Assembly (NCBI GenBank): GCA_029259915.1
Contig: JAJDED010000022.1
Span: forward strand, 1-64,000
Direction: 5' to 3'
Source: Planctomycetota bacterium
Lineage (GTDB): Bacteria; Planctomycetota; Planctomycetia; Pirellulales; Lacipirellulaceae
DNA length: 64,000 nucleotides
In this document: piece by piece, positions 1-64,000 of the stretch
Numbering within the stretch: position 1 is the stretch's first letter
Layout of the letters: the number at the start of each line of letters is the position of its first letter
Notes under the pieces: generated by a model
Databases searched by the model: none
Seen by the model: the letters and a program-made list of their open reading frames with translations, nothing else
What the model was told of the DNA's origin: nothing
Position numbers and translations under genes: made by a program

Positions 1-1677
1 GGCGGCGCCTACGTCCGCAATGAGGTATTTGGCAGTGACCCCAAACTGCTGGCGATGGTCCAGGACTACTCCGATGACGAGTTGTGGCACCTGAAGCTCG
101 GCGGGCACGACCCCGAGAAGGTCTACTCCGCCTACAAGGCGGCCGTGGAACACGAGGGCGCGCCCACCGTCATCCTCGCCCACACCATTAAAGGTTACGG
201 CACCGGCGAGGCGGGCGAAGGCAAGAACATCGCCCACAACCAGAAAAAGCTCAACGAAGAGGAGCTGATCCACTTCCGCGATCGCTTCAATATCCCGCTG
301 ACCGACGAAGAGGTCGCCAAGGCGCCGTTTTTCCGTCCCGAACCCGGATCGATCGAGTCCGAGTACATCCGCGATCGTCTGGCCGTGATGGGCGGACCGG
401 TGCCTAAACGCACCGTGGTTCAAGCCAATTGGGAGACGCCCGACGAAAAACCTTTCACGCTTTTCGACGAGGGTTCGAAGGGTAAAGAGATGTCGACGAC
501 GATGTGCTACGTGCAGATCATCCGCCGGCTGCTCAAGGACAAATCGCTCGGTAAGCACATCGTGCCCATCATCCCGGATGAGGCCCGCACGTTTGGCATG
601 GAAGGCATGTTCCGAGAGTTCGGCATCTACTCGCACGTGGGGCAGCTCTACGACCCCGTCGATAGCGATCAGTTGCAGTACTACAAAGAAGCCACGGACG
701 GGCAGTTGATCGAATCGGGCATCAACGAAGCGGGATCGATGTGTGAGTTCATCTCCGCCGGCACCGCCGACGCCGCCAACGGGATGCCGATGATCCCCTT
801 CTACATCTACTACTCGATGTTTGGCTTCCAGCGGATTGGCGACCTGATCTGGGCGGCAGCCGACATGCGTGCCAAAGGATTTATGCTAGGTGGCACAGCG
901 GGTCGCACCACGCTTAATGGCGAAGGACTGCAGCACCAAGACGGCCACAGTCTGATCAACGCGATGGCGTTTCCCACGGTGCGGGCATACGATCCCGCTT
1001 ATGCTTACGAAACGGCGGTAATCATCTTCGACGGACTCAAACGGCTGTACGAAGATAATGAAACAGCCATTTACTACATCACGCTGGAAAACGAAAACTA
1101 CCTGATGCCCGAAATGCCCGCGGGCTGCGAAGAAGGCATCATCCAGGGGATGTATCAAGTAGCCAGTGTGAAAGCCAAGGGGCCGCAGGTTCAGCTATTT
1201 GGTAGCGGTCCGATTTTGCGGGAGTCGCTCCGGGCATCGCAAATTCTTGCCGAGAAATATGACATTGCCAGCGACGTGTGGAGCGTTACCAGCTATACCC
1301 AATTGCGTCGCAGTGCCCAAGAATGTCAGCGCTGGAACATGCTCAATCCCAGCAAGAAGCCGCGTCGCTCTTATCTCGAAGAGCAGCTCAAGGGCATCGA
1401 AGGGCCGGTCATAGCCGCCAGCGATTACATGAGGGCGCTAGCCGAGCAAATCAGCCCCTGGGTTCCAGGCGGACTTTATGCATTGGGGACCGATGGCATG
1501 GGCCGCAGCGAATCGCGCGAAACACTCCGGCGGCATTTCGAGGTAGATGCCGAGTGCATTACAATCGCCGCGCTACATCAACTCAGCAAGTGCGGAAAAA
1601 CCGAGGCCAAACAAGTTGCCAAGGCCGTGAAGCAACTAGGCGTCGACCCCAACAAAACCTCGGCTTTGTATGCGTAG
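1..1677 (+). CDS. aceE: Pyruvate dehydrogenase E1 component, homodimeric type (3' part)
   Basis: The gene is cut by the window start; the reading frame is open from base 1, so the first ATG at 55 is not the true start. The 558 codons present align throughout with the C-terminal part of E. coli AceE: landmarks are RGGHDP-like GGHDPEKVY, AHTIKGYG, DEARTFGMEG, PFYIYYSMFGFQRIGDL, GRTTLNGEGLQHQDGHS and the end GTDGMGRSESRETLRRHFEVD. The E1 enzyme decarboxylates pyruvate with thiamine diphosphate and passes the acetyl group to the lipoyl E2, encoded about 200 bases downstream. The cofactor-binding GDG...NN region lies upstream, outside the window. This is the single-chain alpha2 E1 type, not the alpha/beta type. 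Confidence 0.97.
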   Translation, partial: GGAYVRNEVFGSDPKLLAMVQDYSDDELWHLKLGGHDPEKVYSAYKAAVEHEGAPTVILAHTIKGYGTGEAGEGKNIAHNQKKLNEEELIHFRDRFNIPLTDEEVAKAPFFRPEPGSIESEYIRDRLAVMGGPVPKRTVVQANWETPDEKPFTLFDEGSKGKEMSTTMCYVQIIRRLLKDKSLGKHIVPIIPDEARTFGMEGMFREFGIYSHVGQLYDPVDSDQLQYYKEATDGQLIESGINEAGSMCEFISAGTADAANGMPMIPFYIYYSMFGFQRIGDLIWAAADMRAKGFMLGGTAGRTTLNGEGLQHQDGHSLINAMAFPTVRAYDPAYAYETAVIIFDGLKRLYEDNETAIYYITLENENYLMPEMPAGCEEGIIQGMYQVASVKAKGPQVQLFGSGPILRESLRASQILAEKYDIASDVWSVTSYTQLRRSAQECQRWNMLNPSKKPRRSYLEEQLKGIEGPVIAASDYMRALAEQISPWVPGGLYALGTDGMGRSESRETLRRHFEVDAECITIAALHQLSKCGKTEAKQVAKAVKQLGVDPNKTSALYA

Positions 1678-1703
1678 TGCATTTGGCAAATGCTTATAAA
1701 GAT

Positions 1704-1843
1704 TAACCACAGAGTCACGGAGAGCACTGAGAAGAAATTTTTGGGACGCTCATCTGCACTTATCTACGCTAATTACCTCAGATCAGCGTGGATAAGCGAA
1801 GATTAGTGTTCTTTTCTCCGTGCTCTCCGTGACTCCGTGGTAA
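1704..1843. repeat. Long imperfect palindrome between aceE and aceF
   Basis: The left arm (about 1704-1734, core CCACAGAGTCACGGAGAGCA) is nearly the reverse complement of the right arm (about 1811-1843, core TGCTCTCCGTGACTCCGTGG). Inside, a second pair of arms (about 1752-1773 and 1782-1803, around TTATCTACGCT and AGCGTGGATAA) also match inversely. The whole element is therefore one nested palindrome of about 140 bases filling the 206-base spacer. A related element lies at 10003-10153. It has no coding potential that I would defend. Confidence 0.8.
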
Positions 1844-1883
1844 AGACCCATTACTCCAAACACTTCCCTAACCCTAATCAACC

Positions 1884-3254
1884 ATGTCAACACAAATTAC
1901 ACTTCCCAATTTGGGCGAAAACATCGAGTCGGGCGACGTTCTGTCGATCATGGTCGCTGCAGGCGATACCATTGCGATCGAACAAGATCTGATCGAAATC
2001 GAAACCGACAAGGCAACCATGCCGGTGCCCAGCCCGCAAGCAGGCAAGGTACTCAAGGTGCTGGTTTCCGAAGGCGATACACTCGCCGTTGGGGCAGCGA
2101 TCTTGGAAATCGAACAGATCGACTCCCCAGCGCCGACTGCTGCAGAATCGCCGCCTCCAGTAGCACCTGCCGCAGTGGAAACTCCCCCGGTCGAGGCTGC
2201 CGCCCCCCCGGCTGCTGAAGCGGCTCCGCCAACGCCTCCCCCAGTTGCAGCTGCGCCCACTCCCGCCAAAGAAGAGCCAAAGCCTGCGGTGGCCGCGCCA
2301 ACTCCTGTTCAGTCAGATGCACCCGTGGGCAACGTGCCGGGGGACGGCCATTCGTCGACTGCCGCCGGGCCTGCCGTGCGTCGATTGGCACGCGAATTGG
2401 GAGTCGACCTGCGCCGTGTGCGCCCCAGCAGTTCCACGGGCCGAATCACCGAAGACGACGTGCGAGCCCACGTCCGTTCGAGTAACGAACAAGCCGATTC
2501 CTCGGCAACGCCCGGTGTCACTCCGCCGGGAACACCCGACTCCGACGGCATTGGCGCTATTCGGCGTGAAAAAATGTCACGCATGCGGCAAACCATCGCT
2601 CGCAACATGCTCGATTCGTACTCAACCATCCCCCAGCTTACGAATTTCGACGACGTCGACGTCACCGAACTGGAACGCCTTCGCAAAGACAGCAAGGAAG
2701 ACTACGCCGAGCAAGGAATCAAACTCACATCGATGCCATTTCTTATCAAGGCGGTTGCCTCAGCGCTAAAACATCACCCGGTGGTGAACGCTTCGATCGA
2801 CACGGAAACGAATGAAACGATTTACAAGGAATACGTAAACATTGGCATCGCTGTCGACACAGAAAAGGGACTCGTTGTGCCAGTGCTTCGCGATGCGGAC
2901 CGTAAAAACATTCCGCAAATAGCGCGCGAGTTGGCCGCGATGGCCGAGTCGGTTCGCTCGGGCAAGTTTGGTGTCGACGACCTGCGCGGCGGCACTTTCA
3001 CTATCAGCAACTTAGGGGCCGTTGGCGGCACTTATTCCACGCCGATTATCAATCCCCCAGAGGTTGCTATTCTATTGGCAGGGCGGAGTCGAACGATGCC
3101 GCATTATGTCGACGACGAACTTCAACCGCGGCTCATGATGCCGCTTTCGCTGACCTACGATCATCGCATTGTCGACGGTGCTGCAGCAGCCCGATTCCTC
3201 AACGAAGCGAAGGGCTATTTGGCCAATCCGGGCCGATTGCTAATGGCACCTTAG
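1884..3254 (+). CDS. aceF: Dihydrolipoyl acetyltransferase, pyruvate dehydrogenase E2
   Basis: 456 residues. It has one N-terminal lipoyl domain with the lipoylated lysine K43 in IETDKATMPVPS, a long Pro/Ala-rich linker (about 85-145), a peripheral subunit-binding domain (about 165-200, VRRLARELGVDL...GRITEDDV) and the C-terminal acyltransferase core ending in DHRIVDG, with the expected catalytic His427 and Asp431. Only one lipoyl domain is present, against three in E. coli. It follows aceE on the same strand, so the two probably supply one complex; the E3 gene (lpd) is not in the window. The ATG at 1884 has no clear Shine-Dalgarno, but the lipoyl domain begins directly there. Confidence 0.97.
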   Translation: MSTQITLPNLGENIESGDVLSIMVAAGDTIAIEQDLIEIETDKATMPVPSPQAGKVLKVLVSEGDTLAVGAAILEIEQIDSPAPTAAESPPPVAPAAVETPPVEAAAPPAAEAAPPTPPPVAAAPTPAKEEPKPAVAAPTPVQSDAPVGNVPGDGHSSTAAGPAVRRLARELGVDLRRVRPSSSTGRITEDDVRAHVRSSNEQADSSATPGVTPPGTPDSDGIGAIRREKMSRMRQTIARNMLDSYSTIPQLTNFDDVDVTELERLRKDSKEDYAEQGIKLTSMPFLIKAVASALKHHPVVNASIDTETNETIYKEYVNIGIAVDTEKGLVVPVLRDADRKNIPQIARELAAMAESVRSGKFGVDDLRGGTFTISNLGAVGGTYSTPIINPPEVAILLAGRSRTMPHYVDDELQPRLMMPLSLTYDHRIVDGAAAARFLNEAKGYLANPGRLLMAP

Positions 3255-3264
3255 GACAACATCG

Positions 3265-4434
3265 ATGCACTGTTTTTTTATGTCGCGAGAGTCCGTTCGA
3301 CTCTCGCTATCTATAGCGTTCGCACTGACTAGCTTCATGGGAAAAGTTGCGCAAGCCGCAGAACTCGACGTCTGGATTGGCACGAATACCAACGGCGAAA
3401 GTACAAGTCGGGGCATCTATCGAGCCACTTTTGACACGAGCAACGGTCTGTTGACGCAGCCCGTCTTGGCTGCTGAGGTTCAGCAGCCGGGCTTTTTAAC
3501 GTTACCGACCAATAACCAAGTCCTTTACTCGACAGGAAAAATTGACGGCAAGCCCTCGGTCGTAGCATACCGGATTGTGCGTAATGGAAATAACACGGGC
3601 CTGACGAAAATCAATTCTCAACCAACCGGCGACGGCGACGCGGCACACATTTCCACCGACCGCACCGGTAAGGTCTTATTTTCGGCCCAGTATGGCGGTG
3701 GTTCGATAGCCGTGTTTCCGCTGGCCGACAATGGGTCGATTGCCCCGCGGTCGCAGTTGATCGATCACGAAGGAAGCTCGCGGGTAGACGCAGCACGGCA
3801 GGAAGGGCCCCACCCCCATTGGGTTGGTACTTCGCCCGATAATCGGTTTGTGTTTGTATCCGACTTGGGTCTGGACCGCATCGTCATCTACCGATTCGAC
3901 GCCGATCGAGGCACACTCTCCCCTCATGGTTTTGGCGAAGCGCCTCCCGGCGGCGGACCGCGACACATGAAGTTTCATCCCAATGGAAAATGGATTTATG
4001 TTCTCAACGAACTATCTCTTACCGTGACAACATTTGCCTACGATAGCGACGCAGGAAGCATGATCGCATTACAAACGGCCTTTACGCTTCCCGAACCGCG
4101 GAAAACTAAAGAAGCCTCCTTCAGCGGCTCGGAGATCCGCGTTCATCCTTCGGGCAAGTACGTCTACGCAGCCAACCGCGGCCACGACACGATTGCCGTA
4201 TTCCGCGTGGATGGCGACACGGGCCAGTTAACTTTTTTGGAATGCGAACCGATCCGTGGGAGTACTCCCAGGAACTTCAACTTAGATCCCACAGGCCAAT
4301 GGCTGCTCGCAGCCGGGCAGAGCAGCAACACGCTCTCAGTGTTTCAGATCGATCCCGCATCGGGCGAACTAACGTACGCGCTCCAAACGGTGACGGTTCC
4401 CACGCCAATCTGTGTGGAATTCGGAACCCCGTAG
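3265..4434 (+). CDS. Exported lactonase-family beta-propeller protein (6-phosphogluconolactonase-like)
   Basis: 389 residues with an N-terminal signal peptide (hydrophobic about 12-30, cleavage likely after AQA) followed by repeated propeller blades typical of the PF10282 lactonase family: GTNTNGESTSRGIYR, PHPHWVGTSPDNRFVFVSDLG, GPRHMKFHPNGKWIYVLNE, IRVHPSGKYVYAANRGHDTIAVF and STPRNFNLDPTGQWLLAAGQ. Cytoplasmic members hydrolyse 6-phosphogluconolactone; the signal peptide here suggests a different, periplasmic or surface role, so the substrate is unknown. An AGGA lies eight bases before the ATG at 3265; the in-frame ATG at 3280 is an alternative. It begins ten bases after aceF and may be read through with it. 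Confidence 0.85.
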   Translation: MHCFFMSRESVRLSLSIAFALTSFMGKVAQAAELDVWIGTNTNGESTSRGIYRATFDTSNGLLTQPVLAAEVQQPGFLTLPTNNQVLYSTGKIDGKPSVVAYRIVRNGNNTGLTKINSQPTGDGDAAHISTDRTGKVLFSAQYGGGSIAVFPLADNGSIAPRSQLIDHEGSSRVDAARQEGPHPHWVGTSPDNRFVFVSDLGLDRIVIYRFDADRGTLSPHGFGEAPPGGGPRHMKFHPNGKWIYVLNELSLTVTTFAYDSDAGSMIALQTAFTLPEPRKTKEASFSGSEIRVHPSGKYVYAANRGHDTIAVFRVDGDTGQLTFLECEPIRGSTPRNFNLDPTGQWLLAAGQSSNTLSVFQIDPASGELTYALQTVTVPTPICVEFGTP

Positions 4435-4448
4435 TGCAAGATGCACTA
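4432..4448. terminator. Short perfect hairpin between convergent genes
   Basis: TAGTGCA, a three-base loop AGA, and TGCACTA form a perfect 7-bp stem in the 18-base gap between the convergent lactonase and M50 genes, and the stem includes the lactonase stop codon. There is no T run on either side, so intrinsic termination is only a possibility. Confidence 0.35.
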
Positions 4449-4452
4449 GACA

Positions 4453-5535
4453 CTACTGCCGAAAGCCTTCCAGCGGAAAACACAGCAGGGGAATCAACAG
4501 CGAGGCCAGGCCTATGGCCCAGCGCACGGGGCCAAGTTTAGCCTGATCGTTGGCGGTAACGGGATGATGGATTCCCATTAAAATGACGAGCACGATCATG
4601 GGCGTCCACATCACGGCATGATCGAGGTTCACCACAACGTAAAAAATCGTAAGCGATACAAACCACCTGGCCAGCGTATGGGCCTTATCCAGGAACAGCG
4701 CATAAATCGTATGCCCACCGTCCAGCTGGCTGATCGGTAGCATGTTCAATCCCGTGATTAACATGCCGACCCAACCGGCCATGAAGTACGGATTCAGTTG
4801 CGACAGCCCAATCCAACTACGCCCCGCCCATTCCGGATGGGCCCGCTCGAGCATCCAACGACCAATCCATGGCAAGTAGAGTTGAAACTCACCCGGTTGG
4901 GGTAGCCGAGAAAGATCGAGATCTTGGATACCCCACCAGAAGACGGGAATCGCCACAACCAAACCAGCCAACGGCCCCGCAATTCCAATATCAAATATCT
5001 GCCGACGGTCCGCGCGCATGCCGTCCATGCCGATCACAGCACCCATCGTACCGATCGCGTTAAACGGCACCGGAATACAAAGTGGATAGCTGGCCGGAAT
5101 GCGGTGCTTGACCGTTTGCAGAAAATGCCCCATTTCGTGGGTCAACAGAATGGCAAGCACTGCCACCATATACTGCAAGCCAACGGGCCAATTCACGCGG
5201 ATGGTGTGCCACATCGCAGCGTAACTGCCCAAGTACACCTCTTCCAAAGGTTCCCACTGCGTGACCCCCACCCAAAACGTCGATGCACAGGTTGCCAAGA
5301 ACAATACGATTGGCAGCATCGTCCGTCGCTGGGGACGAAAGTGGAGATCCGAAACTTTGAGCTCCGGCAAACGAGAAACGGCGGGTTCATGAAACGGATC
5401 GTCCGCAGCCGGACTGGCCGTTCCGAGGGAGGAAGGCGATTTTGTCGACCCATCTGGTGCAGGAGAAGAGGCTTTTGTGGCCAGCTTCGGTCGGGGATCG
5501 GGTGGGCTTGGCGAGGAGGGATCCGAAGTACTCAT
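4453..5535 (-). CDS. Site-2 protease family (M50) membrane metalloprotease
   Basis: About 360 residues from the ATG at 5535. A Pro/Ser-rich cytoplasmic tail is followed by several membrane segments. The first zinc motif is LTHEMGHFLQ and the second is the NMLPISQLDGGH loop, the M50 signature carrying the third ligand Asp. The conserved PFNAIGTMGAVI segment between them is also seen in plant/cyanobacterial EGY-type and planctomycete S2P homologues. It should cleave substrates inside the membrane; the substrate cannot be inferred. An in-frame ATG at 5598 would add 21 residues. It converges with the lactonase gene. Confidence 0.9.
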   Translation of the reverse strand: MSTSDPSSPSPPDPRPKLATKASSPAPDGSTKSPSSLGTASPAADDPFHEPAVSRLPELKVSDLHFRPQRRTMLPIVLFLATCASTFWVGVTQWEPLEEVYLGSYAAMWHTIRVNWPVGLQYMVAVLAILLTHEMGHFLQTVKHRIPASYPLCIPVPFNAIGTMGAVIGMDGMRADRRQIFDIGIAGPLAGLVVAIPVFWWGIQDLDLSRLPQPGEFQLYLPWIGRWMLERAHPEWAGRSWIGLSQLNPYFMAGWVGMLITGLNMLPISQLDGGHTIYALFLDKAHTLARWFVSLTIFYVVVNLDHAVMWTPMIVLVILMGIHHPVTANDQAKLGPVRWAIGLASLLIPLLCFPLEGFRQ

Positions 5536-5635
5536 GCCTGAATGATAACACAGCAAGCTACGTGAAGGACAGGGTACTCGTACCGCCTGATGCGACAAGA
5601 TACGCGCGGCGTTGACGATTGCTCCCGAGCAAATC

Positions 5636-7276
5636 TCAATAAATCTCTAGGCTCTTAATGACGCTCATTTCGCTTGATCGAGCAGCAGCAAGGCAGCGCT
5701 GGGCGGTGATCATTAGGTCCATGGGTGGGAAGTTTTTCGGAGGCAAGGCCACAGATGCCACCCCTATGCTTATCGTAAGCTGGGAAGACTCTTCTTGTTG
5801 CTGCATCTGATCGAAGGCTTGTTCCATGTTACGAATTATTTTGTCTGCAATCCGGACTGCTTGTTGACGCTCGATTTCTGGCAATACAACCACGTATCGA
5901 CCTGGTGCAACCGCCTCAACTTGAAAAGCGGTTGCATGAAAAAAATGGCATGCTTCGTTCGCCGCGCGGGAAAAAACTTGTAGCTCGCGCCAGCTTTCCA
6001 CGCTCTCGTCATGTACTTCCACCAGCAGCAAGCTCAATGGCTCCCGCTGCGACCGGCACCTGCCCACAGCCCAGGTGAGCCGATCTCTGAAATCTTTAGA
6101 CAAAGAGCTCTCTTCCAGCGGTGCCAATGTGGGGCTAACCGCTTGGTCAGCAGGCACATCGTTGTCTATATGAGGCTCTTCCGAGTTTTGAGGTAATTCT
6201 TTTGGTTTGTCAGGGGTTACTGGTCTTTGCAAAAACTGATCGACGGCAACTTGCAAATGAGCTACGTCGGCCAACGCCTCCTCGCACGCTGTTGATTCGA
6301 CTCCCTCGGGCCGACTGAGCCGCTCTGCGACCTCTTCCGTGAGCATGGCCATCTGAGTATGCGCTTCGACCAAAACACTCGTATAATCAACATCGCCAGG
6401 AAGCTCTACCGACAACACTTCAGCCAATTGCTGAACCTTCTCTTGTAATATTACTACCACGTCGTGCAAACGCTCTTTATCGAGTCCGCAATAACATGCA
6501 CCGGCTTCCAGTAGCTCGGGTAACACATCCAGACGATTTTGCCCTACCAACTCAGCCAACAAAGTTGCTAAGTGCAACACACGCGCCAATGCCGCGGCAG
6601 GCGTGTCTTTCGCGGCCAAAGCAAGATAGTCTCGAGACTCGGCGATTGCCGCTACGAGAACTTCAGGCATTTTCCAGCTCTGTAGTAGCGAGGCGCTTAA
6701 TTCTGTATGGTTGAATCCCAGCGACTCGAGTTCTATCCGCCCGTAATCCAGATGCTCTTCAATCACACGTCCAAGAAACTGGGCATAGGGCTCTTGCAAT
6801 TGGCCCAAGAGCACTAACACGCCGATGTCTTGCAACAAGCCCGCCAAGAATGCGTCGTCCCCCGACTGACCCCACCATTGTTCGCTGATCTCGCGTGCCG
6901 CCACGGCGCGAACCAAAGTCGCTCGCCAGTACCACTGGAGTTGCTCACGGGCCACCTCGGCAAACAGATTTTCCGGCAAACTAAAACCGAGCACCAACAA
7001 TTTCAACGGCTTCGTGCCCAACAGTGCCAGCGCCTGATTCAAATCGCTCACTTCGCGACTCAACCCAAACAACGAACTGTTCACGACTCGCAAAATCTTA
7101 GCCGTCAACGCCGGGTCGTTTTCGATACATTGCTTCAGTGCGCGGGCGTCCACCTGGGGATTGTTCGTAAGCTGGATTACTTCGGCCGCCACAACGGGCA
7201 AAGTATAGAGAGACCGCGTACGATCGACAATTTCGTCCAACGCACTCGGTCGAAGGGATGGTGTTTCTGTAGTCAT
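5636..7276 (-). CDS. HDOD-domain protein with degenerate GGDEF-like C-terminus
   Basis: About 546 residues from the ATG at 7276 (an upstream in-frame ATG at 7390 adds 38 poorly supported residues). Residues about 15-240 form an HDOD domain: LYTLPVVAAEVIQL, DPALTAKILRVVNSS and ALALLGTKPLK are typical. The C-terminal 170 residues resemble a diguanylate cyclase fold (FRDRLTWAVGRCR..., ending LTISIGVASV...AQRCLAAARSS), but the GGDEF strand is replaced by APGRYVVV, so it should not synthesise c-di-GMP. HDOD proteins are usually signalling scaffolds linked to motility or c-di-GMP responses. It is cytoplasmic, with no membrane segment. Confidence 0.85.
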   Translation of the reverse strand: MTTETPSLRPSALDEIVDRTRSLYTLPVVAAEVIQLTNNPQVDARALKQCIENDPALTAKILRVVNSSLFGLSREVSDLNQALALLGTKPLKLLVLGFSLPENLFAEVAREQLQWYWRATLVRAVAAREISEQWWGQSGDDAFLAGLLQDIGVLVLLGQLQEPYAQFLGRVIEEHLDYGRIELESLGFNHTELSASLLQSWKMPEVLVAAIAESRDYLALAAKDTPAAALARVLHLATLLAELVGQNRLDVLPELLEAGACYCGLDKERLHDVVVILQEKVQQLAEVLSVELPGDVDYTSVLVEAHTQMAMLTEEVAERLSRPEGVESTACEEALADVAHLQVAVDQFLQRPVTPDKPKELPQNSEEPHIDNDVPADQAVSPTLAPLEESSLSKDFRDRLTWAVGRCRSQREPLSLLLVEVHDESVESWRELQVFSRAANEACHFFHATAFQVEAVAPGRYVVVLPEIERQQAVRIADKIIRNMEQAFDQMQQQEESSQLTISIGVASVALPPKNFPPMDLMITAQRCLAAARSSEMSVIKSLEIY

Positions 7277-7487
7277 AGCGGCACCGCAAGAAAGCGGCAG
7301 ATCGTAATGGGATACTGGCAATGTCGTTGCGAAAATATAGCTCAAAATCGGTCTTGAAGTCGGACTGGCTGACATAACCACTAGTAACACTACAACCGAT
7401 CACGCCCACATTCGTCTGGAGCGATTCGGACAGCTTCGATTAGAATGCCCGCTCCCATCACCCCTCTCCCAAACTGCAAGCGAAGCA

Positions 7488-8756
7488 ATGCTTATGACTA
7501 GGTCCACTCACCGTTGGATGGTCGGGTTGTTTTGCGTTATGCAACTCGGTGCGACTGAAAACGCCGCCGCGCAAACGTTAGCCCTGCGCACCGGGCAACA
7601 GCCGGCGCAGGAAATGGCTGGCGAAAAGAATCCCGATACGCAGCGGATTTTGCAGATCATTCGCAGCTTCGGACATCAAGCATCCGCGCCTGCGCAACTG
7701 ATTCAGCTCACGCGTGATGTCGAAGCGGGGGTTGCCGCCCCACTCTTCTTGCAAGTGGCTGAAGAAACCCTCGCATCGGGGCAAATCGATCTGGCTGCCA
7801 ATATATTACAGCAGTTGATAACCCAATATCCCCAGGAACCGGCCGCCACAACTGGCACCGTGTTGTTGATTCGACTTTTCAGCAGCGGCGAATTGGCCTA
7901 TGTCTGGCATCCGCCTCAAGATGCGGCGCGACAAATGGGATTGCCCGACGGGTGGCAAGAATCAGCCCAAGAAAAGGGGGGCAACTTCGCCAAGGGATCG
8001 CTCGTCTATGCCCTGCATCTCGCGAAGAAGCAGATGAGAATCCGCCCAAAACTGGCCGAGCATCCTCCGCTAGTGTTCCAGTGCGCAGTTGCGGCGCGAT
8101 TGAGCGCAGCTCCGCAAGAAGCCAAAAGTTGGCTGGCCCTGCTTAAACATAGGCGCGGCGATGCCAACTGGCGACGTCGCGCACTGGCCGAGTCTTGGTT
8201 GGCAGAATCGCACGGTGAGAATCCACCCCTGCCAATCGTCCCTTGTCGCATCGCAAAAACACCTCCGCACTTGGACGGCAAGCTCGACGAAACATTTTGG
8301 CAAACCGCTAACCCCTCACCCCTCGCCCCTCGCTCCTCAATCCTTTTCGCCTACGATAAAGAATATCTGTACCTGGCCGCGCGATGCGAAAAAATCGCCG
8401 ACGTCAACACCCCCGCCGATACCCGTCCTCGCACGCCAGATGCCGATCTTTCAAGCAGCGATCATGTGCGCTTTTTCTTAGACATCGATCGCGACTATGC
8501 GACGTACTACGATTTGTCGATCGATCATCGCGGTCGCACTGCCGATGCCTGCTGGAAAGATCCGCAATGGAATCCGCGCTGGTTCGTTGCCGCGGGAGGC
8601 GATCTGCGGAACTGGACCTGCGAAGCCGCGATTCCCTGGCAGCAGCTTACTGCGACTGCACCCACTGCTTCCGATTCCTGGGCCGTCGCGATCCAGCGCA
8701 TCGCTCCCGACGCAAAGCCCAAAACACCGAATTACAGTTTGCTGCTGTTTCAGTGA
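7488..8756 (+). CDS. Secreted protein with C-terminal CBM9-like domain
   Basis: 422 residues. A signal peptide (to about AAA/QT at residue 30) is followed by a helical TPR-like region (about 50-240) and a C-terminal domain (about 255-420) resembling carbohydrate-binding family 9: PPHLDGKLDETFWQTA, FAYDKEYLYLAARCE, VRFFLDIDRDYATYYDLSID and WTCEAAIPWQQL. Such modules occur on planctomycete exported proteins; the ligand is unknown and no catalytic domain is seen. Bases 8305-8345 inside the gene are a C-rich simple repeat encoding a short SPLAPRSS linker. An in-frame ATG at 7494 is an alternative start. Confidence 0.7.
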   Translation: MLMTRSTHRWMVGLFCVMQLGATENAAAQTLALRTGQQPAQEMAGEKNPDTQRILQIIRSFGHQASAPAQLIQLTRDVEAGVAAPLFLQVAEETLASGQIDLAANILQQLITQYPQEPAATTGTVLLIRLFSSGELAYVWHPPQDAARQMGLPDGWQESAQEKGGNFAKGSLVYALHLAKKQMRIRPKLAEHPPLVFQCAVAARLSAAPQEAKSWLALLKHRRGDANWRRRALAESWLAESHGENPPLPIVPCRIAKTPPHLDGKLDETFWQTANPSPLAPRSSILFAYDKEYLYLAARCEKIADVNTPADTRPRTPDADLSSSDHVRFFLDIDRDYATYYDLSIDHRGRTADACWKDPQWNPRWFVAAGGDLRNWTCEAAIPWQQLTATAPTASDSWAVAIQRIAPDAKPKTPNYSLLLFQ

Positions 8757-8867
8757 GTCGCATACGTTGGTCTATGGCGGTAAACTCTTGCTCTGCGAAA
8801 CGATGTGTTGGTGTAAGCATGTAACAAGAGATTCTAATCTTCCCCCACACTCGCTATACTGCCGGGC

Positions 8868-9998
8868 ATGGCATGGATGATTGGGATCGACGAGGCGGGG
8901 TATGGGCCGAACTTGGGGCCGTTGGTGGTGGCGGCGTCGGTGTGGCGGGTTGAAAAGAGGTCGGAGGTCGGAGGTCGGGGGTCAAGGGATGAGAAGGCGG
9001 AGGGCGGAAGGCGGAAGGTGGAGTGGGGGGGTGGCGTGTTAGCGCCGACTGCCAAGTCGGTTGCCCCGGCGGTCGACTTATACTCACGGCTTTCTGAGGT
9101 TGTGTCGCCGGTGCCGGATGGCGAACGCATTGCGATTGCCGATTCGAAAATGCTCTACAAACCGGGCGGCGGGTTGCAACGGCTGGAACACGGCGTGTTG
9201 ACTGCGTTCCGTTTACTGAGAAAACCGGTGGCACGTTGGTCCGATGTGTTTTCCGACTCGACACGGTCGCTGCCTTGGTACGAAAACTTCGATTGCGCCC
9301 TGCCCATAGATGCTGAGCCCGCAAAAATTGCCGACTTGGCCGAACGGTTTTCAGTAGCGTGTGCCGCAACCGATGTGCATCTGACTGACGTACGCGCACG
9401 AGTGGTCTTCCCACGCGAATTCAACGACCTAACCGAACACCACGGCACCAAGGGGGCTGCGCTATCACACATCTCGATTGGACTGCTAAAGAATGTTCTT
9501 CATTCCATCAATACCGACTTGGCAGTCGGCGCTAACACACCACCCCTACGATCCGCCTTCCGCCTTCCCCCTTCAGCCTTTGTATTCCCCGACCTCCGAC
9601 CTCCGACCTCCGACCTCTTTTCAATCACCTGCGACAAACATGGTGGACGCAACCGCTACGCGGCGCTCCTGCAAGACCATTTTCCGGATGATTGGATTGA
9701 GACGATCCATGAGAGCCGAGCAGCAAGTCGCTACTCGTGGGGTCCACCCGAGTCGCGCGTCGAAGTTTGTTTTCGCACCAAGGGAGAAGCGGAATTGCCC
9801 ACCGCCCTGGCGTCGATGACGGCCAAATATCATCGCGAGCTTGCGATGCGGGCGTTTAATGAGTTTTGGGCTAAGCAGGTTCCCGGCATACGACCGACGG
9901 CTGGCTATCCGCAAGACGCTCGACGCTTTAGAACGGAGATCGCCCGCAAGCAACGCGATCTGGGAATCGATGATCGCGACTTGTGGAGAAATCGCTAG
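8868..9998 (+). CDS. RNase HII-like protein with two repeat-derived insertions
   Basis: 376 residues. The start GIDEAGYGPNLGPLVVAAS matches the RNase HII active-site strand (D8, E9); further family features are ADSK (D92), TCDKHGG with a candidate fourth acidic residue D256, ASMTAKYHRE and TAGYP. RNase HII removes ribonucleotides and RNA primers from DNA. Residues about 29-65 and 216-251 are low-complexity and are encoded by two inverted copies of one repeat (8951-9061 and 9513-9625), which keep the frame open. Removing them leaves the conserved blocks directly adjacent. It is divergent from E. coli RnhB, so activity is an inference. Confidence 0.75.
   Translation: MAWMIGIDEAGYGPNLGPLVVAASVWRVEKRSEVGGRGSRDEKAEGGRRKVEWGGGVLAPTAKSVAPAVDLYSRLSEVVSPVPDGERIAIADSKMLYKPGGGLQRLEHGVLTAFRLLRKPVARWSDVFSDSTRSLPWYENFDCALPIDAEPAKIADLAERFSVACAATDVHLTDVRARVVFPREFNDLTEHHGTKGAALSHISIGLLKNVLHSINTDLAVGANTPPLRSAFRLPPSAFVFPDLRPPTSDLFSITCDKHGGRNRYAALLQDHFPDDWIETIHESRAASRYSWGPPESRVEVCFRTKGEAELPTALASMTAKYHRELAMRAFNEFWAKQVPGIRPTAGYPQDARRFRTEIARKQRDLGIDDRDLWRNR
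8951..9061. repeat. Intragenic repeat, left copy of inverted pair
   Basis: About 111 bases of GGTCGGA-type tandem words, then GGCGGAAGG-type words, a G-rich stretch and the end TTAGCGCCGACTGCCAAGTC. The end contains a small hairpin (CCGACT/AGTCGG). It is inverted relative to 9513-9625 and lies in frame in the RNase HII-like gene. Confidence 0.9.
9513..9625. repeat. Intragenic repeat, right copy of inverted pair
   Basis: The reverse complement reproduces the order of the left copy at 8951-9061: GAAAAGAGGTCGGAGGTCGG, GGCGGAAGGCGG, then TTAGCGCCGACTGCCAAGTC. The middle has diverged in length and sequence. The two copies are 451 bases apart and both are translated. Confidence 0.9.
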
Positions 9999-10002
9999 TC
10001 CA

Positions 10003-10153
10003 GATTTTCACTACGGAGACACAGAGGACACGGAGAGGGAAAGGTTGATTTATGAATGATGATTGATGAACTGCAGTGCGCTGAGCCATTTCGTTTTTCG
10101 TCCAGCACTCATAAATCCATACTCAGTGTTCTCCGTGACTCCGTGGTAAATCT
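10003..10153. repeat. Long imperfect palindrome upstream of the SixA-like gene
   Basis: The left arm (about 10003-10038, CTACGGAGACACAGAGGACA) and right arm (about 10120-10153, TGTTCTCCGTGACTCCGTGG) are inverse near-matches. Inner arms GATTTATGA and TCATAAATC add a second stem. The outer arms resemble those of the element at 1704-1843, so the two belong to one dispersed family. It fills the gap between the RNase HII-like and SixA-like genes. Confidence 0.8.
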
Positions 10154-10179
10154 CTTGCAACATAGAATAGGTACAGACC

Positions 10180-10668
10180 ATGTTTATTTACATCGCCCGG
10201 CATGCTTGGGCTTATGAATTCGGCGACCCACGCTGGCCCGACGACTCGCAGCGCGAGCTTGAACCGGAAGGTGCCGAGCGTTACATGCAGGTGGTTGAAG
10301 CACTTGCCGAACGCGGTTTTGCACCGCAGGCGATCGCCACAAGCCCTTATGCACGGTGTGCGCAGACGGCCGAAATCATCGCGAAATATGCACCGAATCA
10401 TGCCGAAATCGTCGAGCTTGATGCGCTCGCCCCAAGCAGCGACTTCGCAGCACTCGTTGAATGGTCCCGGCAGACCGGTTGCAAGCATATCTGCTGGGTG
10501 GGCCATGCGCCCGACGTCGGACTGCTGACTGCTGCCCTGTTGGGCGACCAGCTTGCGAATATTCGTTTTGCCAAAGGTGCCATCGCGGCGGTGCGCTTCG
10601 ATGGCAAAGTCGGCCACGCCGCCGGAGAGTTGATTTGGCACGTCACTGCAAAGTCGCTCGGTTTATGA
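10180..10668 (+). CDS. SixA-like histidine phosphatase
   Basis: 162 residues, the usual length of the small SixA branch of the histidine phosphatase superfamily. The N-terminus IYIARHAWAYE supplies the nucleophile His in RHA (RHG in most members). TSPYARCAQTAEI and VGHAPDVG are the second and third conserved blocks, the latter with the second catalytic His. SixA removes phosphate from phosphohistidine proteins; the substrate here is unknown. It is cytoplasmic, with no signal peptide. Confidence 0.85.
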   Translation: MFIYIARHAWAYEFGDPRWPDDSQRELEPEGAERYMQVVEALAERGFAPQAIATSPYARCAQTAEIIAKYAPNHAEIVELDALAPSSDFAALVEWSRQTGCKHICWVGHAPDVGLLTAALLGDQLANIRFAKGAIAAVRFDGKVGHAAGELIWHVTAKSLGL

Positions 10669-10675
10669 GTTCGCT

Positions 10676-11653
10676 TTAGTAGCGAAGAATCCAATCGATG
10701 GTGAGCCGATTGTCCAAGACATCGCGGCGGTCGGTGAGTGGATATTCGTAAGCCAAGCCAAGCTCGCTATGCCGGCTGCGCTTGTACTTGATACCCACCG
10801 CGTTGGTGACGATGTCGTTCCCCGAGACGCCGGTCGAACCGAAATTAAACAGGTCGCCACCTTCCACACCGTTCAGCGCGCCATTCTGTCCCGAACCGAT
10901 CCAGGTGTACCAATTCATTTCGGTCAACGCATACCATCCATCGCAGAATTCGTAGTCGAGGTGGTTCGACCAATACCACATCCGGCTTTCGTCGGCCGGA
11001 TCGCTGGGGATCCGAAATCCGGTGCCACTGACCCAGTGGCAGTAGTTGCCTAGCTGCATGCCGCCCGAGAGAAACATGTGGAACTCTCCATCGCCATTGC
11101 CTTGCAAGGTGCGGGGAGTACCTGCCGGTATCTCATAGGAAAAGCCGGTGCTGAGCAGTCGCTGCGATTGGGGATCGGCATACAGGTTGTATTTCAATCC
11201 AGCCGACACGTCGGCCCAGCCGTCATCGATCAGGGTGTTGGTGGAAGTGACAAAGCCGTCTTTCGACGCGATAATCGACAGACGGTCGGTCAAAGCGGCT
11301 CGCATTTGCACAGCAAACACGTGCAAGGTCCCTCCACCCGCGGCGTCGGGGACTTCGTGCCGGAGAAAGATAGTCCGGGCTTCGGTCACCGTACGCGGAT
11401 CTTCGAAGAACACGGGATTGGTCATCGGGCTGATAAAGTCGTGGAAGCATGGCTCCGAGCGGGCAAACAGGCCAAACAGACGTTGGTCGCAACACGAATC
11501 GCCGCAATCGCAGGAGCTGTCGCAATGGCCAGTGAGCTCGAGGAAATCGTTATCGATAACCGACGCAATAAACTCGGCTCCAGACAAATCGCTGGCTTCG
11601 TCTGTGCCCGCAAAAGAAACGCCGCTAGTGACAACCAGCGCAAGGATCGCCAC
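10676..11653 (-). CDS. Outer-membrane-type beta-barrel protein, unknown function; apparent 5' frameshift
   Basis: 325 residues from a GTG at 11653. It starts inside a signal peptide (VAILALVVTSGVSFA), has a Cys-rich segment near residue 45 (CDSSCDCGDSCCD), then alternating aromatic strands and a C-terminal tyrosine, as expected for an outer-membrane barrel. The GTG start lacks a basic n-region and a ribosome site. An ATG at 11690 with GGAGG seven bases upstream encodes MDIRTKPLF in the next frame; dropping one T from the T6 run at 11663-11668 joins it to form a complete signal peptide. This is either a sequencing error, a slippage site or a mutation. No family was recognised. Confidence 0.65.
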   Translation of the reverse strand: MAILALVVTSGVSFAGTDEASDLSGAEFIASVIDNDFLELTGHCDSSCDCGDSCCDQRLFGLFARSEPCFHDFISPMTNPVFFEDPRTVTEARTIFLRHEVPDAAGGGTLHVFAVQMRAALTDRLSIIASKDGFVTSTNTLIDDGWADVSAGLKYNLYADPQSQRLLSTGFSYEIPAGTPRTLQGNGDGEFHMFLSGGMQLGNYCHWVSGTGFRIPSDPADESRMWYWSNHLDYEFCDGWYALTEMNWYTWIGSGQNGALNGVEGGDLFNFGSTGVSGNDIVTNAVGIKYKRSRHSELGLAYEYPLTDRRDVLDNRLTIDWILRY

Positions 11654-11690
11654 ACAAGCCCGAAAAAAGGGGCTTCGTTCTAATATCCAT

Positions 11691-12128
11691 CACTCATCCT
11701 CCGTGATTTTCGACTCTTTGATTCTTCCGCGTCATAGAGCATCGCTAGAGAAATGGTTCTCCAGTGATCCGTCTATCTCAATAATTTTCAAGTCGACTTT
11801 TAGGTACAGTTTCCTAGAAAGAGTTGGGGGGGGGGCTGGAATCGTTTCTCCAGCCAAAACAACCGTTTCGACCCGAGCGCGCGAAACAGCACACCACGGG
11901 TAGTCGTTGGCTTGTAAAGTCACCAAAAGGAAGATGGAAAGCCTTCTCTGAGGAAGGAAATTATCTCTTCCTCGCGAACTATAGCTATTCAAGCAGCTCC
12001 CCTAAATCCGACCAACCCGGTCAACCCAGCTATCTTGCCAACGCTTTCTTGGGCATGCGTAGCAATTATTTCATCAATGATTACAATTCCGTCTTTCACC
12101 GACCCAAACTCGACATGGAAGTGGACGT
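11691..12128. other. Intergenic region without a supported gene
   Basis: This divergent spacer holds a run of ten G (11826-11835) directly joined to a hairpin (GGCTGGA 11834-11840, TCCAGCC 11849-11855). Open frames crossing it (up to 142 codons) have no recognisable family and run into the next gene. The GGAGG before 11690 belongs to the outer-membrane gene. The promoters of both flanking genes should lie here, but I could not place them. Confidence 0.6.
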
Positions 12129-13754
12129 ATGGCCAAGCACGGCAAATACGACTGCGTCGTCATCGGCGGAGGACACAATGGCCTGGTGTGTGCAGCGTAT
12201 TTGGCCAAAGCAGGTCGCAAAGTTTGTGTGCTCGAAAAGCGGCATGTCTTAGGCGGTTGTGCGACGACCGAAGAGCTATGGCCCGGCTACAAGGTTTCGA
12301 CCGCCGCGTATGTGATCAGCCTTTTCCAAACGCAGATCCTGCGCGAGTTGCGGTTGAAAGAATATGGTCTGAGAATTCTGCCGCGTTCGCCTTCTTCGTT
12401 CACACCACTGCCCGACGGGCGCAGTCTGACGATGGGTCCCGACGAGGCGCTCAATCAGCGAGAAATCGGTAAGTTCAGCATGCGCGACGCGGCCGCTTAT
12501 CCGCGTTATGAAGCCCTGCTGGAACGGGTCGCGTCGACGCTCGAACCGGCGCTCGGCGAAGCGGCTCCCGATCCACTGCCCTTGCCAAGCGAGTGGCGGC
12601 AAATTGGCATGGCCAAACGGCTCCGCGACGGCAAAAAACTGCTGAAGCTGTTCGGTGCCGTGAAAGCGCTGGGGCCTGATCTTCCCGAGGCAGTCGAACT
12701 GTTGACCGGCGCTGCCCGACCAATCCTCGAGCGGTGGTTTGAAAGCGAAGTCCTCAAAGCCACCTTGGCCACCGATGCGATCATCGGGGCGTTCACTTCG
12801 ATTAGATCGCCCGGCAGCGCCTATGTGTTGCTGCACCACGTGATGGGTGAAGCAGGCGGCGCGCGGGGCGTTTGGGGGTACGTGCAGGGCGGCATGGGTG
12901 GACTGTCCGATGCACTTGCCAAAGCATGCAACGACCTGGGGGTTGAAATCCGCCGCGAAGCACCGGTTCATTCGATCCACACCGATCGCGCGGGAGTAGT
13001 GGGCGTTGGATTAGAAGATGGCTCGCAGCTAACGGCTCGATGCGTCGCGTCGAGTGTCGATGCCCATCTTACTTTTGAAAAGATGCTTTCTCCCGAGGTG
13101 CTGCCCGAAGAATTTCGCGAAGCGATCGCGCGGATCGATTATTCCTCCGCCTCGGCAAAAGTGAATCTTGCGCTCGGCGAACCGCCGCAATTCACGTGCA
13201 TGCCGGGCAGCGGCGTTGGCCCGCATCATCACGGGACGATGCACGTCGGCCCGTCGCTCGATTACTTGGATCGCGCGTACGACGACGCCAAGTACGGTCG
13301 GCCCAGCAACGAGCCTATTCTTGAAATCACGATGCCCACCAGTGTCGACGAAACCATCGCCCCAGCGGGTAAACACATTCTTTCGATGTTCGTCCAATAC
13401 GCACCCTACCATTTGGCCGAGGACAATTGGGATAACATCAAAGTGTCGTTCGGCGATCGGTGCGTCGAGATGTTGGCCCGGGTTGCCCCCAATGTCCCAG
13501 GTGCGATCGAGCATCGGCAGGTTTTGAGCCCGGTCGATTTGGAGCGCACCTTCGGCATCACCGGCGGCAACATCATGCAGGGTGCGATGACGCCGCACCA
13601 GCTTTATTGTTTCCGCCCCGTCGCTGGCTGGGCCGACCATCGCACGCCCGTGCCGGGGCTTTACCTGTGTGGCGCCGCCAGCCACCCTGGCGGAGGCGTG
13701 ATGGGCGCCTGCGGAAAAAACGCCGCGACCGAAATCTTACGCGATAAAGCATAG
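12129..13754 (+). CDS. FAD-dependent oxidoreductase, PYROXD2/CrtI (phytoene desaturase) superfamily
   Basis: 541 residues. The N-terminal dinucleotide motif is DCVVIGGGHNGLVCAAYLAKAG, followed by VLEKRHVLGGCATTEE, the pattern of PYROXD2-like proteins rather than true phytoene desaturases. The central SFTPLPDGRSLTMGPD and the C-terminal FAD block GLYLCGAASHPGGGVMGACG complete the fold. Family members oxidise hydrophobic or unknown substrates; no carotenoid genes are nearby, so a carotenoid role is not supported. GGAAG lies close upstream of the ATG at 12129. Confidence 0.88.
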   Translation: MAKHGKYDCVVIGGGHNGLVCAAYLAKAGRKVCVLEKRHVLGGCATTEELWPGYKVSTAAYVISLFQTQILRELRLKEYGLRILPRSPSSFTPLPDGRSLTMGPDEALNQREIGKFSMRDAAAYPRYEALLERVASTLEPALGEAAPDPLPLPSEWRQIGMAKRLRDGKKLLKLFGAVKALGPDLPEAVELLTGAARPILERWFESEVLKATLATDAIIGAFTSIRSPGSAYVLLHHVMGEAGGARGVWGYVQGGMGGLSDALAKACNDLGVEIRREAPVHSIHTDRAGVVGVGLEDGSQLTARCVASSVDAHLTFEKMLSPEVLPEEFREAIARIDYSSASAKVNLALGEPPQFTCMPGSGVGPHHHGTMHVGPSLDYLDRAYDDAKYGRPSNEPILEITMPTSVDETIAPAGKHILSMFVQYAPYHLAEDNWDNIKVSFGDRCVEMLARVAPNVPGAIEHRQVLSPVDLERTFGITGGNIMQGAMTPHQLYCFRPVAGWADHRTPVPGLYLCGAASHPGGGVMGACGKNAATEILRDKA

Positions 13755-13778
13755 CAACGCCCTAGAAGTGCGAAGGCA

Positions 13779-13863
13779 GATGTGAGAAGGTAGAAGGTAT
13801 GGAATACACTCTGACGAGCTTGCCTATCTTTCTTCTGACTTCTTCCTTCTAACTTCTTACATC
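13779..13863. repeat. Palindromic spacer element before sufU
   Basis: The left arm GATGTGAGAAGGTAGAAGG and the reverse complement of the right arm, GATGTAAGAAGTTAGAAGG, differ at two of 19 positions. The right arm carries further GAAG-type words. It fills most of the 120-base gap before sufU. Confidence 0.7.
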
Positions 13864-13874
13864 AACTTTTTCCC

Positions 13875-14273
13875 ATGCCTTCCGAAGAAGAACTTTACCA
13901 AGAGCATATTCTCGATCACTACGAGGACCCGTTTCATCGGGGCAACCTCGCGGGGGCAACCCATGCGCACGAAGAAAAGAACCCGCTCTGCGGCGATGTC
14001 GTGCGAATCGAATTGAAGCTTGATGGCGAAGGGGAAATCGAAGACGTCTACTTCACTGGCGAAGGCTGCGTCATCAGCCAGGCTTCTGCATCAATGCTGC
14101 TGGAAGCGCTACACGGCAAGACGGTCGACGAACTAAAAAACTTTTCCGCGGAAGACATGCTCGAGCTTTATGGCCCACGGCTTACACCCAATCGACAAAA
14201 GTGCTGCTTGCTCTCCTGGAAAGTCATGCAGTCGGCGGTTCACTCGCCCATCGACGAAAGAAGCCAATCATGA
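13875..14273 (+). CDS. sufU: SufU-type iron-sulfur cluster assembly / sulfur-acceptor protein
   Basis: 132 residues. The three conserved cysteines are in NPLCGD (C39, with D41), EGCVIS (C65) and KCC (C110), the SufU/IscU metal- and sulfur-binding set. The spacing before the last cysteine fits the SufU insertion. The stop codon overlaps the start of sufS as ATGA, so the two are translationally coupled; SufU normally accepts sulfur from SufS. sufBCD are not in the window. Confidence 0.93.
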   Translation: MPSEEELYQEHILDHYEDPFHRGNLAGATHAHEEKNPLCGDVVRIELKLDGEGEIEDVYFTGEGCVISQASASMLLEALHGKTVDELKNFSAEDMLELYGPRLTPNRQKCCLLSWKVMQSAVHSPIDERSQS

Positions 14274-15556
14274 GTGCTGCAGCCGCTAATCACTCCGCGC
14301 TGCTGCCTGAATCGCTGCGTGAAGATTTTCCAATCCTCAATGGCGACGTGCTGGAAGGCCAGCCACTTGTGTTTTTTGACAACGCGGCCAGCACCCAGCG
14401 GCCTCGCCAAGTGATCGATGCCATTCGGCGCGTGTATGAGCACGATTACGCCAACGTCCATCGGGGCATCCATACACTCAGCGAGCGAAGCACCGAATTG
14501 TATGAGCAGGCCCGCGAAAAAGTGCGGGGTTTGATAAACGCCGAAAAGCGTCATGAGGTAATTTTTACCCAGGGGACCACTGCGTCAATTAATTTGGTCG
14601 CACGTAGTTGGGGCGATGCAAATCTGCAGCCAGGCGAGGAGATTCTCACGACCGTCATGGAGCACCATTCGAACTTGGTGCCCTGGCTGCAAGCTGCCGA
14701 GCGGACCGGTGCCGTATTGCGCCACGTGCCGCTTACCGAAGATGGTCGGCTCGATATGCACCAGTTTGACAATCTGCTTAACGAGCGCACCCAGCTCGTG
14801 GCCGTGGCGAGTGTTTCCAATACGCTGGGCACAATCAATCCGATCGACGAGATCACCGCCAAGGCACATGCCGCCGGGGCGCTCGTGTTGGTCGACGCGG
14901 CGCAAAGCGTTCCGCACATGCCGACTGACGTTCAGAAGAGCGACGCCGATTTTCTTGCCTTCAGCGGACACAAAATGCTGGGGCCTTCGGGTGTCGGGAT
15001 TCTCTACGGCAAAGAAAATCTGCTCGACGCGATGCCACCCTTTTTGGGTGGTGGCAGTATGATCGGCGAAGTCCATCTCGATCGGTTCACTCCGGCGGAA
15101 CTGCCTGCCAAGTTTGAAGCTGGCACACCCCCCATTGTGCCGGCCATTGCGATGTCGGCTGCCATCGATTATCTGCAGGCCATCGGCATCGAAGCCATCC
15201 ACCGTCACGAGCAAGTTCTTACAGGCTTGGCGTTCGAAGCACTTAGCCAGATCGATGGTCTGAGAATTTTGGGCCCAGCACCTGAGCATCGGACAGGTTT
15301 GATTAGTTTTGTCTTCGAGCGGATCCATGCGCACGAATTCGCCCAAGTGCTCAACGACCGGTTTGGCGTGGCAGTCCGAGCCGGGCACCATTGCACGCAG
15401 CCTCTACACACGCTGCTGGGAATCTCTGCAAGTACCCGTGCTAGCTTCTATCTCTACAACACGCCCGCGGAGATCGATCGCCTGTTGGAAGGCATCGCTG
15501 CCGTACAGGCGATGTTCGCCCCCAAGGGCCGACGGCGGCGAAAATCGGGCAAATAG
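14270..15556 (+). CDS. sufS: Cysteine desulfurase SufS
   Basis: 428 residues from the ATG at 14270, which overlaps the sufU stop. This PLP enzyme takes sulfur from cysteine for Fe-S cluster building. PLP lysine K235 is in SGHKMLGPSG and the catalytic persulfide cysteine C375 is in RAGHHCTQP. FFDNAAST, ANVHRGIHTLS and the EHHSN histidine motif are all intact. The ORF extends upstream to 14201 inside sufU, but the overlap start is better supported. Confidence 0.95.
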   Translation: MSAAAANHSALLPESLREDFPILNGDVLEGQPLVFFDNAASTQRPRQVIDAIRRVYEHDYANVHRGIHTLSERSTELYEQAREKVRGLINAEKRHEVIFTQGTTASINLVARSWGDANLQPGEEILTTVMEHHSNLVPWLQAAERTGAVLRHVPLTEDGRLDMHQFDNLLNERTQLVAVASVSNTLGTINPIDEITAKAHAAGALVLVDAAQSVPHMPTDVQKSDADFLAFSGHKMLGPSGVGILYGKENLLDAMPPFLGGGSMIGEVHLDRFTPAELPAKFEAGTPPIVPAIAMSAAIDYLQAIGIEAIHRHEQVLTGLAFEALSQIDGLRILGPAPEHRTGLISFVFERIHAHEFAQVLNDRFGVAVRAGHHCTQPLHTLLGISASTRASFYLYNTPAEIDRLLEGIAAVQAMFAPKGRRRRKSGK

Positions 15557-15712
15557 TCCGCACAGGCCTTCTCTTTTGCCTAGTTTCAGGGCTGCTCTAC
15601 TTCGCGTCAGAAAAAACTGGGAACTTTCCCCCCACCGCTTCCGTCAAAGAAAAGCGTAGGGCCCGAGTCCTGCGGAAAGTCTTATCCCATTCCTTCAGAG
15701 AGGAGTCCCGTC

Positions 15713-17053
15713 ATGCGAAAAACTGGTTTCACCGTCGCCCTGTTGGCGACAATGTCTGCGGTGTTTTCCACCCGAATGATCCAAGCCCACGAGAAAGCGG
15801 TTGGCAATCCAGCAGCCGCGGCAACCGAGCAGGTTGTCCAACAGTTGGTCGAAGAGGATCAACCCAAACCAGAGCCAGCACCCAAGCAGCCCGGTGAGCT
15901 GCCAGATTTCTTACAGAAAGGAATCGTCTGGCTGATTGCTGCTCAACACAACGACGGCGGTTGGGGCGGCGGTTCGCATGCTAAACAACAAATCCGCGAT
16001 CCCCATGCCATCACGACCGATCCCGCCACAACGGCTTTTACGCTCCTTTCTCTGATGCGCTCCGGCCACACGCCCGTAGCGGGTGAATATCAAGCCCAGA
16101 CAATGAAGGGCCTGGAATATCTTCTTTCGACCGTCGAGAAAGCCAAGACCGAAGGACCGTTGATTACTGACATTCAAGGCACGCAACCCCAAACCAAGTT
16201 GGGCCGGTTTGTCGACACGTCGATGACCGCCCAATATCTGGCTCGCGTGCTGCCGTTTGTAAAAAAGGACGAAGCGTTGCACCTGCGGGTGGATGCGGCG
16301 CTCGACAAATGCTTGGCCAAGCTGCAAGTTTCGCAAAAGCAAGATGGCAGCTGGGGGCAAGGCGGCGGCTGGGCGCCCGTGCTGCAATCGTCACTCTCTT
16401 GCTCGGCCTTGGAAATTGCCGCTGCCAACGGCAAGCAGATCGATCGGCAAGTGTTGGATAAAGCACGCGAGTATCAAAAGCAGAACTACGATGTCAAATC
16501 TGGCAAGGCAAAAGCCGATGCCGCGGCAGGTGTGGAGCTTTACGCCTTCGGCGGTTCGTTGCGTGGCAATGCTTCAGACGCCCGCGAAGCAGAAGAGCTC
16601 GTTCAGAAAGCGAAGGAAAGAGGAGAACTCGATGCTAGTGCTCCGGTCGACGCCGCTTCTTTACGAGTTGCCGGAGTGGGAGATAAGCTTGCCAACAAAT
16701 TGGCTTCGGCTGCGGAGCAAAATGCTGCTCAGCTGGAGCGGCTCGACGATGAGCAACTGTTGACCGGTTTCGGCAACAACGGCGGCGAAGAGTTCTTAAG
16801 CTACCTAATGACGAGCGAATCGCTAGTGATTGCCGGCGGCAAGAAGTTCGCCAGTTGGGATGGAAAAATGCAAAACCGCCTTGCAAAAGTCCAAAATAGC
16901 GACGGTAGCTGGAGCGGCCACCACTGCATCACCAGCCCCGTGTTTTGCACTGCCGCAGTGGTACAATGTTTAACCACCGATCGCGATGCAGAATTCCTAT
17001 CAAGCATGGCAAAGCGGGCTTCCGGTGAAAAGCTGGTTCACAACAACCGCTGA
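15713..17053 (+). CDS. Exported prenyltransferase/squalene-oxidase-repeat protein, first of a pair
   Basis: 446 residues. A strong ribosome site (GAGAGGAG) precedes the ATG at 15713. A signal peptide (about 1-25) leads to an alpha/alpha-toroid with QW-like repeats: LIAAQHNDGGWGG, LQVSQKQDGSWGQGGGW and VQNSDGSWSGHH. No DxDD squalene-hopene cyclase motif is present. A charged insertion (about 285-340) separates the last two repeats, followed by GNNGGEEFLSYLMTSESL. The function is unknown; exported proteins of this fold are frequent in planctomycetes. The next gene encodes the same fold. Confidence 0.8.
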   Translation: MRKTGFTVALLATMSAVFSTRMIQAHEKAVGNPAAAATEQVVQQLVEEDQPKPEPAPKQPGELPDFLQKGIVWLIAAQHNDGGWGGGSHAKQQIRDPHAITTDPATTAFTLLSLMRSGHTPVAGEYQAQTMKGLEYLLSTVEKAKTEGPLITDIQGTQPQTKLGRFVDTSMTAQYLARVLPFVKKDEALHLRVDAALDKCLAKLQVSQKQDGSWGQGGGWAPVLQSSLSCSALEIAAANGKQIDRQVLDKAREYQKQNYDVKSGKAKADAAAGVELYAFGGSLRGNASDAREAEELVQKAKERGELDASAPVDAASLRVAGVGDKLANKLASAAEQNAAQLERLDDEQLLTGFGNNGGEEFLSYLMTSESLVIAGGKKFASWDGKMQNRLAKVQNSDGSWSGHHCITSPVFCTAAVVQCLTTDRDAEFLSSMAKRASGEKLVHNNR

Positions 17054-17074
17054 TCCGCTAAATTAGTCTCGATG

Positions 17075-17108
17075 TGCTGGTTCCCTTGGCTACGCCGGGG
17101 AACCAGCA
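17075..17108 (+). terminator. Strong hairpin between the two toroid genes
   Basis: TGCTGGTTCCC (17075-17085) pairs perfectly with GGGAACCAGCA (17098-17108); the loop can form a further GGC/GCC stem. It is followed by TCTTTGTGT, a weak T tract. It may be a terminator of the upstream gene or an attenuator of the downstream one, and it makes a start at 17072 unlikely. Confidence 0.5.
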
Positions 17109-17146
17109 TCTTTGTGTATCAAACACACTCACTATCCAACGGCAAC

Positions 17147-18334
17147 ATGCGACCTGTTATTTTACTGATCGTTGTCTTCTCGCTGATGATTCTCTCGGCA
17201 CTTTGTCGGGCAGAACCGCTCTCCACTGATGTGGCACTCGCCAAGGCGGTCGAGTATCTCTGGGATCAGCAGGCGGAGGACGGGAGTTGGCGTAGTCCGC
17301 AGTATGGCGTTTTGCGAAGCGGCGAGGCGCTCACGCCGTTTGTACTTCATTCGCTGTTGCTCTCGATGGATAATGTGTCGAGCGAAGAATCGGACAAAGT
17401 GCTGCTCGCCGCTCGGTTTATTTTGGAGCATATCGACAAGGAAGGCGCCGTCGGTCGCTCCGATCCCGATATTCTGGAATACCCCGTTTACAGCACCGCC
17501 TACGCCATCGAATGTTTTAGGCGGATTCAAGCGTTTCGCGAACTGCTTGGCCCGGAGGGACACGGTGCGATTCAGAAAATGCAGGCGTTTCTCGTTGCGG
17601 CTCAGTATCAGGAGGCTAACGGTTTTTCCGAGACCGATGCCCCCTACGGTGGGTGGGGATTCAATGCGCCTGTGCGCCCCGGCGTGACGGCACACATGGA
17701 TATCGCCCACACTCGCAAAGCGCTCGCTGCTTTGCAGACTTTCGGCGACAAGTCCGTGTGCGAAGAACTCCGACAGCGTGCGGAAAAATTTCTCTGGCTC
17801 GTGCAAAAGCATCCCAGCGCATTGGCTGTTCAGCCGGTGCCGCATGGATTAGACAACCCACCGACCGGGCCTCCGCCCTTCGACGGCGGATTTTATTTTT
17901 CGCCCGTGGTTTTGGTCGCTAACAAAGCGCATTACGATCACGAAAACTATTGTTGGCGCAGCTACGCCACGGCCACGTGCGATGGAGTCCTGGCTTTGCT
18001 GGCAGCAGGCGTCGACCAGCGCGATCCACGGATTGTTGCAGCGGTGGACTGGTTGCGCGGTCACACCGACGTCGACTACCCGCAGGGAGTGCCGACCGAT
18101 CATCCCGAACCGTGGGGCGATGCCGTTCGCTTTTACCATTACTCGGTACGGGCCGAGGTTTATCGCAAGCTCGACTTTCCCGCCCAAGAGCGAGCCCGAC
18201 TGGCTAAGACACTCATCGAGCACCAACGGCCCGACGGCAGTTTCGTCAACACTGCAAGCCCGCTGATGAAAGAGGACGACCCGGTACTCTGCACAGCCAT
18301 GGCCGTGGTTGCACTGGCGAGCTGTACTCCTTAG
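17147..18334 (+). CDS. Exported prenyltransferase/squalene-oxidase-repeat protein, second of a pair
   Basis: 395 residues from the ATG at 17147, directly followed by a signal peptide (MRPVILLIVVFSLMILSALC). QW-type repeats include YLWDQQAEDGSWRS, APYGGWGF and LIEHQRPDGSFVNT. There is no DxDD catalytic motif. A start at 17072 would add 25 residues encoded by the preceding hairpin. It shares fold and export with the preceding protein but little sequence, so the pair is probably an old duplication or a heteromeric system. Confidence 0.8.
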   Translation: MRPVILLIVVFSLMILSALCRAEPLSTDVALAKAVEYLWDQQAEDGSWRSPQYGVLRSGEALTPFVLHSLLLSMDNVSSEESDKVLLAARFILEHIDKEGAVGRSDPDILEYPVYSTAYAIECFRRIQAFRELLGPEGHGAIQKMQAFLVAAQYQEANGFSETDAPYGGWGFNAPVRPGVTAHMDIAHTRKALAALQTFGDKSVCEELRQRAEKFLWLVQKHPSALAVQPVPHGLDNPPTGPPPFDGGFYFSPVVLVANKAHYDHENYCWRSYATATCDGVLALLAAGVDQRDPRIVAAVDWLRGHTDVDYPQGVPTDHPEPWGDAVRFYHYSVRAEVYRKLDFPAQERARLAKTLIEHQRPDGSFVNTASPLMKEDDPVLCTAMAVVALASCTP

Positions 18335-18448
18335 TTCTCGGTGCTCTGGGGAACAGGAAACTTTTTTCGAGTGACGAGAGTCTCATTTGCTATATTGTTT
18401 GCTCGTAGATTTCTTCTCTCGGGCCCCCGTAATTACGAGCTCGCAAAA

Positions 18449-19408
18449 ATGTCTCCCTTGCAATTTCCCTTCCCGCGTTCCGGTGGTTCGCGCACACAAA
18501 GCCGTTTTCCTTTTCCGTTGCCACAACGCAGACCCTCCTCCCAACCGGGACAACGGCGGCCCGTGTTCGGGCAATCTGGCGTCGGCAGTGGGCTGAAAAT
18601 GCGTCTGATTCTGGCGCTGGCGATCGCCGCGTTTGCTTTTCTGAGCTACTACGGCAAGCCCGGCGATATCAATCAAGTGACCGGCAAATCGGAGCGCGTG
18701 GCACTGACCGAAGAATCGCAGGAAATCCAGCTTGGCTTGCAAGCCGCCCCGGAAATGGTTGGGCATCATGGCGGGCCTTCGCGCAGTATTGCCGACCAAC
18801 AACGAGTGCAGATGATCGGGTTTCGTTTGCTCGACGCATTGGAAAAAGACCTTCGTGTCCAAAACCGGAGCAACCCGTATTACAAATCTTTTCAATTCAC
18901 ATTGCTTGCCGACCGACGCTCGGTAAACGCCTTCGCGCTGCCTGGAGGGCAGGTGTTTATCACTCACGCACTCTACGACCAACTGGAAACCGAAGGCCAA
19001 TTGGCCGGCGTGCTGGGACACGAAATTGGCCATGTGCTTGCCCGACATGGAAACAAGCGGATGGCCAAGCAAGGTTTGTTCCAAGGATTAGCCGGTGCGG
19101 TTGGCGTACTGGGCGGAGATCAGCGGAGTGCACAAATGGCGCAAATGGTTTCCTCAGTGCTCAGCATGAAGTATGGCCGCGAACACGAATTGGAATCGGA
19201 CCAGTGGGGTGTCCGGCTATGTCGATTTGGAGGGTACGATCCGCGGGCAATGATCGGTGTGATGGAAATCCTGGATCGGGCCACCGGCGGGCAAGGTCCT
19301 CCGGAGTTTTTCAGTACCCACCCGAAACCGGCCAATCGCGTCGAGTACATCAAAAAAGTCATCGCCGAAGAGTTTCCCAATGGAGTTCCCCCCGGATTGC
19401 GGCCATAG
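18449..19408 (+). CDS. M48-family zinc metalloprotease
   Basis: About 319 residues from the ATG at 18449. A short Pro/Arg/Gln-rich N-terminus is followed by one membrane segment (LILALAIAAFAFLSYYG) and the protease domain. The zinc site is LGHEIGHVLARHG, with the third ligand Glu in ELESDQWGVRL. The NAFALPGGQVFI strand is typical of the M48C (BepA/LoiP-like) branch, which acts in periplasmic protein quality control. An upstream in-frame ATG at 18341 is possible but adds an unlikely N-terminus. Confidence 0.9.
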   Translation: MSPLQFPFPRSGGSRTQSRFPFPLPQRRPSSQPGQRRPVFGQSGVGSGLKMRLILALAIAAFAFLSYYGKPGDINQVTGKSERVALTEESQEIQLGLQAAPEMVGHHGGPSRSIADQQRVQMIGFRLLDALEKDLRVQNRSNPYYKSFQFTLLADRRSVNAFALPGGQVFITHALYDQLETEGQLAGVLGHEIGHVLARHGNKRMAKQGLFQGLAGAVGVLGGDQRSAQMAQMVSSVLSMKYGREHELESDQWGVRLCRFGGYDPRAMIGVMEILDRATGGQGPPEFFSTHPKPANRVEYIKKVIAEEFPNGVPPGLRP

Positions 19409-19409
19409 G

Positions 19410-19889
19410 ATGGCATTACACGACACCCTTTGCATAATATCCGGAGGTCAGACCGGCGCCGATCGTGCGGCACTCGACTTTGCACTGCGCCATGGTATCG
19501 CGCACGGCGGTTGGTGCCCGCTGGGACGTAAAGCAGAAGATGGGCCGATTTGCTCCGTTTACCAATTGCAAGAGACCACCAGCCGCCGCTACGACCAACG
19601 CACGCGCTGGAACGTGCGCGATTCCGATGCGACGCTCTTGTTAACGATCAGTTCGGAACTCAGCGGAGGTACGGGTTTGACCTCACAAATCGCCGATCGC
19701 ACAAGCAAGCCGTGGCTGCATCTCTCGCGGGACACGTGTTCGAGTATCTCGGAAGCTAGCCAACAACTGCGCGATTTTCTTCGACAACACGAAGTGAAGC
19801 GACTCAATATTGCCGGCCCGCGCGCTTCGCAAGAACCGGAAATCGCTTCTTTTGTCGAAGCCGTGCTGACCGCGACAATATTGGATTAA
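19410..19889 (+). CDS. Putative molybdenum carrier-like protein (PF12694-type)
   Basis: 159 residues from the ATG at 19410, two bases after the M48 stop; an in-frame ATG at 19380 would overlap that gene. ISGGQTGADRAALDFA, GGWCPLGRKAEDG, TRWNVRDSDATLL and GGTGLTSQIA are characteristic of the Moco-carrier-like Rossmann family. No molybdenum-cofactor gene is nearby, so the biochemical role is uncertain. The tight spacing suggests cotranscription with the protease. Confidence 0.78.
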   Translation: MALHDTLCIISGGQTGADRAALDFALRHGIAHGGWCPLGRKAEDGPICSVYQLQETTSRRYDQRTRWNVRDSDATLLLTISSELSGGTGLTSQIADRTSKPWLHLSRDTCSSISEASQQLRDFLRQHEVKRLNIAGPRASQEPEIASFVEAVLTATILD

Positions 19890-19976
19890 ACCGAGTTCGC
19901 TCTTGTTTTTGCTGTCTAGGCCCGTAGGATTAGCGCAGAAAATCCTTGCCATGGAAGAAAACCAAAAGATCGCCCA

Positions 19977-20462
19977 ATGATTCAATTGCTCCTGTTATTT
20001 ACGCTCGTCCCACTCGTTGAACTGTGGCTACTGTTTCAGTTGAGTGGTGTGTTCGGTTTTTGGACGACTATCGCGGTCGTGCTTGGGACCGGAATGGTAG
20101 GCGCGGCCCTGGCGCGCTGGCAGGGTTGGCAAGCTCTGCACCGTGTACAGACTGAGATGCGGCAAGGGATGCTTCCCGCGCAGGCAATCGGCGATGGTGT
20201 GTTGATCCTCGCAGCCGGATTGCTTTTGATCACGCCGGGCGTATTGACCGATGTGCTGGGCCTATCGCTATTAATTCCACCACTACGCAAGCTGGCGATG
20301 AAAGCTGCGCGGCATTGGTTCACCACCCATGTGCGCGTAGAAACTCGCGAGTTTGATTTTGGCGAATCAGGCCAGCACCCACCGCAACGAGAAACCGTGG
20401 TCGACGCGCGCGTGATCGACGCGCATGTCATTGAGCCGTCAGGCGAGGACTCGTCTACTTAG
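19977..20462 (+). CDS. fxsA: FxsA family membrane protein
   Basis: 161 residues. The pattern of short membrane segments is that of FxsA: LLLLFTLVPLVELWLLF, FWTTIAVVLGTGMVGAALAR and ILAAGLLLITPGVLTDVLGL, with a soluble basic tail. In E. coli its overexpression relieves phage T7 exclusion; the normal role is unknown. The last eight bases overlap the convergent cytochrome c peroxidase gene. Confidence 0.88.
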   Translation: MIQLLLLFTLVPLVELWLLFQLSGVFGFWTTIAVVLGTGMVGAALARWQGWQALHRVQTEMRQGMLPAQAIGDGVLILAAGLLLITPGVLTDVLGLSLLIPPLRKLAMKAARHWFTTHVRVETREFDFGESGQHPPQRETVVDARVIDAHVIEPSGEDSST

Positions 20463-21867
20463 GCAAGCGTTCTCGCTCGACCTTGGGGAATTCTCCCAGC
20501 AGGCCCTCTGCCATAAAGTTGACCAGGTCCTGCTTCTCCTGGTCAGAAAGCTCAAGCTTCTTGACCTTTTCACTCAAATGGTCATTGGGATGACCCCCCT
20601 TGGCGTACCACTCGACAACTTCCATAAGCGTTGCTTGTGAGCCGTCGTGCATGTAGGGAGCCGTGAGCGACACGTTGCGCACGGTGGGCGTTTTGAACGC
20701 ACCCAGGTCTTTGTCGTCGCCCGTTTCTGAATTTCTTCCAATGTCTGGCTTCTCGGCCATCATCCCCACGCCCAGGTTGTGATACAGTTCGTCGGTAAAA
20801 TTCGCGCCGACGTGGCAAGCCGTGCAGCCGCTCTTGTCGCTGAAAAACAACTCACCGCCACGGATGGCGCTTTCGCTGATGGAATGCGCTTCGCTCGCCT
20901 GCCGCAATGCCATGTACTCGTTGTAGAGCTCTTCGTCCTCTTCCTTGAGTTCCTCGAGAATCTCAATGTCGTCGGCATACGCTTTTTCGAACGAGGCAAG
21001 TTGCTCGTAGTTATCCCAAGGAGCCGGCCCAGTGACCACGGCACGCTCGAAACTGGCGATTGCTTTGCCCACATTGTCGATCGTGACGCCGTCGCTAAAA
21101 ATCGCAGCAAATTGCTTCGAGTATCCTGAAATACCTTTGAGTGCTTCGACACATGCCTCGTGTGTATTGCCCATCTCGATTGGATTGGCAATCGGGCCCA
21201 CAGCTTGGGCTTCGAGCGATTCAGCACGGCCATCCCAAAATTGTGGTCCGCTGACGATGCGGTTGTAAGCGACCGGCGAATTGCGGCCGCCCATTTGGCC
21301 CTCGACACCAACACCAAACTGAGTGTCCTTGGCATAGCCATTTTCAGGATCGTGGCAGCTTGCGCAGCTGATGGTCCCGTCGACCGACAGCCGGGGATCG
21401 AAATAAAGTTGACGCCCTAATTCGATCTTCGCCCGCGTGAGGGGATTCTGGTCGATTCCCTGGATCTTGCCGGATCCTGCCGCCAGACCCAGTGGCAACT
21501 CGGGCTTGAGTATCGCATGACTTTTTACATCAGCCAACCAAGCGTCTATCTGGTCGTCGGTAAGTTCACCTTCGCCCGGAATGCCACCGAGCAAGTTTCC
21601 GCTTCCCAGTAAAACTGTTTCCATGCCAACCAGTTTAGCTGCCCGCAATTCGACCGGACTGACGCTAGGTTTTTTACTGGTTGCTTCTGTCGTGGTTATT
21701 GGCGCAGCATCGTCGGCTTTCTTGGTTTCCGAACCGGTTGTTGCCTGAGCCGCTGCGGCGGGCGCTTGTTGTTCCTCGGCAACTTCAACCTCTTGCTTCG
21801 GAAGATAGAGGTTTACCAGCAGCGCCACGGCAACAAACATAATCACGATCACTAGAAATCTACCCAT
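20455..21867 (-). CDS. Di-haem cytochrome c peroxidase family protein
   Basis: 470 residues. An N-terminal membrane anchor (about 4-22) is followed by an Ala/Thr-rich linker and two haem c sites, CASCH (168-172) and CTACH (348-352). LGRQLYFDPRLS, ISCASCHDP, NSPVAYN and FWDGRAESLEAQ are typical of the MauG/CcpA family. It should reduce H2O2 in the periplasm with electrons from a small cytochrome. An acidic insertion lies at about 296-325. The start overlaps the aquaporin gene by eight bases, implying translational coupling. Confidence 0.9.
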   Translation of the reverse strand: MGRFLVIVIMFVAVALLVNLYLPKQEVEVAEEQQAPAAAAQATTGSETKKADDAAPITTTEATSKKPSVSPVELRAAKLVGMETVLLGSGNLLGGIPGEGELTDDQIDAWLADVKSHAILKPELPLGLAAGSGKIQGIDQNPLTRAKIELGRQLYFDPRLSVDGTISCASCHDPENGYAKDTQFGVGVEGQMGGRNSPVAYNRIVSGPQFWDGRAESLEAQAVGPIANPIEMGNTHEACVEALKGISGYSKQFAAIFSDGVTIDNVGKAIASFERAVVTGPAPWDNYEQLASFEKAYADDIEILEELKEEDEELYNEYMALRQASEAHSISESAIRGGELFFSDKSGCTACHVGANFTDELYHNLGVGMMAEKPDIGRNSETGDDKDLGAFKTPTVRNVSLTAPYMHDGSQATLMEVVEWYAKGGHPNDHLSEKVKKLELSDQEKQDLVNFMAEGLLGEFPKVERERLPK

Positions 21868-22588
21868 CGTCTTCGCTTTCCATCAATATGTTGTTGTAAA
21901 TTAAAGCCGCGACCACCGCCCCGGCAATAGGAGCCGCCCAATAGCACCAGTGCAAGTCGAACGCGCCTTCTCCTCCGGTGAATTGGTGAACCAAGGCGGG
22001 CCCAAACGAACGAGCGGGATTCATCGACGCACCAGTAACCGCACCGCCGGCCAGGATGTCGAACGTCACCGTCAAACCGATGCCCAGTCCGCCGATCTTT
22101 ACGGCTTTGCCACGTTCGTCGACTGCCGTGCCAAAAATGGCTGTCATTAACAGGAAAGTGAGGACGAACTCCACTCCGAGCAAGATCGGTAGGGTCACCC
22201 ACGCTCCCTCGGTCCCCGGCATTTTCCCCGGCAGTGGAATGCCGAGCTTGGCGGCGGAGACCGCCGCTTCGGGAAAGAACGAGTGACATGCCCAAGCGGC
22301 GATCGAAGCACCGACCAATTGTGCCAAGATATATTGAACTGCTGTATCAAATTTGATTCGCCCAGTGACTAAGAAACCCATCGTTACGGCCGGATTGACG
22401 TGGGCACCACTGATTCCGCCAAATGCGTTTACCGCCACCGAAAGAGCCAACCCATGCGCAAGGGCAATCCCTACGATGCCTGCGCCGCTATTGATCGGAT
22501 CCTGCGTGGAAAGAATCGCGGCTATCCCCGCAAAACACAGAAAAAAAGTCCCAATTGCCTCGGCCACCAAACATTTTGAAGTGTTCAT
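21860..22588 (-). CDS. Aquaporin / MIP family channel
   Basis: 242 residues and six membrane segments with two half-helix NPA motifs, GAHVNPAVT and GASMNPARS; an Arg follows the second NPA as in the selectivity filter. Length and sequence resemble the AqpZ/plant-TIP side of the family rather than longer glycerol facilitators. Members conduct water, and some conduct H2O2 or small solutes. AAGGA lies 11 bases before the ATG. It stands between tpx and the cytochrome c peroxidase gene. Confidence 0.92.
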   Translation of the reverse strand: MNTSKCLVAEAIGTFFLCFAGIAAILSTQDPINSGAGIVGIALAHGLALSVAVNAFGGISGAHVNPAVTMGFLVTGRIKFDTAVQYILAQLVGASIAAWACHSFFPEAAVSAAKLGIPLPGKMPGTEGAWVTLPILLGVEFVLTFLLMTAIFGTAVDERGKAVKIGGLGIGLTVTFDILAGGAVTGASMNPARSFGPALVHQFTGGEGAFDLHWCYWAAPIAGAVVAALIYNNILMESEDDG

Positions 22589-22637
22589 CGGTTAAGTAAT
22601 CCTTACGGTTTCGCTGAAACTCGTATTGCGGCCAGAC

Positions 22638-23156
22638 TTACAATTGTTCTTTCACCGCGGCCAACGCGGTATCGTAATTCGGTTCGTCCGTCACTTCGGG
22701 AACCACCTCGGCATAGGTCACCTTGCCGTTGGCATCGAGCACAAAAATTGCTCGGCACATAATCTTCAGTTCCTCGATCAGTGTGCCCCAATTTTGACCG
22801 AAGCTGCGATCCTGATAATCGCTGGCCGAGCGAATGTTGGTAATGTCCTCTGCCCCGCAAAAGCGGTTCATCGCAAACGGCAGATCGAGGCTCACGGTCA
22901 ATGCGTTGATCGAATCGCCAAACTGCCCTAAGGACTCATTGAATTTTTTGGTCTGCATTGCACAAACGGGGGTGTCCAGCGAAGGAAGCACGCTTAGGAT
23001 CGTGGGCTTCCCTTGTACGTCGGACAACGTGATTTGTTGCATACCATCTTGAAAGTAGTGCAATTGAAAATCGGGGGCCTGTTGACCAACGCTGACTGCT
23101 TCGCCAGCGAGGGTCAGTGGATTGCCTTTGAAAGTGACGGCTCCGGAACGTGACAT
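22638..23156 (-). CDS. tpx: Thiol peroxidase Tpx
   Basis: 172 residues, the standard length. The peroxidatic cysteine C65 is in PSLDTPVCAMQ and the resolving cysteine C100 is in NRFCGAED, as in E. coli Tpx. It reduces H2O2 and organic peroxides using thioredoxin and is cytoplasmic. It is the first gene of a three-gene minus-strand run with the aquaporin (49-base gap) and cytochrome c peroxidase, suggesting a peroxide-related operon. Confidence 0.96.
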   Translation of the reverse strand: MSRSGAVTFKGNPLTLAGEAVSVGQQAPDFQLHYFQDGMQQITLSDVQGKPTILSVLPSLDTPVCAMQTKKFNESLGQFGDSINALTVSLDLPFAMNRFCGAEDITNIRSASDYQDRSFGQNWGTLIEELKIMCRAIFVLDANGKVTYAEVVPEVTDEPNYDTALAAVKEQL

Positions 23157-23543
23157 GATTTTTGGTACCTTATTGGATAGCTGAAATTGGAATGGCTTTT
23201 ATTGATGGTTGCGCGGCGAATGAATCCCGTCGCTAGCATTTCACTCGCTAAATTCGGGCTTCCGTTGGGCGCCCTGGGTTCATTAGTAGCGCAAGAGTCA
23301 ATAAGCTGACTGAGCCCTCCAGTATCGGCTTTTGACCCTAGGTTTCAAGTGGTGCGAGATGGGCAGCGCCGGTTGCCCGCAAGGGAGTCGCCGCGTTCGA
23401 GAAATGGGACGCGGAATTACGTGATCGGGCAGGTTCGCGCCGATCCGAGAGAAACCTCTTGGACAGATATTGGCTAAGCCGCAAGCGGCAGGTCGCTTGC
23501 GGCTTAGCGGAGAAGCCAAAAAGTGGTGTGTTCCAACGGTCTG
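23157..23543. other. Intergenic region without a supported gene
   Basis: The 387-base gap upstream of tpx contains the strong hairpin at 23473-23508 and a weaker GGGCA/TGCCC pair near 23356-23373. A 73-codon minus-strand frame (23298-23519) runs through the hairpin and looks non-coding. The tpx promoter should lie at its low end, but I could not define it. Confidence 0.6.
23473..23508. repeat. Perfect 14-bp hairpin
   Basis: GCTAAGCCGCAAGC (23473-23486), an eight-base loop and GCTTGCGGCTTAGC (23495-23508) form a perfect stem. There is no T tract. It lies about 35 bases after the stop of the minus-strand TPR-like gene, so it may act as an RNA 3' end or be a dispersed palindromic repeat. Confidence 0.8.
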
Positions 23544-25691
23544 CTAGCGCCGTTGCAGCGATTTCTCCCCGTCGGCAATCTTTTTTGCCAATCGGGTATA
23601 TTTCTCAGCGGGCTCAGACTGTCCTTGAGCCTCGTACATCGCGGCGAGATTTCCATAGGGGACACCTAGCGACTCTTTGGTCAACAAGCCGCTTTCCACG
23701 GCCTGTTCGATCAAGTCAACGCCCAGCTGTGTAAGCTCCACAGCCCGCTCTCGACTACCGGCATGCCAATAGGAAACACCCATGCTTACCAAGGCATCGC
23801 CATGCTGTTGGGGTCCCGCCATAGTCGTTACGGGAACCGGGTTAATCAGCCGATCTGCAGCACGATCGTACCACTGGCACGCCTCCGTGTGATCGTCGAA
23901 GTGGACTGCATGCACGGCACCAATCTGGAAATACAACCGGCCCATCAGATAAGCCGTGTCGGGCAGTTCGTCGCGATCTTTGGCGAGTGCGGCTAGGTTT
24001 TCCTCTGCCAGAGCACAAAGCTCCAGCGCACTGTCCGGTTCGCTGCGGCGGTGCTCAATCTGGGCCGCCTGAAAATATGCGAGCCCCAGGTTCCAGTCGT
24101 AAACATCTCGCAACAGCGGGTCGTCTGTAAGGTTTCGCAATTCGGCCACGGTCTGTTCAGCTTCTTCGATCCATAGCTCGGGAGCTACGGGAGGATCGAG
24201 ATGAGCCGACGTTGTTAGCGCGTTGATCGCCACTTCCAACCGAAGAGGCAAGTGCTGGTTGTCGTTTAAGATCAGCTCCTCGGAAAGAGCCGAAGCACGC
24301 TCGATCCACTGTGGGACCGTCTGATCTTTCTGATCCCATTCACCTCTGGAAATAAGAACTGCCATATCCAAATGGGTGTCGACCAACAATTTTTTTGCGG
24401 CCATGCGGATTTTTGTGTCTTCGTGGGTCGCTAGACCATCGGCAATTTCAATCGCTTTGTTGATCAAGGGTACCGCGCGCTCTGCCACGGTACTGGAACC
24501 CAGAGACGCTAGTAATCCCATCTCTTCGAGCGCTTGTGCTCGCACAATCGCGTCGATCGCTGGTGATTCAAGCACCATTCGGACCTGATCCGCGGCAATA
24601 TCGTAGCGTGCGAGCTTCCGCAAACACTTTGCGTGTTGCAGGCGGTAGACATTATTGTGCGGATCGAGTTCAACCGCTTCGGCTGCATAGCGCTCAGCCG
24701 TCACCGCCTTACCAATCTGTAGCGAAAGGTCGGAGAGCAACCATTTTGCATGTGCAGAATCGTGATCGAATTGCAGCGCCTGTTTCAGATCCTGGATGGA
24801 ATGCGACAAATCGCGGCGCATTTCGTTTTCTGCCCGTAGCAAAAACGCTGCTGCCTTGATCGGCTGGATGATTATCCTGTCGACAGAATAGGAAATCTCC
24901 GACGTAGGAGTTCCGGCGAGGTCGCTGACGATCGATGCACGATCTTCAGACGAAACTCGTAGTACAACGCCCCGTTCGGGATAAACCTGCGCAACGGGAG
25001 TTCCTGCGGAATCGGTCAATGTGGTAGGACGTATCGCAAGCATGCCCAGCTTCGACACAAGCTTCTCGGCAGAAAGCGGTCGAGGAAGCTCCACGACGAC
25101 TGCATCCACCACGTCACCATCGAATTGCACATGCACCGCCTCGAGCTTGTCGAAGCGGTAGTCGAGTTCCTGCGCGGTAGTCTCTTCATTGCGCGGGTCG
25201 CCCCAGGTGTGCAATACGTCGATTCGAGTCGAAATTCCGGGCGTAATTTTATGAAAATTCAAAACTTCCGTAGCCGGTAACGCCTCGGTCGAATTTTCTC
25301 CGGTTGACGAGGAAAGCCGCCTAACCATGGACTTACCCCGCAAGGCATGCATGCCGCGAGAAGAAATCGGCTCCGCCAAATCGGGCACCGCTTGATTGGC
25401 GATCGGATCGGCAAGATCGGGTTCATATTCCGAAACCACGGCAATGGGTTCAAGCTCGTTGTCCAAATTTGCCGTGCTACTTGTGGCCTGCTCGTTACCG
25501 GTACTCTTGGCATTAGAAACGACAATCGACTGTTCCGGCGTTGCTTTTCTGGCACAATCTTCACCCGCCACGTCACTCTCGGCGTGTACGAGTCCTGTGC
25601 CTAAAAGAGTCCATAGCGTCGTTGCCAGCAGCGCAGCCTCAACTCGCCTTGCGCAGCAGCAAGCGCCTCCCCGAAAATACCCCCCTACCAT
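23544..25691 (-). CDS. Exported protein with TPR-like repeats, unknown function
   Basis: About 715 residues from the ATG at 25691, chosen because GAGGAGGAGGA precedes it by about five bases; an ATG at 25721 lies upstream. A signal peptide includes a Cys-rich stretch (ACCCARR) and a hydrophobic core (LLATTLWTLLGTGLVHA). Residues about 130-260 form an unrecognised alpha/beta region (THGDPRNEET-like HTWGDPRNEE). From about 275 onwards are helical TPR-like repeats such as HAKWLLSDLSLQIGKAVTAE and YGNLAAMYEAQGQSEPAEKY. It is probably a periplasmic scaffold; no enzymatic motif is seen. Confidence 0.75.
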   Translation of the reverse strand: MVGGYFRGGACCCARRVEAALLATTLWTLLGTGLVHAESDVAGEDCARKATPEQSIVVSNAKSTGNEQATSSTANLDNELEPIAVVSEYEPDLADPIANQAVPDLAEPISSRGMHALRGKSMVRRLSSSTGENSTEALPATEVLNFHKITPGISTRIDVLHTWGDPRNEETTAQELDYRFDKLEAVHVQFDGDVVDAVVVELPRPLSAEKLVSKLGMLAIRPTTLTDSAGTPVAQVYPERGVVLRVSSEDRASIVSDLAGTPTSEISYSVDRIIIQPIKAAAFLLRAENEMRRDLSHSIQDLKQALQFDHDSAHAKWLLSDLSLQIGKAVTAERYAAEAVELDPHNNVYRLQHAKCLRKLARYDIAADQVRMVLESPAIDAIVRAQALEEMGLLASLGSSTVAERAVPLINKAIEIADGLATHEDTKIRMAAKKLLVDTHLDMAVLISRGEWDQKDQTVPQWIERASALSEELILNDNQHLPLRLEVAINALTTSAHLDPPVAPELWIEEAEQTVAELRNLTDDPLLRDVYDWNLGLAYFQAAQIEHRRSEPDSALELCALAEENLAALAKDRDELPDTAYLMGRLYFQIGAVHAVHFDDHTEACQWYDRAADRLINPVPVTTMAGPQQHGDALVSMGVSYWHAGSRERAVELTQLGVDLIEQAVESGLLTKESLGVPYGNLAAMYEAQGQSEPAEKYTRLAKKIADGEKSLQRR

Positions 25692-25912
25692 GGAATCCTC
25701 CTCCTCAACATGCCAGACCAACTTGGATCCGCATGCGAATCGTTATTTTGTCGCTTGGCACAATCAAACTGGAATAGAAGCGCAAAATGCGTCAGTGCGC
25801 ATCACGCTATCGTCCCTTATCGGTCCCAGGGGTTGCACACATCGCAACAAATATGCCAATTACGTAGAAAAGAGCGCCGTTTCGCATGCATTGCTGTCGC
25901 GTCGAAAGCGAC

Positions 25913-27106
25913 TTAGTTGTCGCAGTTAAGCAATTGGATGAGGAGCTTTTCTCCAGCCGAGGTCTCCTCGCGCAAGAAACAATTCCGCGCCTCCCCTAAC
26001 AAGGCAACTTGCCTTGGCGAGAACGGGATTGCTGCTGAAGAGTGTGGCACTTGGGGTACCAATCGTTCAGCCACTTCGGCAACCAATTTGTCTAGTCCTG
26101 CGCCGCTGATCGCCGAGAGGCTGAAAAAATTGCCAGACAAACTAGCAGGTGGGGGCGCAAGATCAATTTTGTTCAAGACAACTATTGTGCGTGATAAATC
26201 AAGCTCGATCTCAAGCTCTTGCGTTTGCAACGCGACAAGCTCTTCCACCGTCGAAATTTTCTTCGCTGTTACTGCTGTCGCGTCCAGGAGCCAGACAACC
26301 AGATCGGCACGTCGCAAGCGGTCTTTGGCCAGTGCGATTCCCGAAAGCTCCAGCTCATCACTCGCAGAGCGCAAACCGGCAGTGTCGCTAAGCTGCACGG
26401 GCCAACCCTCGAAGGCTGTGATTGCTGTCACGACATCGCGCGTAGTGCCTGGCTGGTCGACCACAATGGCCCGCTCGTAGCCAACCAAGGCATTGATCAA
26501 GCTACTCTTGCCAACATTTGGCCTGCCAGCAATTACAACCTGCCAAGGGTTTGTGAGATGCAAACCAAATTCCGACCAACAAAGCATTGCGTCGATCCGT
26601 TCGCACGTTTTTGCCAAAGATTTTTTGCCGAGCGATTGTTGGACTGCTTCAATTTCCCGTCGCAGCGTTCCATAATATTGCTCAAGAAGAATCGTGGCTG
26701 TTCGGAGGGTCATTGCATTGGCCAAAGCTGTAGAAGCCTCAGCGCGAATCGCACACTGGCTGCGCTGGGCGATCCACTCGTGCCAATCGACCACTTCGCA
26801 GCCTGATGCGATCAACTGCGAAAGCACCCGATCAATCGACTGCGAGCCCCCGTGGCATTGAACCTCCACCTCTTGCTCAGCGCGTCGACACACCACCAAA
26901 TCCTCGCCCTGCATGTCGCCCCAATGGCCGTAAACGATTGTGGAAATCGGTTGCTGGGAAAGTTCTCTCCCGTTGGCTGCCCGGAAGTGGCCGTCGACTG
27001 CCGCGACGGCAGCGGGGCCAGCCACGGCAATCACCGCGATCGCCCCGCGACTTGGTGCGGTCAATAAGCAAGCGCGTGTTTCGCAATCACCATTCTGCCC
27101 GCTCAC
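25913..27106 (-). CDS. MnmE-like GTPase lacking tRNA-modification residues
   Basis: 397 residues, against 454 in E. coli MnmE. The G domain is complete: GRPNVGKSS (194-202), GTTRD (220-224), DTAG (241-244) and NKID. The N-terminal part keeps traces of the MnmE folate-binding domain (GAIAVIAVAGP, HGG at 85-87) but lacks the GaRxAxPGEFTxRAFxNGK region, and the C-terminus ends LLNCDN without the catalytic CIGK(F/L)C tail. It therefore should not carry out the MnmEG reaction. The start overlaps the coaX stop by four bases. It is a divergent paralogue of unknown function. Confidence 0.82.
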   Translation of the reverse strand: MSGQNGDCETRACLLTAPSRGAIAVIAVAGPAAVAAVDGHFRAANGRELSQQPISTIVYGHWGDMQGEDLVVCRRAEQEVEVQCHGGSQSIDRVLSQLIASGCEVVDWHEWIAQRSQCAIRAEASTALANAMTLRTATILLEQYYGTLRREIEAVQQSLGKKSLAKTCERIDAMLCWSEFGLHLTNPWQVVIAGRPNVGKSSLINALVGYERAIVVDQPGTTRDVVTAITAFEGWPVQLSDTAGLRSASDELELSGIALAKDRLRRADLVVWLLDATAVTAKKISTVEELVALQTQELEIELDLSRTIVVLNKIDLAPPPASLSGNFFSLSAISGAGLDKLVAEVAERLVPQVPHSSAAIPFSPRQVALLGEARNCFLREETSAGEKLLIQLLNCDN

Positions 27107-27960
27107 GGCAGTCCCTCAGCTGCAAGGCAAATCCCCGACAACACCATGTGGGGCACCATTCGGACATTCCAATCATCGCTGGCCAAGTATACCACCACTT
27201 GCGTGGCCGTCCCGCCGGTAACCAGCACAAGCGGCGTAGTGTCGCAATGCTTACGCATTCTCATGATCAATTCACGCACAGTTCCGACCATTCCCCAATG
27301 CAATCCCGAATGGATTGCCTCTTGAGTCGACTTGCCGACGACCTCCACAGATGCGCCCATCGTCTGGCTATCCACCTGCGGCAAGACAGAAGTGCCTTCA
27401 TTCAGGCTACGAGCAGAAAGAGACAAACCTGGAAAAATCGCCCCGCCTTCAAACGCGCCGTCCGCAGCGACCAGATCCACCGTACAGGCGGTGCCCAGGT
27501 CGACAACAATGGCCGGTTGATCGTGCGATCGAAGCTGATTAGCCGCAACTGCATTGAGCAACCTATCGATCCCTACACGCGAGGGTTCGTCGACACGCAC
27601 TGCCAAGGGCAACTCCTCGCACGAAAGACGAGTGATTGGGTATTCGAGGGACTCCACCAATATGGCCGCGGTATCCGGATGGACTGAGGCGAGAACCGCG
27701 TGAATATTTTTTAGCGAAAGACGCTCGATCCACGCATGCAGTTCGAGCAACATCGCATCGGGCGGAACCGCCTGATGCGACAATTCAAGAACCTCTTCCG
27801 GCTGCGGCAATTTCGGCGCGACGATCGGCATCTGGCCGACAGGCGATTCACTCGTACAGCTTTCCGACTCTGGAAACCACCCAAGTTTTACTCGGCTGCT
27901 GCCGATGTCGATAGCCAGCAAGCCAGCCGTTCTGTTTACGCCTTTGGCGACAGCGCTCAT
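27103..27960 (-). CDS. coaX: Type III pantothenate kinase
   Basis: 285 residues. The ATP-binding AIDIGSSRVKLG, the catalytic-aspartate DLGTACTVDL, the GGAIFPGLSLSARSL loop and the TGGTA block are those of CoaX (ASKHA fold). It phosphorylates pantothenate, the first step of coenzyme A synthesis, and usually needs a monovalent cation. The gene overlaps obgE upstream and the MnmE-like gene downstream by four bases each, so the three are probably one translationally coupled transcript. Confidence 0.88.
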   Translation of the reverse strand: MSAVAKGVNRTAGLLAIDIGSSRVKLGWFPESESCTSESPVGQMPIVAPKLPQPEEVLELSHQAVPPDAMLLELHAWIERLSLKNIHAVLASVHPDTAAILVESLEYPITRLSCEELPLAVRVDEPSRVGIDRLLNAVAANQLRSHDQPAIVVDLGTACTVDLVAADGAFEGGAIFPGLSLSARSLNEGTSVLPQVDSQTMGASVEVVGKSTQEAIHSGLHWGMVGTVRELIMRMRKHCDTTPLVLVTGGTATQVVVYLASDDWNVRMVPHMVLSGICLAAEGLP

Positions 27961-28958
27961 AGTTTTTGCCGCTCGTTTGTCAGCAGCGTGTAGGTGTTGC
28001 GAGTCAGTTCGTTGAGTCCCTGTCCAGTAACTGACGAGAACAAGAGCACTTCGCCACCGGTAGCTTCTGCCAATCGACTGCGCACTTCGTCCGCGCCAGG
28101 AAGTTCTGCTTTGCTCACCGCGATTAACTCGGGCCGATCTGCTAAATCGATATCATACTGTTTGAGTTCCTCGCGAATGGCAAAGTAATTGTCGACCGCA
28201 TCCGAACCGTCCATCGGCATCGGTTCCACCAAATGCACCAGGACCTGGGTACGCTCCACGTGGCGCAAGAACTCGTGCCCCAAGCCGGCCCCAGCGTGGG
28301 CACCTTCGATCAATCCCGGAATGTCGGCCATGACCAGGCTGTGGTCGAAGTCGATTTGGACGATTCCCAGATTTGGGATTTTGGTGGTAAATGGATAGTC
28401 GGCAATTTCGGGCCGAGCACGCGACACGCGGCTCAAGAGGGTACTCTTGCCCGCGTTCGGCTTGCCCAACAGGCCGACGTCGGCAATGACTTTTAGCTCC
28501 AGTGTGATTCGCCGGGATTCGCCTTCGCCGCCACGCGTTGCCTCGCGCGGGGCTTGATTCGTGGATGACTTGAATCGGGTGTTTCCCTTTCCGCCACGGC
28601 CTCCTTGGGCAGCAACCATCGTATCCCCCGCCTCGGCGAGGTCTTTCAGGGCAAACCCTTCTTTGGCATCAAGCACGACCGTCCCTGGCGGCACATGAAT
28701 GGTGAGACCGCTGGCATTGGCACCGTGGCGATTGCTTCCACTCCCCGGCGTCCCCGACTTGGCCCGCCAATGTTTGCGATGCACCAGCAGTGCCAGAGTA
28801 TCCACACCCTCTTCAGCAACGATGACCACACTGCCGCCGTTCCCGCCATCGCCGCCATCCGGCCCTCCGCGGGGAACAAACTTTTCTCGGCGAAAGCTGA
28901 CGCAGCCATCCCCCCCTTTACCAGCTTCAACCTCGATAGTCACTCGATCGACAAACAA
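27957..28958 (-). CDS. obgE: Obg GTPase
   Basis: 333 residues. The N-terminal Obg fold is glycine-rich (VEAGKGGDGCVSFRREKFVPRGG begins it, shown here only by its family pattern: AGKGGDGCVSFRREK). The G domain has GKPNAGKST, the switch I TTKIPNLG, DIPGLIEGAHAGAGLGHEFLRH-type switch II (DIPGLIEGA) and SKAE. The variable C-terminal OCT domain is missing. Obg assists 50S assembly and stress signalling. It follows rpmA, as in most bacteria. Confidence 0.96.
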   Translation of the reverse strand: MFVDRVTIEVEAGKGGDGCVSFRREKFVPRGGPDGGDGGNGGSVVIVAEEGVDTLALLVHRKHWRAKSGTPGSGSNRHGANASGLTIHVPPGTVVLDAKEGFALKDLAEAGDTMVAAQGGRGGKGNTRFKSSTNQAPREATRGGEGESRRITLELKVIADVGLLGKPNAGKSTLLSRVSRARPEIADYPFTTKIPNLGIVQIDFDHSLVMADIPGLIEGAHAGAGLGHEFLRHVERTQVLVHLVEPMPMDGSDAVDNYFAIREELKQYDIDLADRPELIAVSKAELPGADEVRSRLAEATGGEVLLFSSVTGQGLNELTRNTYTLLTNERQKL

Positions 28959-29026
28959 TCAACCACTCCTTTGCCATTCACTACCGATTTTAGACACGGA
29001 AGTTTTTCTTGCCCCAAAACAGAAAA

Positions 29027-29050
29027 GGGACGCACCGTGCGGCGCATCCC
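29027..29050 (-). terminator. Hairpin terminator after rpmA
   Basis: On the minus strand GGGATGCGCC and GGTGCGTCCC pair over 10 bp (two G-T) around a four-base loop, followed directly by TTTTCTGTTTT. It lies 32-55 bases after the rpmA stop and before obgE, so it may separate or attenuate the two. Confidence 0.55.
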
Positions 29051-29081
29051 TCGCTGAAAATCGTAAGTTGCTATAAATCGA

Positions 29082-29330
29082 TTACCCGGCCGACACGACG
29101 TTGATCCGACGTCCCTCGCGGTCGAACTTCACTTGGCCATCGACTAAAGCAAACAACGTATAGTCTTTGCCTTGCCCCACACCTGAACCAGGGTGGAACT
29201 TGTTGCCAACCTGCCGTACCAGAATATTTCCGGCGTTGACTGTCTCGCCGCCAAATCGTTTTACGCCTCGGCGTTGTGCGTTGGAGTCGCGGCCGTTACG
29301 GCTGGACCCTTGTCCTTTTTTATGTGCCAT
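29082..29330 (-). CDS. rpmA: 50S ribosomal protein L27
   Basis: 82 residues from the ATG at 29330. [30 protein letters not shown] and [17 protein letters not shown] are the standard L27 sequence; the N-terminus reaches the peptidyl-transferase centre. An upstream in-frame ATG at 29366 would add 12 residues foreign to L27. rplU (L21), normally its upstream partner, is not here; the preceding gene is a secreted hypothetical. Confidence 0.98.
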
Positions 29331-29392
29331 GGTTCTTATGCCATCTGGGACCGGAAAGTGAAGCAATCGAGATTCGCTTGGAACCCCAGATT

Positions 29393-30376
29393 TTAGCGGT
29401 AAACCCAGCGATAGGCAACGCCTTCATCGGTCCCATAGAATTCAGCCGACCCGGGGGCAGATCCATAGCGGATTTCCCGCTCATTTTCCCCAAAAGAGTC
29501 GCCTGGCCGCCAGAAGTTCAGTTGAAGCGTTTTGCGAAAAAACTTGCGGCCCTTGCCGGGAGGATCGCCTAGCTGAAAGGCTTCGGCAGTGTCCTCCCAG
29601 CGGTAGGCGTTGGTGAGCCCGCCGACGTAAACGCTGAAGAAATCGATTTCCGGATCAACATCTTCCCAAATCGCGACGCCCCAAAGCCCGCCCTGAGTGC
29701 GCCCAGTCTCAGGCTCAAGCATCCGGTTCGAGATCTCGACGCTGGTGAGCAACTCGCCTCGGGGCAACTCGCGACGACGAATTGCCGGCACCGCGGCAGG
29801 GACAATGCGATCGAGATACGACTTGCGAATCCGATTTCCCTGGGAATCGCGATCCTGGCTAGTCAAAACAAACTGCGGCAAGAATCGCTGCGTTCCCAAC
29901 TGTTTGTCTACCGTTGTATAGCTGCCGTCTGCTTGCTCCTGGGGAGCCAAACCGGCACCCGTGTTTCTTACCCGGTAAACCAGATACCAAACCAACTTCC
30001 GCTGCATTTTCCCTGACTTCTGCGGAAGATCGACGTGCAGCATCCGCAATGGTTTGAACGAAAGTTCCAAGCACCAGACATCTCTACGAAAAACCATCTC
30101 GTGGGCCATCTCGTAGAGCGTTTGGCCATTCGTATCGAGCAGTGGTTCTCGCTCCAGACTAGCATCCGCACGAAGCTCCACTACATCGTGCATGCTCACT
30201 GTATCTTCCGCCGTGATATCCGGAGGGATCGTCGTCAGCACGCCAGGGGCAAATCGCGGTGCAGATGAATTGCCGCCTTCCTGAGCCGCACTATCGTTGG
30301 CAAGGAAAAAAGCACCGGCCATCACCGCCAGGAACACTCGGCAAAGAAAGACAGATCCTACGTTCAAACGGGGCAT
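29393..30376 (-). CDS. Exported protein of unknown function
   Basis: About 327 residues from the ATG at 30376, which directly precedes a signal peptide ([23 protein letters not shown]). The mature part begins with [13 protein letters not shown] and has no repeats or enzymatic motif that I recognise; [18 protein letters not shown] and [11 protein letters not shown] are conspicuous. It ends in a tyrosine-arginine. In-frame ATGs upstream to 30505 lack a good n-region. I judge it a planctomycete-type conserved hypothetical; its place beside an EF-hand protein gives no function. Confidence 0.65.
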
Positions 30377-30523
30377 CAGAGAGGTCTCGACAGCGGGGGC
30401 GATGGGCGAACGGCTCGCCTCTATTATACTCGCATCCATTATAAATGCCGCCGTAGCTCCCGGCAAACAAATCATCCCCCGCTTGGAAGGCCTTCTATCT
30501 GGCACAATCGTTACAGGCTCGAC

Positions 30524-31375
30524 TTAGGCCGAACTATCGTCCACGCCGGGCTCCGCAATGTTGAAATCAGGCCTGGGTGGACGTGGACGGTCAGGGCCCG
30601 GCCCGCCGGGAGGTCCCGGTTGAAAGTCTCGATCTCGGCCATGGCCCATCATTCGCTCGCGGATGGCACGCATCTCGCGGGCTAATTCCATGAACTCGTC
30701 GCGGCTCAGTTGGTCGTCGCCATTTTCGTCGAAGCGATCGAAAACATCGTGGGGACTTGGCGGACGAAAACCATCGCCGCGCCGACCCTGTCGCTCTTGA
30801 GGCCTGTCATCCGGTCCGCGAAAACCGCGCCGTTCGTCACGTGGCGGGCCTGGAGAATCTCCAGGGTTCTGCAGAGGCGGGCGACGTCCGAAATCTCCCT
30901 GCTGGTCACGCGAACGCTTGCGGCCTTCCCCGCGACGTGCTTTGCCTCCAGAGCGGTTTCCGTCCGGTCCGCCACGTTGTTCGCGCATGGCACGCATCGT
31001 CTCGGTTAGTTTCATGAATTCCTCGCGACTGAGTTGATTGTCGCCGTTCTCATCGAAACGCTCGAATAGCTGACCTGGGTCGGGAGGGCCACCCTGTCCG
31101 CCACGAGCTCGACCGCCGCGGCCGCTACGCTCGCCACGCTTTCCTTGCTCGCCACGCTTTCCTTGCTGGGCACGTTTTCCTCGCTTGGCACGCGCCTCTT
31201 CGCGTTCCTGTTCGTTGAGTTTTCCGTCACCATCGGCGTCGAATTGGTCAATCATCTTCTGGCGAAACTGGGCACGATCGGCCCGTTTGTCTTGGTCATC
31301 GCCCTCGCCCGCAAACACACTGCCGACCAACAGAGTGGCTACTAATGGGGCAAGAATAATAGTGAGTGATCGCAT
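30524..31375 (-). CDS. Exported EF-hand protein
   Basis: 283 residues from the ATG at 31375, preceded by GAGGTGA. A signal peptide (LTIILAPLVATLLVGSVFA) is followed by three EF-hand loops: DADGDGKLNEQE, DENGDNQLSREE and DENGDDQLSRDE, each followed by a short helix. Long Arg/Gly/Gln-rich and Pro/Arg/Gly-rich linkers separate them. It should bind calcium outside the cytoplasm. The second and third hands are close duplicates, including the following FMxLxxxMRAxRE helix. Function beyond calcium binding is unknown. Confidence 0.8.
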   Translation of the reverse strand: MRSLTIILAPLVATLLVGSVFAGEGDDQDKRADRAQFRQKMIDQFDADGDGKLNEQEREEARAKRGKRAQQGKRGEQGKRGERSGRGGRARGGQGGPPDPGQLFERFDENGDNQLSREEFMKLTETMRAMREQRGGPDGNRSGGKARRGEGRKRSRDQQGDFGRRPPLQNPGDSPGPPRDERRGFRGPDDRPQERQGRRGDGFRPPSPHDVFDRFDENGDDQLSRDEFMELAREMRAIRERMMGHGRDRDFQPGPPGGPGPDRPRPPRPDFNIAEPGVDDSSA

Positions 31376-31532
31376 GACTTCACCTCGCATTGGTGGAATT
31401 TGGGAGTAATTGCCTCAATAGATAAAACTCCAATCAGCCACGTAGGTTTCGCGAGCACAGGCGAAATTCGGTCATTTTCCCCGAAGTATTTGCCTGGTGG
31501 CCAAACTGCTATCGCTGTCGAGTTCAATTGCC

Positions 31533-31579
31533 CTAGTGCATTGACTGTATTGAGCTGAAAGCTGGCAAAGCACTAGAAT
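31533..31579 (+). promoter_or_regulatory. Possible promoter and operator for the antiporter gene
   Basis: TTGAGC (31550-31555), an 18-base spacer and TAGAAT (31574-31579) make a plausible sigma-70 promoter. The inverted pair CTAGTGC (31533-31539) and GCACTAG (31570-31576) brackets it and overlaps the -10, as an operator would. Another TAGTGCA lies at 31596. This is prediction by eye. Confidence 0.35.
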
Positions 31580-31629
31580 GTGGCGAAATTGGCTTTAGTG
31601 CAGCAAGTACTGGAAGGCCCCGACGCTTT

Positions 31630-33447
31630 ATGAATTATCCCCTCTACCTCTCCGGGATTCTGGTATTGGGAATCGCCGCACAATGGGTTGCCTGGCGGTT
31701 TCGGTTGCCGGCAATCGTGTTGTTGCTTTTGTTCGGCGTGCTGCTGGGCAAAGTGGCCCCCGCCACGGCTAAGGGGGCTGACGAAGATTTGTTTTTCTCG
31801 TTGGTATCACTGGCCGTCGGCATCATCTTGTTCGAGGGCGGGCTAAGCCTGAATTTCCGAGAAATCCATGAAACCCGCGGCACTGTCTTTCGGCTGGTCA
31901 CTCTGGGGCTCATCATTACCTGGCTACTTACGGCCTGGTTCGCCTATAGCGTCGCGGGATTTTCAGTCGCCTTGGCACTGCTTCTGGGAGCCCTGCTCAC
32001 GGTGAGCGGCCCGACGGTTGTGTTGCCGCTCTTGCGGCACGTCCAACCGGTCCGGCGTATTGGTTCTCTCGCCAAATGGGAAGGAATCGTTAACGACCCC
32101 ATCGGCGCTGTTCTGGCTGCCCTGGTGTTTGAAGTTCTGCTGCACAAGTCGCATGGAGACATCACGCAAGAAGCACTTCTCAGCCTGGCCGGCACGCTGT
32201 TTACCGCCATCGTCCTAAGTGCAATTAGCGGCTGGTTGCTGCTGCAAATGCTACGTCGATATTGGGTGCCCGACTATCTGCAGAATCCGGTGATTCTGGC
32301 CTGGGTGTTATTGGTTTTTGCACTCTCGAATACTTTGCGCGGGGAATCGGGGCTCATTACCGTCACCTTGCTGGGCATTATACTAGCCAATCAACGCACC
32401 GTCGCGATTCGGCACATTGTCGAATTCAAAGAAAACTTACGCGTGCTGCTGATTTCTACGTTGTTCATCGTGCTTGCCTCACGATTGAAAGTCGACATGG
32501 AATCGATTCGCATCCTTGGTTGGCGCAGCGTGGCGTTTGTTGCTTTATTGATTTTTGTCGTCCGTCCCATCTCGGTTATCGTTGCCACCTTTGGCAGCAA
32601 GCTGCCCTGGCGAGAGCGGGCTTTTTTGGCCTGGATCCATCCGCGCGGGATTGTCGCTGCCGCGGTCAGCTCGTTTTTCGTCCTGGAAATCGCGCGAGCA
32701 AACGAGGGAGCCAGCGCGGAGTCGCTGCTTGCCGAGGCCCATCGATTTGAATTAGTCACGTTTCTTGTGATCATCGCAACGGTAACGATCTACGGTTTGA
32801 CGCTTGCTCCGCTGGCGCGTTGGCTGGGATTGTCAGGCGAAAACCCACAGGGGATTCTCTTTGCCGGAGCGTCACGTGCCACTCGCGAACTAGCGATGGC
32901 CTTGCAGCAGGAAGGTGTGCCGGTGTTGATGGTCGACACCAACCCCGGACATAATTCTGCCGCCCGCATGGCCGGGCTACCTGTGGCTTACGCCAGTATC
33001 GGTAGCGAATATGTGCAAGAGCAAATCGATTTAGGCGGCATCGGTCGGCTGCTGGCCATGACGCCAAACGACGTGGTGAACACGTTAGCCGTGATGGGAA
33101 TGACCGAACGCTTCGGACGTGCAGAAGTGTATCAAGTTGCCACGGTTGAATCTTCCAGCGAGCGTACCGAGCGCGTGGGAGCTTACCGCCGTGGGCGAAC
33201 CCTGTTCGACCGACCGATTACTCTCGATGAATTAGAAAGCCGATTTGAAGACGGGGCACGCATAAAAAGCACGTCGCTCTCCGCTGATTTCACGTACGAC
33301 GATTTTCTAGCCCGCTATGGCGAGTCTGCCTTAGTCCTTTTCCGCATCGACGAAGCGGGAAATCTCACCGTCGCGACCGACGAAAGCGATCTCGCCGTAC
33401 GCCCCGGGCAGAAACTCATCGCCCTGGTCGATGTCGTGGAGGCATAA
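31630..33447 (+). CDS. Cation:proton antiporter (CPA1/NhaP type) with C-terminal Rossmann domain
   Basis: 605 residues. About twelve membrane segments occupy residues 5-400, with the family features FEGGLSLNFREI, LLTVSGPTVVLPLL, NDPIGAVLAALVFEVLL (the ND pair for cation binding) and WIHPRGIVAAAVSSFF. Residues about 410-530 form a TrkA-N/RCK-like nucleotide-binding domain (ILFAGASRATRELAMAL, VLMVDTNP), followed by a TrkA-C-like end. It should exchange Na+ or K+ for protons at the inner membrane under nucleotide control. It converges with the DUF3891 gene. Confidence 0.9.
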   Translation: MNYPLYLSGILVLGIAAQWVAWRFRLPAIVLLLLFGVLLGKVAPATAKGADEDLFFSLVSLAVGIILFEGGLSLNFREIHETRGTVFRLVTLGLIITWLLTAWFAYSVAGFSVALALLLGALLTVSGPTVVLPLLRHVQPVRRIGSLAKWEGIVNDPIGAVLAALVFEVLLHKSHGDITQEALLSLAGTLFTAIVLSAISGWLLLQMLRRYWVPDYLQNPVILAWVLLVFALSNTLRGESGLITVTLLGIILANQRTVAIRHIVEFKENLRVLLISTLFIVLASRLKVDMESIRILGWRSVAFVALLIFVVRPISVIVATFGSKLPWRERAFLAWIHPRGIVAAAVSSFFVLEIARANEGASAESLLAEAHRFELVTFLVIIATVTIYGLTLAPLARWLGLSGENPQGILFAGASRATRELAMALQQEGVPVLMVDTNPGHNSAARMAGLPVAYASIGSEYVQEQIDLGGIGRLLAMTPNDVVNTLAVMGMTERFGRAEVYQVATVESSSERTERVGAYRRGRTLFDRPITLDELESRFEDGARIKSTSLSADFTYDDFLARYGESALVLFRIDEAGNLTVATDESDLAVRPGQKLIALVDVVEA

Positions 33448-33457
33448 CTGGCGCAAT

Positions 33458-34294
33458 TCATTTTTCGACCGGCACCAGAGTCCATCGCAATGTGTGCGGC
33501 TTGCGGGCGGCTAACAGTTCCGAAGAATCCGCGTAACGGCTTACGGGGACGACGTGTGCAGGCGATTCGATCGCGATTTCTCGCTCGTCGAACCGCCACG
33601 GATCGACAGTGACCCGTCCCTGAGTGATTTCGCCCGGTCCACCAGCCAACTCGATTCGCATTTCGAGTGCTTTATCGACGGCAATGTCATATCCCTCCGG
33701 CAAACGAGTGATGCGTTCACCCGCGCCGGGACAAGCGCAACAAATCCAGAGACTCATCACATCGAAGGCTTGCAACCATAGGAGCGCCTCCTCAGCCAAT
33801 GCCACGGTGTGAAGTGCGGGATTTTGCAGCCAATCCGCCAACCATCGTGTGCGACGCTGGCTGATCGTTGAGAGCCACTCAAGTGCCTCGGGGGCATCAT
33901 GGTCCGTCTCTGATGCTTCCAGCAGTGCGGAAAAATGCCCTGCCACCATCCAAGCCGCCAAGGGGCCGATGGCTACAGCGATTGTTATCGATCGCGACCA
34001 AATCGCAATGGAATCGCGGAGCGATAATTCGCGAAAAGACAATGGCTGGTGATTGGCAATATCGAATTGCGGCTCTGTTTCCCAGTCCATCCAGCCATCG
34101 TCGTGATGAAGAATCGCTTCCAGCACTTCGCGCATTACATCGCACTGCGGCGTGTCGTCATTTCCGCGCAGCAAGTGGCCAAAGGGTGGGATGCACCTTT
34201 GGGCCAAAAGCTTGCTGAGCCTGGCATGTTCGATTTGCGACACCAACAACCAGTGCGGTATCGACTCGCCAAGATGGATATCCCGACGTATCAC
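33458..34294 (-). CDS. DUF3891 family protein
   Basis: 278 residues. HHDDGWMDWETEPQFD, QPLSFRELS and AAWMVAGHFSALLE are the conserved pieces of DUF3891, including the histidine/aspartate cluster that may bind metal. The N-terminus SQIEHARLSKLLA is also typical. There is no signal peptide. The function is unknown. It ends ten bases from the convergent antiporter gene, with the aldolase gene upstream. Confidence 0.75.
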   Translation of the reverse strand: MIRRDIHLGESIPHWLLVSQIEHARLSKLLAQRCIPPFGHLLRGNDDTPQCDVMREVLEAILHHDDGWMDWETEPQFDIANHQPLSFRELSLRDSIAIWSRSITIAVAIGPLAAWMVAGHFSALLEASETDHDAPEALEWLSTISQRRTRWLADWLQNPALHTVALAEEALLWLQAFDVMSLWICCACPGAGERITRLPEGYDIAVDKALEMRIELAGGPGEITQGRVTVDPWRFDEREIAIESPAHVVPVSRYADSSELLAARKPHTLRWTLVPVEK

Positions 34295-34373
34295 GAACTA
34301 TTTCCTTGTGCATGCAACCACCGGCGAACATACCGGGGTTGCCCGCTGACAGCTCTAATTAGCCCGCACGCCG

Positions 34374-35417
34374 CTACACAGGTGCGTAGAAGCTGGAGAA
34401 TTTGTTGATCGATACCGGCTTGATCTTGCCGGCATATCCTGCCTGGCCAAACGCCACCATGCGGGCGATACACACCTGTTTCATCGCCTCGCGGGCAGGC
34501 TTGAGATAGTCGCGCGGATCGAATTTCTCTGGCGTCTCGGCGAATACTTTACGAATAGCACCGGTAATTGCCAGGCGGTTGTCCGTATCGACATTCACCT
34601 TGCGTACGCCATGCTTGATGCCACGTTGGATCTCCTCGACCGGCACTCCCCAGGTTTGCTTGAGACTGCCGCCATACTGGTTGATGATGTCTTGAAGATC
34701 CTGCGGTACGGAGCTACTGCCGTGCATCACTAAATGGCAATTTGGCAGACGACGGTGAATCTCTTCGATGCGGTCCATTGCCAACACTTCGCCAGTGGGC
34801 TTGCTGGTGAACTTGTAAGCACCGTGGCTCGTTCCAATCGCAACGGCCAAAGCATCCACCCCAGTTTCTGCAACGAATCGCTCGGCTTCGTCGGGATCGG
34901 TCAGCAATTGATCGTGAGATAACTTTTCTGTGGCACCATGTCCATCTTCCTGTTCGCCGCCACCCGTTTCCAAGGAACCTAAACAGCCCAATTCTCCCTC
35001 AACGGAAACCCCTTGGGCATGGGCCAATTCCGTCACTTCTTTGGTGACGCGAACATTGTAATCATAGTCGGCCGGAGTCTTGCCATCCGCTTCCAACGAA
35101 CCGTCCATCATCACGCTGGTGAAACCGTTGTCGATCGCACTACTACAGGTTTCTGGACTATTGCCATGGTCTTGATGCATGACCATCGGAATCTCGGGGT
35201 AGAGCTCCGCGGCAGCAAGCATCAGGTGCCGAAGATAGTTGTCTTGCGAATAAGACCTCGCTCCGCGGCTCGCTTGGACAATCACCGGTGAGTCGGTCTC
35301 CTTGGCAGCTTCCATAATCGCCTGGATCTGCTCCATGTTGTTTACGTTGAAGGCGGCAAGTCCGTAATTGTTTTCCGCGGCATGATCCAATAACAAACGC
35401 ATCGGTACTAATGGCAT
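34374..35417 (-). CDS. fba: Class II fructose-bisphosphate aldolase
   Basis: 347 residues. Zinc-dependent aldolase motifs are present: VMHQDHGNS (catalytic Asp and zinc His), [11 protein letters not shown] (zinc Glu region), [10 protein letters not shown] and VMHGSSSVP (zinc histidines), and [11 protein letters not shown] (phosphate binding). Length and sequence fit the Calvin-cycle-type class IIB enzymes. It cleaves fructose 1,6-bisphosphate in glycolysis and gluconeogenesis. AAGGAG lies nine bases before the ATG. Confidence 0.96.
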
Positions 35418-35613
35418 GGTTCTACTCTCCTTGAGATCGATTTTTTCTGTCTGAATTGTGTTTGGTTAGGCTTATAAGAGATCCGTCGCAGGCGGAAACG
35501 ATCAAGCACTTCACGCAACCCAGGCGACGATACCCGGCTAGTGGGAAACGTGTATTGTAGCAATTTCGAGGGCCTTCGCAGAGGGGGCAGGTGTGCCTGA
35601 ATCGAAGACTTTG

Positions 35614-36513
35614 CTACCGCCCAGTTGGACGCGAATCGGCCAAGATTTCGCTGGGCGGCACCTGCAATAATCGCACCAACACCAGCTTCTGCTCAGCGGA
35701 TCCGGGCAGATCGACGCCGTGAAAAGCGTTGCCAAGACTTCCCGTGGAATCGGGCAGAGAGCCCACGACCAACAATTCCCCGGCAGCCAGTTCGACATTG
35801 ATCTCAAGCTGATCGAAGGTTTTGCGCTCCCGAGACGGGGTGATTAGGAAAATCCCTTGATCGCTGCCGGCGTATCGATTTCGCAATTCTCCATGCTGCA
35901 ATTCCGGGGTCAAATGCAGCGAAATCTGCTGGCCAGCAGCAGGTTCGGCACGCAACACGTAAACTGCCTCGACCTGATCATAGCTTGTACCATGCAATCC
36001 GTTGTCACTGCTGATTAATACGTGAATACGATCTTTCAGCTCCGACGCCTGCACGGCTGCCTGATCGCGCCGATTGAGTTGAATCACGCGACGCACAACA
36101 CGCGGACTTGCAGACTCGTCGGTGATCACACGATCGACCTCGATGCCGGAAGCTTCGCTGGTTAGATTCAATTGCTTGGCCAGCACATCAGGTAAGGCTC
36201 CTCCAAGCACGCCCGCACGAAATCCGTTTCTCACCAAATTGCGGCGCACCGTGAGCCCAAGTTGAAGTTCGTCGACACCCGACCACAACTTCTTGGCAAG
36301 CTTTTGGTCGTTGGCAGGGATGCGGACTTGGAAAATCTCCAGCGTCAGGCTTTCCGGGCCGGTTTCTACCGACTTGAGCAGCGACTGCGAGTCCACCGGA
36401 GGCGGCACCGACATCAGCAGACTGCAGCCTGTCAGCCAAGGCAGCAGCGCAGTTATCCACCACCTAATTGCCAGGGTGAAGTGCGTTGGACAGTCTGGTT
36501 GACGCTCGGACAT
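35614..36513 (-). CDS. Putative lipoprotein, unknown function
   Basis: 299 residues. The N-terminus has a hydrophobic segment ending in a lipobox LTGC (cysteine near residue 30), so it is probably a lipoprotein. The mature part is rich in acidic and Gln residues; FQVRIPANDQKLAKKLWSG and the QDLL-like RRVIQLNRRDQAAVQ resemble a conserved planctomycete hypothetical, but I recognise no domain. It ends with SEILADSRPTGR. Confidence 0.7.
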   Translation of the reverse strand: MSERQPDCPTHFTLAIRWWITALLPWLTGCSLLMSVPPPVDSQSLLKSVETGPESLTLEIFQVRIPANDQKLAKKLWSGVDELQLGLTVRRNLVRNGFRAGVLGGALPDVLAKQLNLTSEASGIEVDRVITDESASPRVVRRVIQLNRRDQAAVQASELKDRIHVLISSDNGLHGTSYDQVEAVYVLRAEPAAGQQISLHLTPELQHGELRNRYAGSDQGIFLITPSRERKTFDQLEINVELAAGELLVVGSLPDSTGSLGNAFHGVDLPGSAEQKLVLVRLLQVPPSEILADSRPTGR

Positions 36514-36642
36514 ACCGGTTGCGTACGGCCTAGGAAAAGCTGTGTAGAAAGCAGAAAAGAGCGGCGACAGTACGACCCTCAGGCGAATGCGTCAAGGCAA
36601 TTCGCCAAGGATGGTTGCTATCACTTACGTCGCTAGCAACTT

Positions 36643-37245
36643 CTAAAGAGGAACCAGTTTCGGTGCTGGCCAATGCGTGCCTACGATCTCGCCATGTTCA
36701 GCAACCAATTCTTCATATCGGTGTTCCAGGAACTCATACAGGTGCCCCGGCGGATCGAGCGAGAGCCACCGTTGGGCAAGCCGATCCATTTTGGCGTCGT
36801 ACTCACGCTGCGAACTTCCATGGGCAAAACAGCGACCAGCATGCCGACGCAGATCACCGTCAAAATTTGGGCCAATGTGCCACAGCTCGTGCAGCACGGT
36901 TGAAAGCTTTTCCTCCAGTGTCGTGTCTTGAAACCGAGGCAGATAAAAGCTCAAAATATACAGAACCTCGCGCCCGTTCTCGGCGTGCAAACGTTCGACT
37001 CTATAACGACGACCACGCATCGTTTGCTCGCCGGCACCCGCTTCAAATCTGAGCGGCGTGAGCGAAGCGTAAAACCCGCTGGAACTCCGTTGACGCGCCT
37101 GACACAGGCTGATCGCCACGCGCGATAGATCGATATGGCGCAACACCGACAATCGGGTTACCATATCTTCGCTGAGACTGCGCATAGCAGCCGTGAAATC
37201 GAATCCGCGGTTAGAACGCTGCATCGAATTTGGATCGGGCTCCAA
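36643..37245 (-). CDS. Small HExxH protein, putative zinc metallopeptidase
   Basis: 200 residues. The zinc motif is TVLHELWHIGP, followed by HAGRCFAHGSSQREYD, which may supply a third ligand. The beginning HIDLSRVAISLCQAR resembles the putative phage metallopeptidase domain (PF18894-like). There is no signal peptide. It starts 31 bases after the rplQ stop, so it may be transcribed with the ribosomal operon. An ATG at 37224 is an alternative start. Catalysis is unproven. Confidence 0.7.
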   Translation of the reverse strand: MEPDPNSMQRSNRGFDFTAAMRSLSEDMVTRLSVLRHIDLSRVAISLCQARQRSSSGFYASLTPLRFEAGAGEQTMRGRRYRVERLHAENGREVLYILSFYLPRFQDTTLEEKLSTVLHELWHIGPNFDGDLRRHAGRCFAHGSSQREYDAKMDRLAQRWLSLDPPGHLYEFLEHRYEELVAEHGEIVGTHWPAPKLVPL

Positions 37246-37276
37246 TCCCTTACCAAGCTTAGATTCGTGGGCTTAG

Positions 37277-37954
37277 TTACTCAGAGTCTTTACTCTGCTC
37301 GCCATCCTCAGTCGCTTCGGAAGTTGCTTCTTCTGCAACTTCATCTTCGACGGCTGCATCCGAGGAAGACTCGCTATCCCCAGCCACCTCGGAATCCTCG
37401 AAGGCGGGGCGCTCGCTACGTTGAACGACACGATCACGCACGCCGACGAACTCAAGAATCGCCCGCGTCCCGGCATCGCCCAATCGAGGTTGAGCCAAAC
37501 GAACAATCCGAGTATATCCCCCTGGCCGATCTTCAAAACGAGGGGCAATTTCATCGAACAAAATTCCAACTGCTTCTTTGTTGCCCAATAATTGAAGGCA
37601 CCTTCTCCTGGCAGCCAACACTGGAGCAATAGCTTGATTCCATGCACGCCAGTTGTCGCTCGCCCGCCATGATTTCCACTCTTGCGATCCACGCTCGGCG
37701 GAAGTGTTGTGTTCAGATGCGGCTTGCTCCGCAGTTAGCGAACGACGAGCGATCGTCACACACTTTTCTACCAAGGGGCGTACTTCTTTCGCTTTGCTAA
37801 GGGTCGTGATGATCCTGCCCTTAACCTTCGGCTTGTTATCATCGAACTCGGCATCGCGCTCCGTAAGAAATAACGCATTGGTCAGGCTGCGCAACAATGC
37901 CCGCTGATGCTTAGGATTACGGCCGAGCTTGCGCCCTTTTCTTCGGTGTCTCAT
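37277..37954 (-). CDS. rplQ: 50S ribosomal protein L17, enlarged
   Basis: 225 residues against about 127 in E. coli. MRHRRKGRKLGRNPKHQRALL, LSKAKEVRPLVEKCVTIA and RFEDRPGGYTRIVRL are L17 signatures. Extra parts are an insertion after LFLTERD (about ten residues), a larger one around residues 78-115 (SAERGSQEWKSWRASDNW), and an acidic Glu/Ser-rich tail of about 50 residues. It closes the alpha operon after rpoA. Confidence 0.95.
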   Translation of the reverse strand: MRHRRKGRKLGRNPKHQRALLRSLTNALFLTERDAEFDDNKPKVKGRIITTLSKAKEVRPLVEKCVTIARRSLTAEQAASEHNTSAERGSQEWKSWRASDNWRAWNQAIAPVLAARRRCLQLLGNKEAVGILFDEIAPRFEDRPGGYTRIVRLAQPRLGDAGTRAILEFVGVRDRVVQRSERPAFEDSEVAGDSESSSDAAVEDEVAEEATSEATEDGEQSKDSE

Positions 37955-37988
37955 GATCGCTATCTCAACAGGGTAGTCGTACGACTCT

Positions 37989-38016
37989 TGTTTATTTACA
38001 TGTGTTTATTTACATG
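37989..38016. repeat. Perfect 14-bp tandem duplication at the rpoA stop codon
   Basis: TGTTTATTTACATG occurs twice head to tail (37989-38002 and 38003-38016). The second copy contains the rpoA stop codon and last sense codon on the minus strand. Confidence 0.9.
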
Positions 38017-39005
38017 GTCGCTGCGGGGCTCTGTACTCTCATGCCAAGATGGAGCCCTAGCTCGCGTAGTTTTAGTTGCACTTCTGCCAGGGTGGTTTCC
38101 CCGAAGTTGCGCACTTCCAAAAGCTGGTCTTCGTTCCGCGTGACTAATTCGCGGACTGACATGATATTTTCCGATTCCAGGCAGTTGCCTGCTCGGACCG
38201 AAAGATTCAATTCCGAAATGCTCATGTTCAACTTGGCCTCGAGCGCGCTGTCCGCGTTGCTCATCGAGCCACCCCGCGAAGCGGCATGAATCTGCGGGCC
38301 TAGTTCGGTATACTGAACAAATGGCGTCAAATGCTTGCGCAAAATCTTGGCTGCTTCGACGAGCGCCATTTCCGGGCCCAACGAACCGTCGGTTTGAATC
38401 TCCAACGTCAACTTGTCGTAGTTCGTTTTCTGGCCGACACGAGTCTCTTCAACTTCGTAGCGTACACGTGTCACGGGGCTAAAGACCGCGTCGATCGGAA
38501 TGATGCCGATTTCCTGGATATCCTCGCCATGCTCGGTGGAGGAAACATACCCGCGACCGTTTTCCACAACCATTTCAATTACAAACGGAACATCTTCCGT
38601 CAGCGTGGCCAGCACCAAGTCTTTGTTAATAATCTCGACCGCTTCATCGGTTTCGATATCTGCGGCAGTGACTTCTCCTGCCGTATTGCGCTCCACCCGC
38701 AAAACCTTGGTGCTCTCGCTATGGTTTTTGACGATCAGCGACTTCACGTTCAGCACGATGTCGGTAACGTCTTCAAGCACACCAGGAATCGTGGTGAACT
38801 CGTGCTGAGCATGGTGGACTTTAATCTGGGTAACCGCACTGCCTTCAAGACTCGACAGCAGTATGCGGCGCAGCCCATTGCCAATGGTTGTCCCAAAACC
38901 GCGCTCGAAAGGCTCGGCCACAAATTTTCCGTAGGTTGCCGTCAGTGTCGAACTGTCGCACGTTACTAAGCTCGGCAGTTCAAGTCCACGCCATCGGATA
39001 TGCAT
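38010..39005 (-). CDS. rpoA: RNA polymerase alpha subunit
   Basis: 331 residues. The N-terminal domain has [20 protein letters not shown] and [19 protein letters not shown]; the C-terminal DNA-binding domain has [33 protein letters not shown] and [11 protein letters not shown]. It dimerises to nucleate RNA polymerase assembly and contacts UP elements and activators. It lies between rpsD and rplQ, as in the usual alpha operon. Confidence 0.98.
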
Positions 39006-39106
39006 CGGGTACCTCCACCAATATGTGGCTTAAGATAATGAGAATTGGGATTTGCGGGTCACTCATTCGGCAACAGCCAAACCGAGCATTACCCGATAGC
39101 TCTAAC

Positions 39107-39733
39107 CTATCGCGAACATAATTCGACGATCAATTGCGTTTGAATCGGGATCGAAACGTCCTCGGCCTGGGGCAACCGGCCCATCACGCCTTCGGGGATA
39201 TCGGCCTCGCCAGCCGAAAGGAAATCGGGCACGTCACTGCTTCTTTCGGCCAGGGAACCGCGAACTAGGTCGAGACTCTTGGCACGATTTTTAACACGGA
39301 TAATGTCGCCAACACCAACCAAGTAGCTAGCCACGTCAGCACGCCGGCCATTCACTGTCACATGACCGTGGTTGACCATCTGTCGGGCCTGACTGCGGCT
39401 TAAGCCGAATCCAAGGCGATGAACCACGTTGTCCAACCGGCGCTCCAACAGGCTCATCAACACATCGCCCGTATTGCCTTTCGTGTGCTCAGCCCTCTGG
39501 AAATAACGGCGGAACTGCCGCTCCAGAACGCCGTAGTAATGCTTCAGCTTCTGCTTTTCACGCAAATGCAAACCATAATCGGTCATTTTGCCGCGACGAA
39601 ACTGCTGCTGTCCGGGAGGCGATTCCCGCCGCTCAATCCCGCACTTCGGGGTATCGCAACGAGAGCCCTTGAGGAACAACTTCATGCCATCGCGTCGACA
39701 AAGTCGGCAAACGGGTCCGGTATATCTTGCCAT
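39107..39733 (-). CDS. rpsD: 30S ribosomal protein S4
   Basis: 208 residues. It is the zinc-binding (C+) form, with cysteines in CRLCRRDG...CDTPKC. The S4 RNA-binding domain is clear at RRLDNVVHRLGFGLSRSQARQ-type positions (RLDNVVHRLGFG) and GHVTVNGRRADV. In many bacteria S4 represses its own operon; no leader structure was identified here. Confidence 0.98.
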   Translation of the reverse strand: MARYTGPVCRLCRRDGMKLFLKGSRCDTPKCGIERRESPPGQQQFRRGKMTDYGLHLREKQKLKHYYGVLERQFRRYFQRAEHTKGNTGDVLMSLLERRLDNVVHRLGFGLSRSQARQMVNHGHVTVNGRRADVASYLVGVGDIIRVKNRAKSLDLVRGSLAERSSDVPDFLSAGEADIPEGVMGRLPQAEDVSIPIQTQLIVELCSR

Positions 39734-39829
39734 TGCTGGGAACTTCTTTTCTTGCGGTCAGATGTTTTGAAACTGAACAACCTGACAATGGAAACTCATC
39801 ATCGGGTCATTTTGGAGATCTTGTTTTGT

Positions 39830-40258
39830 TTAGACTCTGCGCTTCTTGCGGGGTCGACAGCCATTGTGCGGCAATGGTGTGACATCCTCGATCGACTTGA
39901 TTTTTAATCCGGCAGCTTCCAAAGCCGTGATCGCACTTTCGCGGCCACTGCCTGGGCCTTTTACTTTGACGTCTACATCCTTTACGCCAAACTTGCGCGC
40001 CTTTTCGGCCGCTTGCTGTGCTGCACATTGGCCAGCAAACGGGGTACTCTTGCGACTTCCTTTGAATCCACTTGTCCCGGCACTCGACCAACAAAGCGTA
40101 TCGCCTTTGGTGTCGGTAATAGTGACGGTTGTATTGTTGAACGTTGCCACAATGTGTGCGATCGCTACCGTCACATTGCGGCGGACCGTCTTTTTCTTTG
40201 TCTTCGAGCTCTTTCCGCTCTTAGCAGCTTTGGTTGCCTTGGCCACGTTGTTTACCAC
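39830..40258 (-). CDS. rpsK: 30S ribosomal protein S11
   Basis: 142 residues. After a Lys/Ser-rich N-terminal extension of about 25 residues come [34 protein letters not shown] and the conserved end [18 protein letters not shown]. It sits between rpsM and rpsD as in the standard operon. Confidence 0.98.
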
Positions 40259-40321
40259 TCCAAAAAAACTGTTCGTTATCCGCAGGCGAACGGCTGCTCG
40301 CCAATGAAACCAGAAAAAAAC

Positions 40322-40705
40322 TTATCGTAAATCTTTGACACCCTTCTTGCCTGCAACTGTCTTCTTAGGACCCTTGCGGGTTCGAGCGTTCGTCTTGGTA
40401 CGCTGACCTCGCACCGGCAAACCGCGGCGATGCCTCAAGCCGCGATAACTGGCGATATCGCGCAACCGAGATATGTTCTGGCTCGTCTGACGACGCAATT
40501 GGCCTTCGACGACATAATCTTTGTCGAGCAGAGCAGCCAATCGGGCTACTTCGTCCTCGCCCAACTCGCGTGCGCGAACCTGAGGATTGATACCCGCCTT
40601 GTGGCATAATTCCCGAGCCGTTTTTGGACCAACGCCATACAAATACGTCAACGAAACGGCTGTCGGACGATCAGTGGGAATGTCGACACCAAGCAGACGT
40701 GGCAT
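40322..40705 (-). CDS. rpsM: 30S ribosomal protein S13
   Basis: 127 residues: LLGVDIPTDRPTAVSLTYLYG at the start, SRLRDIASYRGLRHRRGLPV in the middle, and the basic tail RTKTNARTRKGPKKTV. It binds the head of the 30S subunit near the P-site tRNA. rpmJ precedes it by 62 bases. Confidence 0.98.
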   Translation of the reverse strand: MPRLLGVDIPTDRPTAVSLTYLYGVGPKTARELCHKAGINPQVRARELGEDEVARLAALLDKDYVVEGQLRRQTSQNISRLRDIASYRGLRHRRGLPVRGQRTKTNARTRKGPKKTVAGKKGVKDLR

Positions 40706-40767
40706 ATTAATTGACTCCTAGTATTCAACGAGCGCGGCTGGTTGATTTTGGTTTTTCAAAAGGCGAT

Positions 40768-40881
40768 CTAGCCTTGACGCTGTTTATGGCGCGGGTTACT
40801 GCAAACCACGTAAACCACTCCGCGGCGGCGGACGACTTTACACTTGTCGCAGATTCGTTTTACACTTGCTCGAACTTTCAT
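40768..40881 (-). CDS. rpmJ: 50S ribosomal protein L36
   Basis: 37 residues, translated by hand from the minus strand: it begins [20 protein letters not shown] and ends [11 protein letters not shown]. The zinc ligands C-x2-C, C and H are all present, so this is the C+ form. It lies between map and rpsM in its conserved place. The stop codon is TAG at 40768-40770. Confidence 0.97.
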
Positions 40882-40924
40882 ATCTCGCTCCCATGATGAG
40901 CGGCGGCTATTAGCGAAACATATG

Positions 40925-40954
40925 AATATAGACCCTTAGCGGCTGGCCGTTCAA
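40925..40954 (-). promoter_or_regulatory. Predicted sigma-70 promoter upstream of rpmJ
   Basis: Minus-strand TTGAAC (40949-40954), an 18-base spacer and TATATT (40925-40930), in the 139-base gap between map and rpmJ. It would allow separate transcription of rpmJ-rpsM-rpsK-rpsD-rpoA-rplQ. Confidence 0.45.
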
Positions 40955-41020
40955 GGGCTACTGGGCCCTCCGCACTGTTTTTTCGACCGTCTGGCCTACA
41001 ATCTGGGCGAACATGCCTGT

Positions 41021-41854
41021 TCAAACGGTCAGCTCCGCCCTTTCGGCAGCAGTGGGAGCCTGGGTCAACACCACGGGACCATCCTGGGTGATCGCCACGG
41101 TATGCTCGAAATGGGCACTAGGGCGTCCATCCGCGGTGACCTGGGTCCACTGATCGCGAAGCAATTTCACGCGTTTGGTCCCCATATTCACCATCGGCTC
41201 GATAGCAATCACCAAGCCTGGTTCCAGCCGGAAATCGTTTCTACCGCGAAGCGATCGGCTAGAAAAATTTGGGACTTGGGGGTCTTCGTGCATGTCGCGG
41301 CCAATGCCGTGCCCCACAAAACATTCTACGGTCGAATAACCATGGTCTTTCACGTATTGGGCCATCTGCTCTGCAATCTGGCTCCAACGCGATTTCTCGC
41401 TCATCAATTTGATTGCCAAATCTAGCACGGCCTGAGTCACATTCAGTAACTTCTGCACTTCGGGATCAATTGCTCCCACAGCATGGGTCACCGCGGCATC
41501 TCCACACCATCCGTTAAGTCGGCAACCCGTATCCATACTCAGGATGTCGCCTTCTTCGAGCAGGCGATCACTGGGAATTCCATGCACGACCGCTTCGTTC
41601 ACACTCATGCAACAAACCGCGGGAAAAGGCCGTTTATTCCGCCCCGTGTTCGGATAGTTTTTGAACAACGGTGTTGCCCCCAAACGACCGAAATGCTGCT
41701 CGACGGCTGAATCAATTTCGGCTGTGGTTGCTCCCGGCCGAACCATCTCCCTAGCGATTTGGTGGGCCTGCCAAACAGCAAGGCCGGCTTTTCGCATCAA
41801 ACCGATTTCGCGATTGCTCTTCAGTTCGATACTGTGGGAGATATCTTGTTTCAT
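41021..41854 (-). CDS. map: Methionine aminopeptidase type I
   Basis: 277 residues. Metal ligands are D108 (MDTGC), D119 (CGDAAVTH), H182 (GHGIG), E219 (AIEPM) and E250 (FEHTVA); H91 in VVHGIP is the substrate histidine. All catalytic residues are intact. It removes N-terminal methionine from new proteins. It follows adk in the spc operon as in many bacteria. The N-terminal part lacks the SH3-like extension. Confidence 0.96.
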   Translation of the reverse strand: MKQDISHSIELKSNREIGLMRKAGLAVWQAHQIAREMVRPGATTAEIDSAVEQHFGRLGATPLFKNYPNTGRNKRPFPAVCCMSVNEAVVHGIPSDRLLEEGDILSMDTGCRLNGWCGDAAVTHAVGAIDPEVQKLLNVTQAVLDLAIKLMSEKSRWSQIAEQMAQYVKDHGYSTVECFVGHGIGRDMHEDPQVPNFSSRSLRGRNDFRLEPGLVIAIEPMVNMGTKRVKLLRDQWTQVTADGRPSAHFEHTVAITQDGPVVLTQAPTAAERAELTV

Positions 41855-41899
41855 AGCGAAAATTACGCTCCTAGAGCGGACATCAAATCCGCCGGCTTG

Positions 41900-42481
41900 T
41901 TATTTTTTTTGCTGTTGGGCAGGCGTATCTATTTTGTCGATCGTGGTCTTGATCCGCTCGAATACTTCATCGGGATGCCCCAATCCGTCAATAACTCTAA
42001 GCACTCCCCGACTCTGATAGTAATTAGACAAAGGCAAGGTAAGCAACTCGTATTGCCTGAGGCGTTCGTGAATGATCTCGCGATCGTCGTCATGACGTCC
42101 ACGGTCTAGGAGCCTCTCGAAGAGCGTCTCTTCATCAGCCTGTATCTCAACAACTATCCAGATCGGCCGGCTATTTGCGTCAGCCCAGCGGTCAAAATCT
42201 TTGGCTTGCTGCAGTGTCCTCGGAAAACCATCGAGTACACATCCTTTCCGGCAATCGGGGGTGGAAAGGCGCTCCGCAACGATTTGCTCCACGAGTGAAT
42301 CGGGCACGAGCCGACCCGACCGCATGGTTTCTGCAACTTTTTGGCCAAGCTCTGTTTGCTGCTTGCAGGCGTCTCGAAGCATGTCGCCGGTCGAGCAATG
42401 CGGGACTCCCAGGAATTCGGCTATTCGTACCGACTGAGTTCCTTTGCCCGCACCAGGAGGCCCTAACATAATAACCAACAT
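41900..42481 (-). CDS. adk: Adenylate kinase
   Basis: 193 residues from the ATG at 42481; an ATG at 42517 would add 12 residues before the P-loop. MLGPPGAGKGTQS, HCSTGDMLRDA, LDGFPRTLQQAKDFD and the LID region LLDRGRHDDDREIIHERL are present. The LID is of the short type without a zinc finger. It interconverts AMP, ATP and ADP. It lies directly after secY. Confidence 0.95.
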   Translation of the reverse strand: MLVIMLGPPGAGKGTQSVRIAEFLGVPHCSTGDMLRDACKQQTELGQKVAETMRSGRLVPDSLVEQIVAERLSTPDCRKGCVLDGFPRTLQQAKDFDRWADANSRPIWIVVEIQADEETLFERLLDRGRHDDDREIIHERLRQYELLTLPLSNYYQSRGVLRVIDGLGHPDEVFERIKTTIDKIDTPAQQQKK

Positions 42482-42537
42482 GGCAACCTGATGTCCCTCC
42501 ACGTGCTCGACTATCACAGATGCGACACAAAGACCTC

Positions 42538-43908
42538 TTACGATTTCTCCAGCAATCCCGAATAGTTACGCATGACCAGATGGCTGTCGATTTTCTGCAC
42601 CAAGTCGAATGCCACGCTCACCGCGATCAAAAGCCCGGTGCCGCCATAGAAGCTGGCAACCATGGGCGAAACGCCAATCGAATTGGAAATAAGCGTTGGA
42701 ATAATTGCAACCAACGCCAAAAAGCCGGCTCCCACATAGGTGATGCGAAACATCACTTTTTCTAAATAATCGGATGTCCGCTTCCCGGGTCTGTAGCCGG
42801 GGATAAACGATCCGTAATTCTTGAGGTTCTCCGAAACATCTTTCGGATTAAATGTGATGGCTGTCCAAAAGAAGCAGAAGAAGTAAATCAAGGCCACGTA
42901 GAACAACACATAAAAGAACGAATTCGGGGCGAAAGCGGCGTCAGCCCAACCAAAGAATGCCTCCAAAAATCCACCCTCTTTCCACTGCATTTTGGCAAAT
43001 TGTGAGAACATCAACGACGGCAACATTAGCAAGCTACTAGCAAAAATGATCGGCATCACACCCGCTTGATTCACTTTTAGCGGAAGATATTGCCGCGTGC
43101 CTCCGTAGACACGGCGACCCCGTACATGCTTAGCGCTCTGCATCGGAATTCGCCGCTGGCCGAGCGTGATGAAAACAACCCCTACCACCACAGCAACAAA
43201 CATCGCCGCCAACAATAGCAACTGCTCGATACCAAGCTTGCCACCCGGTCCGCCACCTAGCTCAAGCGACGCCTCTTCCAAAAGCTGGAAGCCGGCACCC
43301 GGCATGGCTGCAAGAATGCCTGCCATGATTAGCAAGCTAATGCCATTGCCAATGCCAAATTCGTCGATCTGCTCGCCAATCCACATCAAAAAGACTGTGC
43401 CAGCGGTCATCGTCAACACCGAAACAAACTGCCAACCGAAACCCAAAGTTCCCGTAGCCGGATCGAGATAAGCGGGATCCACCAAGTTGTTGGGCAAAAT
43501 AAATGAGCGGACGTAGATATAACTCTGTATCAGACAGATGAATACCGTAGCATAGCGCGTGTACTCATTGATTTTCTTGCGACCTGCCTCGCCCTCTTTT
43601 TGCAAAGCTTCGAGCGGCGGATAGACGCTGCCCATTAGCTGAAAAATAATCGAGGCAGAAATATAGGGCATGATCCCCAGGCCAAAGATCGTGACCTGCG
43701 TCAGTTGGCTAGCACTAAAAACGGCGACCGCCTGCAAAACGTCGGTCACACCTCCCGATTGCCCGCTCAGCGCTTCGACGCTGGCAGGATCGACGATGGG
43801 AAGCCGAATCTGAAATCCCAATCGATAAACGGCCAACAGACCGAGGGTCAGCAAGATTTTTTGCCTTAACTCGGGAATCTGCCAAACGACGCGTATCTTT
43901 TCCCACAT
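42538..43908 (-). CDS. secY: Preprotein translocase subunit SecY
   Basis: 456 residues and ten membrane segments. ELRQKILLTLGLLAVYRLG, LGIMPYISASIIFQL, GQRRIPMQSAK (cytoplasmic loop) and GSFIPGYRPGKRT are SecY signatures. It forms the protein-conducting channel with SecE and SecG. It follows rplO as in the spc operon. Confidence 0.98.
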   Translation of the reverse strand: MWEKIRVVWQIPELRQKILLTLGLLAVYRLGFQIRLPIVDPASVEALSGQSGGVTDVLQAVAVFSASQLTQVTIFGLGIMPYISASIIFQLMGSVYPPLEALQKEGEAGRKKINEYTRYATVFICLIQSYIYVRSFILPNNLVDPAYLDPATGTLGFGWQFVSVLTMTAGTVFLMWIGEQIDEFGIGNGISLLIMAGILAAMPGAGFQLLEEASLELGGGPGGKLGIEQLLLLAAMFVAVVVGVVFITLGQRRIPMQSAKHVRGRRVYGGTRQYLPLKVNQAGVMPIIFASSLLMLPSLMFSQFAKMQWKEGGFLEAFFGWADAAFAPNSFFYVLFYVALIYFFCFFWTAITFNPKDVSENLKNYGSFIPGYRPGKRTSDYLEKVMFRITYVGAGFLALVAIIPTLISNSIGVSPMVASFYGGTGLLIAVSVAFDLVQKIDSHLVMRNYSGLLEKS

Positions 43909-44011
43909 AACTCGATCCTAACGAAAAATGCAAATTGGAAACGGCATCTTGGCGATTTCTAATGGTGGGCGCCAAGAGCAAACAATTCCGGCACCAAGTG
44001 GGACGCCATTT

Positions 44012-44512
44012 TCAAGCTGTTTTAGATTGCTTTTTCTCGCGTTGCTTTTGCGCAACTGGCGTTTTGCCCGGCAGGACAATACATTCGCCACCTGCCTTTT
44101 CGATCTTCTCCACCGCCGACTTACTAAAGCGGTGGCCCGAAACTTTGAGCTTCTTGGTGATCTCTCCGTCACCCAATATCTTGAGCAAGTCGAATTGTCC
44201 GCGGGCCAAGTTCTTCGAGACCAAAGCTTCAAGGCTGACTTCTTCGCCTGCAGAGAATGCCTCATCGATTTGGGAGATGTTCACCACGGCAACATTCAAG
44301 CCCCAACGGTTGTTGAACCCCCGCTTGGGCACCCGACGCACCAACGGCATCGCACCACCTTGGAAGGTTGGCTTACTAGAGTTCCCTGCTCGGGACCCCT
44401 GTCCTTTGTGACCTCGACCAGCAGTTTTACCGTGCCCGGAACCCGGACCACGGCCCAACCGCTTGCGCTTTTTGTTGCGGTTAATCCCGCGATGGACGTC
44501 GTTGAGAATCAT
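44012..44512 (-). CDS. rplO: 50S ribosomal protein L15
   Basis: 166 residues: [26 protein letters not shown] begins the basic part (core [18 protein letters not shown]), then [15 protein letters not shown] and a C-terminal L15 fold with a Lys/Gln-rich tail. It overlaps the rpsE stop by four bases, leaving no room for rpmD (L30), which normally sits between them. Confidence 0.97.
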
Positions 44513-45030
44513 GACAAAGTCACTCCCCGCAGGCGTTCCACGTCGAATTTAGGCCGCAATTGCTGCAAAGCCGCGATTGTTGCCTTCACCAGCGGCACGG
44601 GATTGTTTGAACCAAAGCTCTTGGTAAGGATGTCGGTAATTCCTGCAGCCTCGCAAACGGCTCGCACTGCAGCGCCGGCAATCACACCGGTACCTGGCGT
44701 CGCCGGTACCAGAATCACTTGGGCAGCGCCAAAACGACCCTTCACGATGTGAGGAATCGTCGATTCGTCCATGGGAACTTGCACCATACTGCGCGTGCCT
44801 TCCTTGACTGCTTTTTCCACACTTGGCGGAACTTCATTCGCTTTGCCATAGCCCCAGCCAACTTTGCCTTTGCCGTCGCCTACGACCACCATTGCGGCAA
44901 AGCTAAACCGTCGACCGCCTTTGACCACTGCGGCACAGCGCTTAATCTTGACGACTTTTTCGACAAATTCGCCTCGCTGGCCTTTATCCGACTCGTTCTT
45001 GCGTCGTTTGTTTCGAGAACCCGTAGACAC
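44509..45030 (-). CDS. rpsE: 30S ribosomal protein S5
   Basis: 173 residues. [35 protein letters not shown] and [20 protein letters not shown] are S5 signatures. It takes part in translational fidelity. The stop overlaps the rplO start (ATGA). Confidence 0.98.
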
Positions 45031-45092
45031 GGTTAAATCGTCTCCCGCCTGATGGCTTTGGAAATTTTTTACTTTGCTGAAATTCTGTTTTA

Positions 45093-45461
45093 CTAAAACT
45101 CAAGTCCGCTTGCGCGAGCCGCCTCGGCCAATGCAGCAACCCGACCATGAAACTTGCACTGCCCTCGATCAAAACAAACCTGGCGAACACCCGCTTTGGC
45201 AGCCCGCTCGGCAACCGCCTTGCCAACGGCTTCCGCTGCGCTCGTGTTGCCACCGTACCTTACTTTTTTTGTCAAATCCTTATCTGCGGTCGACGCGCTA
45301 GCCAAGGTTTTGCCAGCCAAGTCGTCGATCACTTGGGCCGTGATGTTGCGGTGGCTCCGGGTGACACACAATCGGGGTCGATCGGGAGTGCCACGCAACC
45401 GTTTGCGTACGCGAAAACGTCGACGCTGTCGCTGTTTTCCCGTTGCCTTACAATGGTCCAT
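45093..45461 (-). CDS. rplR: 50S ribosomal protein L18
   Basis: 122 residues: [21 protein letters not shown], then [12 protein letters not shown] and [21 protein letters not shown]. It binds 5S rRNA with L5. Order rplF-rplR-rpsE is conserved. Confidence 0.97.
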
Positions 45462-45485
45462 AATTTCGCTCGCTCTTGATTCTAA

Positions 45486-46028
45486 CTACTTAGCAGTCTT
45501 ACCAGCTTTACGACGAATCTGCTCGCCCTCGTACCGGACGCCTTTGCCTTTGTATGGCTCGGGCTTGCGGGCGGCACGCACCTCGGCGGCAAACTGACCC
45601 ACCTTTTGTTTGTCGATTCCCTTCACAACTACGTGTGTTTGGTCAGGGCAAGTAACCTCAAGCCCTGCGGGAATCTTCTTGTGAATTTCGTTGGCAAAGC
45701 CAACCCGCAATTGCAAAACGTCGCCTTGGATAGCGCCCAAATAACCCACGCCATGAATCTCAAGCCGCTTTTCGTAACCTTCGGAAACGCCGATCACCAT
45801 ATTCTGAACTAACGCTCGCGTGAGCCCGTGCAGGGCCCGTGATTCCCGATTGTCGGTGTCACGGGTTACGATCACCGCCTTAGCTTCCTCGTCGGCCGCG
45901 ACCGTCAATTCCGGGCGATGGCTCCATACAAGCTTACCAAGCTTGCCTTCGACAGTAATTTCCCGATCGGCGATATTGACTTTCACGCCCGAGGGTATTG
46001 CAACAGGTTTTTTGCCAATACGTGACAT
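45486..46028 (-). CDS. rplF: 50S ribosomal protein L6
   Basis: 180 residues: MSRIGKKPVAIPSGVKVNI at the start, EGYEKRLEIHGVGYLGAI-type core (LEIHGVGYLG) and RKPEPYKGKGVRYEGEQI at the end are L6 signatures. It binds near the sarcin-ricin loop. Confidence 0.98.
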   Translation of the reverse strand: MSRIGKKPVAIPSGVKVNIADREITVEGKLGKLVWSHRPELTVAADEEAKAVIVTRDTDNRESRALHGLTRALVQNMVIGVSEGYEKRLEIHGVGYLGAIQGDVLQLRVGFANEIHKKIPAGLEVTCPDQTHVVVKGIDKQKVGQFAAEVRAARKPEPYKGKGVRYEGEQIRRKAGKTAK

Positions 46029-46070
46029 GTTTTCTAGCTCTTAGCTTTCCGACGATGGCCTTCGGCCAAC

Positions 46071-46472
46071 TTACCACAACTCACACAGGACTTCGCCACC
46101 CAGGTTCTTCTGGCGAGCTTCACGATCGCTGACCACTCCCCGGCTGGTGCTGATAATGGAAATACCCAAACCATTGAGGATTGGCCGTAAATTATTGGCT
46201 CGACTATAAACGCGCCGGCCCGGCTTACTCACACGCTTGATGTGGCGAATGACTCGTTCGCCGTTGGGGCCGTACTTCAAATCGATGCAAAGGCGTTTGC
46301 CTGGTAAATTGGCGGCTTCATCTTCATGCCAATCCCAAATATAGCCTTCTCGCTTCAGCACCTCGGCTACGCCGCGCTTCACTTTAGAAAGCGGCATTTC
46401 CACGAGGGGCCGTTCAATGCGAACGGCATTGCGGATGCGTGTGAGCATATCAGCGATGGGGTCGGTCATCAT
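46071..46472 (-). CDS. rpsH: 30S ribosomal protein S8
   Basis: 133 residues from the ATG at 46472 (a second ATG is at 46469). TDPIADMLTRIRNAV and the end ISTSRGVVSDREARQKNLGG are diagnostic. An in-frame ATG at 46505 would add 11 residues; the AAGGGG within that stretch works better as the ribosome site. S8 is a central 16S-binding protein and a known spc-operon repressor in E. coli. Confidence 0.96.
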   Translation of the reverse strand: MMTDPIADMLTRIRNAVRIERPLVEMPLSKVKRGVAEVLKREGYIWDWHEDEAANLPGKRLCIDLKYGPNGERVIRHIKRVSKPGRRVYSRANNLRPILNGLGISIISTSRGVVSDREARQKNLGGEVLCELW

Positions 46473-46512
46473 AGTGTTGTTGTCCCCTTCAAAGGGTATT
46501 ACCAAAACTCTT

Positions 46513-46610
46513 TTAATGATGAATGACGAAACCCTAATGACAAATAAAATAAATGATTGTCATCCGGAACTTGAGGTCTCCCTTCGTCATTCCGTCATTC
46601 TTACTTCGTT
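46513..46610. repeat. Compound palindrome between rpsH and rpsN (AATGACGAA words)
   Basis: The left side holds AATGATGAATGACGAA and CTAATGACAAA; the right side holds CTTCGTCATTCCGTCATTCT and CTTCGTTATT, the inverse words. They fill most of the 146-base spacer. The same words recur at 47821-47895. Confidence 0.75.
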
Positions 46611-46618
46611 ATTTTCCT

Positions 46619-46804
46619 TTACCAACTGGCTTTCTTCACGCCTGGAATCAAGCCTTTGTCTGCCAGATTCCGGAAGCAAATCCGGCAGATGCCAAATTTG
46701 CGATAGACAGCACGCGGTCTCCCGCAAATACGACACCGCGACTCGCTTCGGGTCGAGTACTTAGGCGTCCTGAGGGCCTTGGCAATCTTCGATTTGCTTG
46801 CCAC
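46619..46804 (-). CDS. rpsN: 30S ribosomal protein S14, zinc-binding type
   Basis: 61 residues, the short type Z. The zinc ligands are in [20 protein letters not shown]. The end [15 protein letters not shown] is the conserved S14 C-terminus. It sits between rplE and rpsH as usual. Confidence 0.98.
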
Positions 46805-46861
46805 GTGATTCTTGTCCTTTCTGGCAGTTTCTTATGCGATGGTTTCTTAAGTGGCAGTGCC

Positions 46862-47419
46862 TTAGTTGGAAGTATCTTCCGTCCGAAAGGGCACACCGAA
46901 TCCTCGCAATAGCTCTTGCGATTCGTCATCGGAATTTGTCGAACAACATAATGCGATATTCATCCCTTGCACACGCGTGTACTTATCGGGATTCAACTCG
47001 GGAAAAACCAATTGCTCGTTCAAGCCCAGACTATAGTTGCCGTTCCGATCGAAAGCCTTAGGGCTTAATCCCCGGAAGTCGCGAACTCGCGGCAGGGCCA
47101 ACGAAACGAGCCGGTCCAAAAATTCGTACATCCGCACGCCCCGCAAGGTCACCTTGCAACCGATCGCCAAGCCCTCTCGCAATTTGAAAGCCGCGACTGA
47201 CTTGCGTGCCTTGCAGATCATCGGCTTCTGGCCAGTGATCTCGGTCATCGCAGAAATCGCGTCTTCCATGTGTTTCTTGTCGCTAATTGCGCTGCCCACG
47301 CCCATACTCACGACAATCTTTTCCAGTCGCGGAAGGGAAAGGCGGTTCTTGCGCCCCAGCTTTTCAGCCAGTTGCGGCAAAAGCTCTTTCTCGTATCGTT
47401 CTTGTAGTCGTGCTGTCAT
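46862..47419 (-). CDS. rplE: 50S ribosomal protein L5
   Basis: 185 residues. LPRLEKIVVSMGVGSA, ITGQKPMICKARKSVAAFKLR and RDFRGLSPKAFDRNGNY are L5 signatures. It binds 5S rRNA and forms bridges to the small subunit. The tail VPFRTEDTSN is slightly longer than usual. Confidence 0.98.
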   Translation of the reverse strand: MTARLQERYEKELLPQLAEKLGRKNRLSLPRLEKIVVSMGVGSAISDKKHMEDAISAMTEITGQKPMICKARKSVAAFKLREGLAIGCKVTLRGVRMYEFLDRLVSLALPRVRDFRGLSPKAFDRNGNYSLGLNEQLVFPELNPDKYTRVQGMNIALCCSTNSDDESQELLRGFGVPFRTEDTSN

Positions 47420-47463
47420 GGCTAGAAACTAATGGCTGTTGAGGCCTATGGCTTAGAGGTCTC

Positions 47464-47811
47464 TTATTTCTTGGCATACGCAACATGGGCTGGCGCAATT
47501 TCACCGGCGCTGGCACCACATTTTTTACAAAATCGTTCTTTCACGCCTTCGTCGGTATAGCGAGCCCCCAATCGGGTCTTCACTCCGCACGAAGTGCATA
47601 CGTACATCAGGTTGGACAACTGAACCGGCATTTCCTTACTCAGCCGACCGCCCTGTGGATGTTTTTGGCTTCGCTTCACGTGCTTGTACACACGATTCAC
47701 ATTTTCAACCAAAGCTTTTTTCTTCGCGCGGTCGATCTGGACCACGCGACTCTTGGTCCCACGGTCTGCTCCCGTGACGACTTCGACAGTATCTCCGGTT
47801 CGAATCAACAT
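47464..47811 (-). CDS. rplX: 50S ribosomal protein L24 with CxxC pairs
   Basis: 115 residues. The KOW motif is at the start (LIRTGDTVEVVTGADRGTK) and RVVQIDRAKKKALVENVN follows. The C-terminal part has two cysteine pairs, C72/C75 (VCTSCG) and C95/C98 (FCKKCG), suggesting a bound zinc; E. coli L24 lacks these. L24 initiates 50S assembly. Confidence 0.97.
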   Translation of the reverse strand: MLIRTGDTVEVVTGADRGTKSRVVQIDRAKKKALVENVNRVYKHVKRSQKHPQGGRLSKEMPVQLSNLMYVCTSCGVKTRLGARYTDEGVKERFCKKCGASAGEIAPAHVAYAKK

Positions 47812-47820
47812 AACGTTGTG

Positions 47821-47895
47821 TAATGACTAATGACGAAATACCCAATGACGAAAAAAATGCTTGCCTGTCATTCGATTATTCGTGTTTCGTCATCC
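47821..47895. repeat. Compound palindrome between rplN and rplX (AATGACGAA words)
   Basis: The left side is TAATGACTAATGACGAAATA and CCAATGACGAA; the right side is GTCATTCGATTATTCGTG and TTTCGTCAT, the inverse words. It fills the 86-base spacer. It belongs to the same family as 46513-46610. Confidence 0.75.
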
Positions 47896-47897
47896 TC

Positions 47898-48266
47898 CTA
47901 TACCACTTCGCTAGCAAGGCTAACGATTTTCATGAACTTCCGATTTCGCAACTCACGGGCCACTGCGCCGAAAATACGTGTGCCGCGTGGATTGTTATCT
48001 TTATCTATCAGTACGATCGCATTGGAATCGAATCGGACATAACTGCCATCGGCCCGACGCGAAGGCGCCCTCGTCCGGACGATTACGCCGCGAACCACCG
48101 ATTTCTTTTTCACTTCGCTGCCGGGAATCACGCTCTTCACACTACAAACGATCACGTCGCCGATCTGAGCAAAGCGCCGTCGACTGCCACCCAACACCTT
48201 GATGCACATCACTTCCTTGGCGCCAGTATTGTCCGCCACAGCGAGTCGCGTTTGCATCTGAATCAT
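47898..48266 (-). CDS. rplN: 50S ribosomal protein L14
   Basis: 122 residues. [38 protein letters not shown] and [16 protein letters not shown] are the standard L14 sequence. Start and stop are unambiguous. Confidence 0.98.
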
Positions 48267-48327
48267 CGTACTGCCTCAAACGAAATATGGTTTCCGAGTC
48301 GTCGGATCTGGAACAAAAATCTCACCG

Positions 48328-48639
48328 TCACTGCTCGGAATTCTTCTCTGCCTCGGCAAGCTTGGCTGCTGCCCGCATTGCTGCGATGTCCACCTGCTGG
48401 CTCTTCGCTACAACGCGCAACAAATCCCAACGCTTGGTCTTCGACTTCGGAGGACATTCAATAATCTCAACGGTATCGCCATGCTGCGACTCATTTGTTT
48501 CGTCGTGGACGTGGCAAACCGTCCGGCGACGAATAAACTTGCCGTACTTGGGATGCTTGACCAGCCGATCGATTTCGACGCGGCGGCTCTTGTCCATTTT
48601 GTCGCTGGTGACGACTCCAATTAGTTGTTTCTTAGGCAT
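48328..48639 (-). CDS. rpsQ: 30S ribosomal protein S17
   Basis: 103 residues from the ATG at 48639. [38 protein letters not shown] and [18 protein letters not shown] are S17 signatures. A 20-residue Ala/Glu-rich C-terminal tail extends the usual length. An in-frame ATG at 48681 would add 14 residues unlike S17. Confidence 0.97.
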
Positions 48640-48696
48640 CGTTATGCTCGGTTGTTTCGCGCCTTGTCTCTCAAGAAACAAGAGACTTCGGCAAAA

Positions 48697-48906
48697 CTAA
48701 TTTGCCGCTCCGGCGGCTTTCTGTCTTTCTGATTGAATTGTCTTCACACGGGCCACAAGCCGGCGTTGCTTACGCAACTCGCTCGGTGCATCCAGGCGGT
48801 CTGTCTGTGCCTGGATATGAAACCGAAATAGGTTTTCCTTCGCTTCCTTGAGCGTCAACTCAAGTTGCTCATCGCTCATGTCACGCAATTCGCTAGCTTT
48901 GTTCAT
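48697..48906 (-). CDS. rpmC: 50S ribosomal protein L29
   Basis: 69 residues: ELRDMSDEQLELTLKEAKEN, LFRFHIQAQTDRLDAPSELR and ARVKTIQSERQK match L29. It lies at the exit tunnel. Position between rplP and rpsQ is conserved. Confidence 0.97.
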   Translation of the reverse strand: MNKASELRDMSDEQLELTLKEAKENLFRFHIQAQTDRLDAPSELRKQRRLVARVKTIQSERQKAAGAAN

Positions 48907-48910
48907 TTTT

Positions 48911-49002
48911 AGCTCTTAGCTGATAGCTATTAGCCGTTAACAAGAAATAAAAACTATCAACCATCCCTCTGGCTAACAGCTAATCACTAACAGCTAATCG
49001 CT
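48911..49002. repeat. Compound palindrome between rplP and rpmC (TTAGCTG words)
   Basis: The left arm AGCTCTTAGCTGATAGCTAT followed by TAGCCGTTAAC is matched by the reverse complement of the right arm, AGCGATTAGCTGTTAGTGAT followed by TAGCTGTTAGCC. It fills the whole 99-base spacer. Confidence 0.8.
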
Positions 49003-49005
49003 CCG

Positions 49006-49416
49006 TTACTTTCGTTTAATCATTCGTACCCGGACGGGCATTTTATGCGCCAGGCGGGCAAAGCAAATCTTTGCCGCTTCCTCGGTTACTCCGGATATTT
49101 CGTACATCACCGTACCTGGCCGGACCGTGGCTGCCCAAAAATCGGGTTCGCCCTTGCCCTTACCCATACGTGTTTCCAAAGGGATCGACGTAACCGACTT
49201 GTGGGGAAAAATGCGGATGTACAATTTCCCCTCGCCGCGGATGTATTGCTGTGCAGCAATACGCCCGGCTTCAATCGTTGCGGCACTCACCCACCCGCCT
49301 TCCATGGATTGCAAGCCGAATTCGCCAAAGGCGACTCGGTTGCCGCGGGTTGCGTTACCTCTTATACGCCCTCTTTGGCTTTTTCTGTGCTTGACCCTCT
49401 TGGGCATCAGCGCCAT
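49006..49416 (-). CDS. rplP: 50S ribosomal protein L16
   Basis: 136 residues from the ATG at 49416; the ATG at 49407 is the start by comparison with L16 that begin [42 protein letters not shown] and [20 protein letters not shown] are diagnostic. Its first 20 codons overlap the end of rpsC in another frame. It binds near the A site. Confidence 0.96.
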
Positions 49417-50050
49417 CGGATTCGTCCTCAAACATGCCTTGATTAATCCACACCTGGACGCCAATGTGCCCTTGGGCCGTTTTGGCTTCCACAAAACCGT
49501 AATCGATATTCGCCCGCAATGTGCTCAGCGGAATAGAACCGGATATCTGTTTCTCGCGGCGCGCCATTTCCGCACCACCCAACCGACCAGCGAGCTGGAT
49601 CTTAATTCCCTTCGCACCCGCCTCCATCGTTTGTTCCATCGACCGCTTCATCGTGCGACGGAAACTCGAACGCTTTGTCAATTGCTCGGCAATATCCTCG
49701 GCCACTAGCTGCGCTTGCAGCTCAGGTCGAGAGACTTCTTCGATTTTTATATTGATTCGCCTGCCAACCAGGCCCTGCAATTCGTCCTGCAGCTGCTCAA
49801 CTTCTTGGCCCTTGCGGCCAATGATCACTCCCGGTCGAGCCGCGTAGAGTATCACTTTCACTTCATCGCGAGTGCGCTCGATTTCCACCTTGGGAATGCC
49901 AGCGAATTTGTATTTTGCATGCACATACTTGCGGATCTTCTGGTCTTCGATCAGCAGGTCAGCAAACTCTCGCTTGGAGGCATACCAGCGGCTCTTCCAA
50001 CCAAGCATAATGCCCGTGCGAAAACCAATTGGATTGACTTTTTGACCCAT
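49355..50050 (-). CDS. rpsC: 30S ribosomal protein S3
   Basis: 231 residues. [20 protein letters not shown], the KH domain with [16 protein letters not shown] and the C-terminal [20 protein letters not shown] are S3 signatures. The tail [16 protein letters not shown] is encoded by the 62 bases shared with the rplP start, so both frames are used. Confidence 0.97.
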
Positions 50051-50108
50051 AATTCATCTCTGGGAAGCAAAGGTGATTGCCGATCTTGTGGACCGACGAA
50101 TCCTGGGA

Positions 50109-50435
50109 TTACTCGATTGATACTTTAATGTGTGCAAACCGTTTTTTAATCACATGCGCCATGCCGCGGGCTCGGGGACGAACTCGCTTGAACATTGGCC
50201 CGCCATCTACGCGAGCGTCGACCACACGCAAGCCACCCAAATTGGGTGCCCGCTGATCCTCGGCGTTACCCAACGCACTCTTCAATACCTTTTCCAGCAT
50301 TCTTGCGCCCCGCTGCGGCTGAAACCGCAGGATCGCCAATGCATCGTCGACCCGTTTGCCACGGATTAAGTCAGCAATCGGACGCACTTTGGTAGCGCTG
50401 ATGCGAGCGTGTCGATGTGTCGCGGTATATGCCAT
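50109..50435 (-). CDS. rplV: 50S ribosomal protein L22
   Basis: 108 residues: HRHARISATKVRPIADLIRG, FQPQRGARMLEKVLKSALGN and RVRPRARGMAHVIKKRFAHI match L22, which lines the exit tunnel. Position between rpsS and rpsC is conserved. Confidence 0.98.
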   Translation of the reverse strand: MAYTATHRHARISATKVRPIADLIRGKRVDDALAILRFQPQRGARMLEKVLKSALGNAEDQRAPNLGGLRVVDARVDGGPMFKRVRPRARGMAHVIKKRFAHIKVSIE

Positions 50436-50475
50436 AGCACTATTTCCTGGCCGAGAAAAATCGACCGTTCAAATC

Positions 50476-50745
50476 CTAACGTTTTCCCTTACCGCCATGT
50501 CCGCGGAAATTTCTCGTCGGCGAAAACTCGCCCAACTTGTGACCCACCATATCTTCTGTGACGAACACCTTGAGGTGAGCTTTGCCGTTGTGCACAAGAA
50601 ATGTGTGCCCAACAAACTCAGGGATGATCGTACAGGCACGTGCCCACGTGGTAATAGGGTCCTTGATGCCTGAATCGTTTTGCTTATCGACCTTCATATA
50701 AAGCTTTGGATCGACAAACGGTCCTTTTTTGAGTGAGCGTCCCAT
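50476..50745 (-). CDS. rpsS: 30S ribosomal protein S19
   Basis: 89 residues: [39 protein letters not shown] and [18 protein letters not shown] are the conserved S19 sequence. Confidence 0.98.
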
Positions 50746-50820
50746 GTTGTTTTCTCAACTTTTTACCAACGGTTCTCAGCAGGGAGTTTGTCGCCAACCT
50801 TCAATGACTGGCGGATCTGC

Positions 50821-51681
50821 TTATTTCTTTAACTTCAATTGACCGTAACGCCTACTGCGCCGGCGGCGAACGATCGCCTTGTTTGATGCTTTACGCTTTT
50901 TACGGGTTGCTCCACCTTTTGCGGGCTTGCCTTCCGGACTTACCGGGTGACGTCCACCCTTGGTGCGCCCTTCGCCACCACCGTGCGGATGATCGACTGG
51001 ATTCATCGCTGTACCACGAACATGCGGTCGACGTCCCATCCAACGCTTGCGCCCCGCCTTACCCAATACAATGCTGCTATGCGCACCGTTACTTGTAGTA
51101 CCGACGGTAGCTCGACATTCGGAAGGTATTCGGCGAATCTCGCCGCTGGGCAGTGAAATCTGCGCCCATTCCGCTTCGCGGGCCATCAATGTTGCACTGG
51201 TACCTGCACTTCGGCAAAGCACCCCACCACGTCCGGCTCGCATTTCTACGTTATGAATTGAAGTCCCCAAGGGCATCTTCGCCAGCGGCAAGCAGTTTCC
51301 AATCGTCGCGGGAGCCTCGGGGCCACTAAGCACCTGATCGCCCTGCTTCAGCCCATCGGGGGCAATGATGTAACGCTTCTCGCCATCGGCATAATGCAGC
51401 AACGCGATGCGTGCCGACCGGTTGGGGTCGTACTGAATCGAATCTACCTTGGCGGGAATGCCATCTTTATTGCGACGGAAATCAATCAACCGATATCGCC
51501 GCTTGTGCCCGCCACCGCGATGGCGAACCGTAATTTTACCTTGGTTGTTGCGACCACCCGTCTTCACCACCGGGCGCAACAAGCTTTTCTCCGGCTTGGC
51601 ACCGGGGGTCAATTCCGCAAAATCGCTGACCGTAGCCCCGCGACGTCCTGCAGATGTCGGTTTGTATTTGCGAATGCCCAT
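50821..51681 (-). CDS. rplB: 50S ribosomal protein L2
   Basis: 286 residues. [40 protein letters not shown] and the catalytic-loop region [21 protein letters not shown]-type end ([14 protein letters not shown]) identify L2, which helps shape the peptidyl-transferase centre. Confidence 0.98.
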
Positions 51682-51692
51682 ATTTATTTAGT

Positions 51693-51761
51693 TGTTAGGC
51701 GCTGGTTTCGAGGCGCTAGTTACAAGAACTCGCGCCTAGCTACTCTCAACTCGCGCCTTCC
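51693..51761. repeat. Compound palindrome between rplB and rplW (GGCGCGAGTT words)
   Basis: The left side has TAGGCGCTGG and GAGGCGCTAGTTA; the right side has AACTCGCGCCTAGCTA and AACTCGCGCCTT, the inverse words. It fills the 81-base spacer. Confidence 0.7.
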
Positions 51762-51762
51762 C

Positions 51763-52077
51763 TTAAAACAATTCAATGCGATGCTCTGCGTCGAGCGTTA
51801 CTATCGCCTTTTTCCAGTCTTTTGTTGTTCCAAAATGCATCTTGGTGCGGCGCGGCTTCCCCTTGCGGTTCTGCACATGCACCTTCAGCACTTTCACGTC
51901 AAATAGCTCTTCCACCGCACGGCGAACGTCCGCCTTCGTGGCCAGCCGATTCACTTCGAACGCATAGGCATTGCAACGCGTCGAACGGTGCATTCCTTTT
52001 TCCGTCACCAGCGGCTTTACCACCACCTGATGCGGCTCCAAAGTAATGCTTGTTTTTTGTGGTATGTGTCTCGGCAT
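51763..52077 (-). CDS. rplW: 50S ribosomal protein L23
   Basis: 104 residues. HQVVVKPLVTEKGMHRSTR, AYAFEVNRLATKADVRRAVE and LFDVKVLKVHVQNRKGKPRR match L23, the docking site for trigger factor and SRP at the tunnel exit. Confidence 0.97.
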   Translation of the reverse strand: MPRHIPQKTSITLEPHQVVVKPLVTEKGMHRSTRCNAYAFEVNRLATKADVRRAVEELFDVKVLKVHVQNRKGKPRRTKMHFGTTKDWKKAIVTLDAEHRIELF

Positions 52078-52118
52078 GATTGCTTCTCGCGACGCTTTTC
52101 CCGACTGCCAATTTCTGC

Positions 52119-52772
52119 TTAAGCCTCAGCTTGCTTGCCACCCTTGGCACTGGCTCGTTCCTTGAGCTGATCAAGCACCTCGGTTGTAACCAACAATCGC
52201 CGTGCCGAAAGTACGCTTAATGCGTTCAAATCGGAGGCCGGACTGACCGAAACCTGGGCGATATTCCGTGCACTCTTGTAAACATTCACATCGTATGCCG
52301 GCGTGGAAATCAACAAGGAATCTCCCGAACAGTCCAAATGCCGCAAAACGCCAACCATGTCGCGTGTCTTGGGCTCGGCAAATTCGAGCTTGTCAATCAA
52401 AGTCACTTCGTCATCACGAATTTTCGAGGCCACCGCCATCCGCATTGCCAACTGCAAGGCTTTGCGAGGCAACGAATAGGAGTAGTCGCGATTTTGAATA
52501 CGATGGATATGCCCACCACCACGCCGTATACCACTGCTGCGTTGCCCAGCCCGGGCATTGCCCGTACCCTTCTGGCGATACATTTTCTTGGTCGAACCCG
52601 ACACAAACGCACGACTCTTGGTTTGGTGCGAGCCCTGACGGTTGTTGGCCTGATACATCACTACCGCGTCGTGCAATAGCTGCTTGTTAATGCGCGGAGC
52701 GAGATCGGTTGGCTCGATCGTATACGTGCCGACCTTCTTTCCCTTCGCGTCATGTACAGTAAGTTTTGGCAT
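52119..52772 (-). CDS. rplD: 50S ribosomal protein L4
   Basis: 217 residues. QANNRQGSHQTKSRAFVSGS, the tunnel-loop stretch KMYRQKGTGNARAGQRSSG and the C-terminal LNALSVLSARRLLVTTEVLD are L4 signatures. In E. coli L4 represses the S10 operon. Confidence 0.97.
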   Translation of the reverse strand: MPKLTVHDAKGKKVGTYTIEPTDLAPRINKQLLHDAVVMYQANNRQGSHQTKSRAFVSGSTKKMYRQKGTGNARAGQRSSGIRRGGGHIHRIQNRDYSYSLPRKALQLAMRMAVASKIRDDEVTLIDKLEFAEPKTRDMVGVLRHLDCSGDSLLISTPAYDVNVYKSARNIAQVSVSPASDLNALSVLSARRLLVTTEVLDQLKERASAKGGKQAEA

Positions 52773-52833
52773 AAGTGTTATCAGGAGTCAGGAAGCAACA
52801 GGCGAAAAATATGTAGCTACAAAAAACCTTGCC

Positions 52834-53547
52834 TCACAGCTTATTTGTTTGCTTTACCACCACGTACCCACCGTTGGGCCCTGGCACAGCGCCGCCTATC
52901 AACAGCAAGTTCTTTTCTGAATCGATACCCACCACTTTTTGATTGCGAACCGTGCATCGCTTATTGCCATACTGCCCAGGCATACGTACACCCTTGAACA
53001 GCCGACTAGGGTAGGCACTACAGCCAGTACCACCAAGATGCCGATGGCACTTCTTCACACCGTGGGTGGCGCGTTGGCCAGAAAAATTGTGTCGCTTCAT
53101 CGCACCAGAAAAACCGCGGCCTTTACTGGTTGCCACGACGTCGACCGCTGAGACTTCCTCAAAGGCGTCGACCTTCACCTGCGAACCAACCTCCAGGTCA
53201 CCAGCTCCGCCGCGAATCTCTCGGACAAATCGCTTCGGCTCACAACCCGCTTTTGCAGAGGCCTCGATGCCGGCGGCACTACGTTTCTTGTTTCGCTTAC
53301 TGTCGAGCTTGGCAACCTGCCCTCGCTGACTACGGCTGGCCAAGCGACGGGGTTTATCGAGAAAGCCAAGCTGAACGGCTTCGTAGCCATCGCGGCCTTG
53401 GGTTCGGAGCTGCAATACGTCGCAAGGCCCTGCCTCGACGACGGTCACCGGCACGACTTCACCTGCTTCATTATAAATTTGCGTCATCCCAACCTTTCGG
53501 CCCAGTATCCCAACGATACTATCGGCGACGCTTTTTTCGGTGGCCAT
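52834..53547 (-). CDS. rplC: 50S ribosomal protein L3
   Basis: 237 residues from the ATG at 53547; an in-frame ATG at 53622 would add 25 residues not found in L3. GILGRKVGMTQIYNEAGEVV, GRGFSGAMKRHNFSGQRATH and FKGVRMPGQYGNKRCTV are diagnostic. Confidence 0.97.
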   Translation of the reverse strand: MATEKSVADSIVGILGRKVGMTQIYNEAGEVVPVTVVEAGPCDVLQLRTQGRDGYEAVQLGFLDKPRRLASRSQRGQVAKLDSKRNKKRSAAGIEASAKAGCEPKRFVREIRGGAGDLEVGSQVKVDAFEEVSAVDVVATSKGRGFSGAMKRHNFSGQRATHGVKKCHRHLGGTGCSAYPSRLFKGVRMPGQYGNKRCTVRNQKVVGIDSEKNLLLIGGAVPGPNGGYVVVKQTNKL

Positions 53548-53682
53548 GCTTCCTAATCCCCAAAACGGCTTGTCAGCATGGGAGACAGTCGCCGCGGCGA
53601 CGCTTACCCACGCAACATCCAAACATATAAAAAGTACTCTTAATTTCCCTGGTTATAATTTCCAGCCGATCCCAAAAACGGA

Positions 53683-54006
53683 TCAACTGGCCGTAGCTTT
53701 GATTTTGATATCCACCCCTGCAGGAAGGCTCAGCTTGTTCAAAGCTTCGATGGTCTTGGCAGTTGCCTGTACAATATCGATCAAACGCTTGTGCGTGCGG
53801 ATCTCAAACTGCTGACGCGCCTTTTTGTCGACATGTGGTCCCGAAAGCACGGTGTAGCGCTCGATCCGCGTGGGCAGAGGAATCGGGCCATGCACTACCG
53901 AATTGGTGCGCTTGGCTGTATCAACTATTTCCGCCGCACTCTGGTCAAGGACCGAGTGATCGTAGGCTTCCATCCGGATACGAATTACTTCCTTTGACGC
54001 GGACAC
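53683..54006 (-). CDS. rpsJ: 30S ribosomal protein S10
   Basis: 107 residues. [40 protein letters not shown] and [20 protein letters not shown] are the conserved S10 sequence. It is the first gene of the S10 operon here; a promoter is readable 80 bases upstream and no tuf gene precedes it. Confidence 0.98.
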
Positions 54007-54348
54007 GCGTACTCCCCGCTACAACAGCTTCTTGGAACCAAATATCAAAGACCTAATTCACCGCCAAAAACGGTGACGAATCGCAAATTCTAAGCCCCTT
54101 TCGACACTGCGTCAATGGGCTTCTTGTGGCGGAAACCACTATTTTTCACGTCTCGTTCAAAACTGCTCCGCCAGGCTCCTCTGCTGGCAATTTGCAACGG
54201 ATAAATCGGTGGTTACACGTCAGGAATGGCGTCTTGTGTGCCTCGCCAGAGCATCTTGCTCAATGTCCCAAAATACTGGACCTGATAACACGGCAACCGG
54301 TATGATCGCTGCTGTACCATAAATTCATGCCGATGCAGGATTCGAATC
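54007..54348. other. Divergent intergenic region: S10-operon leader and promoter
   Basis: The 342-base gap separates rpsJ (minus) from the SGNH hydrolase gene (plus). It holds the rpsJ promoter at 54087-54115 and a small leader hairpin (CACCG/CGGTG near 54060-54076 on the minus strand). The frame at 54213-54464 on the minus strand overlaps the hydrolase gene and looks non-coding. Confidence 0.6.
54087..54115 (-). promoter_or_regulatory. Predicted sigma-70 promoter of the S10 operon
   Basis: Minus-strand TTGACG (54110-54115), a 17-base spacer and TAGAAT (54087-54092). The start point would be near 54080, giving a leader of about 75 bases before rpsJ. Confidence 0.6.
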
Positions 54349-55131
54349 ATGAAGCCCAAGCAGCCGATCACTGAGCCAACTGAACCCAGTCGTCGCGATT
54401 TCCTTCTCAAGTCCACAGGCTTATCCGCGGCTGGTTGCGTAGCGCTATCCGCCACGTCTGCCACCGCCGACGCCCCAACATCTCAACCCCTGATTGAGTC
54501 TGGGGATACCGTGCTATTTCAAGGCGATTCCATCACGGACGCGGGCCGAAAGCGTGACTTAGCAGCACAGCCCAACCACCAGGGGGCCATGGGAAATGGC
54601 TACGCTTGGATGGCCGCTTCCCAAATATTGGCTGGCGGGGCCAAGAAGGGACTCAAAATCTACAACCGGGGTATCAGCGGCAATAAAGTCTTTCAACTGG
54701 CAGACCGGTGGCAAGAAGATTGCCTCGCATTGAAGCCCGATGTGCTAAGCATCTTGATCGGCGTGAACGATCTCTGGCACAAACTCAATGGCAAGTACGA
54801 TGGTACTTTGGAAAAATACGAACAGGATTATCGAACTCTCCTAGACCGCACCTTGAATACATTGCCAGAAGTAAAACTGGTTGTATGCGAGCCATTCGTG
54901 CTGCGTTGCGGAGCGGTCGACGAAAAATGGTTCCCGATTTTCGACGACTATCGTGAGGCGGCACGTCGGGTGGCCGAAGCGGTTGGCGCCACGTTTGTGC
55001 CATTTCAAGCGATGTTCGACCGGGCCGTCGAATTTGCTCCACCGGAGCACTGGGCCAGCGACGGAGTGCATCCCACCCCATTCGGCAGCGCTTTGATGGC
55101 TCATTCTTGGCTCGACGTTGAATGCAGCTAA
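54349..55131 (+). CDS. Tat-exported SGNH/GDSL hydrolase
   Basis: 260 residues. A twin-arginine signal (SRRDFLLKSTGLSAAGCVALS) leads the protein, whose cysteine at the end of the hydrophobic part could also be lipidated. SGNH blocks are complete: FQGDSITDAG (catalytic Ser), NRGISGNKVF (Gly), IGVNDLWHK (Asn) and SDGVHPTPFG (Asp and His). These enzymes remove acyl or acetyl groups from esters, often on polysaccharides. It is transcribed against the ribosomal operons and splits str from S10. Confidence 0.88.
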   Translation: MKPKQPITEPTEPSRRDFLLKSTGLSAAGCVALSATSATADAPTSQPLIESGDTVLFQGDSITDAGRKRDLAAQPNHQGAMGNGYAWMAASQILAGGAKKGLKIYNRGISGNKVFQLADRWQEDCLALKPDVLSILIGVNDLWHKLNGKYDGTLEKYEQDYRTLLDRTLNTLPEVKLVVCEPFVLRCGAVDEKWFPIFDDYREAARRVAEAVGATFVPFQAMFDRAVEFAPPEHWASDGVHPTPFGSALMAHSWLDVECS

Positions 55132-55490
55132 GCTTTTGCTTGAAATGCCGGAAAATGGCACTGAGGTCCGCGACTGCTGATTATTATCCGGTTTATGCAG
55201 ATTCCAAGCCTCTTTTCTCGCCTCGAAAGCTGGGCTGTAGATGCACTGGCGCGGTCAAATCATCAAGTGCGGAAACGCACACACGAAAAAACCCCATGCC
55301 TCACTGTCTTAACCTGTCCCAATTTTTTGCAGAAATCATGCGTCGCTAGCAGTAAGTAGCTATTTGCCACCTATCTTTCTTAAGAGGCACTCGCAACTCG
55401 GAGGACTCGCCTTAGCAGGCCCCCCCGCTACGACTTTGCCATTGTCAAGAATAATTTGGCCCTAGAGACACTTTGACGGAAGTAGAAATC
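55132..55490. other. Intergenic region upstream of the MCP gene
   Basis: No gene or strong hairpin was found in this 359-base stretch. It contains a run of seven C (about 55421-55427) and AT-rich patches near 55320 and 55450. GGAAG lies nine bases before the MCP ATG at 55491; the in-frame TTG at 55473 is a weaker start. Confidence 0.5.
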
Positions 55491-56777
55491 ATGGCTGGAA
55501 TAGAAACCCCTTCATTGGCAACAGAACTTCGTCAAATAAAGCAGAAAGCTGATGGTGCCCTGATAGAGTTCGACGAAGAGTCCCTAAGAAACACGCTCAT
55601 TCGAGCCGCTGGTGACAAGCTATCGATGGTAGCTGCATCGTCGTCCCGAACTATTGATGGCCAGATCCAAGCGATTCGTCAGAGTGCTGATGACTTTGAC
55701 GCGATTTTGAGTCGCATGGACGTGGTACAGAACAACGTTCAGCAAATCGACTCCAATGTTGAAAAAGTGGTGAACGAGGCTCGCGGAAGTTCCGCCGAAC
55801 TGCAACAAGTTACCGAACGAATGCAGGTTCTCGAGGAACACTTCACCGCAATCGACGGTTTGGTGCGATCGGTTAATGAAATCGCAGACCAAACCAATTT
55901 GCTTTCACTCAACGCGACCATCGAGGCAGCCCGAGCCGGAGAAGCCGGCAGGGGTTTTGCCGTCGTGGCCAACGAAGTGAAAGAGCTTTCCGGAACCACG
56001 AAAAAAGCGAACCAAGAAATTCGCGAGACGTTAGTCCGCATCGGCGAAGCCGTCCAAGATCTGTCTGTAAGCGTTGAACAGTCTGTCCAAAAAATGCAGC
56101 AATCGATCGACGCCGTCAACGTAACCCGCGAAAGTGCGTCCAACATCAGCGAAGAGACTTCTCGATTCAGCGAACAGCTGGAAATATCTCTCGATAATTT
56201 CCACAAGCTCGACAATTCGTCTGTGGTTGTGGAAAACGAAGTACGGGAAATCAATACCATCGGAAAAACGTTTTCTTATCTCCTGGAAATGATGGTCATG
56301 CAAGGCTTAATGTCCAATTCGATCGACCCTCTGGAAAGATTGCTGCCCGTGGTCGAGCAAAGCGACTTCAAAGCCCCGAAGAGATTCACGGTTGCCGAGA
56401 AAGAATACGAACTCAAAGAGGACGATATCCTCATTTCTGCCACCGATACACGCGGAGTTATCACTTTTGCCAACAACTGCTTCTATGAGGTTGCGGAATA
56501 CGAGCCGGGAGTACTCGTGGGGCAACCCCATAATGTGATACGCCACCCCGACATGCCCAAGACCGCTTTCGCTGATCTGTGGGCGGTAATCAAAACTGGC
56601 AAGCTGTGGCAAGGATATGTAGCCAATCATTCGAGAACCAAACGGCTCTACTGGGTTAAAGCCAGTGTCTTTCCCTGTTTCGAAAATGGAAAAATTGTTG
56701 GCTACATTTCCATTCGCACCAAGCCCGAGCGGGCAAAAATCCGCCAGGCGGCCGAAGCCTATCGGTTGGTTCCCTAG
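55491..56777 (+). CDS. Soluble methyl-accepting chemotaxis protein with C-terminal PAS domain
   Basis: 428 residues and no membrane segment. The N-terminal two-thirds is a coiled-coil MCP signalling domain; its hairpin tip has [20 protein letters not shown] and [19 protein letters not shown]. The C-terminal third (about 300-425) is an Aer-type PAS domain: [40 protein letters not shown] and [16 protein letters not shown]. In Aer the PAS domain is N-terminal, so the order is reversed. It should sense redox or oxygen through a bound cofactor and pass the signal to CheA; no che gene is nearby. Confidence 0.9.
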
Positions 56778-56800
56778 AGAATCACCCAGTACTTTTCGCA

Positions 56801-58927
56801 CTACAAAAACTTCGCCAGCACTTCGTCAGGCGCTGGGCCGTAGGTGCTTGGCTCCATAGAACAGCTCGCACGACCTTGGCTCAAGCTGCGCATGGCGCTG
56901 GAATAACCAAACAAGTTGGCCAACGGCGCCTCGGCATGTAGCACGGTGTGATTTCCCCGATTATCGGTTTTGTGGATAATTGCGCGGCGTTGCTGCAAAT
57001 CGCCGACCAGGTCGCCCACGTGTTCGTCGGGCGTGCTGATCTCCAGATTCATAATCGGTTCTAAGAGGACCGTCCCTGCTTCGCGTAAGCCTGTGTCGAA
57101 CGCCAAATTGGCGGCCGTGCGAAATGCGATTTCGGTGCTTTCGGTCTCGTGCATCTCACCCCGAAGTAGCGTGACTTTAATCCGCATAAGAGGAAAGCCG
57201 AGCACCCCGCCCCCCGGCCCTGCTGTTTCCAACTCTTCCAGCACTACCGAGAGCATCTCGCTCGGCAGCCCATGGTCGAGCGAATTGGTCACAATCGCCC
57301 CGCCGGTTGCGGTTTCAAACGGTTCGACGCGGAGTGTCACTTTTGCCGTATGCTGCACACCGTTTATTTGCCGATGGCAATGCCCATCGATTTCCACGGC
57401 CCGCTGGACCGTCTCGCGGTAACTCACCCGAGGATTATGCACCTTCACACTAAGATTGAAATCTCTTTCAAGTCGGTGCTGAATGACTTCTAAATGTAAC
57501 TCACCCATGCCGCTAATAAGCGTTTGGCCAGTTTCTTCGTTTTCGTTTGCAGAAAAAGTTGGGTCTTGCTTACGAAGCATCTCCAGCGCGTCAGCCAGCT
57601 TTTTTTTGTCAGCGGTGCTCTCTGTTTCGATAGCCATCGAAATTACGGTCTCGGGAAATTCGATTGCTTCCAGGAGTATCGGTGCGCGACTATCGCAAAG
57701 CGTGTCGCCCGTGACCGAATCCCTCAGGCCGATGATTCCGACGATATCGCCCGCTTGAGCCTGCTCGAGCTGTTCCTCTTTCTTGCTGGCATGAATTTTC
57801 CACAACTGGGCAACGTTTTCCTTTTTGTCTCGGCCCGAGTTAAGCACGCGGCTGTTGCCTTTAAGCGTTCCCGAGTAGATCCGCACCCAAGATAGATCTC
57901 CGGTCTTGTACGGAAGAATCTTGAAAACCAACGCACAGAACGGTTCTGACGGATCGGGCTTGCGTAAGGCTTTTGTGACATCCTTTGCTTGCGAACTTTT
58001 CCCGCCACCTTTCGTTTTTCCGGATGTGCCTTTACCAGCGGGAACATCTCCTTCCACCGGCGGAACTTCCAGCGGACTGGGCAAATACCGCGACACAGCA
58101 TCCAACAGCGGTTGCACACCCGCTCCGTGAAGAGCCGAACCACACAGCACGGGCTGAACTTGAAGGTGTACCGTTGCTTCGCGCAGAACGCTGTAAACCA
58201 AATCGACCGGAATCGGCTCTTCCGCCAATGCCAGTTCCATGAGTTTGTCGCTGTAGTTGGACAACTCACTAATAAGTTCCTCGCGCCACATGGCAGCCGT
58301 TTCAACTAGTTCATCGGGGATCGGCTGGGCAACTACCTCTCGGCCTTCTTTCCCACCCGGAAAAGTCAGCAATTCTTCTGTCACCAAATCGATCACGCCA
58401 CGAAATGGATTGTCGACGTGTGCCGGCCCCTGTCCCACAGGAATCTGCAATGCCACCGGCTTAGCGTCCAGCCGTTCGTGTATCTCCTTTAAAACTTCTT
58501 CAAAGTCCGCCCCTTCGCGATCGAGTTTGTTGATAAATACCAGCCTGGCCACGCGATATTTGTTGGCCTGCCGCCAGACAGTTTCGCTTTGGGCTTCAAC
58601 ACCCTCGCGAGCACTGAAAACGATCACGGCCCCATCGAGTACTCGCAGGCTGCGCTCAACTTCCGCGGTAAAATCGACGTGTCCAGGAGTGTCGATCAGG
58701 TTGATCTGTATGTCTTTCCAGGGAAACGCCACGCTGGCCGAGTAGATGGTGATTCCACGCTCCGCTTCTTCCGCATCGTCGTCGGTGGTAGTGGTGCCGC
58801 GATCGACTTCCCCCGCTCGATGCTTCGCGCCCGAGACATAGAGCATCCGCTCGGTCACCGTCGTTTTGCCCGCATCGATATGGGCAATAATGCCAAGGTT
58901 GCGCAATTTACTAAGTTCGGCAGACAT
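56801..58927 (-). CDS. fusA: Elongation factor G, EFG2-like
   Basis: 708 residues. G motifs: AHIDAGKTT, DTPGHVDF, NKLD and CGSAL. The order of domains II-V is normal, with SGMGELHLEVI and the end GYSSAMRSLSQGRASCSMEP. Two features depart from canonical EF-G: the domain IV QSGGRGQYGH-type motif is replaced by HRQINGVQHTAKV, and a Gly/Lys/Ser-rich insert (about 292-322) precedes domain II. Sequence is closer to mitochondrial EFG2 and the spd-type EFG2 proteins, which act in ribosome recycling. It follows rpsL and rpsG, where the translocase is normally encoded, so its role is uncertain. Confidence 0.9.
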   Translation of the reverse strand: MSAELSKLRNLGIIAHIDAGKTTVTERMLYVSGAKHRAGEVDRGTTTTDDDAEEAERGITIYSASVAFPWKDIQINLIDTPGHVDFTAEVERSLRVLDGAVIVFSAREGVEAQSETVWRQANKYRVARLVFINKLDREGADFEEVLKEIHERLDAKPVALQIPVGQGPAHVDNPFRGVIDLVTEELLTFPGGKEGREVVAQPIPDELVETAAMWREELISELSNYSDKLMELALAEEPIPVDLVYSVLREATVHLQVQPVLCGSALHGAGVQPLLDAVSRYLPSPLEVPPVEGDVPAGKGTSGKTKGGGKSSQAKDVTKALRKPDPSEPFCALVFKILPYKTGDLSWVRIYSGTLKGNSRVLNSGRDKKENVAQLWKIHASKKEEQLEQAQAGDIVGIIGLRDSVTGDTLCDSRAPILLEAIEFPETVISMAIETESTADKKKLADALEMLRKQDPTFSANENEETGQTLISGMGELHLEVIQHRLERDFNLSVKVHNPRVSYRETVQRAVEIDGHCHRQINGVQHTAKVTLRVEPFETATGGAIVTNSLDHGLPSEMLSVVLEELETAGPGGGVLGFPLMRIKVTLLRGEMHETESTEIAFRTAANLAFDTGLREAGTVLLEPIMNLEISTPDEHVGDLVGDLQQRRAIIHKTDNRGNHTVLHAEAPLANLFGYSSAMRSLSQGRASCSMEPSTYGPAPDEVLAKFL

Positions 58928-58984
58928 GATAATTCAAACTAAGTAGGAACGCCTTGAAATCACACTTCGTACGCGCATAAAAAA

Positions 58985-59042
58985 AGCCAGGGGGCACAGG
59001 TCAAAAGGCCTAAACCCTCTGACCTCTGACCTCCGGCCTCAC
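58985..59042. repeat. Compound palindrome between rpsG and fusA (GAGGTCA words)
   Basis: The left side GGCACAGGTCAAAAGGCCT is matched inversely by the right side CTGACCTCTGACCTCCGGCC, itself built of CTGACCT words. It fills much of the 123-base spacer. Confidence 0.6.
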
Positions 59043-59050
59043 ACTTCTTA

Positions 59051-59521
59051 TTACCACCCAAAGTGAGCAAAGGCCTTGTTGGCATCGGCCATGCGGTGCA
59101 CGTTTTCCCGGCGCGTCATCGCGGTACCTTCACGGTTGAATGCGGCGGCCAACTCATCTGCCAGTTTTTGAGGAGTCGGACGCCCCTTTTTCTCGCGAAT
59201 AGCCATCAAGATCCAACGAATTGCCAACGATTGCTGGCGGGCACGGTTCACCTGCATTGGCACTTGGTAGGCAGCACCACCCACGCGCTTCGAGCGTACT
59301 TCGATCGCTGGCTTCACATTTTCCACCGCCTGGGTAAAGACCTCGATCGGCTCTTCGTCGGGGAGACGCTGCTTGATGATATCCAGAGCATCGTAAAACA
59401 CGTTCTGAGCAACGCTCTTCTTGCCATCCCACATAAGAGAATTGATAAACTTGGCTGCTAGCAACGAACCACACTTCGGGTCCGGTTTCAATTGTTTACG
59501 ACTTGCAGTAATTCGTGCCAT
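59051..59521 (-). CDS. rpsG: 30S ribosomal protein S7
   Basis: 156 residues. [40 protein letters not shown] and [17 protein letters not shown] are S7 signatures. It nucleates the 30S head and lies between rpsL and fusA, as usual. Confidence 0.98.
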
Positions 59522-59571
59522 GGCTTGAGAGGGGTTAAATGTGAGGGACGAGTACCGAGAGAAAACTAATC

Positions 59572-59587
59572 GGAGCCGCTTGGCTCC
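59572..59587. repeat. Perfect hairpin between rpsL and rpsG
   Basis: GGAGCC, loop GCTT, GGCTCC. Flanking GACGAGTACCGAG and CCGAATCTCGAACTC extend an imperfect palindrome across the 86-base spacer. Confidence 0.6.
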
Positions 59588-59607
59588 TCATTCCGAATCT
59601 CGAACTC

Positions 59608-59976
59608 TTAGGACTTCTTTGCTCCGTAACGACTACGAGACTGCTTGCGGCCATCCACGCCCAAGGTATCGAGCGCGCCACGTACTACTTGATAGCGGAC
59701 GCCAGGCAAATCTCGCACCCGACCACCTCGCACCAACACGATACTATGCTCTTGAAGCGTGTGGCCTTCGCCCGGAATATAAACCGTGACTTCCTTACCA
59801 TTCGATAACCGAACGCGTGTAATCTTGCGCAATGCAGAGTTCGGCTTCTTCGGCGTCATTGTGCGAACCTGCAAGCATACACCCCGCTTCTGTGGGCACT
59901 GATTAAGCACGGGCGATTTGCTAAATTTGCGCTTCGCCTTGCGGTTCTTTTTCACAAGCTGGTTAATGGTGGGCAT
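59608..59976 (-). CDS. rpsL: 30S ribosomal protein S12
   Basis: 122 residues. [40 protein letters not shown] and [20 protein letters not shown] are the conserved S12 sequence, including the KKPNS loop where streptomycin-resistance mutations fall (wild-type Lys present). Start MPT at 59976. Confidence 0.98.
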
Positions 59977-60054
59977 GAAACTTTCTTTCCGGGCAACTTA
60001 CTCTCTTCGATCCGCCTGGATAAGCGGGTGATACCAAACAATAGTGAATCTGCC

Positions 60055-60082
60055 AATTTACCCTACTGGCCAAAAGTGTCAA
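60055..60082 (-). promoter_or_regulatory. Predicted sigma-70 promoter upstream of rpsL
   Basis: Minus-strand TTGACA (60077-60082), a 16-base spacer and TAAATT (60055-60060), in the 148-base gap after rpoC. It would drive rpsL-rpsG-fusA from about 60047. Confidence 0.5.
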
Positions 60083-60124
60083 CCACGGCCCTTCACCTTG
60101 CAAATCGACTACGGAGCAATAAGG

Positions 60125-63100
60125 CTACTCTTCGTCGTTTGACCAGGTTTTTTCCGGCGTTTCTTCAGCCGATGGCAGCACCTCAGGGAACGTCTCGGGC
60201 AACGCTTCAGGCAGCACATCTGCTGGCAAGGTCTCAGGCAACGCAACATCAGACAGTGCCTCGGGCAACGCCTCAGGCACTGAGCCCGAGACCGCAGAAG
60301 GGGCTTCCTCCGTCTCGCCCAGCAAAGTTCCACTTGAAACTTCACCGCTAGGGAACACCTCATCCAAAGTGGCACCACCCCGATCGCCGTTAATGGCAGA
60401 TTGGCTGCCGCTTGACTGCAGAGCGGAATCCAACAGAGGGAACGATCGCTCGAGCACCCGCTCTTTTTCCGCAGCCAAGGCTTCCAGGGCCGCCGGCTGA
60501 ATTCGCACTTCCGCTTCCTGAATACTGTGGAAGCCCGTTCCCGCGGGGATAAGGTGGCCCAAAATAACGTTTTCTTTCAATCCAACCAAATAATCCGTCT
60601 TCCCAGCCAAAGCTGCTTCGGTGAGCACCTTGGTTGTTTCCTGGAAACTAGCAGCCGAGATAAAGCTGGAACTTTGCACCGAAGCCTTGGTAATACCCAA
60701 AAGCTGTGTGCTTGCCGTGGCCATCTTGGGTCGCGTGCCTTTAGCGATATCGCCTCCCAAAGCCTCGATTTGGGCATTTGCCTGTTCGAGTACGTCCTTG
60801 GGTACGATCGCGCCTTCGCTGAACTCGCTGTCGCCTTTGTGAGTGATTCGCAAGCACTTTGTTAACGCATCGTTTGCCACGCGGAAATCATGCTTATCAA
60901 TGACGCTACCAGGCAAAAGATCGGTATCCCCAGGGCTTTCGACCTGAACTTTCCGCAGCATCTGTGAGACGATGATCTCGATGTGCTTGTCGTTAATCTC
61001 TACGCGTTGGCTGCGATAAACATTTTGGATTTCGCGAGTCAGGTATTGCTGAACCGCCTCTTCCCCGGAGATGCGCAGAATATCGTGGGGCACCAAGGGG
61101 CCGTCGACCAGCGCTTCGCCTGCCCGCACCTTGTCGCTCGCATGAACCCGCAAATGCTTACTGTGAGTTACCAAGTGCTCGCGCTCGATACCCGTTTCGC
61201 TACGAACGACGATCGATCGCTTGCCGCGCTTCTTTTCGCTCATCAATTCTACTTGGCCATCAATCTCGGCAATCACTGCCGGATCTTTCGGCTTGCGAGC
61301 TTCAAAAATTTCGGTGACCCGCGGCAAACCACCCGTAATGTCTTGCGTACCCGACGCCTCGCGGGGCGTCTTGGCAACAAGCTTGCCGGGGAAAATCACT
61401 TCGCCTTCGGTGACTTCTAAGTGAGCCCGCTCTGGCATGTAATAGAAATCGAGAATCTTGCCGTCATTGGGATCCTCAACCACAATTTGGGGGTGCAAGT
61501 CCCCTTTGTGTTCCATGACTACATAGCGAGTCCTGCCACTGGGATCGAGCTCGCCACGAATGGTTTCTCCCTCGATCAAATCTTCAAAGCGAATCTTTCC
61601 GCCAGTCTCGGCCAAGATGGGAATACTGTGAGGATCCCACTCGCACAGGACCTGCCCTTCCTTTACCACAGAGTCTTCGTCTACTTTCAAAACTGCGCCT
61701 GCTGGGACTTCGTACTTTTCTGCTTCCCGACCGCGATCGTCGACCAACGCGATTTCTCCATTACGAGCCAACACCACCAGTTGCCCGGCCTCGTTGGTCA
61801 CCACCTTCAGGCGGGCGTACTTGGCGATACCGCCCTTCCTGGCCTTGATGTCGCTATCCTCAACGTCGCGTTGACCCACACCACCGATATGGAATGTCCG
61901 CATCGTCAGCTGCGTACCGGGCTCGCCAATACTTTGGGCAGCGATGATGCCCACTGCCATGCCCTCTTCCACCATTGAACCGGTAGAGAGATCCATGCCA
62001 TAGCAGAGTCGGCAAACGCCGAGCGGGGCATCGCAAGTCATCGGGCTGCGAACTTGGATTTTCTCCAAGCCCAGTTCCTCGATCTTCCGTGCAATTTCGG
62101 ATGTGATCAGCGCATTTTCGGCGACAATCACTTCGTCGGTAATCGGATTGACAATGTTTGCCCGACTGACGCGACCTTTGATTGAGTCGGCCAAACTCAC
62201 TTCGACTTTTTCGCCGCGATAAATAATCCCCTTGGTGATGCCTTGCGTAGTGCGGCAATCGTGCATTGTCACAACGACATTCTGGGCGACATCCGCCAAC
62301 TTTCTGGTGAGATAACCTGAATCCGCCGTTTTCAGCGCCGTATCGGCTAAACCTTTACGTGCGCCATGGGTACTGCTGAAGTACTCAAGAACGGTCAACC
62401 CTTCACGGAAGTTTGCTTTAATTGGCGTCTCGATAATTTTCCCCGAAGGCTTGGCCATCAAGCCTCGCATACCGCCCAACTGCCGCATCTGTTCCACGCC
62501 ACCGCGAGCACCGGAGTGTGCCATCAAAAAGATTGGGTTCACATAACCATCTTTGCGGTAATCGTTTTCCAGACCAGTCATCATCTCCGCAGTAATCTGC
62601 TCACGGGCATGCGTCCAGGCGTCCAGCACCTGGTTGTAACGCTCGACTTCGGTGATCACACCACGTTGGAATAGCTTGTTGAATTTCAGGACGGTTTTTT
62701 CCGCTTCGCCGATGATCTTTCCCTTCGTGTCCGGGGTAATCAGGTCATCGGTGCCGAAAGACAAACCACTTAGTGTACTTTGGCGGAAACCGAGTTGGTT
62801 CATGTCGTCCAACAGCTCGATCGTCGCACGACGACCCACGAATTGATAACAGTCGGAGATCACTCGTGCCAGTTCACTCGACCGCAGTGCCACGTTATAG
62901 AACGGCATTCCCTTGGGCAAAATCATGTTGAAAATCACGCGACCAACTGTCGTGTCGACACGCTTGCCGAAGCCCTGATTGGCTTCCATGTCCTCGCGGA
63001 GGCAACGGTCCTTCGGCAAGCGAAGTTTGATGGCGGCGTGCGTCGCCACTTTACCAGCCGCGTAAGCGGTTTCCACTTCGTCGAGCGAGTGGAAGATCAT

Positions 63101-64000
63101 CCCATCGCCCTTGGCGTCGGGTACCGTGGTTGTCAGGTAAAAGCTCCCCATCACCACGTCCTGCGAGGGGCTAATAATCGGTGCACCGTTGGAAGGGCTG
63201 AAAATATTGTGTGTACTCATCATCAACGTGTGCGCTTCGACTTGCGCTTCGATCGACAACGGCAAGTGGACTGCCATCTGGTCGCCGTCGAAATCGGCGT
63301 TGAATCCCTTGCACACCAACGGATGCAGGTTGATTGCGTTGCCCTCGACCAGCGTCGGCTCGAAAGCCTGGATACCCATGCGGTGAAGTGTGGGGGCACG
63401 ATTCAGCAAAACTGGATGGTTGGTGATAACCTCTTCGAGAATATCCCAAACTTCTTCGTCCTTGCGCTCCAACATCTTCTTTGCGCTCTTAATCGTGTCG
63501 GCATGACCCAGCTCTTTCAATCGACGGATGATGAATGGCTGGTAGAGCTCGAGTGCGATTTTCTTCGGCAATCCGCATTGATGTAGTTTCAATCGCGGGC
63601 CAACAACAATCACGCTACGCGCGGAGTAATCGACACGTTTGCCCAACAGATTCTCGCGGAATCTACCTTGCTTGCCCTTGATCATGTCGGTCAACGACTT
63701 CAGTGGACGATTGCTGCTTCCCAATACGGGCCGCTTACATCGATTGTTGTCGAACAGCGCGTCGACCGATTGCTGCAACATCCGCTTTTCGTTGCGAATA
63801 ATCACTTCGGGAGCGTTGAGATCAACAAGCTTTTTAAGACGATTGTTGCGATTGATAATTCGTCGGTAGAGATCGTTCAAATCGCTGGTGGCAAAATTGC
63901 CGCTATCCAAAAGGACCAACGGACGTAAGTCGGGTGGGATCACTGGAATAACGTCGAGTACCATCCACTCCGGTTTGTTGTCGGAGTCGCGAATAGCTTC
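60125..64000 (-). CDS. rpoC: RNA polymerase beta' subunit (5' end beyond window)
   Basis: 1291 residues are visible; the frame stays open to the window end, so the ATG at 63964 is internal. The active-site motif [16 protein letters not shown] is intact, as are [19 protein letters not shown], the second zinc site cysteines ([19 protein letters not shown]) and the bridge-helix/trigger-loop region with [10 protein letters not shown]. After the conserved core comes an unusual tail of about 100 residues, rich in LPEAL/LPETL repeats and acidic at the end. rpsL follows 148 bases downstream. Confidence 0.98.

Follow-up and report, generated by a model that had tools for sequence, protein, structure and literature searches.

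Heptameric repeats dispersed in bacterial genomes are known as the G-rich heptamers of Xanthomonas and Nostoc (Rehm et al, 2015; PMC4692102). For Xanthomonas, the available text of that study gives 70 and 75 convergent pairs in two genomes, located near ORF ends, a G-quadruplex-capable unit, GGGAATC, and a share of 7–11% lying at least partly in ORFs. Rickettsia palindromic elements, as presented in the accessible part of a review (PMC10969869), are ~150 bp long and encode a conserved peptide in frame in unrelated genes. In the mitochondria of Nematomorpha, the perfect arms of coding palindromes encode conserved regions (PMC6649704, available portion), and template switching at quasi-palindromes makes imperfect inverted-repeat arms more alike, also within genes (PMC3820800 and PMC8604942, from their available sections). 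Satellites are defined, in the part of PMC6749651 at hand, as repeats with units of 10–200 nt. Among the open-licence papers searched, no title or abstract opening describes such heptamer or in-frame repeats in Planctomycetes, and none of the titles retrieved with the repeat sequence itself was relevant. REP/REPIN-type sequences, for their part, are short palindromes that go with a RAYT transposase.

The locus described here lies in the window, i.e. the whole 64-kb stretch of DNA that was analyzed, in which two inverted pairs of at least 30 nt were found at the setting used, one of them of 31 nt only. The other one is the inverted pair of ~111 bases that the original prediction had placed in one open frame, and it is real: its arms, 8950–9061 and 9513–9624, measure 112 nt each, are 86% complementary in a gapless alignment, are spaced by 451 nt and both lie in frame inside a single ORF of 376 aa (8868–9998, + strand), where they correspond by simple arithmetic to about aa 28–65 (left) and aa 216–253 (right). 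The repeat is also compound, as announced, each arm being composed, from the outside to the inside, of A (GAGGTCG)n, B (GAAGGCG)n and a palindromic block C. The agreement between the two arms differs from segment to segment, with 35/38 for A, 28/38 for B, 9/12 for the link and 24/24 for C. The features of the locus are:

8868–9998, + strand: RNase HII-like gene, an ORF of 376 aa, open throughout, matching Pfam RNase_HII
8950–9061, + strand: left arm (loop 1, ~aa 28–65), with A array, B array and C block
8954–8989, + strand: A array of GAGGTCG-type heptamers, purine-rich strand on +, from the period-7 scan; dispersed in the genome
8991–9025, + strand: B array of GAAGGCG-type heptamers, from the period-7 scan
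9039–9060, + strand: C block, TTAGCGCCGACTGCCAAGTCGG, partly palindromic, from the genome search (≤3 mismatches)
9062–9512, + strand: conserved coding core between the arms, 451 nt, alignable to homologues
9513–9624, − strand: right arm (loop 2, ~aa 216–253), inverted as C′-B′-A′ and ending just before TCDKHGG
9514–9535, − strand: C′ block, from the genome search
9551–9581, − strand: B′ array, from the period-7 scan
9584–9622, − strand: A′ array, from the period-7 scan; TRF at 9589–9617 gives period 7, 4.1 copies and 100% matches
8298–8346, − strand: heptamer array lying in frame (~aa 271–286) in the upstream ORF 7488–8756, which has no Pfam family

Homologue alignments place conserved RNase HII blocks on both sides of each arm, as had been predicted. 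The 451-nt middle aligns with the core of the homologues and is therefore not a mobile or captured cargo, a candidate that we ruled out. The window also contains another repeat type, CACGGAG/CACAGAG-like, in head-to-head inverted pairs at 1703–1733 / 1814–1844 and, between ORFs, at ~10010–10035 / 10125–10150.

The host gene matches Pfam RNase_HII with 37.3 bits (cut-off 25.8), the best stretch covering aa 5–36 only, and scores 24.9 bits with the NCBIfam equivalog TIGR00729, for which the cut-off is 123.3; a score that far under the cut-off places the predicted enzyme in a divergent RNase HII-like family. Residues D8, E9, D256 and E324, which we take to be catalytic, are invariant in an alignment of 55 rows with collinear motifs. 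Among solved chains, the profile matches RNase H2, RNase HII and 4py5, an entry given as 'Ribonuclease' that is presumably an RNase HIII; the segments are collinear with 4py5, in which loop 2 maps to the turn preceding the DK strand. The gene is the sole PF01351 match in its own genome, from an assembly that is 93.2% complete, and a match is present in 56 of the 59 genomes searched, its own included.

The arms occupy two loops of variable length, the first following the second conserved block, the other situated just ahead of the DKHGG strand. We compared these loops in 95 unique homologues: 11 from the genus, 14 from other members of the family and 70 not on the family list, which were left unclassified as to family and include Botrimarina (L106), in our understanding a family member. 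Seven further matching family members were left out, as was an eighth (G002), whose match spans just 39 aa. Both loops are longer than 30 nt in all 11 genus members, in 12 of the 14 other family members read and in 4 of the 70 others, 53 of which have two loops of at most 30 nt (≤10 residues each); some of the genus loops are only 33–39 nt long. The original prediction had proposed that homologues might lack residues ~29–65 and 216–251, and indeed these residues are absent or other repeat-like DNA stands in their place; homologues with the same residues but unrelated DNA, named as the opposite outcome, were not found among those compared.

Pooled over the genus, the identity at lag 7 is 0.46 in loop 1 and 0.48 in loop 2, compared to 0.28–0.32 at other lags and 0.25 in the core. 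Taken singly, a loop passes the period-7 shuffle test (p < 0.05) in 6/11 (loop 1) and 5/11 (loop 2) genus members, in 4 and 5 of the 14 other family members, and in 5 and 2 of the 70 others. The GC skew in the genus is +0.37 for loop 1 and −0.54 for loop 2, loop 1 being more G-skewed than loop 2 in 10/11 members; this rule is bound to the genus, as it applies to 6/14 other family members and 33/70 others. The repeat units vary by species, with GAGGTCG in the window's genome, GAGTTGC in G006 and still others in further genomes; in some congeners the unit of loop 1 is unlike that of loop 2, and the loop peptides look unrelated from one species to another. In the focal gene, the complementarity between the two loops reaches a score of 71, with a maximum of 20 in 48 cross-species comparisons. 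When each of 25 homologues is ranked against 48 such comparisons, its own loop pair is among the top three in six (L021, L022, L024, L027, L028 and L035); the better match of own loops over shuffled partners persists among the 24 homologues left when the focal gene is excluded (p = 0.00065). In L024, L027 and L028, which are other members of the family, we also observed GCGAGCCG-type palindromes, inverted, in the two RNase HII-like loops.

The segments of the arms differ in their distribution over the genome. The original prediction described the repeat as dispersed and held that arms dissimilar to repeats elsewhere would speak against it: dispersal stands for the A unit, with 100 matches in its own genome at ≤1 mismatch (reversed control, 1), and falls for block C, which in the whole genome assembly, at ≤3 mismatches, occurs only at 9039–9060 and 9514–9535. 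For B, the pattern search was dropped, with 63 matches versus 53 in the reversed control, a count that is uninformative because this control is nearly a rotation of the B unit; BLAST gave three B-like matches elsewhere.

Period-7 arrays were further counted in samples of this genome, genes being called by a simple script based on ORFs and codons instead of an annotation. The first sample was picked around array hits, which may favor pairs and should not favor either direction. The second, of 400 kb, consists of 20 further pieces from seven contigs known from hits, without overlap with the first, so that A-rich pieces are omitted. It contains 23 period-7 arrays, versus none in its 3-mer shuffle; for comparison, lag 6 gives 3 arrays and lag 8 a single one. 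Of the 23, 18 are intergenic, 3 are at ORF edges and 2 lie deep in one gene. The orientation of the Rehm type, with the G-rich strand directed outward from the closest ORF end, is seen in 10 of the 18 intergenic arrays and contradicted by 5, with 3 unclassed. Both samples and the window, 861 kb altogether, comprise 87 arrays, among which 24 pairs of neighbors are at most 600 nt apart: 17 are convergent, none is divergent, 5 have the same direction and 2 are unclassed. The gap of the focal pair is the longest, with 527 nt between its arrays. In the 16 non-focal convergent pairs, own partners match better than shuffled ones (p ~0.0007), and 5/16 score under their cross mean, i.e. have unlike units. 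The main unit, GAGGTCR, contains no GGG in its standard form. Frame neutrality of the arrays was considered and rejected: in 59 of the 87, at least one strand is free of stops in each of its three frames, versus 72.6% of 1740 length-matched random segments.

Two other genomes were sampled. In 400 kb of G040, from another family of the same order, 6 arrays reach threshold 17; none of them lies deep in an ORF or forms part of a convergent pair. G006 displays 14 arrays in 800 kb; in its sample, the RNase HII locus was included by the choice of the last piece, and the CarB and tRNA synthetase pieces fell in by spacing. Since these two densities are about equal, array density as a family-wide companion of the loops was rejected. 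In L058, L059 and L068, heptamer pairs occur within or beside CCAAGG / CGCCAAG-type repeats, which in two of the three are head to head, forming layered inverted repeats.

In-frame heptamer inserts are also found in CarB (Pfam), a class I tRNA synthetase, a PutA-like linker and the upstream ORF 7488–8756. For CarB, 30 loci were obtained from 38 matching genomes, in which a first insertion site (site A) was readable in 24 and a second (site B) in 28. Site A exceeds its usual 20–21 aa in 11/24 loci; 8 of these 11 have period 7 (p < 0.05) and 9 a first half that is more G-skewed. Site B exceeds 10 aa in 10/28, with period 7 in 9/10 and the more G-skewed first half in all 10. The longer forms all fall within the family, the remainder having 20–21 aa at site A and exactly 10 aa at site B. 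The tRNA synthetase belongs to the I/L/M/V group of Pfam class I and is presumably IleRS. Its site was read in 21/30 loci (20 of 29 genomes), and the lag-7 identity is at least 0.46 in 8/20 genomes, one of which (G042) is outside the family. At L066:2864–6767, three consecutive ORFs without Pfam family, prepilin-like by our reading, carry heptamer arrays facing each other in their first 55 codons.

Set beside the heptamers of Rehm et al (2015), as far as the available text describes them, the arrays studied here share the period of 7, the dispersal, the mostly intergenic position and the convergent pairs. Unlike those of Xanthomonas in the same text, they comprise many unit families, often without the GGG tract able to form G-quadruplexes, and they lie in frame in RNase HII-like, CarB and tRNA synthetase loops, recurring across species. 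The presence of in-frame repeat DNA in unrelated protein genes is shared with the Rickettsia palindromic elements as outlined in the accessible review text; here, however, unit, length and peptide are species-specific, and heptamer arrays take the place of a ~150-bp element with a conserved peptide. As far as these partial descriptions go, the architecture is that of the Xanthomonas heptamers and the in-frame habit that of the Rickettsia elements, the class being a full member of neither. Long inverted repeats in coding genes are common to Nematomorpha, going by the available portion of that study, but the arms are imperfect and lie in variable loops in our case. The template-switching studies, in their available sections, infer or select the events themselves, whereas we infer the event from arms of 112 nt that are 451 nt apart. 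Like REP/REPIN sequences, block C and a relative of it in G011 are short and partly palindromic; the G011 relative is also dispersed, with several close inverted pairs, a dispersal that C does not show in the window's genome. This CGTTAGCGCCGTCGGCTACG-like (C-like) sequence has 69 matches in G011 at ≤3 mismatches (control, 2), and the C-like block of that genome is also found, inverted, in both RNase HII-like loops. We also observed 76 matches of the CGTTAGCGCCGTCGGCTACG-like sequence in G009 (control, 0) and one in the window's genome (control, 1).

Overall, the arms look like junk repeat DNA tolerated by core enzymes and not like an RNA device. We consider it likely that a convergent heptamer class has come to occupy permissive loops, its two halves standing around the 451-nt core, and that the arms were probably homogenized by template switching. 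The source would be the dispersed class of this group, short purine-rich heptamer arrays that are mainly intergenic and often form convergent pairs around different DNA. Such arrays may also enter genes, and would survive when the frame is kept and the loop tolerates the added peptide, which would then be neutral for the protein. In the RNase HII-like gene, the left half of a convergent arrangement would be in loop 1 and the right half in loop 2, with the conserved core between them, and the inverted, partly complementary loops would offer the arms that template switching, or quasi-palindrome correction, probably made alike. As proposed, such switching between the arms would account for the gapless 112 nt and the confinement of C to this gene: the lack of any other copy of C in the genome and of any indel between the arms points to a copying process from loop to loop. 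Of the two readings first put forward, that of a repeat which the protein tolerates as peptide is supported by the missing residues or other repeats in the homologues, by the dispersal of A and by the in-frame occurrence of the class in other core genes.

Some observations fit this account less readily. Clearly complementary loops are found in only 6 of the 25 homologues, no more than about half of the loops in the genus show period 7 when tested singly, and the opposite skew of the two loops is confined to the genus. Plain copying of one arm does not explain the five convergent pairs with unlike units. As the C-like block of G011 is dispersed and inverted in both loops, C could go back to an old double insertion whose two copies were subsequently kept alike, and not to a single copying event within the gene. 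No empty site was found in a close relative, the genus homologues being ~56–65% identical in protein, and for this reason the order of events and the mechanism are not directly observed.

A less probable account, to be taken seriously nonetheless, is that the compound repeat was inserted twice, independently, the opposite direction being due to chance or to the coding strand; it is compatible with later homogenization. In related species, different repeats occupy these two loops time and again, and the unlike units in the two loops of some congeners are what separate insertions would leave. However, with C nowhere else in the genome, a free A-B-C donor is not seen, and two separate events fit poorly with 112 nt aligned without an indel.

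We think it rather unlikely, but worth stating, that convergence does not result from copying and is the mark of a directed, strand-specific process that would add heptamers at breaks or gaps with the purine-rich strand inward, whatever the unit, in genes and spacers alike, the loops recording what selection spares. If so, the repeats in the RNase HII-like gene of the organism itself could even influence the process in turn, as yeast cells that have lost RNase H2 undergo more quasi-palindrome mutations (PMC3820800, available portion).

Retention of the loop peptides because they serve the protein, e.g. in binding or oligomerization, with repeat DNA as the raw material only, appears improbable. 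Within the family, a longer loop 1 tends to go with a longer loop 2 (Spearman 0.76, 25 homologues), and the constant sense of the skew in 10/11 genus members would also fit a selected peptide, but the peptides bear no visible relation to each other between species, and 53 of the 70 other homologues make do with at most 10 residues per loop.

The second reading of the original prediction, an RNA-level or splice-like device in which pairing of the arms in the mRNA would conceal, loop out or excise the central part of the message, was not supported and is in our view very unlikely. The predicted fold of the whole ORF, computed without a shuffle control at that length, does pair the arms along most of their length, but this is expected of any 112-nt inverted repeat, and the middle to be hidden or removed is the conserved enzyme core. 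Moreover, 19 of the 25 homologues show no clear complementarity between their loops, own pairs reaching the top three in only six, the units of loop 1 and loop 2 are unlike in some congeners, and CarB and the tRNA synthetase hold such repeats within one loop, with no core enclosed. An assembly artefact of the draft genome is extremely improbable: the assembly has 64 contigs, a completeness of 93.2% and a contamination of 3.49%, and inverted repeats are prone to misassembly, but the frame is intact over 376 codons, the core is alignable, the similarity of the arms is just 86%, and repeats occur at the same sites in congeners, among them G006, whose genome is in a single contig.

If convergent heptamer arrays tolerated in permissive loops are indeed what the arms represent, a bacterial repeat class turns over within core enzymes (the RNase HII-like protein, CarB and a tRNA synthetase), in loops that coincide across many species, and relatives with short loops are available as a comparison for the species with loop inserts. 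This would make testable both the origin of arrays with a fixed convergent direction and the reach of template switching in remodeling coding DNA between distant loops. It also calls for caution, as an odd low-complexity peptide in a planctomycete protein may be repeat DNA and not function.
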